From the NCBI RefSeq assembly GCF_000189635.1, contig NW_002476418.1, forward strand, positions 62,001-126,000: a DNA stretch of 64,000 nt. The letters run 5' to 3'. Shown piece by piece: positions 1-64,000 of this stretch. A program made the position numbers and the translations under genes. The notes under the pieces were generated by a model, which worked only from the letters and a program-made list of their open reading frames with translations, did not search any database and had not been told where the DNA came from. Each line of letters opens with the position of its first letter. The first letter of the stretch is position 1. The DNA comes from Tetrahymena thermophila SB210. Its lineage: Eukaryota; Ciliophora; Oligohymenophorea; Hymenostomatida; Tetrahymenidae.

Positions 1-2
1 TT

Positions 3-3000
3 ATCTGTTTTTTATAAAAATTTGAAATATTTTACTACAATTATACATAAAATAATATTACCATGATAGATTAAGTAATTACTGCAGCACCTTAAATTAT
101 GGATATAGATATTATATAGGATATAAACGATCAACTCTAGGTCATAGTCTTTTCTTAGGATCTCTTTTTTGTAAAAAGGTATACAATTAGTCAAATTGTA
201 TAAAATTAAATATAGTGTAGTGCGATTATTTAGGTTAGTGATTACATTAATACTTAACTGTAGCTTTCTTTAATTCAAAAACCTCTCTAACCATCTATTA
301 ATTGGAGAAATATGATATAATAATAATAAATTAATTCAGATGCTTAGCAATATTTTTTAATACTTCAAAATGGAAATTTAAATTATATAAATTCTCTTCT
401 TATTTAAAGTGGTGAATTAGTAATTTCTTCTGATCCTAGTATTAATAAATATGTTTAGCTCTTGATTTAATAGCAATCTTTTACATCATTCTAAAAGACA
501 GGCTTAAATCTCAAAAATTTTGAGTTTATTTTTGATATTAATGAAATGCAATCAACATAAATAAATCTCTCACAAAATATTTTAAATGTTAGGTTTTAGA
601 ATATTAATATACAGAATTCAAATAATATGAATTAAGTGTAGCTTAATTTTTTTAACCTCAATAAAGTGGTATTCTAAAACTTAATAATAGATGGGTAGAA
701 TTAAGTTTAAAAGAATATATTATTGTAAAACTACCAAAATAATTAGCTTGAAGGACTTGTTTACTTTTATAATTGTTCGGAAGTCTATATTTACAACATC
801 ACAATTTAAAATTTTGAGTTCACAAATTAATTTTAAAAGAGCATGTTTAAATTTTACAAAATTTAAAAACTAGTTATTGATGGCTTACAAATTGATTAGA
901 TAGTCACAATTAAATAGTTTTTTCAAATACAAAGTGTTGATTAAGTAATACTAAACAATATCAAAATTCAAAATTCTTCAATTTAAAAAGCAACTCTAAC
1001 TTAAATTAACTATTCTTATATAATCTACATATCAGGGTGCTAATAGACAAATATAACTTAGGTAATTTACTAAAATAATTAAAATCTATCATTTCTTTCA
1101 ATATCAAATGAAATTTAAATAGAAAATGGCTTGTATTACCTCTAAACAGATTAAGTTTTTATATCAAACTCTTAATTCATCAATAATACTTATTCAATTA
1201 TATCTGAAAACTAAGCAACTTTGTTAATTTCATCAAGCTATGTTTAATTTTCTTATATCTCTTCTAAAAACAACTCTGCAAATATATAGATAATAAAGTC
1301 TTAGTATGTTAATATTGATAATGGTAATTTTTTTAACAATACAAGTGTAAATGGAGGTGCAATATATTTCTATCTAATTAGCCAAGCAGTTATTATCAAA
1401 TTGAGCTATTTTATAAAAAACTAAGCTGAAGCTAGTGGTGGTGGATTGTATTTTCTTCAAGAATAAGGAAATATTACAATAGATAGTTCTAATTTAATTA
1501 GCCAAAACGTTGCTTGCATAGGAGGTGGAATAAGACTTTATTCTTCAAATGTAAGCAATATCTAATAAATGATAGATAAAGTAATATTTTTAAAAAACAA
1601 TGCTTATATCTATGGAAATAACTTTGCCACTTTTGCTTAAGGGATTACAGTTTCTAGCCCAGCTTTGAAAAGTGAATACTAAAGATTTTAAGATTTGAGT
1701 AATTAACTATAAAATTCTTATTCAGGTTAATTAAATGTTGACAATTTTAAAAGTGGCGATACAGGAGTATTTGAAGTTGCTTTTTATGATTAAGATGATA
1801 GATAAATTACTTTTGATGCATAAAAAGTAAATTAAAAAATATATCATTAAAGTATAGTAGAGGAGATTAAAAGCTTTTCCATTTAATTTGTAAGCAATAA
1901 TCTAACTTACATCACAATTAACGGAGAAAATTTTGTAAATTATAATAAATTCAACTCAACAACGAATACATTTTATTTAGATAACTTTAACATTCTCTCT
2001 GTTCCAATGTCAACCTAATTTTTATAAATAAATTATTAAATAAAACCATCTTTAGTAAATGAAGTTCTATAACCTAATCCACTTCCAATTTTAGCATAAA
2101 TTTATTTTAGAAATTGTGAAATAGGAGAAATTATTAAGTCTTTTACTGAAATCATATCAACATGCTCTTATTGCTCAAAAGGTACTTACTCATTATAAGA
2201 ACCACAATCTAAAGATTTGTAGTGCTTAAAATGCCCAGATTCTGCCATAGACTGTGAAGGTAATAGCATAACTATAAAGAATGGTTATTGGAGAGAAAAT
2301 AAATAAACTGATCAAATAATTTATTGTATAAATAATCCAGATTTATGTAGAGAAGATCCTAAAATTTCTTAAGAGTGCATAGAAGGTTATGTTGGTCCTC
2401 TATGTGAAACGTGTGATAATCTAGGTCAAGTTTGGATTGGAAAAAGATATACAAAAATATTTGATAAGCAATATTAATGCAGCGAATGTAGTCAGGTGAA
2501 GGTTTATAATGTATTTATACTAATTATGGTGATCTGTTTTATGATTTACTTCATTATTAGTATAAATATGTTTATGAAGAGTTTTTAACATATTTAAATA
2601 TGTTACTATTTAAGAAAATTAAAACTACTTCCCATATCAAACAGTGAGATTAGAGATCAATCAACATTTTATTTTAAAATACTAACTAATTATTTGTAAT
2701 TGTCTTCTATTATAATTTAGAATACTTAATTATCATTTTTTAACTCAATCTCTTTTTTACCAAGCGTAGTAGGATAACCTAGTTTTGCTGTTACAATAGG
2801 AGTAGATTGTATTATAAATGTTAGGTCTTTTGAATAATTTGGGTATTTACAATACATAACTTTGATTTAAGCAATTGCTCCTGCTTTCTTTCTACTTTTT
2901 CTTATTTCATTTTATCGAATAATTAATTGCTTAAATAAAAAAATAATTACTAAAAATCATCAGTTTATAACTCGAGGCTTTATATTTGTTTTCTTTCAAC

Positions 3001-5492
3001 CAAACTAAGTAAAATTATTTCAATTATTCTAATATTTTAAATAAAATAAAATGTAGGTTAACATGCTAACAAAGCTTTTTATTTGCAGATAGATTGGTAA
3101 TAAATATTATGTGAGCCAAGATCTTCGATTAGATTGTTACGATAATGACTATTAAATATTTGTAAAAGTTTTAGCAATCCCATTATTAATATTTTGGATT
3201 ATGGTACCTTTGATAATATTTAGAAATTTGAAAAAATAAAAAGAGTGTCTTTATTAATACAGGACGCTTTATAGGTACGGTTTTTTCTATGGTGAGTTTA
3301 GACATCAACTATTTTATTGGGAATTCATTAGGATTTATCATAAAATAATTATAGTGCTCTTATTCACTTTTTATAGATCAAACTTAATTTTAACATACCT
3401 CTTAGCTATAACCATCTTGTTTATTTATGCTAAATTAGTCCTAACTTTAAGTCCATTAAAGTGCATAAACTTACAGAAATTTGAAATTCTTTCGTTAATT
3501 GTTGTTATTTTTAATTCAATTCTTTCAATATTTGCTATAATTTATGATAATAATGCTTTTATTATTATAATTTAATTAGCACATATTCTTTTAATAGTAG
3601 TAGTATTATCCATAATTTGTTATTATCAATTGATTAATTAATTTAGTTTGGTAGGGAAAATACTAAGAATAATATTAAAAGCTATTTTGCCAGGTAGAAT
3701 TTTCTTAAAAATCATTAAAGGTTACAAAATTAACTTAAATACATTTTTAAGATGGAAAAAAGTATATAAAAATATTTAATTTATTATTGGTAGAAAGGCA
3801 ATCAATAATTTAGAGCACATTTAGAAAGACTCATTTAAAGCATCAAAAATTTAATTAAATAAATAAAATCTTAATTAAAATTAGTTGAGAGAACAATTTT
3901 TTAATACTAACCATTAAAAGTTTACTATATTATCTAATTTTGATATAACGAAGGGAGATTCAGCCACTTTGAATAAAAAATATTAGCAATCTTAATAAGT
4001 TTCGATAGAGGAATCTTTAGATTTCTAAAGCTTTGTTTCAAATCCAATCAAAGAAGATTTAGATGAAAAAAAACAATCAATAACTTTCAGTCCAAAAGAA
4101 TAATATTTTAGTTCAAATATAATGGAATTAAATTCAATTAAAAGTCAATCTAACTTAAAAGATTTTAAAATTTCAAAATGAAAGAAAAAAGACCTTCCTA
4201 TTTGAATTTATTCAAATTTTAATTTAATAAAAGATGAGATAAATGAATTAAATCAATATAATTTTAATTTTTTTTATAAGAAATGGCAGTATTATCTAAA
4301 AAATATTATTATTAATAAACACGAAAATAAATAGAACTTAAGATAAATACATATACTAGAAAAGCTATCCAAAATAATTTTATATAAATTAATACTTACA
4401 GGAGGAGATGATGAATTAGGATTCATAAATTTAGAATAGAGGTAATTATTTCAGGTCTTTAATATGAAGGAATTGATCATATATTTAAAATAAGATAAAT
4501 TTATATCCTATGTTAATTCAAAAATTCTAGTAGAATATGCCTAAATATATACATATATGATTTATATGTAGTACTTTATACATGTTTACAATCATATTCT
4601 ATGAATCCTGATTTATAGTTAATAATAAATATATTTTGATATTATCAAATATTTAAAAACTGAAAATCATTACCATAGAACAGAGATTAAAAAATTGAGA
4701 TAAGATTAGAGATTTTGCAAGATAAAATATTTAAAATAATTTTCAATATGCTTATCAATAATCATTATTCAAAAAAAATTTTTTTACTTCAATATAATTT
4801 ATCTCAATTTGCTAACTGTGATTTAATAGATATCATCTTGCTTTATAGAGCTCTTTCTTATCCCAAGAAAATCAATTTGTCAATCTAGTCTTTAGTTTCA
4901 GATTAGAGATTTTCAACTAACTGTTTGCTTTGAAAATATTCAAAAATTAATTTATTAAGAAATTGTTATTATAAATCCAAATAAAGTAAATTTAGACAAA
5001 AATAAGCAAATAAACAATTTAAACACATTAATCAACTTTTAATTAAAAAAATATTTTCAACAAATACTTTAAGATCATAATTAAATGACAATTAAATTGA
5101 AAAATAATTCATCAAGAAGTTTTTTTTTATTAAACTGTTTTAGAATGAATCAATTTACTTTATTTCTTATTGAAAAGAAAAATAAATATTATATATCTAT
5201 CTAAAAATCAATAAATAATAAAAATTAACTAAAAAACCTAAAAATAGAATTTAAATTTTAAAAATTATTTTCATGTTTATATATAATTGATATTTTTTTC
5301 AAATAAAATTATCATTTTTTGATACTAAAATTAATTGAAGTAACTTTAATTTAATAAAAGATTGCAATTTCATTTTTATTTATATAGGACTAAACTATTA
5401 GACATTCATTTTTATGTTTTTCTGAATATTTTAAGATCGTAATTTTAATTTTTAAATCAAAAATGTTTTTAAATTTAATCATTTGCTTCTGA
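3..5492 (+). CDS. Large ciliate membrane protein: PMP-like beta-helix repeats, cysteine-rich stalk, multi-pass C-terminus (5' partial)
   Basis: The frame is already open at base 3, so the start lies before the window. The first ~650 codons are Asn/Ser/Ile-rich with GGA(I/L) turns (NGGAIYF near 1355, SGGGLYF near 1435, GGGIRL near 1520), the pattern of chlamydial PMP/pectin-lyase-like beta-helices. A Cys-rich stalk follows (2160-2500) with CPDSAIDCEG, a GYWR motif and GYVGPLCETC, then about seven hydrophobic segments from 2500 to 3640. This is the architecture of large ciliate surface proteins of unknown function. In-frame TGA codons occur at 4179, 4203 and 4605, yet the same frame then resumes with family-like sequence. 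GT...AG introns at about 4144-4233 (90 nt) and 4571-4618 (48 nt) would remove all three and keep frame; the second is well supported (GTACTT...TATAG), the first has a weak donor. The next in-frame stop is 5490-5492, overlapping the convergent gene, so the exact 3' end is unsure. Confidence 0.75.
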
Positions 5493-6163
5493 AATTAGCT
5501 TATCTCCTTTTATTTCCTGTTTTTGAGAGATGAAATTGCCCTTTCCAGTGTGTTCATGTTGAAATTTCTGTTCGTCTTATGTAAGCTTGATAAATATTAA
5601 AGCTAGTTTAATATTTTAATATGAAAATTTTATATTTACTGGAACTTTTAGCTCGCTGCTCATTTAGTTAATAAGATTTAGCTTTTCCTTAGTGAGCTAT
5701 TCTAAATTAACTTATTTTAGGTGATATGCTTATTCAATTTTTTGGATCTTAACTCTGATAGCAGCTGCTTCCTACTAAACTTGAGCATTTAGAATACCTT
5801 ATATTTTACTTTCCTAAACACAATTTAAAAATAATGCTTAAAATTTCGAAACTAGCATTTTATAATTACTTTTAATTCTACTTTCTTACTTCCTTCAGAT
5901 TCTTTCAAACCTTTATTGAAAGTTTCTAGTTGCTCTAAAGTTTCTTTTTTCAATTATCTTAATAATATTCATGTTATTTTACATTTATTATCATACTTAA
6001 TTTACTCATATTCATCCTTGTCCAATTCGTCTTTCATTTACTCAATTTCCTCAAGCTGATCTTCTAATCTATAAATTTTTAATGTTCTAATTAAATCCTT
6101 AATTCTATGAATGAATTCACCTTTTTCTTTATTTTTCCATATTGTCTTAGAGTGAAACCTTGT
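5312..6163 (-). CDS. Coiled-coil protein, unrecognised, 5' end unresolved
   Basis: Four exons join cleanly in phase: about 6163-5997, 5957-5870, 5813-5646 and 5602-5312 (TGA at 5312-5314). The introns are 39, 56 and 43 nt with GTATGA, GTAATT and GTTCCA donors and AAG/TAG acceptors. The product is rich in Glu, Lys, Gln and Leu heptads (LEDQLEEIEQMKDELDKDEY, then VQQEAAAIRVKIQKIEQAYH), so it should be an extended alpha-helical coiled coil. I could not find a start: the exon-1 frame meets TGA at 6164-6166 before any ATG, and an upstream exon or a broken 5' end are both possible. The first in-frame ATG lies about 50 codons in. The last exon overlaps the end of the convergent gene on the other strand, so one of the two 3' ends is probably mis-drawn. 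No family recognised. Confidence 0.5.
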
Positions 6164-6357
6164 TCATTTTTAGAAAACCTAAAAGATATTTATATTTATT
6201 TATGTTTTTTAATCAAAATTAATTAATTGATATTTAATTACAAATAACCACAAAAACTAGATATTTGTAAATCATATTGAAATTGGCATTAAATAATATT
6301 GATCTTTTATTAATTATTAATCGTTATACTGATAAAGCAGCTTAAAACACACAAAAT

Positions 6358-7272
6358 ATGATTGATTCTCAATTTAAAAAGAAAATATAAAATGTAGATT
6401 ATGATCCATCGCAGCAAAGCAGAGTCTTTGGCATGAAATAGATAAACTTAGAAAAAAATAAAAAAGACCAAGAGAAATACTTGACAATAAAATATTATGC
6501 ATTCGCCTTTTTTTGGATATAAATTTTATTTCTTTCTTTTATTTTGAATTCAAATTACATAGGCGATTATAACAATTTTATAAATGATCAATAAGTAGTA
6601 AATGATGGACTCTCAAATTAAAGTTAATTTGATACTTTATTTGCCAAATCAATAGCGGTACTCTCATTTACTATAGTTGTTGAAATTATTTCTCTGTTTC
6701 AGATAATTGCAGTTCATATACTATCATTAAATATTGTTAAGATTTCTTCTATTTTAACCATTTTCTTCTACTTGGTGCGATTCTCATTAGGAGTCGCTTT
6801 TTTAGCAGACTAATAAAAACAAGGAATGTTCAACTTAAAAACATAAATTGATTAAATAAAATAAAACCAACCTTCATACTGCTATGATGGATAACCCTCA
6901 GAAGTAAAATAATGCAAATACATATACTCTTTTAATTTCTTTTATGGATAAGAGATTTTTCTATTAATTGTAGCAAGTTTACTTATAGTACCTTATTTAA
7001 TTTACAGTTTTCAATTTAAAAATCTAAAACTTGAATAAATACTAAGAAAAAATATGGAAAACATTAAAACTATTCAGTAAAATTAGTAAATAGTTTTATA
7101 GGATCTTAATGAAACTAGAGATTATCTAAAATAGGAATACTAGTAATAAAACACTAGCATTGCTTATGATAATTTTGCAATAAAATAAAGAAATGTTACA
7201 TAAGAAAAAGATGAAATCAACTAGTACTGCGATTAATATATTTAAAATAAGTAAAAAGGATCTAAAATATGA
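6358..7272 (+). CDS. Predicted four-helix membrane protein with Gln-rich coiled-coil tail
   Basis: An intronless frame of 304 codons runs from ATG 6358 to TGA 7270-7272, with no in-frame ATG close upstream. Hydrophobic segments lie at about residues 42-60, 96-115, 120-142 and 195-218. The loop between helices 3 and 4 has two cysteines (near YCYDG and QCKY), which could form a disulphide. The last ~85 residues are hydrophilic and heptad-like with many Gln codons (TAA/TAG), suggesting a cytosolic coiled coil. The fold resembles tetraspan proteins in topology only; the CCG motif of true tetraspanins is absent. Function unknown. The gene starts about 190 bp from the 5' side of the neighbouring minus-strand coiled-coil gene, so the two may share a promoter region. 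Confidence 0.7.
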
Positions 7273-8009
7273 TAAATTCAATCTTTATCTTTTTTGTATG
7301 ACTTGTATAATTAATTATAATATTATTAATATTTTTATTTTTATTAAATCGGAAATAGATTCTCCAACCTTGATTACAATTTCCTCTAACATTAAAAGAT
7401 AATTAACTAACTAAACATAATTCAAAAAGACTAATTTCATATTTAATATTTATGAATTCATTTTTTTATTTTTCAATTTAATTTTCAAATATTCTCAAAA
7501 AAAAACTAATAAAAATTATAATATTTTTCTATTTTAAAATTAAATTAATCTATATAAAAATAATAGCTAGGTATATTCTTAATACAAATATAATAAATAT
7601 ATGGATAGCTATTTTACTTGTAATATTTTGACTGAAAGCTTCGGATAGAGAATTAATAATATATTGATTGTTTCCTTATTCTGGAGACTTACTGTTTTGT
7701 GAATATAATTAAGTCAATTGCAAGCAAGTAGTGTAATGACAGCTGATAAAGTTTGATATAATTTCAAAAATAAAAAGAAAGTTATTATTTATGATTTTTG
7801 ACAGATTAAATTGCGGATTTAATTTTAATTAAAAAATTATCAGACAAATCTCTACATAAGAAGATCTAAAAAATTGATTGTTTTTATTATAATATTAAAA
7901 TTTCAATAATTTATTAGATATTGTGACTAATTCTTATTAGAAAAAAATTTTAAAAACTTATTCAATCTAAATAAACTACAAACTGGCAAATACATAAAAA
8001 CATAAATAA
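7273..8009 (+). other. Intergenic, AT-rich
   Basis: About 740 bp between two plus-strand genes. No conserved frame is visible; short open frames here read as low-complexity Asn/Ile/Lys. Confidence 0.6.
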
Positions 8010-9712
8010 ATGGGTTGGTTCACAAAGAGTAAAGATAAAAAGAAAAAGGAAGAAGAAGAAAAGAAAAAGAAGGAAGCTGAATTAAAATAGGCGAACGAAA
8101 AAAAATTACAAGAAGAGCAAAAGTAAAACTTTTCCAACAGAAAACCTGCAGACGATGAGCCAGAGTAATAATAGGAATTTATCAAGGAAGAAGATGTAAA
8201 ATAAATGAAAATAATAAAATTAAAAGTGAATCATCTAATTTTATACAAAAGGTGTGGATTTTTGAAAGTATTCTTTAGTTCTTAGTTTCTCCAGTTTTCA
8301 AAGCGCCTGTTCATTAGATGATAGATGACAAATGCATTTATTTTGAGGACATTAAAAACATTTCTAATGATCATAAAGAAATTCATCAGGTAAATCTATT
8401 TAATCAAAAAGAAAATTTGATTCATATGTATATTAATAAAACTGCTTTCTTACCTAATTATTATAGGAATATAAGAACATGTTAAATGAGCTTATTATTG
8501 GGTTGTCTTAAGATATTGGAGCAGAACCAGGTAAAATTATGGAACTTTGTGAGCACGCTGTTAATCTGAGATCTCATAGAAAATATTTTGTCTACTTTTA
8601 ATTGTACTATCACTTAGATGATTTTGTAAAGATGATGGCCAAGAGAAATGTAGACCTTGAAACTGAGGCATTAAGGTAGCTCTAAAAAAAGAACTAAGGC
8701 AGCAATTAATAAAGAGGAATGCAGTTCAACGAGCAAGATGAATATGAAAGAGCAATTCAAAATAGTTTGAGCAACACTCAAAATATTGGAGGAGATGAAC
8801 TTTAAAGAGCTATTCTAGCTTCATAATAAGAATTTGAAAATAAGAAAAAACTTTAAGATTAGGTAGATAGATTGATAGATAATTTATTTATTTAGAAAAT
8901 GTTTTTTAAGAATAATAAATCAATGAAAAAAATAAGATTTTTTATTAATTTTTGACTTATTTAATTCTCTTTTTTACCAAATAAACGCTGCTCTTTAGAA
9001 ATTTATAAATACTTAATATCAATAAAAATAAATGAATACTAAAAATATTAAAAGGAAGATGAAATGTTATAGTAAGCACTAAGAATATCGAAGATGGAAA
9101 ATGAAGGTAAATAAAATAAAGTAGAGTTTTAAAATGGTCATGTAGAAAGCAAAAAAATACATAAACCTTAGTAAAAGGGAAATGATGATGATGATGATTT
9201 AATCTAAATAAATGATAGTGATGATGATTTAGGCGGTGATGATGACGATGACAATCTTTATTTTGATTTTAAGAAAGATAAGAATGAATAGCAATAAAAA
9301 CCTGACTAGAATTTTGATAAAATGTTATTTGAAAGTAGATAAAATCTCTTAAAAAATCTTGATAATTTGAATATAAATCAAAACAACTCTTCATCTTAAC
9401 AATAAGCATAGCAATAGCCAGCTGAGACTTTGGAAGAAAGAAAAGAAAGACTCAAAAAGCAAAGAGAAATGTTGTTAGAAAAGAAAAGAATGGAGAGAGC
9501 CAACGAACTTGATGAGTATGCAGATAAACAAAACTAAGAATTACTCAATCAAGATGATGACGAAGATGATACTAAAGTAAAAAAAATCTATTTATTTTTA
9601 ATTCTAATTAATATATTAAATTTTTTATAATAATTGATAGAGCTAAATGGAAATTAAAAAGAAGAAAGAATTAGTTAATAAAATCAAGGCTGAAATAGCT
9701 GGAAATAAATGA
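8010..9712 (+). CDS. CFAP36: CFAP36-like (BART-domain) ciliary protein with three UIM-like motifs
   Basis: Exons 8010-8195, 8252-8389, 8467-8862, 9055-9576 and 9641-9712 join in phase and give 437 aa. After a charged Lys/Glu N-terminus (1-62), residues 63-190 match the BART domain of CFAP36/CCDC104: VWIFESILQFL, the acidic FED...EIHQEY segment, and FQLYYHLDDFVKMM. BART domains bind ARL2/ARL3-type GTPases, so a role at the cilium base is expected for the family. Three UIM-like motifs follow: DEYERAIQNSLS (199), DELQRAILASQQE (219) and EDEMLQQALRIS (241). An Asp-rich stretch (near 9183-9260, GAT repeats) precedes the typical CFAP36 C-terminal helix (ETLEERKERLKKQREMLLEK) and the short last exon MEIKKKKELVNKIKAEIAGN. 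The start is the first ATG and fits the family. The family assignment is confident; the ubiquitin-binding role is inferred from motif pattern only. Confidence 0.88.
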
Positions 9713-10723
9713 ATAAATAAATAAATAATCTTTATTTTTGATAAATAATTTAATTAAAATTACTATTAAACCAACATATTATATTGATAGTATTTTATTT
9801 ATCACTATTGCATATCAAAGTTAAGTTGTTAATTAAATTCTAATTTTAAAATATAATTAAAATAAATACAATGTTGAAGATTTTTTTACTTTTACTTTAA
9901 AATCATTTTTAAAACTTTTTTATTACATTTAGATTTTTGTTGAATTAAAAAAAAATATTTATTACTCTACTAAATATATATATATTAATTCTAGAAACAT
10001 AGATTGCTATTGCAGCACATTTCAAAATATTATTTGAGTTATTTACCAAAAATATTTTAAAATGTTAATAATATCATCATAAATATGATAAAGGGTATTA
10101 TTTAAAATTTAATAAATGCTAAATAAATATTTTAATTAACTTAAAAAAAAACGTAAATACCTTATTAAATAAATGATAAATAACTATTATTTGAAATAGT
10201 TTGAAAATATAAATATATAACAATTCTTTACTATCAAATTGGTATTTTTAATTATTTTTACAATCAAAAAAATGTTTTTCAATATTAAATTTTTCATAAA
10301 AATGAAAAAGGTTAAAAAATAAATTTAGATAGTCTGTAGTTGGAATGAAAAATATTTGAAAAATCATTAACCAGCTTTAAATAGTTAAAGAACTTATCTA
10401 ATATAGCTGTTTAAATTTATAAAATAGGTTTAGATTGTGAAATGAATGAAAATTAATTGCTATCTTAAAATATAATTTTAGATTTGTTTAGAACACAAAA
10501 TTAGAAATAGCTGACAATGATTTATTTATTTATTATTTATTAATATAATATATTGATTACTTAAATAATTTATTTTTTTTTATTGATTTTTAACTATTAA
10601 CATAATGAAGAATTATTTATTTTTAAAAAATTATTTATTTACTACTCTTTCATTCATTCATTCTTTCATTTATATATTTTTATATTGATAGATTGATTTA
10701 TTTGTTTTTTGTTATTTTATGTC
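9713..10723 (+). other. Convergent intergenic region
   Basis: About 1 kb between the 3' ends of the CFAP36-like gene and the myosin. It holds AT-rich, low-complexity sequence with short ATTT runs near 10640-10680. I see no gene. Confidence 0.6.
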
Positions 10724-13700
10724 TCACTCAGCTTACACTTATTCTTCTTTATCAAAGAGTATGCTGAGAATATCCAAGAAACAATCTCTATATTCACTAT
10801 CCTCTTCATTAAAACTCTTTTTGAGGGCATATGAGTGAATAAGCAAGTTTGCTACCTAGAGGTATAGAATATAAAATACATACAGAATGTCACTATTTTT
10901 GACTTTTAAGAAGAAGAACTATTATACTTAGTTGTTTTTTGCTCTTTGGGATAAATTGAGACCCCATGTTTCAATCTATTCAAGTTCTATTACTTCTAAT
11001 GTAGACAAGCTGTTAACATCTAGGATAACTATTTAGTATGGTCTGATTGCCAAGTGTACTAATCTTCCCTCTTTATTTTTTTAAAATTTGTCTCCATTTT
11101 ATTTGATACAAAATTAGTGAGCTTCCAACTAGTAAGACATGAATGCATCTTTTGTTCTAAGGAGCTCCAAATATTACCACCTAGCTTAATTTTAAGATTC
11201 GAACTACAATTATTTGTATATGAGAAGCACTTTCTAATAAAGATCAGGTGGGGATTTTGGGATAACCCTCTTACTAGGGAGAAAATCTTAAAACTTTTCT
11301 CTGCACTCTTTTTCATAAATTGGATTATAAGGTCCGAACTCTATATAAAGATGGTAAGCAGCTAGTGTTTATTCTTCTATTTCTTTCAGGTAATACTTAT
11401 TATAGCGGACATCAAATGCATTTTAAATAAAATACATAATAGTTGAATCTATGTCATGTTTGTAAAGTTTGTAACATATTTTAATTCTTAAGTAAAATTT
11501 TGTAATAACTTGCTTTTTGTAGCCTTCTAAAAATTTAGTGTCATTTATAACAGTGTTAAGTGCATCTAACATCTTTTAGTTGTTTTTGAGGAAATGCTCG
11601 TAATGTTTACCTTCTGATATCTTTGATTGAACAATACCAAAATATTAACTTCTATATTTTAATCCCAATTCTTTAAGGACTAAATCTCTGACCTACTTAA
11701 CAGAGAAAGACGAGTCGATGATAACAGAAATACTAGTTTCATTAAGTAAATATATTTTCACTTTAAACAATTTATGCTCGTTTGCTATAGATAATTCCCA
11801 ATCTGTAGGAATTTGTTCTCTTGAATCCACTCTTTATAAATGATTGTAGAAGAAATCAAATTAAGATATTTGCTTTTTTAAGACTTCACTTGTCCACTAG
11901 TCTTTATCAATTGATTTAAATATTTTATTTTCTTCTAAAAATTATTGATTGTACTAAGTAAAATCTACCATTTTAATCATATTAAAACTCTACCATAACT
12001 TAGCTAGCTTAACAAAAATGTATTTGCATTCTTTTTAGACCTATTTAATAAAATAAAAAATATTAATAAACAAAGACAAATAGTATAAAGTTAGTATTTA
12101 CTTATAAATTAAATTTCAAAAGTTAAATTTATGGAAATTAATATAATATGTATTAAATAAAATTTGATTTAATTAATTTAATAATTATTAATAAAAAATC
12201 AACAAAAAAATGCTTATGATTCTGTAATAATTAATAAAATATTTAATTAACTACATTCCTAAAATTATTAAAATATTTTTATAATGAAAAAAGCTAACCA
12301 TAACTATTTATTAAATATGGTTTATTAATGAAATGATTTGGTCTCTAAAAAAATTTGCACTTAATTGGTATTTACTTTTGTACAAGCAGATTGAGTAGCT
12401 ATGTATTTGAAGAAGCTCATTAAAGGGATTAATAGGTAATCGCTTGGAGGGAAAAGCCCTATCAATTCAGTAAAGAATTACAGGAGGATCCTTTGACTGT
12501 CTAATATTGGCTAGTTATGAATTTGCTTGCAAACTTACATGAAGGTCTCGTCTCTGATTGGCTGATGGCTATTATTGACTATTTACATTATTTTATTACC
12601 AAGAATTTCTTTAATATTTGGTTCATCGTCATCATCATTATTTCCCTAAATTGCACTTTAATTTATAGTAGATCCCATCGACTGATGGCTCTGGTTTAAG
12701 CTATCATTGGGTTTCTATTCTCGTTAGATGGAATTAGTTTACATTTTTGATGCATAGTTTTCCATAATCTTAGAATTTTCATCTTTTACAGAGGAAAAAA
12801 TAGATTCGTTCATTTTTTCAGGAGTTCCTTTTTTAAGTAATAAATAAATAAATTAAAAAGAATAAGCAAGTAAATATTTTTGAATAATAAAAATATTTAT
12901 AATTATCAAAAATAAATAAATTTTAAATAGAAATTACCATAACACATCAATATAATGTTTTCAATATGAGTATTTGGTGGGAAACGTGATCTCCTATTTT
13001 TGGCTAATTTTAGAAGAGATCTAAAAATTAGTTAAGAATGATTCTATATTGTAGGGCTTTGAGTAAGAGGATCAACGAGATTGCTGCTGGAGTAGCTCAT
13101 AATTTATTTTATTGGAGGCATTTTCTTTCCGAAGTTCTTTTCTAAAATAAGTTTTAAGATTTGGTTTAATTTTCATATTTTTTTGATGAAAATATTTGAA
13201 TGAATGAATTAATTACTTGATTTTACTATATAACTCTCACAAAATGAGAAAAAGTCATTATCCTCTACTTTTCTCATAAGTGCACCATCAATATCATCGA
13301 ATTATATTTCATAATCAGGATCTATTGGAAGTTGTGATGGCTTTTCTAAATCTATGTGAGACTACTTAGGATTGAGAGTACTATATTAAGATACATATCC
13401 ATTTCTAAAAAATGACATTAGATTATCACTTTTGTTCTCCTCAATAAGTTATCTCTCATTTTTATCTTCTAGCTAAGTCATTAATGGCCATACTTCCAAG
13501 CCATTAGTTGAGAATTCATCTAAGAAATAAATTATTTTAATTTTATGCATTAATGGATTAATTAATTACCTCTAATATTTCTTTCCTATGGCTACTCACT
13601 TTCATTTTCATTTAAAATATTATGAAAATAATCTTGCTGATTTTCAGTATTTCTGTTACTGTTTTCATTAGTTTGATTGGAATTTATTAGAGAAGAAGAT

Positions 13701-16700
13701 TAATTACTTGGCTCATTAGATGAACCATTCTATTTTTATAAAATATTTTAATTTTCTGTTTACTTTTTTTATTACTCCTCATCGGTAATTAAGTTATCTA
13801 TTTGTTAAATTTGATTTCCAATTATATTTGCTTTTTGCTGAGGTGAAAACTTTAACTTAAGTAAAGTAAAGACATGCTAATAGTTCTACTAAGCTGTACG
13901 CTTAAAAGCTGTATCTAAAACTTTGAAAAATTACAATTTTTTATCCTACAATGAAGCTTCTTTCAATATATTAAATGCATAGTAGAGTCTCATTACATAT
14001 AATAAATTAAAACTTTCTAAAGCTTATAGCTTTTTTTACTACTTAGCTAATTGCTTTTCTTTGAATTTCTTTACTAAAATATTTAATTTAGCTCTCTACT
14101 CTTTAAGCCATTTGATCTTTAAAAATACATTTTTTTTATAAATACATAATTTTAAAAACTTTTTTATTTTATTAGCTTTTTCTTCTTAAGCCTTATAAAA
14201 TTCAAGTAACAAAAAGTCTAAATGGTTCGAAACAGCTAATTTCATGTAAATTTTAGTTTTACCAAATAACACATTTTTGTTTAATACCAATTTTAAATCC
14301 TTAATTAATGTTTGAATTAATTAAGTGCATAAATCTTACTTATTTTAAATAGCTAATTAATTAAATTTGTTTGGATTTGTATGTTTAAATGATTAGCATA
14401 GTTCGTAATATCTTTTGTAGAATATATCATAATCAAAACGCGAAGGGAAACCTTCTTTACGAACTCTTACAGATTCTAAAATACCTAAATACCTAATTTA
14501 AAGCATAACGAAATTTTAATCAAACAATTCTTTTTATTTTAATTCATTTGGTTTTATGCAACGAATAAAATGGACATCGCAGCACTGAAGTTCATCCATC
14601 AATTCTTTAATTTAATTACGGAACTTTGCTCCTAAAAATTTATTAGACTTAGACTTAACTTAAATTTTTTGATTCAAAATTTAATCGACCTATTAAGAAT
14701 TTTGTAAGTCATCAAAAGTCCAAATGGTTTTAATTTCATTAATTTAAGTTTTGCTTAAGGCATCATTAATTGAATCACTAATTTCGTCTTTGTTTTTTAC
14801 TCTAAATCCATTAATGTTGTATTCGACATCTTTTGCTGTATGTCTAATAGAAAAAGTATCTTTTATGAGATGGGGTTTTACGTTAACAAGATATTAGTTT
14901 TAAGCATGTTCTTTAAGAATCTTTTTAAGCAATGATTCGTCAGATCCTGTATTGATTGTACTTTCATCATCAAGTAAATCGTAGATACTCTTCTTAGGCA
15001 AAGAAATCAAATCAATAATTCCTTAATTATCCTTGAATTGTATTTAATTCATATAATCATTTAATCCCTCTGCTTTAAATTCTAGCTCTTCAGACTTGAA
15101 AACATAAACAATATATAATTGCTGCAGCTTTTCATTTGTGTAATTAATGCAAAGTTATTCGAAAGAGTTCACTTTAAAATTTTCAAATCCAAAAATATCC
15201 AATAATCCCAAACTCAAACAATCAGCAATATTTACACTGCTATTAGGCATAATATTTTAATTTAGCTTGCTAACCAGCCAATTAAAAAGCTTATCATAAA
15301 GAGCTCTAGCCAAAGAATCTCTAATAAAAATTAAAAAAATTAGACTTTTCTTAAAATAGTAAATCAATTAATTATCAAGAGTTTTTGTTTATAAAAAACT
15401 TTTTAATAAAAATTTCTTTTATAAGAAAATAGTATAAAATTATTAAATAAATATTGAATTAATTACCTTGTAATGTTGCATTCTTATTTGCTTATTGGAG
15501 AGTCAATCTATTTGATAGAAAATTAAATTAGAAATATAAAACATTTCAATAATTTTTAGATATTTTATTGAAGTAAAATATTTAGAAATAATTTTTTATG
15601 TAAATTAATTTATCTTAAAAAGTGCTTTTTGCTGATAAATTATTTAGATAAAATTATAAATTTATATAATTTCTCAAATTTTATTATTTTTTGAGAAGGA
15701 TTTATGTACAATAATTTTAATTGTTTGTAATTACAGGCTTTCCCCCAGGCAGGACTCTTCTTTTATAAACTAAACAGTTTTTAAGTTCTTCTTTGTCTAC
15801 CTTCAAAACAAACGCAGCTTTTTCTAAGGCTTCTTAATTTATAAGAGAACAAGGTTTTTCTCCTTCAGAATAGGTCTTATCATCAAAACTAATATTTCCC
15901 AATTGCAAAATACCTGCAAGAATTGAATAAATTGACTTTTCTTCTTAGGATGTAAAATTTAACTTTTAGAATGATTGTTACACTTCGTTAAAATTCTCAA
16001 CATCATCTATGCCTTCAGCTTGGAAGGATGAACTTTAGTTGAGGTAATTAAACTGTTTTGGATCTCTTAATATTTTGAACTCTTCAAGTATCTATTGATT
16101 CACACCCGCAAGAAATGAATAAAAAATATGATAATTTCTTTCGCCTTCAGCAACCATAGTAACACGAGATTTTTCAAGCAAATAATTAGAAATCTCAGCT
16201 CCTTAAATTAGTCTTTTCTTTTTCTCTATCCAAATTCTGACATATTTACCAAATCTACTTGAGTTATTATTTCTGACTGTCTTCGCATTACCAAATGATT
16301 CCAAAATAGGATTACATCCTAGAATCTTCTCTTCAATTGGTGCTTGTTTAGCTCCTTATTACTTTTTATTTGTTGTATAACCATTGTGCTCGCTATGAGA
16401 ATGAGCAGCATCACTCAATGAAGTTATATATTTCATAGAATATTTTGCATTTTCTGTCTTTCCTGCACCTGATTCGCCTGAAATTACAATTGCTTATTTT
16501 TTATTATTTGAAAATAGCTGAATATAAGCATTTGCTGAGAGTGCATAAACATGAGGAGGATATTCTGACTACTAAAATGCTTCGCCTTTTTAAACAGCTC
16601 TCTAAAACATGTTCATAACTTGAGGATTAAAGCTTTACTAAATAATTTTATAAGGATTCATGACTATAAGAGTGGGACCAATGTATGAAAATATTAAATC

Positions 16701-17015
16701 TTGTGAGAATCTCTTTTTCACATTAATCAATATTTCCGCATCGTTTAGAGTATTCATCTAAACCATATCATCCCATCCTTGGGGCCTGGATTCTTTATTA
16801 CACTCTTAAAGCAAAGAGACGCTCACCTTGATCTCTGATCCTTGTGGCTTTCCTTGCTCATCTATAATTACAATATTCGCACTTTATTTATTATTATCTA
16901 AACTTTTGATAATGGCTTTCTTAAACAAAACATCGCTATCACTTTTAGAGTCCTATTCTACCCAACATTATTCGTCAGGAAGCATCCAACTAGTGTTAAC
17001 CTAATTAGCTAACAT
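10724..17015 (-). CDS. Unconventional myosin heavy chain with MyTH4 and FERM tail (Tetrahymena MYO1-like)
   Basis: Seven exons join in phase: 17015-15735, 15507-15467, 15320-13570, 13519-13241, 13141-12938, 12827-12376, 12040-10724; 1774 aa. The motor holds the P-loop GESGAGKT at residue 180, switch [11 protein letters not shown], switch [10 protein letters not shown] at 482 and the conserved [15 protein letters not shown], where one Gln is TAA. No clear IQ motif follows the motor; instead there is a Lys-rich helix ([14 protein letters not shown]) and a low-complexity linker. Exon 6 encodes a MyTH4 domain (RDETFMQVCKQI...FPPSDYLL, about 1245-1336) and exon 7 a FERM domain (about 1345-1774, with [19 protein letters not shown]). 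This is an actin-based motor whose tail in related proteins binds microtubules or membranes. Tetrahymena MYO1, known for roles in phagocytosis and macronuclear division, has a FERM-containing tail of this type; exact orthology is not proven here. Confidence 0.92.
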
Positions 17016-19019
17016 TTATCAACCTATTTACTTAAATTTCTAAAAAAGATGACTTGTTTATTTTATTTCCTATAAAATTATATTTTGTTATCCTTCCTTC
17101 CTTCGTTCGCTTTCTGATAGTATATGTTTAATAATTAAGAAATTAACTTAAAAACTTCGATTAGACTTTATTAAAAATATATAATGAATGATCATTAAAT
17201 TTTTCAATATTAATTAACATCCCTAAAAATTTATAAGTATATTTTTATTGCCAATTGAGAATTGTAAGTATGCAAATTTTAATTGAGGCATGAGAGAAAA
17301 AATTCATTAAAAAAAAAAAGATTTATATAAATAATATAATCAATTAAATATTGAACTGTTGGTTACTTTAGTACCTAAAAGCAAAGTACAAAAGAAATCA
17401 AAATTATCTATATAAGACCTTTATTTTGTATTAATTTATCTATGTCCAGCCAGCAAAAGCATCTCTTCTTTATACAATCCCTTTTTATCATTTAACAAAA
17501 ATATTACTAAAAATAAATAAAATTAATAAATAAATGAATATACTTTATTTTAGACAAAAAGCCAAATTACAATTTTTAGTAAAAGCTTTTTTGTTTATAA
17601 ATTAATTGATTGATTTTAAGATTTAACATTAAATACATATTTGTTAATTTATTAACAGTGTAAACTGTAGAATAAAATAAAGTTATGTTGAAAACAATAA
17701 TAAAATCAATTAATTCTTTAATGAATAGAATAAATAATATTTTAATCTTCAATCTTTCCCATTAATAAATTAAATAAAATTATTTTTAACTTAAGATTTT
17801 TATAAATAATATGGGGGGTTTTTTAAGTATTGTTTATGCTTTTTCATTTAAATTTGCTGTAAATTTCATTAAAAAGTGATTTGGTAAATATTCTAAATTA
17901 ATACCTAGCTAATTAAGAAAATTAATTTAATAAGACCTTGTAAGCAGTAAGATATTAAAATTAATGAATTTTTTTATGCTAATAATAAATAACCAATATG
18001 TGAATAGAAAAATCAACTATTAAATTTATTCATCTAAGACATAAATATTTCTATAAATTTGGTTGTTAAATATTTATTCTATTTGATATTTATTTCTGTT
18101 TATTAGTATGGTTATTAAATATCAAAAATAAGATGCGGGATATTGGTTGGATTTAATAAAATAAATGAATATATTTAATGTATTGGTAATAAATAATTGA
18201 TTAATATAGATAAATAATTAACATTTTTCCTTTTATATTTTTTAATACCAAAAATCTTATTTTAGCTCTTATTCATTTCAAAAAGTAAATTGAAATACAA
18301 CACAAACAATACAATTTAATTAAAATTAAAAAATAAAAATTTTTCTATTGATGAGATTTAATTATTTATAATAACAATTTTTCCTATTTCTAAAATGAAA
18401 ATCTACTTTCCTAAATAAACTTGAATAAAAATTATAAAGAGTTATTATATAAAAATTATTAGAAATATTTTGAAGCAAATGTTTCTATTAGAATAATTTA
18501 TTTTATAATAGTTAGAATATCTTTCTTGTAGTGAGTATTTCTATGTTTCATGTTATAGATGCTTAAATTATTTTTTTAAATCAGATTATAAATTTTTATT
18601 GATTGAAAATTTTTAAAATTTATTTCATTATTTTTGCTTATTTTCAAATAAAAGTGAACTGAATATGTTATATTTTAAAAAAAAAAAGAAAATTAATTAT
18701 AAGTAATTATAAGTTTTAATTAAAAATAAAGTTAAAATTAAAATTTAATAAAGTTGAATTTAGTTACAAGTTTATTTTTTTGTAAGAAAGAATACAATAA
18801 AGATTGATAATTAAAATAAATTTAGAATCCAAAAAGAAACAGAAAAATAGAGTTTAATTAATTAATCATATGTCTTAATATTATTTTATATTTATTTTAA
18901 AGAGTTTTATTAAATTAATTTAATTTTTTCAATTTCATTTATTTATTAATTTTCTTCAAATTCATCAAGTTTATTTTTAACTCCTAATTGACTTAATTAA
19001 ATAAAATAAGATCAATTGT
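17016..19019 (-). other. Intergenic, about 2 kb, AT-rich
   Basis: This lies between the 5' end of the myosin and the 3' end of the CCCH gene. It is A/T-tract-rich with no frame showing conserved motifs. It presumably contains the myosin promoter and the CCCH gene 3' region. Confidence 0.55.
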
Positions 19020-20270
19020 TCATTATAAATCACCTTGTTCAAAATGCATCATTTGAGATTGCTACTAGTAATTCATCATCTATAAATTCTAATTTTATAA
19101 GTTATATATTATTTTCTGAATGAATAATTAAAAATATAAATAAACTTACTTATTGATGGAACATGAAAAGGTTGTTTATTTCTAAAGGAGTTAGTCCGTA
19201 TTAGCCTAAAAGATGTTAAAATTAAGTGGCTTCAAGATTGGTATTTTCTTTTTAAATTTTATCGATTTCTTCAATAAGTTCTTATTCTTTTTCACTTTAG
19301 CCGTCTCTTAGTATCTAGTAGAGTGCTTATATGCAACCTTCTGGATTTCCAGATCTATTCATGATTTCAGCACTCTTGAAATACTCGCTATGTTTAGACT
19401 TATCAATTACCTATTCGATTTAAGGCATTAATGAATAGAGAGCAACAGATAACTTATGCATCAAAAGAGTTTAGAGAAAACTGTATTAAGCAGCCATTTA
19501 TTGCTATTGCATGGTGATCATTTGCATGTCATATTGCATTAAAGCATTCATCATAGGATTCATAGGCTAGTTTTTCATCTATATTTAATTAATTAATTAA
19601 ATTTGAGCATTATTTATCTCTTTTACTTGTATTTTAAAAATAAATTTTTTTTTTTACATCTAATCTCTCACGCAATTCTTCTTTAGAATGTGCAAAATTA
19701 CATTTACTTTCATACTTGCAATTGCATTATCCTAATTATTTATTTGTTATTTTATCTTTAAAATATTTCCAGTTGATTAATCATTTTACCTGTTTCTTAA
19801 TCGTAATATCTGCATAACTAAGATTTGTAGTTGTTTTACATAGGATTTTGAATCATAGTTGCCATTTGATTCATCTTTTTGAAAGGTTTAACCTGAATTT
19901 TATTCATAATGTTAAATGTAAATTTTCAAAAACCAAACAATAGAATTCCTTACTTATGCACCCATTCCTCCTTATAATTCATGTTCACCCTTTTATATTA
20001 ATAATTTAAATTAAACAAGTTTATTTATACTAATTAATATGCTTACATGAGCAAATGCACATTCGTTCTTTTTAGGACAGTTTCCAGCTATTAGTTAAAT
20101 AATAAAAATAATATTTTATAAATAATATTAGAATTTCAAAATAAACAATCCAAAATAAAATGTGAAATACAAAAAGAAGGATTTATTCATTTACTTTAAC
20201 TGAAATGTTTGCACAAAGCAGTCTTATATTTGTTATTAGCCATGCCACCAGGTTGTCTTGCGTCGTTCAT
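19020..20270 (-). CDS. Tandem CCCH zinc-finger protein (TTP/TIS11-like fingers)
   Basis: Seven small exons join in phase: 20270-20195, 20087-20047, 19989-19954, 19892-19790, 19731-19658, 19578-19150, 19079-19020; 272 aa. Finger 1 is assembled over exons 1-2: CKHFSQTGNCPKKNECAFAH, a C-x8-C-x5-C-x3-H finger. Finger 2 spans exons 4-5: C at LCRYYDQETG, then C...CNFAH, again ending C-x3-H, with the basic RYYD lead-in typical of this class. The C-terminal half (exon 6) is Met/Gln-rich and then helical (about residues 150-250). Paired CCCH fingers of this type bind AU-rich RNA and control mRNA stability, so a cytoplasmic RNA-binding role is likely. The first intron splits finger 1, which confirms the splicing model because the finger is only complete after joining. 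The specific target is unknown. Confidence 0.88.
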
Positions 20271-21097
20271 TTTAATATATTTATCAGCTAACTACTTAAA
20301 ATAAATATTGATTGATTTAATTAGATAAATTGAAGGTGTCTAATTTATAAAATAATTGATATTTCTTTTAAAATTTGTTTATAAAATTATATCTTATCTA
20401 AAGCTATTAATGAGTAGATTCTTTCTCTAATTAATCTATCTAACATTTTCCTATATATAACTATCTACTAATTAATTGAACTTAAACTCTTTATCCACAA
20501 AATTATTTCTTATATTTAAAAAAATAATTATTTCCTAAATGTTAAAATTATAAATAAATAAATAAATTTCAATAAGAAATAATCTCAACTAATCTTAACT
20601 TTACTCAAATTTTATGAAATTTTTTCATTATTTATTTAAATTTTTTATTTATTTTTAAAATTAATTTAAGTGAATGAAAATATTTTGAAAATAAAAATAT
20701 TATTTTATTTTAATATAATAAATTCTTTCTTTTTATAAAAGATTCATTTGTATAAAGTGAGAACTTTTATTGGTTAAAATCAAATTTTAATTAATAGAAG
20801 CATATCTGATCACATAAACTCTTGTTTTGTTGTAGATTGATAGAGCTACAAGATAATTTAATAGTTAAGCTAGATTTTAGACATTTTGATTATTAAATAT
20901 GATTTGATAATATTTCATTCACTTGATATTTCAGATAAAGAAAATTTGATTGAGTACATTCATTTTAATAAAAAATTAAAAAAAAAACATATTTGTTAGA
21001 ATAGACAGAGAGGTTGATTGATTGATTGATTGTGATTCAGATAAACAAACATTCATCTACAAAAACATAAAAATAAAGCAAAAATAGATTACCTAAA
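20271..21097 (+). other. Divergent intergenic region
   Basis: About 830 bp between the start of the CCCH gene (minus) and the kinase gene (plus), so likely a shared promoter region. A short (TGAT)n run lies at about 21014-21032. No gene seen. Confidence 0.6.
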
Positions 21098-23473
21098 ATG
21101 GACAAAGAAAATTGGCCAATAATTAATAATAAATATATAGTTCATAAAAAAATAGCTACAGGAACATAAGGCAGGTAACTTATTCACTTAATATAGCATT
21201 TCATAAACCAAGGATGCATTTTTATAGCTTCAAAAATATCAAAACCTTTAAAAAAATTATTTGTTGATTTTTTAATTTTAAAATCTTTTATTATAGCGTA
21301 GTGCTAGCAACAGATAAAGACAGTAGATCTCGTTATGCAATTAAGATTTATAAGTAAAAACAGTAAAAGGATTACTTTACAAAATATGTCAAATTAGAAA
21401 TGGAAAAGCTAAAATAGTCAAAAAGTTAATATATTATTCGCTTAGAAGATATATTAGTTGATGCAAATTATATGAAACCTGATAACTCAGTCACCACAAT
21501 CAACGCAATTGTAATGGAATATGCATCATATGGAAATTTCCATGATTTGATATATTTAACTGGTCCTTTTAATGAAAAAGTTGCAAAATATTACTTCAAA
21601 CAGCTTATTCTAGGTAATATTTTAAATATTAGCATTAATAAACAGCATTTCATCAAGCTAATTTTCTCAACTAAGTTTTGATTTTAGCAAAGTTGTAAAG
21701 AAAATGATACCGTTTTACAAATTATCTACCAATTAAAACAAAATTTACACTTTAATATAAATTATACATAATATATATATATCTCGCATAAGTATAATCA
21801 AGCTTCAACTTTTATATTTTTTATTTTATTTTGAACACTAGGAATAAATTATCTGCATAATGAGTAAAATATTTGCCACAGAGATCTAAAACCTGATAAT
21901 ATGCTTCTAAATGAGAATTTAGAAATGAAGATTTGTGATTTAGCTATGAGTGCTACACTTTCTAATCAACTGACAACAACAGTTGGAAATCTTTAATTCT
22001 AGGCACCTGAATTACATAAATTAAATTAGGTCGAAGAAATCAATAACCAGTAACAAGAGTAACAAGTAGTAGGTTATAATGGGAGAGCAACTGATATATT
22101 TTCTGCAGGAGTTATTTTATATTTAATGCTAACTGGGACATACCCATTTTTCAGCACCAAGTGCTACAATGATACAACCATAGACAAAATATGGTAAAGC
22201 TATAGAATTAAAGCTCAAGCTGCTTCCAATTGTAGTAATTCAGAGGATTAAAAGAAATCTTCTTTTATTCCTCTTTCTTAAGAGGTTATAGATCTTATAA
22301 ATCAAATGCTCCAAAAAGAGCCCCTCAATAGAATTTCTTTGGCAGAAATAATCTCTCATCCATGGTTATAACAAGAAGTATTTATTATTTTACTATACAT
22401 ACAACTTCATCATTTTATGCTCATTGCTATTTATTAAAATAATCACATAATAATAATTCATAGGTTGATAAAAAGGAAATAACTTAATTCATGCAAGAAA
22501 AGATTAACACTTATTTGAAAGAAACTAGAACAGAATATAGATAAAAAAAGAGTGAATTAGAGAAGCAAGGAAGCACTGGAAATCGTAACTCATTAGGTTA
22601 TATTATATATTAATATATTTTTACTAATAATACTTTTAAAATTATCACAGTCTATAATGGAGTTTAAAAGTTCAGATCAGACAGCTCAGGCATTTATGAA
22701 AAACAAGTCCTAGCTTAAGAAATGGTTGAGACACTCTAACTTGATAAAAAAACAAGACAATTCAAAATTTATTCAGTAATAATTTAAAAATAAAAGCTAA
22801 TTTTTTAACTTAATTTATTAAAAAGGATTCAGACATATGGATTCATGATTATGAGTTCGAAGCAAAGCCAGAATAAGGTTGCATAGAAGAAATTAAAAAA
22901 ATAATGAACTATTTGTATTGTGAAAACACTATCTCTAATGTGATCTTAGATGATAATTTCTATAAAGTAATTCATTCAAATATAATTTAATTTTTTGGCT
23001 TTGAGTTTACGATTTAAATTATTTAATCAAGTTTTTTACTCATTTTTCTCATTATGTTTGATCAAAATTTTAATGCTATTTGGTAATTTTCATAATGAAA
23101 GCAATTTTTATTTTAAGGTCATCCATTTAATATACAAGATGTTTGTAGAACTATTATTTATTTCTACTTATCCCAGATTAGTTTGATATCAAATATAATA
23201 AAAAGGGTTACCATTAAATATACCATTAAATTTAATTTTAAAAATTAAGATAAGCTTTTAAGTCCAAGGCAGTGAGTAAAATATGGCTGAAGTTAAGATT
23301 TCGATCAAAACAAAATAAAATCACAAAGATGTTTATTTAATTGCTCTTTCTAAAAACTAGGTTTTTACATTGTTTTTTGATATGTTTTTTTATTTAATAA
23401 TTTTGTTTTTATTTAGGGAATGAAGTCATTAGGATTAAATATTTATTAGAAAATCAAACAAATACTCTAATGA
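21098..23473 (+). CDS. CAMK-like protein kinase with altered DFG (DLA) and KA1-like C-terminus
   Basis: Eight exons join in phase: 21098-21174, 21297-21613, 21842-22377, 22464-22596, 22651-22775, 22826-22966, 23250-23360, 23417-23473; 498 aa. The N-lobe has the loop IATGTQGSVVLA (first Gly of GxGxxG is Ala) and the VAIK-type lysine in RYAIKIYK. The catalytic loop HRDLKPDN is intact. The DFG motif reads DLA (21937-21945): the metal-binding Asp is kept, Phe and Gly are replaced. The APE motif is QAPEL, and the C-lobe ends at HPWLQQE. The last ~110 residues contain VQGSEQNMAEVKISIKTK and a closing amphipathic helix (LNIYQKIKQIL), which resembles a KA1 domain. The family is Ser/Thr kinases acting in the cytosol; whether it is active is open because of the DFG change. 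The boundary of exon 7 (23250) is chosen by frame and is the least certain junction. Confidence 0.85.
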
Positions 23474-24761
23474 TGGTGAAGATGAATTGTGTGTTTAGTG
23501 AGTATGAATCTTTAAATATAAATTTTGTAAATATTGTATTGTAAACATAAATATTAAGTTATAAGTGTTGTATTACTTTAATAATATTTTACATAAATAA
23601 GATTTTAGTGAGGGTTTTTATCTTTACTAACTTTAAAAGATTTATTTTCTCTATTATTTATTACTGAATTGAATTTTTTACTGTCAAATTATATGATAGA
23701 AGCAAATATATAAAACGAATAGTAACTTGGAGTAAGCAATAAAAATTTGATTTAAGATATGATAAAATACTATTGAATTAAAAGAAAATCATAATAAAAT
23801 CTAATCAGTAATGTATTAATTTACTTAAAATAAAGAAAAGAAAAGGAATATTCGATATTGAAAATCTTACTTTGATCATTACAATTTAATTTACCAATAG
23901 CATAAAGACTTTTTTGATAAATCTTTTACATTTACTTAATTATTTTTTACAAATAGCAATTAAACTTAATCTTACTCCTAGAAAATAGAAATATATTTGA
24001 TTCATTAATATTTTTTGAAATATATTTAATGAACACTATTAAACATTATAATAAATATCACTATGTTGTTACATCTTTAACAAACTTTTGTTATTTTTTA
24101 ATTATTAAAAAATGATTTGAATTATTTAATTATAGAGGATGATCTAAGTAAAGTATGTAAAGTATTAATGTAGAATAAAAATGATCAATAAGAAGATTAT
24201 TAATTAAGTCATTAGTCAAAAAAACAAACAAACAAAAAAAAAAATTAAACAAATAGATTTGCATTTATTAATGATTTGTTAATACGAAAGAAAGTTTAAT
24301 TATTAACAAAATAATGAGAAAGTAATTGTTTATATTTTATTAATCAATTTTTTTATTTATTTGTTTTAATGAAATGAAATATGAGTACTTATTTATTTAT
24401 TAAAATGAATGTTAATTTGCTTGTTTATTTGGATTTTATTATTTTGGTAGTTACTTAGTGATATGAAGCTTGTTTGATTATTTAAGATAATTAGGTGAAT
24501 ATATTAACAATATTACTACGCCATATGAAAAGATTAGAGGATAGTGCTGACTGTCAATATTTTTATTAGGCGTAAATAAAAGATTAGTTAGTTGGTACTT
24601 GACGAATTGAATAATAAATAAAAAAAATAAATTGCTGAAAAAGATTTAAATATATTAAATAATTAATTATTAATAATTCCATATCCTAACTAAATAAAGA
24701 ACAGTTTAACAAATAAATAAATAACTAATAGATAAGAGATAGGAAGAAATAATAGAAAGAA
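23474..24761 (+). other. Intergenic, AT-rich
   Basis: About 1.3 kb between two plus-strand genes, with runs of A/T and no conserved frame. It should include the glycogen phosphorylase promoter near its right end. Confidence 0.6.
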
Positions 24762-27700
24762 ATGTCAGCAGTAAATACTAATTATCTTAAGCAATAATTG
24801 ATTATTTTCTCATTATATTTTATTAATTCGCTCAATTTCTAAATATTCTTTTATAATATGTATGATTTGTTCATTCATAGCAAAAGGGACGTTTGAGTAT
24901 TAGAAGAAAGTCTATTGTACACTCAGAACTACAAGTAGCTGGTGGTTATAGACCTGAGTTTGCTTCTTCAGTAGGCAATACTCCAGTAGCCAGTTAATCC
25001 ACTAGTAAGATATGGAAGTTGATGGAAAAATATTTGCCAAATTCAAAAGAAGCAATTTAAAGTAGTGTTGTTAACCACGTCGAATACACTCTCGCTAAGA
25101 CTAGATTTGACTTTACTCTTCTTCACTGCTACTAAGTACATTATTTTTCACACAATTTTTTTATAATTTTAAATATTTAAATACTATTCTCATTGGAATT
25201 AAATACTTTAAGAATTTCTTCATAGTTACAAATGCAATGTAGAGCAAAGTGTTCATCATTCTTATGTTTATTTATTTTTAATAGGCTGTTTCTCATTCAG
25301 TAAGAGATAGATTGATTGAAGCCTTCAATGATACATACCAGTATTTTAATAACAAAGATGTTAAGTATGTCTATTACCTCTCCTTAGAATATTTAATTGG
25401 TAGATGTTTGCAAAATGCTCTTGTTAATTTAGAACTTGAAGGCTAATATAAAGAAGCTATGCTTGACATGGGATACAATTTGGAATCAGTTTACGAATAA
25501 GTATTTGATTGATTTATTGCTTTATTATTATTACCGTTTTTAGCATTCTTCTACTAAATCATAAGCAATTAATTATCTGCAATTTTCACAATATTTAGAA
25601 CGAATTTTAAAGAATAAATATTATTTTATAAAAAATCAAGGAAGTAGATCCTGCTCTTGGTAATGGTGGTCTTGGGTAAATAATTAATTGATTGATTGAC
25701 CAGTTTTTACTACTAATAGCAAATTAATATAGAACAGAAAGAAAGAAAGCTAAGCAAGCAAATAAATTTCTAATAAATAGATATTACAAATAATATAAAT
25801 TTTAAATAATTAAATTAAATTGATTTTGATTAGAGTTTTATCATTTAATTTAAATTAAATATTAATAGTCGTTTAGCAGCATGCTTTTTAGATTCAATGG
25901 CTACTCTTAACTACCCTGCTTGGGGATACGGTTTAAGATACAGTTATGGCATTTTTAGATAGTAAATTAAAGATGGTTACTAAGTAGAAGTACCTGATTA
26001 CTGGTTGGATAGAGGTAATCCATGGGAAATCGAAAGATTGGACGTCAACTATTAAATAAAGTTCTACGGTTCCATTACAAAGAAAGTAGAAGATGGTAAA
26101 GAAAGAACTATTTGGGAAGGAAGTGAAATCATTGTAGCAAGAGCTTACGATAATCCTATCCCAGGTTATAACACATTCAATACTATTAACTTAAGATTGT
26201 GGAGATCTCTTCCCTCTTCCGAATTTGATTTCAAGTCCTTTAATTAAGGTGATTACTTCAAGGCTCTTGAAAGCAGACAAAGAGCTGAATTTATAACAAG
26301 TGTACTTTACCCTAACGATTCCACCTATGCTGGCAAAGAGCTAAGATTAAAATAGCAATATCTTTTAGTATCAGCAACCATTCAAGATGCAATTAGGTAT
26401 TTAAAAATAAATATTTTTTTAATTTAAGAAATCCAAAATATTTAAATAGATTTTTAAACAATTTAAGGGTATTTTTATCATATATTTTATTCAAAAGAGT
26501 TATTTTTTTAAGCTTTTTAATTTAAATCAATTTTGATTGATTTTGTTAGAATTTTTTTGAGGGTTTTTAAAATTAATCTTTAAATAAAAGAAATAGCTTA
26601 AGTTTTTTGTCAGAATTCATAGTATTTAATTAAAAAAATTGGATTTAAAAAAATAAATCGCCAAATTTATTATTTTTATTTAAATTGATTTTGATTTTGT
26701 TTATCAAATTTTTAAATTAACAAAAAGACGTTTCAAGAAGAAAAGAAAAGAATGGAAGGAATGGCCCAAGTATAATGCTTTATAGTTGAATGATACTCAC
26801 CCCGCACTTGCTATTGTTGAATTAATGCGTATATTAACTGATATTGAAGGTTTAGAATATGAAGAAGCTTGGGAAGTCGTCTATAATTCGTTTGCTTATA
26901 CAAATCACACCATTCTCCCCGAAGCCCTTGAAAAATGGGGGGTCGAATTGCTTGGAAATCTACTTCCTAGACATTTAGAAATTATCTACAATGTAAATTG
27001 ATAGCTCCAAGTGTTTTTTTATAAACATTTATTTATATTTAATAGATCAATCACATATTCTTAGAAAAGATCTCTAGAAAGTATCCTAATGACTGGAGAA
27101 AGCTTTCAACTCTTTCTTTGGTTGAAGAAGGAACTCATAAGACAATTAGAATGGCTAACTTGGTATTAATCATTTTTTTTAATTTCATGAGAATTTATTT
27201 TTTAAATAAATAAATAATACTTTGCAAAATGATAATGAATTTTTAGTTTTATTTATTGAGTTCATTTGAATTAAAAATTATTTTAATTAACTAAAAGAGT
27301 ATTGTTGGTTCTCATGCTGTTAATGGTGTTGCTGCTTTACACTCATAGCTTTTGACTACTAATCTATTCAAGGATTTCTATGAGCTACGTCCTGCTAAAT
27401 TCTAAAACAAGGTTATTTTTTAACATTTTTAAGATATTAGGAATTTATTTAAATAATATTTAAAAAGACTAATGGTGTTACTCCTAGAAGATGGATTAGA
27501 TGTGCTAATCCAGGTTTATCTGCTTTACTTAATGATGTTGTCGGTTCAGATGACTGGATTCTTGACATGGATATCCTCAAGAACTTCCAAAAAATAGCTG
27601 ATGATCCTGCTATCTAAAACAGATGGATGCAAGTTAAGAGACAAAATAAAGAAAAGCTTTATTGGTGGGTGAAAGAAAGATGTGGCGTAGATTTGAACAT

Positions 27701-28960
27701 TGACTCACTCTTTGATATTTAAGTAAATATTTTTAATTCAAACCTTTTAATTAAATATTTTTAATTGTATTAATTTTAAAGGTCAAGCGTATTCATGAAT
27801 ACAAGAGATAGTTAATGAATATTCTCTATGTTATTAGAAGATATTTAGACATAAAGAAGACTCCAGCTGAAGAAAGAAGAAAATTATTTGTACCTCGTTC
27901 TATCATGTTTGGTGGAAAGGTATTTTTTATATATTTATTTATGAAATGTTAATTGAAATAATTATAAAAATAGGCTGCACCTGGATATATTACTGCCAAA
28001 AGAATTATCAGATTGGTCAACGCAGTTAGCTAAAAGGTTAATAACGATCAAGAAGTTGGTGATTTACTTAAGGTTGTCTTCTTACCCAATTACAATGTCT
28101 CAAATGCATAAGTTATTATTCCAGCTAGTGAACTCAGTTAACACATTTCAACTGCAGGTTTGGAAGCATCTGGTACTTCCAATATGAAATTCGTAATGAA
28201 TGGATGCTTGATCATTGGTACAATGGATGGTAATTTAAAATTAAGAGAAATTTTACAGAAAAAAAAAATTATTAATCTAAAAAAAGGTGCTAACGTTGAA
28301 ATAGCTGAAGAAGTTGGTGAAGAAAATATGTTTATATTTGGTGCCAGAGTTGAATAAGTAGAAGAATTAAGAAATAAGGTTGTTAATAAAGATTTATTCA
28401 GGAAGTTCAATTTTTTATTTTTAATATTTGAATAAATAGATGAGAAATTCTAATTATAGAGATTATTTTGGTCCTAGATTAACAGAAGTATGTGATGCTA
28501 TTAGCAGCGACTTGTTCGGTTACAAGTACGATTTAGATGCTCTTTTAGACACCATCAGAAACAAAAACGACTACTATATTCTTGGAGCCGATTTCGAATC
28601 ATATTGTGAAGCCTAACAAAGAGTATTTATTTGTTCATTTATATATTGAATAATTTAGCTAAAATTTCAAGTTGCTGATTTAAATTTTATTTTTTAATAA
28701 TTTAAAGGTTGACAATCTTTATAGAAACAAGAGTGAGTGGACCAAAAAGTCAATATTAAATAGTTTAAGATCAGGTAAATTTAGTAGTGATAGAACTATT
28801 AGATAGTATGCAGAAGAAATATGGTATGAAACTTATATTTAAATCTTCAACAAATTAAAAATATTTAACTAAATAAATAAAAAGGGATCTTGAACCTTGT
28901 GAAATTCCTAATCCTTCTAAATCCGAGAAGGAAAGATTTATCCAAAGAAATATAAATTGA
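24762..28960 (+). CDS. Glycogen phosphorylase
   Basis: Fifteen exons join in phase to 884 aa: 24762-24770, 24881-25135, 25285-25500, 25641-25675, 25869-26396, 26728-26992, 27046-27162, 27298-27411, 27468-27722, 27782-27919, 27974-28229, 28287-28378, 28440-28622, 28708-28823, 28885-28960. The enzyme releases glucose-1-phosphate from glycogen in the cytosol using pyridoxal phosphate. Diagnostic motifs are all present: [20 protein letters not shown], the [16 protein letters not shown] segment, [13 protein letters not shown], the TNGVTPRRW segment, [10 protein letters not shown], and the PLP-lysine region [14 protein letters not shown]. The start exon is only nine bases (Met-Ser-Ala). The N-terminal [12 protein letters not shown] places Ser after basic residues where animal enzymes have the regulatory Ser14; phosphorylation there is inference. 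Length and order agree with the family (about 840 aa). Confidence 0.95.
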
Positions 28961-29886
28961 TTAATTGATAAATGATTAAAATAAACAGAATAAAGTTTAA
29001 TTTTTATAAAAAAATATTGGCAATATACTATTAAATAATAAATAAACTTTTATACTTTTTCTCGTAAATTACTTACATATTTTATAATATATATTGCTCA
29101 TATAGATCGATCATTAATTTTGATTCTCAAAAATTAATTACCTATGAAATCAATTTTATTTCTATTTTTTTAATAAATTTACTTTATTTTATAATTTTTA
29201 AATGACGCTATAGGTTACTTAATATAAATTCAATAGTTAATTCTTATTATATCTTTATTAAGTAATCATTTATTTCAAGATTAATTTGTATTTAATAAAT
29301 ATTTTATTTTCATTTAATTTTTATAGCTGGCTTTTATTGTTGATAAAGATCCTATCATTCAATCAAGTTGTTCATTTTAAAACAAAAGTTGGAAAAAAAA
29401 AACTTGAAATATAAACTAATTTAAAATACAGACTTTTAATATTTGTTTTTAAAAATAAAAGAAAAAATCACTGACTTAGAATATTTTTTCAATTAATTTG
29501 TGATTGTAAGTAAGTAAGTAAATACATACATAATCAACCATACTTTAATTAAATTTTTATTTTTTTAAAACCTATTAATAAGTTATTTTAATAATAGCTA
29601 TTATATTAGTGTAAATTGATTTAAATAGATTCTAATATATTGATTGATTGATTGATTGAAGATAACTCAAAAAATTAAATTCTAAATTATGTTTAAAAAA
29701 AATTTTTATACATTTTTAATAGAATACACATACATCAATCTACACACATAAATTGTTTTAAAACATGTTTAAATTTGAATTATTTTTGTTTAAGGAGTAT
29801 TTGCATTTAAAGTTAAAATCTTCAAAGTAAATAACTTCTTAGACAAATGAAGTATTAACACAGACATTCTCCAAATTATTATTTGC
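28961..29886 (+). other. Convergent intergenic region with (TTGA)n run
   Basis: About 930 bp between the 3' ends of glycogen phosphorylase and NudC. It contains a simple repeat of TTGA at about 29639-29659. No gene seen. Confidence 0.6.
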
Positions 29887-31146
29887 TCATTACATAGGAG
29901 GTAAGTTCATTCCACCTCCTCCAATATTAAACTTGCTGGGATCAAATGGCTATCCTTTAAATGGAGAACCTTCTGCATTCCAGGCTTTCTTTAATGCTTC
30001 TAATTACTACTCTTCTTCTGTTGATGGTAATCCCATTTGTTTTCTTTATTACTCATACATAATTTTTCTCAAAGCACCCTTTTAATTATTTATTATATTA
30101 TAATATTTTAAAAATAGATTATTTAAATTGATTGAAGTTATTATTTTACTTAAGTCTCTGTATCAAAGGATTCCAAAGGCTTTGAATTTTCTACTTTTGT
30201 TGCATCTATTTCTTAGTCTCCTTTGATAATTGTTTTCCAAATAGTTTCAATACCCTTTTCCATAGTAATTTAAAGAAGGTCCCCATCTATGTTCCACAAA
30301 GAATCTTCAACCTTGATTTTTTCATATAATTCGCCATCAATTAAAACAGTATTTTCAGGTTTCAAAGTGACTTTGAGATGATTAACTTTAAACTCTACAT
30401 TTAACTTTATTTAAATAATTTATTTTGCTACTTTGTATTTATTATTAATTAACAAAAAATATATGCAATTACTTCTTTCGATTTAACTTTTCTAGGCAAT
30501 CTTAATTCTACAGTGATATCATTAATACTTTATGACCATTTATACTTCTCAGTTTCTCCACCATTGTAAGTAGAAATATTGCTTGAAGGTTTTTGATTTG
30601 TTTCCTTTTGGTTTTATATTTGCTTTTCTTGGTTTTCTGTTTAAACTTTAGCAGTTTGAGATGTATTAACTTCCTTCTTTTATGATGTTTGGTTTTCTGA
30701 TGGTTTTTCAACCTATGGTGAAACTGCTTATTCACCAATCTTAGACTCCTATTCTTTTTTCTTTTTATATTCTTCAATTTTCTTGGCATATTGTTCTGGG
30801 TCTTTAGGAGGGAATCTTTTGTAGTGCTCGTTTTAATACTAGTCAAAGATTTTATTAACCTAATAGCAATAAAATAAATTAAAGCAACTATTAGATTTCT
30901 TAAAATTGTTTACTAATTGCTTGGATTGACCTGGAATAAATCCCATTTTATCACCTGGATCAGCTGTATTGTTTTAATAGTTCAATTTATACTCTAGATA
31001 TTCAATAAAATAAAATATTTACCTTCGTAGAAGAAATCAGTTCTTCTAAAAAGGAAATTGAACATAGAGTGGAGGACTCCTTCAATTCCACCTGTTTCTT
31101 TGCAAATAGTGAAATAATAATCGTCGAATCTTAAAAAGTTTTCCAT
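29887..31146 (-). CDS. NudC-family nuclear migration / Hsp90 co-chaperone protein
   Basis: Five exons join in phase: 31146-31023, 30963-30914, 30859-30473, 30404-30150, 30051-29887; 326 aa. Residues 1-41 match the NudC N-terminal helix region (FLRFDDYY...FNFLFRRTDFFYE). A Lys/Gln/Glu-rich charged linker follows. The CS domain starts at YKWSQSINDITVELRLP and continues with HLKVTLKP, LIDGELYEKIKVEDSLWNID and ETIWKTII. The C-terminal signature QQRKQMGLPSTEEEQQLEAL is typical of NudC. NudC proteins work with Hsp90 and dynein regulators (LIS1) on protein stability and nuclear movement. The intron at 30860-30913 is 54 nt with no in-frame TGA; removing it restores the usual helix (QLVNKIFDQY). The start is the first ATG and fits the family N-terminus. 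Confidence 0.92.
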
Positions 31147-31978
31147 GATTGCTTTCTTAAAAATTTTTTTAGCTTAAATTAATAATTAAATTTTGATGAG
31201 TTTTTAAATATTTTGAAAATTTATTTATTTTAATTTGATTAATTAATTAATTTGCGTAGATTTAATAAAATAAATTGAAATTTTCTTGCTTCTAAAAGAT
31301 TCCTGAAAACTTAAAATTAATTGCTTAGTTAATATATGTGTATAAATATCATTCATATACACTCAAAAGCCTTCATACTTTTTATTGATAAATAAATGAA
31401 TGATAAATGACAATATTCTATTTTTTATGTTTGATAAAATTTAAATTATTATTTTAATCACATAACAATTTGCGAATTTCTTCTTTGTTTTCTTTTATTT
31501 AAAATAATTTATTAGGTAAATAAATAGTTTTCAAAATTTAAATAAACTCTTATCATTTTTAGCTATTTTTAAAACTCTTTTCTTTTTTTTAAAAAGTATA
31601 AGACAACATTATTTTTCAACAAAGAAAAAATGAATCACCTATTTAATATTTTAGCATTTATTTGAAATAAATTTAATCCAACTAAAGATTACTTTATCAA
31701 AATAATTGCTTAATTAACAAAAATTGTGTTTGTTTTTCATTTATTCTAATAAATTCTAATTTAAAAAAAGAATAATTTTTCAAAAAAATAAATAAAAAAT
31801 TTGATTTTAAAATAGGATAAAAAATTAAAAATAAAATGAATGCAAAACACATAATTAGTAAATGAAAAAATTATTTGTAATAATTTTTATAAATCTTTAT
31901 TTTATTTATTATATAACTTTAATAAGTTAAAATAAATCTAAGTGATAAAAAAGACAAAATTATAAATTTAAAAATATT
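31147..31978 (-). other. Intergenic, AT-rich
   Basis: About 830 bp between the NudC start and the 3' end of the minus-strand channel gene. Poly-A/T tracts only; no gene seen. Confidence 0.6.
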
Positions 31979-34900
31979 TCATTCAACCTACTTTTTTTCA
32001 ACTTTATCTTTCTTTTTATCATAAAATGTCAAGTGTTTTGTTTTTTTCCTCAAACGCTTATTATACTTATTTAATATGTTTACTAAATTTCCTTATGGGA
32101 AATAGACCATCCAATTTTTATAAAGATCAAAATCAAAAATGAAGAGCTTCTAATTCTTCTCTTCTTCTAAGATTTACATCATACTCATCGGCTTTTAGAG
32201 AATAGAAGTTTTTCTCTTTTGTGCTGATCTAAAATGATTTTCATAATCAGATTTTTTATCTCTTTTTTTAGAATTAGCCAACCTTGATGTGTTTTATAAT
32301 TGTTAAATTCCTTACTTTTAAATTGAATTGCTAGGCGTCAAACTGAAGTCTTATGTTATTCTTTATTTAGATTTTACTTATTAAGAATCATCATTTTGGT
32401 TATAATAAGTATTGTTATTCATAATAGCATTTTAATATAAGAAACTATGTCTTTTAGAAAAGTTTTCTGCATCTTGGTTATTGTTCTTTTTATTAAAATC
32501 TATCACTTAAATACTATTTCTATGCTTTTTATTTTTAGTCTTAAATATGCTCCCTCTCTTATTTACTTGATCTTAATATTTATTCATAATTTCTAGTTAT
32601 ATAAGATTAATTGGTGGCGCTTATTAAGCTCCGATATCTTTAAGTGAAGTAATTTCTTGAGATTTTTATTTCTTTAGAGAGTTTTAATTAAGTTAAATAA
32701 TTTTGTTGCTTTAAAAATACCTTGAATTTTTAACTTTTTATGCTGTAACAGCTGATTGCTCATTTTCTTCTTCAGAAGATTACTAAGAAGATAAAATTTA
32801 AAAAGTTGAAAACATGCGTATAGAGTTTTCAGATTCATACTCGTCAGAATCATTTGAGGGAAAATTGTTTTTTTTTTGGATAAATGTGTTAATCTTTAGT
32901 GCCTTTTTTTCTTCAAACATATATTTGCTTACTGACTGCTGAACAGCTATTCTAATCATATAAGAATTTTAATTGATTTGCTTTCTAACATATTTTAATC
33001 TAGACTGACAAAAATTCTGCTAAAATTTAGCAACAAATACGCTTGATTACCTATCCATATGAACGAGATTACACTCAGTAGTCTGATGTGTGTATTAATG
33101 GCAAAAAGTGCATTTTACTTAAACAATATTGTATTACATATAAAACTGCTACTTATCTCTTATGTAGCAAAATTTTTCGTAATCTTTTTCTCTCTTTTGT
33201 ATGATTTCAAGAAATTTTTCTCTATCGAGTTTGATTACTTTGGTGAAATCAACCGATTTAACACTATATTCAAATTACAGTCCTGTAAAAAAATTAATTT
33301 ATCCAATTACATCTCCTTCTTTGAGAAATTAAATAGGTTAAGTTTATTTATCGATTGTCTAACATATTTACAAAGAACCTTATAAAATCAATATCAAGCT
33401 TAAATTATTCGCTTGCTTATCTGTAAATACAATCTAATTAGGAGAATAAAATTCTTCATTGAATTCTAAACTTAAATCTTGTATTGTCTCTTTGCTGAAA
33501 TTTTTGTTTAAGAAATTAAACTTTTCTAGTGCAGATTTGGTCTGCTCTAGTTTAAGCAGTCTTTGTAGATGAGGAGATATTTTGCTAATAACTTCCTACT
33601 TTTGTTCCTGATCCTTCTTGAGATTATGTAAATACTAATATTCCAAATCAAGATTTACTCTTCCCTGTAGCCCTTTAGAAATTTTATTCTAGCGCATAAA
33701 ATCATTAAGAATATTTAAATCCTTTCTTTTCTCTTCATCTCTTTAATTCAGCTAAGAGAGTATGATCCCTGTCGTGTTAAGCATATAACCAAAAATGATA
33801 GCTGTAAAAAGCATTATAAAAGATGTGTAAAACATTTATGCAGTCGTTTTAGCCTCATTTGATCCTGTAATCATTAACGTGAGAGACCAATACATAGATT
33901 ATAAGTATAGCTTCCACCAGATTCCATCAGAGCCTATACTTTCATCATACCATGTAGTCTCTTCTTTCAAAAGATGTAATTCAATTTAGCCTATCAAATA
34001 CCAGACGCAAGCAACTGTGTGACTCAAAGCAGATATCTTAAATATCAAATTGAGCAATTAAATGATATAGTAGTTCTTCACCGACATACACAACTATTTT
34101 TGCATATTATTTGTGTCTTTTAGCACATTTTTAAGCTTCAAAAATGATAATACTTAAAGACACTTTTATATATAAGCTTTTTCAAAAGTATACGTAGAAA
34201 GAAAAATGGAAGCAAGTGGAATCATATCATAGATAGCTCTATTTTTAATATATTAAGAGATGATCTTTTCTCGATCACTGATTAGATTAGTTTTCTTATA
34301 AATTTGTGTGTTTAATTGAACTAGTATGTCTAAAATCCAAGTTGTAATAATAAAGTGAGCAATCATCTTTTCGTAAGTCAAATAGCCTTAGTAAATTATG
34401 ATAATAGAAAGCAAGAAGAAAAATAGATAATTAAATGAGCAAAAGAAAACCAATGAAAGCATGTTGAACAGACTATTTGGGACTATGATAAAGCAAGATC
34501 TATTCTAGAAAAACCTTTTGAAAACTTAAAAGCAAGATAGAAAATTTATGAAGCACCTGATTAAGAATACAACTTTGTCTTTGTTCTTAGGCTGAATGTA
34601 ATCTCCATTATCATTAATTGCCTTTCTTATTTGTTAGTGCTTTTCGTTGTTTAAAAATTTAATTCTACCAGTGGAAGTAAAATTTTAAAAAAAGTATGTC
34701 ATTTTTTAATGAATTTGCTTCAGCAGTACAAAATTTATAAGTTTTTTTTCTTCAGTCTAGCTTCCTCGTAAACCCAGCACCATCTTTAAATTTTGTTTAG
34801 ATCTTTAAAGATGCTTTTTGTTATTTTCTGAAAGGAAAATAGATTTTAAATGATTAGAAGATCGCGTCCTTAAAGATCTTTAGGCCGTATTTTGTACTTA

Positions 34901-35233
34901 AGAAACAGTAGGGATTTCTTTATCAGATTCATTAATCGAATCTTAAAACTCGTTTTTTTCAACCCCCAACGTTTTGAATTTTTCAGACTAAATATTCGTC
35001 CTACTCAATTATGAAGTCTAAATAATTTAATTTAATGATGGTGAACCTTAGCTCAGCAATTCGTTTCCATTATCAATTAAACTGTTGATCTCATCTCTTC
35101 TTGTTTAAGAGTTTAATTATAACCCATTCAAGTTAAATGTGACATCATTCTGCTTGCTTTCTTCAAAATTTTAATCTTAAAAAAGTTTTTTTTTTTCTTT
35201 TTTGAAGCTAGAACGATGATTCTACAAATCCAT
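31979..35233 (-). CDS. Six-helix channel-like protein with CNBD-like domain and non-canonical pore (TGSN)
   Basis: This is one intronless frame of 1084 codons, ATG 35233 to TGA 31979-31981. The first ~250 residues are hydrophilic. Six hydrophobic segments follow (S1 near 262-285). S4 is weakly charged (FLKLKNVLKD). The pore segment reads SLTLMITGSNEAKTT with Gly457 at codon 33863-33865, where K+ channels have TTVGYGD. S6 is FIMLFTAIIFGYMLN. A C-linker and a cyclic-nucleotide-binding-like fold come next (LKEGDVIGQINFFTG), but the phosphate-binding Arg of the usual R-T/S-A triplet is not seen. A Cys-rich stretch (CTFCHQYTH...C) and a long low-complexity tail complete the protein. The family (EAG/HCN/CNG-type) sits in plasma or ciliary membranes. 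Ion selectivity and ligand response cannot be read from sequence. It is paralogous to the divergent gene at 37293. Confidence 0.87.
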
Positions 35234-37292
35234 TTATTTCCTTCGCCAACCAAAAACAAATCAATATCAAAATCAACCTTTTTAATTAAACTCGATAGCA
35301 GTAATAGTTAACGCTATTTTATAATAAAATTAGAAATTAATTAAGAAATTAGTTTTTTTTAAGCAAATTATATATTATTAATTGCCAAGATTTTGCTATC
35401 GAAAATTAAATATTCTTTAAAACTTTTGAGCTGGTTCAATTTAATATATGGATTTGGTTTACCAAAAATATATTTAAACTTATATTCAGAAAAATAGATG
35501 AATAATGATTATTAATATTCAATTCTTTTATGTTAAAAACCTGATTTGAGAAAAAGTAAAATTTTTATTTATTTACTTATTGAAATTTCATTTTCAAGTT
35601 TTCAGATATTCAAAATAAGCTTTGAAATTAATGAATTTTTAGCAATAAATAAATGAATTCCTTTGAATTTAAAATGAATTAAATGTATTTTCTTTTTTTT
35701 GATATTTACATTTGAATTCTACCATGTTTTTAACAAAAACTGCATGAAAATAATATTAAATAAATAAATAACTTTAATAATAAATAAGCAAGTGCGAATG
35801 CTGATTTAAAGTAAAAATTGTAATAAATAAAGGTTTACTGATTAGAAATAAGAAATATTATTTATTTTTTCTTTTTGTTAAATAAAAATTCTATAAGTTA
35901 TAAAGCAAATCAAATAAATATTAGGAAATACTGAGTATTTATAATACAAATATTATCAAATAAATGTATTTAGGTATCGATTAAATGAAAAAAAATACTG
36001 CCTATATTGTGTTTCTTTTTCATATTTTTGGTTTTAATTTGTAATAATTTAATTGCTCAAAAATAATTTGTATTTACTAGTACAAATTTAGCATTTTCTG
36101 CCAGTGAATGTTTGTTTTTTTTCTTGTTTCTTCATTATTCAAATAAGCATAAAGTGATTCTACAATATTATTTATTATTTTAGAAAAACTATTGTTAGAT
36201 GAGCTTTAACAATTAGTATTTTTATTAAAGCTTAATAGATTAATTCATGATGAATTTTATTAAAAATAATTCAATTTATAACATTTTTACTAAAACATGA
36301 TATTTAATTAATAATAATTTTATTATGCTAATATCAAGAAATAGACAGCAAAATACAAGCAAAAAATAGGTAAAAATTATATTTTTTACTAGTTAATCAT
36401 ACTATTATATTTAAATATTCCTAATTACACTAAAAAAAATTTTAAAAAATCAATTAATATCCTTCAAATTAAACACCTATTCAAGAAATAAATACTATCA
36501 TAAATTTCTTCATTTTTATTAAAGTTAGCAAACAATTTTTTATTTTTTTTACTCTAAATTTGAAAAGTATTTTCAGGTAAGAATAAATATTTTTAACCAT
36601 AATATTTATCATCGGTGGTTTTTTTTCAATATCAATATATATTATATTTTTAGCTTAATCTACCTCTTTTATTTCTATTAGTTTTTATATATTAAATAAA
36701 TGTTTGTGTTTATTTTACAATTACTTTTTGTTAAAAGTTAAAATGACAAACACTTCTTTTTTAAACTTTAAAAGTTTGTATTTTTTGCTATAAAATTTTT
36801 AAAACATACTTCCAAAGCTTTAGTGGAAACTATTTTTGATAAATTTAAAGTTACAAATTATTTTATTTTTTGATTTTTTTATGAACTATTTTTTTAGGCA
36901 ATGATTTTTAGAATTTTTCTACTTTTAATTGTAATAGATCTGGAAAAATTGAAAACTAACTAAAATCATATTTTGTTAATATAAATTTTATTTTAAAAAA
37001 TAAATTTACTTTTTAAAAATGATCAAACAAATATTTATTTAAACATAAGGAATATTATTAAATATAATTTTTTATTGTTTTTAATATTTAATTCACATTT
37101 AATAAAGTGGTAGATTTTTAATTTTTGTGAATTCCATTACTTATTTCTATTTAGATTGATTATTTATTGTCAAATTCTTTAAATAACTTAAAAATAATAC
37201 ATTATTTTAAAGTTAATCTTGTTTGCAATATAGTTATTATTTATTAAATTAAAAATTGAAAAGTAATTGCTGCTTTAATTAAATTTAGAATA
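35234..37292 (+). promoter_or_regulatory. Divergent intergenic region between two channel paralogues
   Basis: About 2.06 kb separates the start codons of the two head-to-head channel genes, so promoters of both must lie here. It is A/T-tract-rich with no conserved frame. I can point to no specific motif. Confidence 0.5.
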
Positions 37293-40200
37293 ATGATTCA
37301 AAGATAATCAGTAGAGTAAATGCTAGGCCCTTAAGCTAATTTTCAAAAGGTTGAGTTAGTGTTTAGCAATGATGACTTAGGAATAAAATTTCAAAGCGAT
37401 TTAAATTAGTTAGAAGGAAAAGACTAAGACTATTTGAACAGCCAAATTCATTAAGATAAGTTTAAAGCAACTCAGATATAGCTTGATAATACCACTTTTT
37501 TTAATAAAACAATGGAATAATCAATAGCAAATCTATAACTATAAAAGCTTATGACAAATAACCTATTCAACAATTCAGACACTGATTAATTAAAGTCTTT
37601 AACTTAAAGAGCTCAAAATAATGATGAATAAACATCGAGTAATATTTTATATAATCTAGAATAAAAAAAGCACTCTATGACATAGAGCTTGATTAGAAAT
37701 AAAGAAAAAGAACAAACTTAAATACCAAAATAGTAACACGATGAATATATATAAAGCCCAATAATTAATAAATAAAAACAAAACAATTAATTTTCTTGTG
37801 AGAAGCAGAAAATGAAAGCAAGGAATGATGAAATCTTAAAAAAAAATTTTATGATGAACTCAAAAAAGAACATAATGTATTTCTTATAAAAACTAACACC
37901 TTTTGGGAGAAATAGGTATTTCAAAAGCAAAAGAATTGTAAAAATAATAGGGGATAAGAGCTATGTTATTTAGAAAAACGCTTTTACTGAAGGAGAACAC
38001 AGCATTAAAAGCTTATTTTGTAGAACTGTTGCAAAAATAATCTAATTACTGAATAGTAGAAGTTTGCTTATTAATCCTATAAATTAGTTCTATTTAGCTA
38101 TTTTGTCTGTATTTTCTTGCTTTAATGTAGTATTTTACATTATACTTTCTATTTATCTTGTTTTTATATAAAGTCAAGAATTAGAAATAAATTATTAAAG
38201 ATCAGTCTGCATTCTTTGGTTATTAGAAATTATTCTTCATCTCAATACTTAAATTTTCGACTCTTCAAAATTAATTACAAATAGAATTTAAATCTTTAGC
38301 ATTTATATAAAGAAAAGGGCAATCTTTGACTTTATACCTTTAATAATTCTACTTAATTCTGGAAGTTCTTTAGAAGGATAAAAAATATATTTGATTTTCA
38401 GCTTCATCAAGCTTAAAAACACCTTAAGTGATCTTGAATCAATTTAAAAAACCTTAAAAATTTTTTTTTAGAAATAACATATTTTGATGCTATTCGAGTT
38501 AATTTTTAATATATTCATTTTCTCTCATTTAATTGCATGCTTTTGGTATTTAATTGGTTAAATCGAAATAAATCTACTGAATTTAAATAAAACATGGTAT
38601 AGCCATTTAGATTCTGATGATTTAACATGGTGGAATATCTATTTAGATTCTTTTAATTGGTCTATCACGGTTCTTGTCACTGGACAAAATACAGTTTCCT
38701 CTCCTCTTTAAAGATTATTTGCAAATTTCATTATGATGTTTGCTGTACTATTTTTTGGATATATTTTAAACTAAATTCACGAGATAATAAATTTATACCA
38801 ATAGGATAGTAAGCAATTGAGTGAATGTAATACTAAAATAAATAACTACATGAATAAAATTAAAACTTCAAGTCTTATATAAATGAAAGCAAACATTTAA
38901 TTAGAAAATTTTCATCAGTACTTCCAAAACAAAAATAGCGAAGAAGCTCAAAGTATTCTTAAATAAATATCTCCAGAAACATACAAAACGATTAAAATAG
39001 AGTATTTGTAAAATATACTTAAAAAAATAGATTTCCTAAATCAAAATTTTTCAAAGCAAACCTTGTTTGAGCTTGCAGAAACAATACAAGAAGATTTTTA
39101 TGGAATGGGTTAAACAATAATTAGCCAAAGAGAATAAAGTTAGGCAAGTTTAATTTACGTTGTAGAAGGAGAATTGTAAGTGTTTTAACATTTTTAAAAG
39201 AATGAATAGAATTAAATCCCAATTTAAATTTTAAAGAATGGAGATTTGTTTGGCAAATATAACTTTTTCTCAGGCTAAATAGGTTAAATTTCAGTAAAAA
39301 CAAAAATACCAACTAAGATCATTAAAATAAATAGAGATAAATTTATAGAAATAGTAAAAAATAAGGAAGGTGATTATGAAGTCTTTTGTGATTTAAAAGA
39401 TAGAATTACACTAAGCGAAAATTATGAACTGATAGGAGAGAACTGTATTTTTTGCTAAAGTAACTTCCACTTACAAATTGAATGTCCAGTAATCCATCTT
39501 CCTAAAAAACTGATTTACTATACAAGTAAATTCGCTTAAAATGTTGAGCAATCAAGGTAAACTCAAGAAAGAAAAAAGAATAAACAAAATCCTTTATATT
39601 CCTTCAAATAAAATAAAATGATTGCAAAGAAATTCATAAGGAATTTTAGGATTCAGCTAAAAGAAAATAATGATATGAAAAGGAACATTAATTTGTGTTT
39701 ACTTTACAATTTATCTTCTGAAGATATCTCTTCAGAAGAAAATGATAATATGAGTGCAAGTGCAAAAGAAAGTTCTTTTTAAGAGGAATCAAAAGATGAT
39801 AACTAGAAATTGCAACAACGATTAAGTTCTAAAAGAATAAGCTCTAATGTATAAGAAAATGCAAATCATAAAACTTAAAATATTATCCCAACTTCACAGC
39901 AGTAAATGGACACAATGATCATAGATTCTTTATTAAATAATGTTGAAGAATTTAAAATAATTTCCTAAAAATCAGCACAAACAATTCAGTATAGTAGCAA
40001 GTATCAACTAGGAACTCAATCATAAAAAAACAGATTATCAACATCTTAATTTCTGATAGAAGATGAAATTAGCAATAAAAAAAATACTAACGTCCTACTA
40101 CCAAATTCAACTTCTTTCTTCAATAACCTTGATCCTGAGTTTAAATCAGAAGCACCGTTAACAACGAGTTTAGGAACTAAATATACCAAGTAATAGACCT

Positions 40201-40469
40201 CAATTGCAGAATTCAGTAATGGTAGAACCAAAAGTTTAGATAGGAACGAAAATGAAAAGGCCTAACAATATGATTTAGATTTAAATTCTATAAGCAAATA
40301 CTTAAAGGCTAAAAAATCAGTCTTTTTCAGCCAGCAAGATAATAACAGTGATTTTGATAAGTTAAGAAATTATAATTTTTATTTCCCTTCTGGAAATTCT
40401 TAGAATATTTTTAAAAGATACTAAAGATACTAAAAAAAATTATATTATTAACATAGATATAAATTATGA
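37293..40469 (+). CDS. Six-helix channel-like protein with CNBD-like domain and non-canonical pore (TGQN)
   Basis: One intronless frame of 1058 codons runs from ATG 37293 to TGA 40467-40469. It has the same layout as the minus-strand channel: long polar N-terminus (about 240 aa), six hydrophobic segments, weakly charged S4 (FSFIKLKNTLSD), pore segment SITVLVTGQNTVSS with Gly464 at 38682-38684, S6 FIMMFAVLFFGYILN, and a CNBD-like fold (LKNGDLFGKYNFFSG) again lacking the phosphate-binding Arg. A Cys pair (ENCIFCQSNFHL) follows the CNBD as in the paralogue. The tail is rich in Ser, Asn and Gln. The paired motifs WWNIYLDSFNW here and WWKLYLQSMYW there show common descent. Function as a channel is inferred from fold; conduction is uncertain because the selectivity filter is altered. 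Confidence 0.87.
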
Positions 40470-41166
40470 ATAATTTTCATCTATTTTCTCAAAATTTTGA
40501 TATTTATTTATTTGTATAAATATATGTATATGTATTTCTTCATTTAGCAATTTATGAGACCGTTCAAATTTCAATCATATTATTTTAATTTTGTGCACAT
40601 TATAATTTCTTAAAAATAAAAATAAAATAATGTAAATTCTCACACATTATACCTTAATTTATAGATAGAGAATTCTATAAATTATGAATTATATGCAAAT
40701 CATATTTTTCAAAATAATAAAGAAAAAAAATAAATAGCATAAATTAATTAATTAAAACATTTGAGATAAAATATTTAAAATTAGGTTGTAATAATAATAT
40801 GAATTTACAACATAAATATATAGTATATTGTAAGCATAGCAAAAAGGTAAAATTATATATGAACAGTATTGTTTTTAATAAAAATAGATAGATAGGTAAA
40901 GAGAGAAAGATATATTTCTTTTTATAATGTACTAATATAAGTAAGTATCATATCTTTCTAGTTAATAAATGTTATTAAAATATTTCTTTTCATTTATTTA
41001 TTTATTTATTTGATTTCGTCTAATATATAGATAGATATTAAGTTATTTATTTATTTATTTATTTACTTAGTTAGTTAGTTAGTTGGTTAGTTTGTTAGTA
41101 TGATTTAGTTATTTATTTATCTAGTCATTTACTTAAAGTTCTAAATATTTATCTTCATAAATTATT
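40470..41166 (+). other. Convergent intergenic region with simple repeats
   Basis: About 700 bp between the 3' ends of the plus-strand channel and the AGC kinase. Apart from the tetranucleotide runs listed separately, I see nothing in it. Confidence 0.6.
40992..41100 (+). repeat. Tetranucleotide repeats (ATTT)n, (TTAT)n and (TTAG)n
   Basis: Short perfect runs of ATTT (about 40992-41012), TTAT (41043-41065) and TTAG (41066-41100) lie one after another. They are microsatellite-like, in non-coding DNA. Confidence 0.85.
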
Positions 41167-49447
<8,281 letters not shown>

Positions 49448-51121
49448 ACAGAATAAATATTAAAATTATTAGGTCAATCAATCAATCTCTTTTATATTCT
49501 ATCCTTCTTTTGTTACCTATATTAAAGTTATTAATGATGTTTAAAATAAAGAATAATTAATTATTAGTTAATTTATCAATTAAAAAATTTTGTTTAATAA
49601 TCTTTTCATCTATTCATATCTCATTCACTTTACCCTCATTCTTCCTTAATTCTTTCTAATTATTTTTTCTATAAAATAGCTTGTCAATAAATAAATAAAC
49701 AATCCACCAAGCATGAGTATTTCATCTGTTGAATGAATGGATTAGCAATCAATTAATCATTTATTTTTTTTTATCAAATTTATTGTAGCAATTAATTAGC
49801 AAATCAAAACTTACAACACTTCTTTTTAAATAACTACTTGGTTTTATTTATTAAATCCTTCTATTTCTTTACTTTGATTATATAATTTTATAAATAAAAA
49901 TCATTTTAAAGTTAATAATTTACATAATATTGGTATTTTAATTTAACTCTTTTGTTTTATAAGAGAAAAAACTATAGTAGATCATTTATACCGTATTTCT
50001 TCAAGGCAAATGGCGAATCTAAAAGGTATATGAATAATGGTGAATTTCAATTATTCACTATAGAAATTGATTGCCCTAAAATCCTTGTATTTTTTTTTGG
50101 CTACCCCACTTCAGAAAATTTGGCTAAATTTAAAATTTTTGATGTAAATAAATTACTTATTTTTAAAATTATTATTTATTAAATTATTAATTATAATCCT
50201 ATTATAAAATATAAAAATCATATTTTTAATAAATAAAAAATCTATTTCATTATAAGTGGCATCCCAACCACGAAATTTTTGTATGGCATTTTGCTATAAT
50301 TAGATACATATATTATAAATATTAAATACTAGAATTTTTTCAAATATGACTAAATAACTGGCCATCTCTAATTCTTACTCTTTTTTAAGTATTTGTTTTA
50401 AATACAAATATTAAGATTAAATAATTTTTGTTAAATTAATTTTCTGTGATATCTATCTCTTCATAAAACCAAATATATAAATTAATATTTGATAATTAAT
50501 TAATTATTATATTTTATTTGTTTTTTTTATCCATTTGTAATTAATTAAATTCCATAAGTTGCTTACTATTCAATAATTTTGAAAAAATAAATAAATGATG
50601 TAATAGATTAAATATTATAAAAAATTAAAAGAAGTAATTATTAATTTTTTTATTAATATCCTTTATATTTATATAAATTAATAAAAAAAGTTTTTAAACT
50701 CTTAACTTATATCTCATTAGGTTCTCCATATTAATCTAATGTATATTTTATTAATTAATACTATTTTTATTATTATTAATATTTTTATATATTTAGCTAT
50801 GTTAACTTAATTTTCATTTCAATTTTTAATTAATTATTATTCATTTTTTATTATTTTTTAATATTAAAACTTACACTTAATAAGAGCAGTTTATTTGTTT
50901 TGGATTGTAATATTTTTAACTATAAAAGTTGATATAAAACATTAAATCTCTTTTAATTTATTTGATTTATTTTCCTTTTTCTTTTTATTGTGATTTTTTT
51001 TTTTTTCATTCTTTGTTAATTTTACTAATTATTAATTAATCTTATTATTTCATATTTTTTCTTCAATTTTTCCTTTGAATTAACTATTTAATAGTATATT
51101 TTTTCTTCAATATTTAAAAAG
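49448..51121 (+). other. Intergenic region upstream of the LRR array
   Basis: About 1.7 kb of AT-rich DNA. It holds one short coding-like frame (49952-50182, listed separately) and, from about 50880, a copy of the LRR intron sequence (GCAGTTTATTTGTTTTGGAT) that shows the array once extended further left. The 5' exons of the LRR gene were not found here. Confidence 0.5.
49952..50182 (+). CDS. Small unrecognised frame, possibly an exon
   Basis: A 76-codon frame with more balanced composition than its surroundings (for example FKANGESKRYMNNGEFQLF). It matches no family I know. It could be an exon of the LRR gene to its right, a relic, or chance; a TAAG acceptor-like site directly precedes AGAAAAAAC within it. 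Confidence 0.2.
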   Translation: MFYKRKNYSRSFIPYFFKANGESKRYMNNGEFQLFTIEIDCPKILVFFFGYPTSENLAKFKIFDVNKLLIFKIIIY

Positions 51122-53466
51122 TAGCAATTAAATTGGTGACGAAGATGCATCAGGCTTAGGTACTGCTTTAGCAAATTGCATTAATCTCTAAAATTTGACA
51201 CTTGAGCTTGGGTAAAAACAGTTTATTTGTTTTGGATTGTGATATATTTTTAATTATAAAAACTAATTTAAAACAATAAAGCTCATTTTTCTTTTTATTG
51301 TGCTTGCTTTTTTGTTCTTTCTTTGTTAATTTAACTCATCATTTTATTTTCAACTTTTGCTTTTATTATTAATTAATTAATCTTATTATTTTATATTTTT
51401 TCTTCATTTTTTCCTTCTAATTAAAATTTAATGATATATTTTTTCTTCAATATTTAAAAAGTTACAATAAAATTGGTGACAAAGGTGCATCAGGCTTAGG
51501 TTCTTCTTTAGAAAATTGTATTAATCTCTCAAATTTGAAACTTGATCTTAGGTAAAAACAGTTTATTTGTTTTGGATTGTGATATTTTAAACTATAAACA
51601 AAAAAGCTTTTTTTTCTTTTTCTTTTATTGTGCTTGCTTTTTTTTGTTCTTTGTTTACTAATTTAACTCATAATTTAATAAAAAATTTTGCTTTTATTAT
51701 TAATTAATCTTATAATTTCATATTTTTTCCTACTAATAAACTATTTAATGATATATTTTTTCTTCAATATTTAAAAAGTTCCAATAAAATTGGTGACAAA
51801 AGTGCATCAGGCTTAGGTTCTGCTTTAGCAAATTGCATTAATCTATAAAATTTGACACTTGAGCTTGGGTAAAAACAGTTTATTTGTTTTGGATTGTGAT
51901 ATATTTTTAATTATAAAAACTAATTTAAAACAATAAAGCTCTTTTTTTTTTCTTTTTATTGTGCTTGCTTTTTTTTGTTGTTACTTTGTTAATTTAACTC
52001 ATCATTTTATTTCCAACTTTTGCTTTTATTATTAATTAATTAATCTTATTATTTTATATTTTTTCTTCATTTTTTCCTTCTAATTAAATATTTAATGGTA
52101 TATTTTTTCTTCAATATTTAAAAAGTTTCAATTAAATTGGTGATAGAATAGAATAGAAATACTCGCACATATAAATGCACTCAGAATACAACTTAAAAAT
52201 TAATTTTTATAATGTTTATATATTTATTTATTTAATTATGTATTTATAGTTAGAAGCTATTATCGAATTATTTTAAATTCACCAATTTTTAAATAATATA
52301 CAGCGTATCAGTGGTATGCTTTAGCTCGTTTATTGCGTTTATCTCGTTTATTTTTACATGGAATTTTTCGAAATAAAGGGGGCGGTATAGGATTCGAACC
52401 CCCGATATCACTGCTAAGACCCTCCGACTCGCCCACTCGAGCCGCTTAGCCCTTCTTAATTTGGTGATGAAGGTGCATCAGGCTTAGGTTCTGCTTTAGC
52501 AAAGTGCATTAATCTCTCAATATTGACACTTAAGCTTGGGTAAAAACAGTTTATTTGTTTTGGATTGTGATATATTTTTAATTATAAAAACTAATTTAAA
52601 ACAATAAAGCTCTTTTTTCTTTTTCTTTTTATCGTGCTTCTTGCTTTTATTGTTCTTTCTTTGTTAATTTAACTTATCATTTTATTTTCAACTTTTGCTT
52701 TTATCATTAATTAATTAATCTTATTATTTCATATTTTTTCTTCATTTTTTCCTTCTAATTAAAATTTAATGATATATTTTTTCTTCAATATTTAAATAGT
52801 TACAATAAAATTGGTGACAAAGGTGCATCAGGCTTAGGTTCTGCTTTAGTAAATTGCATTAATCTCTCAAATTTGTCACTACATCTTCAGTAAAAACAGC
52901 TTATTTGTTTTGGATTGTGATATATTTTTAATTATAAAACTAATTTAAAACAATAAAGCTCTTTTTTTTCTTCTTTTTATTGTGCTTGCTTTTTTTTGTT
53001 ATTTGTTTGTTAATTTAACTCATCATTTTATTTTCAACTTTTGCTTTTATTAATAATTAATCTTATTATTTCATACTTTTTCTTAATTTTTTCCTTCTAA
53101 TTAACTATTTAATGAAATATTTTTTCTTCAATATTTAAAAAGTAACAATTAAATTAGTGAGGAAGGTGCATCAGGCTTAAGTTCTGCTTTAGAAAATTGC
53201 ATTAATCTCTCAAATTTAACACTTTAGCTTAAGTAAAAACAGTTTATTTGTTTTGGATTGTGATATTTTAAACTATAAAAATGAATATTAAACAAAAAAG
53301 CTTTTTAAATTTATTTGATAGATTATAATTATTTATTTTTTTATCTTTTTTATTGCACTAATGTTATTTTGTTTGTTTGTTAACTTAAGAAATAATTTAT
53401 AATTTAAAAGTTTATTCTATTTGATATTTATTTAAAATTTACATAAATTTTTTATAAAATTTTTAG
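50880..53466 (+). repeat. Tandem duplication of about 330-bp exon-plus-intron units
   Basis: The introns between LRR exons (about 227-260 nt) are near-copies of one another. Each starts GTAAAAACAG(T/C)TTATTTG, has a TTTGGATTGTGATAT block and ends TTTTTTCTTCAATATTTAAA before the acceptor. The duplicated unit is therefore exon plus intron. A leftmost intron copy without its exon (from about 50880) marks the worn edge of the array. Confidence 0.85.
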
Positions 53467-53551
53467 CTCAATGAATAAATCATAAAAATTCAAAGTAATA
53501 AGCAAGTGTCTTAAATCAAAAAGATTAGTTGTCTTTAAAAAATAACTCTGA
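51122..53551 (+). CDS. Leucine-rich-repeat protein of tandem 90-nt exons (5' end not found)
   Basis: Six repeat exons of exactly 90 nt, each in phase 2 at both ends, lie at 51122-51211, 51462-51551, 51779-51868, 52126-52539 (interrupted), 52800-52889 and 53143-53232. Each encodes one repeat of the form NxIGDxGASGLGxAL followed by NCINLxNLxLxL, the ribonuclease-inhibitor-like LRR common in Tetrahymena. The last exon 53467-53551 joins in phase, encodes SKCLKSKRLVVFKKQL and ends in TGA; a basic end of this type is what I recall for such proteins. No N-terminal exon or start codon was identified, so the gene is either 5'-truncated or has an unrecognised start upstream. Such LRR domains bind proteins. 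The fourth exon carries a 324-nt insertion that leaves the frame open (see the SINE-like element). Confidence 0.75.
52145..52457 (-). mobile_element. tRNA-derived SINE-like insertion within an LRR exon
   Basis: A 313-bp block interrupts the fourth LRR exon. It is flanked by near-identical 11-bp direct repeats, AAATTGGTGAT (52134-52144) and AATTTGGTGAT (52458-52468), the form of a target-site duplication. Read on the minus strand it begins with a GC-rich tRNA-like head holding an A-box-like GGCTCGAGTGG (52433-52443) and a perfect B box GGTTCGAATCC (52390-52400), spaced as in a tRNA. An AT-rich body follows, and the element ends in a short 5-bp repeat tail (ATTCT units, 52145-52160). Head, body, simple-repeat tail and duplicated target are the marks of a SINE. 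The head does not fold into a good acceptor stem, so it is not a working tRNA gene. No second copy is visible in the window. Confidence 0.7.
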
Positions 53552-54229
53552 TGATAAATAAATGACTAAAAAAGGATGAATAAATATTAAATGTTTGAAT
53601 AATAAAATATATTTTATTAAATAATATTTTGAAAAAGTTTTTTAAACATAAAATATAAATAGATAGATTTTATTATTGTTTTTATATTATAAATATCATT
53701 CATATTTTTGTAAGTAAATAAATGATTTATAAAAAATAAAAAAATTAAAAAATTAAATTGACTTAATTAATTTTGAGAGAGTATTTTTCAATTAAATTTA
53801 GTTTGATACTGGTTTTTCATACCTATCTATATTTATATTTTTTTGAATGATATTTAATTAATTAATCATAATATTTATATAAATGTTGTTTAATTAATTT
53901 ATACATCAATTCAAACATTAACTTTTATAATTTAATCTTAATTGTATAAATTTTTTTAAAAATTATTCATAAATAATTCTTGAAAGGTTAATCCATACAA
54001 ATAATGTAAACATACAAAAACTTTTAATAATTAAATAATAAAAAATTTAGTTTTAAAATAGTTAAAAAATATATAACTTTATATCCTGAATTTATCAAAC
54101 TTATATTCAATCAGTTTAATAAAAAACGTTTATATTTAATGAATAGTTTCTACCTATTATCTTTATTTAGTTAAATTTATTTGATGTTTTATTTTTTCTA
54201 AAAGTATTTTTAAAAATAAAATATTTCTT
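53552..54229 (+). other. Convergent intergenic region
   Basis: About 680 bp between the 3' ends of the LRR gene and the first copy of the membrane-protein cluster. AT-rich; no gene seen. Confidence 0.6.
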
Positions 54230-56440
54230 TCAAACATTTTTATATTATATTGAAGATAATATTCTATGATTGATGTCATTCTTTTTAAAATTATCTTATG
54301 AGTTATTTTTAAAAAACTTTTTAATATATTTGCACTTTAAATCACATGAATTCAAAATATCTTACTATTCTTCAAAATAATTTTTACATTTTTTATTTCC
54401 TAAAATTAAAATTGAATTAATTTTGTTTAAATTAAAATTTATTTACTTAAGTTTTCATTTTTTTATTTGTTAAATTCATCTGTCACATATTAACAGGAGT
54501 ATCCTATAAGCTATATTGCAGCTAGCTACTCTTTGCTTAAAAGCATCATTATAGATTTCTTTATAAAAAGCATATCTTTATAAAAATCTAAAATATTAAG
54601 TTATTTGTTTATCTGTTTTCTGATTAAACTTAGAGATTAATATGTTTAATGATTATCAGCATTCTTTTTTTTAAACAAGCTTGATATGAATTGCATTAGT
54701 TGCTACAATTTTTTGGGTATTTTATATGCTTATCTATTCATAAAGAAAGTTTAGTCAAAAAAACATAAAAATAAAAATATTTTTATTTATTTATTTATTT
54801 TACCTTTTTTAGAACATAAATTTTTTTACTTTATTAAAAAGATTTGTGTCTTAAATAGCTCTAAATGTAGACTCAAAAAATTTATAGCTTTTTATTTTTG
54901 AGTTTTGATCAATATGAGGTCTTTTTAAATTTATTTTATTTGTTTTGTTCTAAATATTTTAACATAAACTTCTGTCTTAAATGAATGTAATCTAACTCTT
55001 ATTTAATTTCGGCCCTTATAATTGCTTAGAAAAAATATTTTTCATTTAATTTAAATATTATAAAAATACTTCATTTTAAGTTGAATTAATTTTTTCGATC
55101 TACGTCTCAATAGAAGAGAGATAAAATTCACAAACCATATTATCTTTTTAATTTTCAATAATTTTATCTTTTTGATTTTCTATGATTTCATCCTATTTAT
55201 TATAAATTTTCACTTCCTTATGTTAGGTTTATGAACCTTACTCTAAATAATTTCTAAACTTTGTAGAAAATTCAGGCAAGGAAATATTGTCAGACACATC
55301 CTTTTCTTGTATATTTTATTCAGCTTGGTTTTGGTTAGAGTTTTCCTCAACTTGAGTGCATTAGTTTTACTAAATTAAATTTCTTTCTTTTAATATCTCT
55401 TGATAGTTTTCTTAATACATAGTTTGCAAAAAGACTTTAAAAAAATCTTAAAGTATTTCCTGCTATGAAAAAGCTTTAAAAATGAATCCAACTGTAAGAA
55501 GCAAAGCAAAAGTAGAATTTACCAAAGCTAATATTTCAGGAAGTGTAGGGAATTAAATAGAAATTTATTATACGATTTAATCCATTTATAAAGAAATTTA
55601 TATATAAGGAGCATCAAATGAATTACCAAACGTAGTAATATATTAATTATAATTTATTGGGCTAGAAATTTATGATTCTGATTGAATAACTAGACCTTAA
55701 TAAATTTTTGTTATTTATTACTATGAATATAAAGTATTTAATTGGAATTAATAAGGACTTGTGTAGATAAATTTATTCATAAAATTGATTTAATTTTTCT
55801 GTGAAGTTGTGTTGTATTAGGATGTAAATAGTTTTATATTTAATCCTGCTTAACCACTATTAACCAAGCTTTCTATTTCAGTTTGATTGGCACAATTATT
55901 TGGTACACTTGTTTTAAAATAATCAGTAACTTAGCATGGATAAATAAACATATAAATGAATGACTAAATATTATCTTTTACACTTTAAATCAAAGTGTAA
56001 TTTGATAAGTTAGAGAAATCTAGGCATTTATATCCTTGGAGCTAAGTGTTTTAACACTAAGTTATGTTTAATTAAATCATTATAGAATTATTTTAATCAG
56101 AATATATAAAATAAGCAATAGGAACAAGATATGTTTTATTTGTTTATGCTTCAAGTTAATCTAATGAAACATTTATATTTTATTAGTAATAAAATGCAAA
56201 TAAATCATTTTAAAGAGAAATCTCGGTAGCTTCATCAGTAACGAAAATTTGAGATCTGAATTTAGGATCTATTTAATTATTTGCAAATTACTAAACGAGA
56301 TAAATGAAGTAACTAATAACTATGGCTAATATTGAAAGAGATATAAAAGTTCCTATATAAGTTCCTTTTTTCGTTTGTTAGTTTACTAAATAAAAGCTAA
56401 AAGATGACGAAAAAAAATCTAAATTTTTGAGGAAATTCAT
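54230..56440 (-). CDS. Two-TM membrane protein of an expanded ciliate family, copy 1 (intact)
   Basis: Three exons join in phase: 56440-54804, 54628-54447, 54399-54230; 662 aa. After a short N-terminus, TM1 lies at about 28-49 (TFISLSILAIVISYFIYLV). A domain of about 280 residues with spaced cysteines (ITQCQ, YKCLDFS, YPCQVTD, NNCANQT) and N-x-S/T sites is probably outside the cell or in a lumen. TM2 is at about 350-372 (ILALVNSTFALLLTVGFIF). The cytosolic tail is polar and ends with the family signature FYKDMLFIKKSIMMLLSKEQ and LAAIQLIGYS, then FEEQQDILNSCDLKCKYI. I recognise the tail as recurrent in ciliate membrane-protein families, but no function is known to me. The other three copies lie directly upstream in the same orientation. 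Confidence 0.8.
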
Positions 56441-56869
56441 AGCTAGCTTATTTACTTCTACTTTTTACTTTTTTAATATTTATTTATTTACTGTTTATTT
56501 ATAGGTTTTTTTCTCTTTATTTTATTATTATCATTATTTAAATAATTAAATTTCTCTTTGAGAATGAAATTCAAATAAAATTAAAAATTATTCATAACTT
56601 CTTCTAGAAATATAAAATTTTTAAATGAACTTCCTATCTATATTAGCATTTTGTTAAAAAGCGAATGCATAACTAACAAATATTTTATACATTCATTGAA
56701 AGTTTTATTTTTTAAAAAGAATATTTTATTTATTGAAAAATATATAATAACTATCTTAGTAAAATAATTTTTTAAAAGTAATTTTAAAAATATTTGATTA
56801 AATTAAATTTTTATTTTAAGTCTTTATTTTTAAATATAAGATCAATTTAATTTGTATTCTAATGATTTT
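56441..56869 (-). other. Intergenic spacer in tandem cluster
   Basis: About 430 bp between copy 1 and the broken end of copy 2. AT-rich; should include the promoter of copy 1. Confidence 0.5.
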
Positions 56870-58307
56870 TAGGGTATTAGTTTGATTATTTAAGTTCTAA
56901 AAAAGAATTTATTGATTTAAATTTGAGGAGAGAGATAGGTTATTTGGGCTTGATAATTATTTTACTTATTATTATTCATTAACTAAATTTTTTCTGTTCT
57001 ATAATTTATCAAAAGTATGCGTAGCTTAGCTCTCTTTAATTATATTCTATTCATTTATTTCAATAATTTCATCTTTTTAAAGATTTATTTCTTAATGTTC
57101 TATTCATATGAAGGACTATAATATAATTAAGATCTAAATTTTGAAGAAAAATTAGGTACAAAATTGTATCAATAACTTCATTTTCTTACATTTCTTCTTC
57201 ATTTTACTTTTTATATAACCTAAGTTAGTGTGTTATTGCTTGATAACTTATCTTGACAAACTTTATTAGCTTTAAGCATTATTTCATAAGTGTCTTATTA
57301 CACATTTTATAAAAATAGGTGCAAAAAATCTTGAAATATATCTCTTTAAGAAATAAATCTAAAATAAAGCCTAAAATAAGAAGCACAGCAAAGGTACTAT
57401 TTGCTAAGGCTATAATATCTGGGATTGTAGGAAGGAAATTAAATAGAAATAATTTAAACCCCTTAATCCATTTCAAAAATCACTTTCAAGTAAGGAGAAT
57501 TAAATTGGTTACTAAAAGCATCATGTTAAGAGTTGTAATTGATTGGGCCGGAATATTAATTTTCTGATTGAATAATAAGCCCTTGACTTATTTTGTTATT
57601 TGCTACTATGGATTTAATTAATTTATAATGTATTAATCTGATTTAGTGTAAATAAATTTTTTCATACAATTAATTAACCTGGTTTTGTTAAGAATTAATA
57701 TTTTTGTAACTTCAAATTCAAGCCAACAATATATCCATTTCCAAAAATCCTCAATATCAGATTTATTAGCACAGTTATTAGGAACAACAGTTTTTAAGCT
57801 ATCTGTTATTTGACAAGGATATTAAATAAGAAATATATAAGATTTAATATTATTTCTAACGCTTTAAATTAAGGTATAATTGGTTTATGCTTGAAAAATC
57901 TATAGAGCTATAGCCATAAATTTAAGGATCTTTACACTCAATTATGTTCACTGTATTTTGTAAATCTATGTCAGCAGATTTATAGATAAAGTAAGCAATA
58001 GGAACTAAAATATTTTTGGTCATTTGCTATTAAAACTAGTCTAAACTGGTTTATATATCATATTAGAACTTAAATACAAACAAATTATTTTTGAGGGAGA
58101 TTTCTGTAGCTTCATCAGCAATAAACATTTATGATCTAAATTTAGGATCAATTTTATTATTTAAGCATTATAAGACAAGATAAATGAAGTAGCTAATCCC
58201 TATATTTAGGATTATTAATAAGATTAGAGCTCCTTAAAAAGATCCTTTCTTAGTTTATTGATATAAGGTTAGGAATATAAATCTGTTTTAGTGAAGAGAT
58301 TTATCAT
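56870..58307 (-). pseudogene. Decayed copy 2 of the two-TM membrane-protein family
   Basis: The sequence aligns along its length with exon 1 of copy 4 (same start MINLFTKTDL, then IDPKFRSQMFIADEATEISL, ADIDLQNTVNIIEC and FPTIPDI-like segments). The frame is broken several times, starting right after the N-terminus where the FNFYLGN segment is shortened. The part corresponding to exons 2 and 3 is missing: homology stops near 56870. It is a host-gene relic that cannot encode the full protein. High similarity to copy 4, including upstream non-coding sequence, points to a fairly recent block duplication. Confidence 0.75.
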
Positions 58308-59173
58308 ATTAATTAAATTACTTCTAGTTAATAATTTTCTATTTTAGAATTTAATATATAAACAAATAAAATACATATTTAAATAAATAAACACTTTTTA
58401 ATTTCTTCAATCAATATTTTAGAGACAATTAAAAATTTACAAAATATTTGATTTTTAAAAAATAAAATAAAATTTTAACAATATATCTTATATATAATTC
58501 TGTAAAATAATAAATACCTTTAAATGAAAGCTGAATCAATGAATCAAGTTAATTATTATATAAAAATTAATTAATTAATTAAACTTTATTTATTTAATAT
58601 TTAAAAAATATTATATTAGGATTTTTGTTAACACTTAAACAAATATTAAATTTTATATATCACAATCATAAAATAAATGTAATTAATCTGGCTGATTTTT
58701 TAGCTCATCTTATCAAAATACTATCTTACTCGAGTTAATATTGAGGTTATCTATTAAATAAAATAATTTATAAAAATATATTATTGAAATTTAACACAAA
58801 AATTATCTTTTTAAAATTTAATTTTATACAAAACCAAAGCTATAACAATACAATTTTTGAAACTAAATGAACTAGCTTCTTATTTATGGAAATTCCTAAC
58901 TCTTTATTTTATCATAGATTTTGGTGTAAATTAAAATAGTTAATTTTTATCTTTAAATTAATTAATAACTCATTATTTGGTAATACAACGGAGAATTTTA
59001 GAAATAGGTAGAGTATCGAATTATTATTTTCTCAATAGAGAATTAAAAAAAATTACCTTAGCTATGTGTAATTAGCTTAACAATTCTGGTTCTAAATGAA
59101 TATAATAATAAGGTAAGTTATATTTAGTCAAATTTATATTTTTAAAACTTAAATTAATTTACAATTTTTTTAT
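58308..59173 (-). other. Intergenic spacer, duplicated with the region upstream of copy 4
   Basis: About 870 bp. Its part nearest copy 2 (to about 58720) resembles 63160-63670 upstream of copy 4, including the string ATAAAATAAATGTAATTAATC, so the promoter side was copied along with the gene. No gene seen. Confidence 0.6.
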
Positions 59174-60659
59174 TCAATTATTATTTATTGCAGAGAATAT
59201 CCTATTATCTATGTCAAGTTTATTATAGCTATCATCTTATAACTTGGAAAAAAACTTTTTAATATACTTTTATTATAATTCACAAGAATTAAGAATATTT
59301 TATTATTCTTCGAAGTGGTTTTTATACTTTTACTTAACTATATTTTACAGGATTAATAAATTATTAATTATTTATTTATTTAATTAAAAAAAAAATTTAC
59401 TTTGTTTAATACTATTTTGTTTGCTAGTTTAATCTGCTAAGTATTAAGAAGAATACCCTACAAGTTGAATAGCAGCTAATTATTCTTTACTTAAAATAAT
59501 CATTATAGATTTTTTAATAAATAATAAATCTTTATAAAAATCTAAAATATTCAGTGATTGGTATATTTATTACTCTATAAGCACTTTTTATGTTTGAAAT
59601 TCTTACTTTTCATCTAAACTTTCTTTTTTTTTCTTCCAGAAGCATATTATTTTTTTCAATTAAGTTATTAAACTAATAAATAAATCATAAAAACAAAATT
59701 AATATCTCTTTAAATAATTTAAATACTTACTTTTACTTTTTTTCAAAAATAGAATTTTTAAATTTTTGAAATATTTTGAGGTCTTTGATAACTCTTAATT
59801 TCTAAATCATATTTTCAGAATTTATATCTCGCTTTTGTTTAGCCTTTTGATTTTAGATTATTTAGTTTTATTTCTTTATTATTTTGTTGCTTTAGCTTAA
59901 ATTTCTACTTTCAATTAATTTTGATTCATGAATATTAGAAGTTAAATTATTTTCTTATGTGTACTACTCTTATTAAGTAAAGCAGAGATAATTTTTATCA
60001 TTTTGTGTATCTAATATTTTATTTTAAGCTGAAATTTTATTACTTAACTCTTGAGTTTCAATCACATAATCTTTATCAAATTTAAATTCAGTTTTATTTT
60101 CTTTATATTATGGGCTTTATTCTATGTGATATTTAAACTTTGTAGAAAATTAAGGAAGTTCTATGTTATCTGACTTATCCTTTTCTAAAAGGTCTTACCC
60201 TACAAACTGGACTTCTTATTGATGAATTGACTAGACTTAAGATTTGCAGTCTGATAATTTATGATCCTATATTAATTGGTGGTATGTAGCCTAATACAAA
60301 TTTTCTAAAAAAACATGGAGAAAATCTTAAATGATAACGTTTTATGAAAGAATTCTAAAAACTAACCCAAAAGCAAGAAGTGTAGCAAAGGTAGAATTAA
60401 CTAAAGCTAAGACTTCAGGAATTGTAGGAAATTAAATAGATATTTCTTAAACTAACTAGTCCATTTACAATTAGACTTATATATAAGGCTAATCAAATTA
60501 ATTGCTTAAAACATTATATTGATCAGTATAGTAAATTGGACCAGAATATTATGTTTTTGATTAGATGACATTGCCTTAACTAATTTTTGTTACTTATTGT
60601 TATGTATTTATTGTATTTAATACAAATTAATCAGATTCTGTAAAAATAAATTTATTCAT
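59174..60659 (-). CDS. Two-TM family copy 3, 5'-truncated
   Basis: Homology to the intact copies begins at the middle of exon 1 (MNKFIFTESDQF, matching FMNKFIYTSPYQF in copy 1) and the whole N-terminal half with TM1 is absent. From ATG 60659 the frame is open to a donor near 59731 (AA|GTAAGT). The downstream exons with FYKDLLFIKKSIMIILSKEQ (about 59460-59550) and FEEQQNILNSCELQQKYI are kept, ending at TGA 59174-59176. TM2 (LALVNSTFATLLAFGLVF) remains. It may be a relic or a shorter gene; the open frame over more than 300 codons suggests the loss is recent or the product is still used. Confidence 0.6.
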
Positions 60660-60981
60660 AAAATTTACTTAGTCTATGAAAATGCATTTTTATAAAAATT
60701 TGCTTTTGAAATTTTATTTAACATAATTTATGTTAGTTTGCTTTATTTATTTATCTATTTTTTATCTAAAAGCTAATTAACCTTAATTCTTTTATTAATT
60801 TATATGAATGCTTTTTAAATTAAACTTTAAAAGAAGTTTTGACTATTTTAAAGGAAATTTTATCCATCCTATCCTATCACACACAAATCTGACTGAATTA
60901 TAGATAATGATATAAAACTAACAAATAATAATTTTATTTTAAAATAATTTAACCAAATATTTTACTTATTAATTAATTAAT
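60660..60981 (-). other. Intergenic spacer in tandem cluster
   Basis: About 320 bp between copy 3 and copy 4. AT-rich, with no trace of the missing N-terminal part of copy 3. Confidence 0.5.
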
Positions 60982-63157
60982 TCATAATTTTGCTTAGTTT
61001 TATTTTATGGAATATAATATCCTTTTATTAACATCTGCATTATTGTAATTTTTATCAATCTAGCACTTCTAAAAAAATTTATTGACATATTTACATTGTA
61101 AATCACATGAATTCAATATATCTTACTACTTTTCAAAGTAGCTTTTCACTATCATTTATTTATATATATATTTTTATTATAATTAATATAATTTAAAAAA
61201 TAAATTAAAATACTCTATTTCTTATCTTTGTAGTTTTTGAAATCTCCTGTTAAGTACTAAGAAGTATATCCTACCAATTAGATAGCTGCTAATTATTCCT
61301 TGCTAAGGAGTAGCATCACAGATTTCTTTAAAAATAATATATCCTGATATAAATTCTAAATATTTAGACACTTATACATTTATTTTTCAATTAGTCTTTT
61401 ATATCTTGGAGTCTAATCTTTTTAATATTTGATTCCCTACTTATTTCTCCATAGTTTCCATATTTCTTTTATTCTTTTAATTTTCTGAAAGAGACTGCTG
61501 TTGATTAATTACCATATTAATTTAAAAACAAATATTTGTAGTAAACTCTTAAAATAAAAAAATAATACCTTTTATTGAAAATCATTTTTTTAGAATATTG
61601 AAATATCTTTACATCCTTAATAATCTTCAACTTACTTATAAAGCAATCTAAATTACTTGCCTAACTTACTATTGTCTTTTAATTTTAATTTGAATAATTT
61701 TTAGGATTATTAGTTGGATTATTTAAATTCTAAAAAAGAATTTATTTGTTAGAATTTGAGCTGAGAGATAGGTTATTTGGACTTAATAATTATTTTACTT
61801 ATAAATCATTCACTAAATTTTGATTTTTTTATTAATTAGCAAAAGTATGAGTAGCTTTACTCTCTTTAACAATATTTAATTCATTTATTTCAATAATTTC
61901 ATCTTTTTAATGATTTGCATCTTAAGTATTCTATTCATATGAAGGACTTTATTCTAATTAAGATCTAAATTTTGAAGAAAAGTTAGGTATAAAAATTGTA
62001 TCAATAACCTCTCTTTCTTAAACTTCTTCTTCATTTGCTTTTACTAACACCTAATTTAATGTGTTATTGCCTGATAACTTATCTTCACAAACTTTATTAG
62101 CTTTAAGCATTACTTCATAAGTGTCTTAGTACATATTTTATAAAAATACGTGCAAAAAATCTTAAAATATATCTCTTTAAGCAACCATTCTAAAAATGAA
62201 GCCTAAAGTAAGAAGCAAAGCAAAACCACTGTTTGCTAAGGCCAAAATATCTGGAATAGTAGGAAATTAAATAGAAATAAATTAAACTATTTAATCCATT
62301 TCAAAATTTATTTGTATGTATGGAGAATCAAACTGGTTACTAAAAACATCATTATAAGAGTTGTAATTGATTGGGCCGGAGTATTAATTTTCTGATTGAA
62401 TAATAAGTCCTTAACTTATTTTTGTTATTTACTACTAGGGATTTAAGCGATTAATAATGTATTAATCTGATTCAGTGTAAATAAATTTTCTCATATAATT
62501 AACCTGGTTTTGTTAAGAACTAATATTGAACTGATATGTATATAACTTCAAATTCAAGCCAACAGTTTCTCCATTCACAAAGTCTTCTATCTCAGTTTGA
62601 TTAGCACAGTTATTAGGAACAGTAGTTTTTAAGCTATCTGTTATTGGACAAGGGTAATAAACAAGCTATAACTAAGATCGGATATTATTTCTAACACTTT
62701 CAATCAAGGTGAAATTGTTTATGCTTGAAAAATCTACACAGCTATAGCCTTAAAGTTAAGGATCTGTACACTCAATTATGTTGAGTATTTTTTGTAATTT
62801 AATGTCAGGAGATTTATAGACAAAGAAAGCAATGGGAACGATATAAGTTTTGTTCATTTGCTATTAATATTAGTCTAAACTAGTTTTTAAATCGTATTAG
62901 AACTTAAAAGCAAACAAATCATTATGAAGGGAGATTTCAGTAGCTTCATCCGTGATAAACATTTGTGATCTAAATTTCGGATCAATCTTATTGTTAAGGT
63001 ATTATAAGACCAGATAAATGAAGTAGCTAACCACTATTGCTAGGATTATTAATGAGATTAGAGCCCCTTAAAAAGTTCCTTTCTTAGTTTATTAATTTCC
63101 TAGGTAAAAGTTAAAGGGTTAGGAAAACAAATCTGTTTTAGTGAAGAGATTTATCAT
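60982..63157 (-). CDS. Two-TM membrane protein family, copy 4 (intact)
   Basis: Three exons join in phase: 63157-61569, 61497-61214, 61148-60982; 679 aa. The layout equals copy 1: TM1 (ALISLIILAIVVSYFIYLV), a Cys-bearing domain (NIIECTD, YSCVDFS, YYPCPITD, NNCANQT), TM2 (ILALANSGFALLLTLGFIF), a polar tail, and in exon 2 LYQDILFLKKSVMLLLSKEQ followed by LAAIQLVGYTSQYLTGDF. Exon 3 holds FEKQQDILNSCDLQCKYV. The start ATG is shared with the decayed copy 2, which supports it. Function is unknown; membrane location is inferred from the hydrophobic segments. Confidence 0.8.
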
Positions 63158-63573
63158 AATAACTAAATTACTTCTACTTACTTATTTTGTATTTTAGAAT
63201 TTAATTTATAAACAAATAAAATACATATTTAAATAATCAATATTCTAGAGATAATTAATAAAAAATTTACAAAATATATATTTGATAGAAATTCTTTGAA
63301 TAATAAAATAAAATTTTAACAATTTATCTGATATATAATGAATTATATATTTAAAGTAAAGCTTAATCAAGTTATTTTTTATATAAAAATTAATTAATTA
63401 GTTAAGTTTTATTAATTTAATATTTTAAAAATATTATTTAATATTCTAAATCCATTTATAATTTGAACAAAAGAATAAAATTAAATTTAGGTTTTTGTTA
63501 TTAAATATTTATTAATATTGAAATTTTATGATATATTATAAGATATAAAATATTTTATGATAGTAATTAATTT

Positions 63574-63612
<39 letters not shown>

Positions 63613-64000
63613 TTTTATATTACAAACATAAAATAAATGTAATTAATCTTATTGGTTTTTTAGATCTTATTATCTAAATTAATACATATAAGAATACGAA
63701 CCCAGTTGAATAATAACCGATTTTGCCAAATTTACAAGTATTTCTGTGATTACTTGTATTTTCAAATTTTATAAAAATAAATCCTACATTTTTGAATAGG
63801 AATAATTTTAAAAAAAGGCATATTAATATAACTCTCACATCAATTCACTTGTACTAAAAAATAATCACTTTAAAAAATTATAGATAATATCATGGAAATT
63901 TTATTTATTGTAATATTTTTTTTGAATAAAGAATGAGTGAAATGTAAATGATAACAAGAATTATAACTTTTTGAAATTAAATGAGATTTTCATAAATAAT
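63158..64000 (+). other. Intergenic, right end of window
   Basis: AT-rich sequence upstream of copy 4, in part duplicated upstream of copy 2. It contains a (TTTA)n run. No gene seen up to the end of the window. Confidence 0.55.
63573..63616 (+). repeat. (TTTA)n microsatellite
   Basis: A perfect run of about eleven TTTA units in non-coding DNA. Confidence 0.9.

Follow-up and report, generated by a model that had tools for sequence, protein, structure and literature searches.

The window, by which is meant the whole 64,000-nt stretch of Tetrahymena thermophila DNA that was analysed, lies on contig C129 of a 101-Mb, 445-contig assembly, a size in keeping with the macronuclear genome. It carries a row of LRR exons, one of which is interrupted by a foreign block, and the features of this row are as follows.

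51122..51211, plus strand: intact 90-nt LRR exon of unit 1, TGA-free, beginning SNQIGDEDASGLG
51462..51551, plus strand: intact 90-nt LRR exon of unit 2, TGA-free
51779..51868, plus strand: intact 90-nt LRR exon of unit 3, TGA-free
52126..52539, plus strand: interrupted LRR exon of unit 4, 414 nt from AG to GT
52132..52144, plus strand: target-site duplication on the left, TTAAATTGGTGAT, covering exon nt 7-19 (codons ...I G D)
52145..52158, minus strand: 3' tail of the element made up of short repeats, (ATTCT)n on this strand
52159..52182, minus strand: conserved 3'-end stretch with a potential hairpin, arms ATGCACTC / ATACTCGCACAT and a variable loop
52183..52351, minus strand: body of the second element (family B)
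52350..52351: composite junction of the family B end with the SINE-A head start, 2-nt overlap AT
52350..52455, minus strand: 5' head module of SINE-A, from reference position 320 onwards
52390..52400, minus strand: Pol III B-box-like GGTTCGAATCC within the head
52456..52468, plus strand: right target-site duplication TTAATTTGGTGAT, one mismatch against the left
52800..52889, plus strand: intact 90-nt LRR exon of unit 5, TGA-free
53143..53232, plus strand: intact 90-nt LRR exon of unit 6, TGA-free

When joined, the five intact exons of the window are recognised as LRR_6 in a Pfam search, and intron phase is the same across all five. The unit added to the fourth exon, counted from AAATTGGTGAT (52134) to AATTTGGTGAT (52458), comes to 324 nt, a multiple of three with no TGA in the LRR frame, and it is bounded by a 13-nt duplication (52132-52144 and 52456-52468) with one mismatch. 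The first-pass annotation had proposed an insertion with a target duplication inside one 90-nt LRR exon, and on this point it is borne out. Upstream of the array, a probable decayed LRR unit was also observed at 50860-50940 of the window, with a recognisable intron start (79% identity) and the donor ATAAGAGCAG in place of GTAAAAACAG.

A 39-nt core of the head occurs at 42 places in the genome, all of them exact with three mismatches permitted, while the reversed-pattern control gave none. All 42 head loci were read, and in every one the head end adjoins an LRR exon at one and the same point, antisense to the gene. The tail and both duplications accompany the head in 38 of the 42 (hereafter the two-ended copies), and in 37 of these 38 the duplications are exact and 12-14 nt long, the exception being the window copy with its single mismatch. 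The duplicated 11-mers agree within a locus and vary between loci, with 16 kinds among the 38 copies; the commonest, AAATTGGTGAT, is found in 20, and others include AAATTAATGAT, AAATTGGCTAT, AAATTGATGCA and AAATTCGGGAT. Tail repeat number and 5' ends likewise differ from copy to copy. Such a set of copies could in principle descend from one ancestral insertion that was carried along with the LRR unit by unequal crossing over, with no site-specific targeting. LRR arrays are described as recombining (PMC6564038), two loci on contig C50 (L018 and L019), 1447 nt apart, resemble one local duplication, and flank identity reaches 95.9% in the closest pair. However, over the 630 pairs formed by 36 SINE-A loci (left out were the window copy and another whose flanks are short), element identity averages 98.6% (lowest 90.4%) and flank identity 78.4% (highest 95.9%); in addition, 16 different matched 11-mers among 38 copies and different bodies at the same exon point speak against shared descent. 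Because the elements are so much more alike than their flanks, repeated targeted insertion at one site, and not co-duplication, explains the SINE-A copies in general. Co-duplication is accordingly rejected as a general account, for which its probability is very slight indeed, and it can hold for a few copies: some may be mutual duplicates, since certain locus pairs have flanks up to 95.9% alike. The likely local duplicate L018/L019 was retained in the copy counts.

The 3' end of the element is common to several element families. The pattern ATACTCGCACAT-N(2-10)-ATGCACTC occurs at 151 places genome-wide (control 0), so that the search for further copies that the first-pass annotation called for returned 42 places by head core and 151 by shared 3' end; its suggestion of a retroelement in what looks like a macronuclear genome also holds. 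The tails read among the 151 were 100 listed and 14 from other searches (12 SINE-A copies, L002 and L004, all with the pattern). Ninety-seven of the 100 listed tails could be placed at the same exon point, namely 26 two-ended SINE-A copies, 70 by a test of the exon 5' end and L003 by alignment. In this test, 70 of 73 further tails adjoin the 5' end of an LRR exon with no more than 7 substitutions in 28, against 4 of 3000 random window stretches in the control, all four at exactly 8. The three tails that failed comprise L057, which by eye looks like a diverged LRR exon, and the doubtful L110 and L126. Insertion at one position of a multicopy target, a feature of site specificity, is thus seen in 42/42 heads and 97 of 100 listed tails, and the exon-placed copies run antisense to the LRR gene.

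These elements differ in their bodies and have in common the 3' end and short-repeat tails with units such as ATTCT, GTAT, ATTCC and ATTCA. The arms of the predicted hairpin are constant, and its loop varies in letters and length; the arms served as the search key, and because loci were picked by exact arms their constancy is no evidence of covariation. Folding of three 3' ends reproduced the drawn hairpin in two of them, and the remaining one folded differently. Both duplications surround the interrupted exon in 4 of 33 non-SINE-A loci with fetched flanks (L042, L064, L067 and L088), and the remaining loci look like stubs, which would fit the loss, during development, of the central part of a longer element. 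Two further short elements, in L042 and L067, occupy the same exon site between exact duplications (TTAAATTGGTGAC and TAAATTAATGAT) and have bodies unlike SINE-A; by eye, a hairpin could form in the 5' part of the one in L042.

Among known systems, REP (Tt.REP) is described in PMC6564038 as a germline-limited non-LTR retrotransposon of T. thermophila that is linked to LRR genes. The likeness lies in an association with 90-bp-exon LRR units and in a conserved 54-bp 3' tail with 169 macronuclear copies, as compared with 151 pattern matches here (PMC6564038). To judge by number, place and association, the stretch 52159-52182 is probably part of that published tail. However, the same source concludes that LRR introns are favoured REP targets and names the target as "LRR gene introns", whereas the join seen here falls at one nucleotide inside an exon. 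The main text of PMC6564038 contains neither "SINE" nor "tRNA" as whole words, nor "target site", "site-specific" or "insertion site".

The join splits the I-G-D-E-G-A motif between its GAT and GAA codons, exon nt 19 being the last nucleotide before it. Four nucleotides are enriched at insertion sites over intact exons, namely A18 (85/108 vs 203/340), T19 (84/108 vs 180/340), A21 (36/38 vs 217/340) and A22 (35/38 vs 215/340), each with p < 0.01 after correction for the 30 exon positions compared. G20 (26/38 vs 156/340) and the other 25 positions gave no significance after the same 30-test correction. The right set is the 38 two-ended copies, and the left set of 108 adds to these the 70 tails passing the exon 5'-end test, so that it leans consensus-like. 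The fetched loci supplied the comparison set of 340 different intact LRR exons of 90 nt. Sites without an insert therefore exist, which supports the insertion proposed by the first-pass annotation. The target stretch itself, with up to three mismatches, recurs at 2075 places, the right-hand sides of insertions among them; because the duplication restores the target stretch on that side, vacant sites are fewer than 2075.

The block in the window has a more involved structure. Positions 52126-52351 match family B in L002 at 97%, positions 52350-52537 match SINE-A and its exon in L005, also at 97%, and the two parts meet at 52350/52351 with a 2-nt overlap, AT. By a 28-nt pattern, family B occurs at four places in the genome, the window copy included. 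Judged by its sequence, the block is a composite in which a SINE-A head is joined to the 3' part of this four-copy family, rather than one intact SINE. One route to such a composite is a template switch, in which reverse transcriptase passes from the RNA of the second element to that of SINE-A during a single insertion. The overlap at the junction and the near-perfect flanking duplication are both in keeping with this. However, four other copies are head-only, with no tail within 900 nt (L010, L027, L071 and L074), and these leave SINE-A at reference positions 320, 324, 325 and 345, the window copy doing so at 320, a clustering that a random switch would not predict; the mismatch in the window duplication is a further point against it, and a template switch is on balance rather unlikely. 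Because the window head breakpoint coincides with those of other head-only copies, a deletion or developmental-elimination junction is favoured over an intact insertion, and since different partners have the head boundary in common, the junction may lie at a roughly constant distance from where the element ends. Removal of REP bodies as IES with retention of the 54-bp tail has been reported (PMC6564038). A composite could also arise from two successive insertions, the duplication left by the first serving as fresh target for the second, followed by loss of the middle. The right duplication does still hold a usable target and the site is common to different families; however, a two-element tandem was not noticed in a non-systematic look at the copies read, and the outcome would be hard to tell apart from elimination, so that we regard successive insertions as unlikely and continue to favour the deletion or elimination junction.

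The first-pass annotation described the block as SINE-like and tRNA-derived, and the two halves of that description fared differently. The SINE-A element is short and multicopy (42 head-core copies) with target duplications, exact and 12-14 nt long in 37 of the 38 two-ended copies; in size, copy number, duplications and the variability of its tails it resembles a SINE, and on these features it may be called SINE-like. A tRNA origin, however, did not find the same support. The head contains a perfect B box, GGTTCGAATCC; an A-box consensus was not found in it, ARAGORN called no tRNA in the head at the default or the 80% threshold, and the tRNA model was absent from Rfam matches to the element up to an E-value of 10. 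A call of the head by ARAGORN at the 60% threshold was discarded as empty, since 310 "tRNAs" were called in the window at that setting too. The predicted RNA fold of the head is no better than that of shuffled sequences (z -0.04). A pattern running from CGAGTGG to GGTTCGAATCC occurs at 70 places in the genome, 42 of which are the heads. Among the 41 of these 70 places that were listed, there are 24 heads, 15 tRNA-Ser-like sequences, which we take to be tRNA-Ser, and two head-like sequences. These last, at G000:C37:115510-115565 and C121:40441-40489, are tRNA-like, lie outside the 42 heads and are possible relatives or a source of the head.

The first-pass annotation had further attached weight to the open reading frame and proposed that the LRR gene could be translated straight through the element, the insertion being an intact SINE whose frame remains open and which adds 108 codons to the LRR protein. 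In favour of this reading are the 324-nt length and the lack of an in-frame TGA. However, the probability of no TGA in 108 codons is ~0.36 for the composition of the window insert and, with a factor of 1/3 for length, falls to ~0.12, so that the open frame of the window copy is unremarkable. Across the 38 two-ended copies, the added lengths leave remainders of 0, 1 and 2 on division by three in 11, 11 and 16 cases (p 0.52), or in 11, 10 and 15 (p 0.56) of the 36 that are left when L014, with 100 N in its insert, and the likely local duplicate L019 are set aside. Only 4 of the 38 are free of TGA in the LRR frame, and the window copy alone (1/38) is both in frame and TGA-free. Selection for an open frame is therefore rejected, the proposal that the frame matters is not upheld, and translation through a block that is itself a composite seems improbable. 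When the insert was translated and searched with Pfam, the sole match was weak (E 0.0051, with 16.8 bits where the cut-off is 28.1) and was dismissed as chance.

Taken as a whole, these observations favour a model in which non-LTR-type retroelements of T. thermophila integrate at a single position within the 90-nt LRR exon and the window copy is a composite remnant, a reading to which we assign a probability of about 0.78. The model proposes that the LRR sense strand would be nicked at GAT|GAA by an endonuclease, for which the germline-limited LINE REP is the most likely source, that the shared 3' end would prime reverse transcription there, and that SINE-A (42 copies, with a tRNA-like 5' head) may borrow the REP machinery. 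A single RVT_1 match was found in the assembly (G000:C134:182753-183433, with 15 TAA/TAG inside, readable in the ciliate code), as expected where germline-limited REP has been removed, in a search that is insensitive, as TERT, present in the assembly, was not reported by it. The TERT fragment from the assembly matches the PDB chain 6d6v_A, the T. thermophila telomerase enzyme, and is identical to residue 598 after a poorly aligned start, with a 21-residue gap read as an intron; on this match the genome is taken to be that of T. thermophila. Few non-LTR elements have been described in the germline (PMC5182062).

As to the consequences for the host gene, translation through the element is unlikely under this model. 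LRR introns are reported to be phase 2 (PMC6564038), and because each exon is 90 nt between introns of the same phase, skipping of an interrupted exon would be frame-neutral; the target site would be nearly harmless, since skipping would cost one LRR with no frameshift. Alternatively, the element could act as an introner-like intron that is spliced out exactly. The site holds GGTGAT, which includes a GT, and REP remnants are placed inside introns of expressed LRR genes (PMC6564038, S31 legend). However, by reading, there is no AG beside the right duplication where precise removal would need one, and whole-exon skipping accounts for the published gene models more simply, which leaves exact splicing a very poor prospect. 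With skipping of the whole exon, the published intronic REP remnants may be interrupted exons lost together with their two introns.

More tentatively, and at somewhat less than even odds, the LRR exon may be a dedicated landing site for a retroelement community of REP and short families, a safe haven within coding sequence on account of its being skippable, whose same-nucleotide copies would help to drive LRR exon shuffling; because the same nucleotide is occupied in so many exons, the copies would be natural swap points. If true, the exon site would correct the published view of LRR introns as the REP target, its harmlessness would offer a reason why insertions are tolerated, and the copies, which can be counted, would serve as a marker for tests of the mutual shaping of retroelements and LRR arrays in a ciliate with an edited soma. 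Where a retroelement is well known for a strict target, that target is mostly an RNA gene or a telomeric repeat. R1 and R2 in rDNA, for example, combine a strict target in a multicopy gene with several families sharing one site, the target being an RNA gene. It is unusual for the fixed site to lie in a coding exon that expands fast, and the closest case found is that of RHS in trypanosomes, a gene family not known to form an exon array. There, RIME (a SINE) and ingi (a LINE) form a pair using one coding-sequence hot spot of a multigene family in Trypanosoma brucei (PMC7563717), although organism and gene family differ and the likeness drawn here is one of description. Utopia in U2 snRNA genes resembles the present case in its strict target in a multicopy gene and its several families per site, but its target is an RNA gene and the one here a protein-coding exon (PMC4640811). 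Among the literature matches listed, judged by title and the start of the abstract and with subscription papers mostly not covered, there was no report of a fixed exon site or a SINE in Tetrahymena LRR genes; nor, on the same basis among the matches listed, was there one of site-specific SINEs in exons.

Two further observations concern the surroundings of the insertions. For 34 of the 42 head copies a contig end is no more than 50 kb away (median 15.6 kb), against at most 0.44 expected under uniform placement; with small contigs weighing on the count, this does no more than suggest that they lie in chromosome-end or hard-to-assemble regions. In addition, a repeat of ~200 nt at 50101-50330 of the window has full or partial copies at 76-81% identity in L070, L087, L010, L072, L075 and L089, all of them loci fetched for their LRR-exon insertions, and the copy in L010 reaches the SINE-A head boundary.
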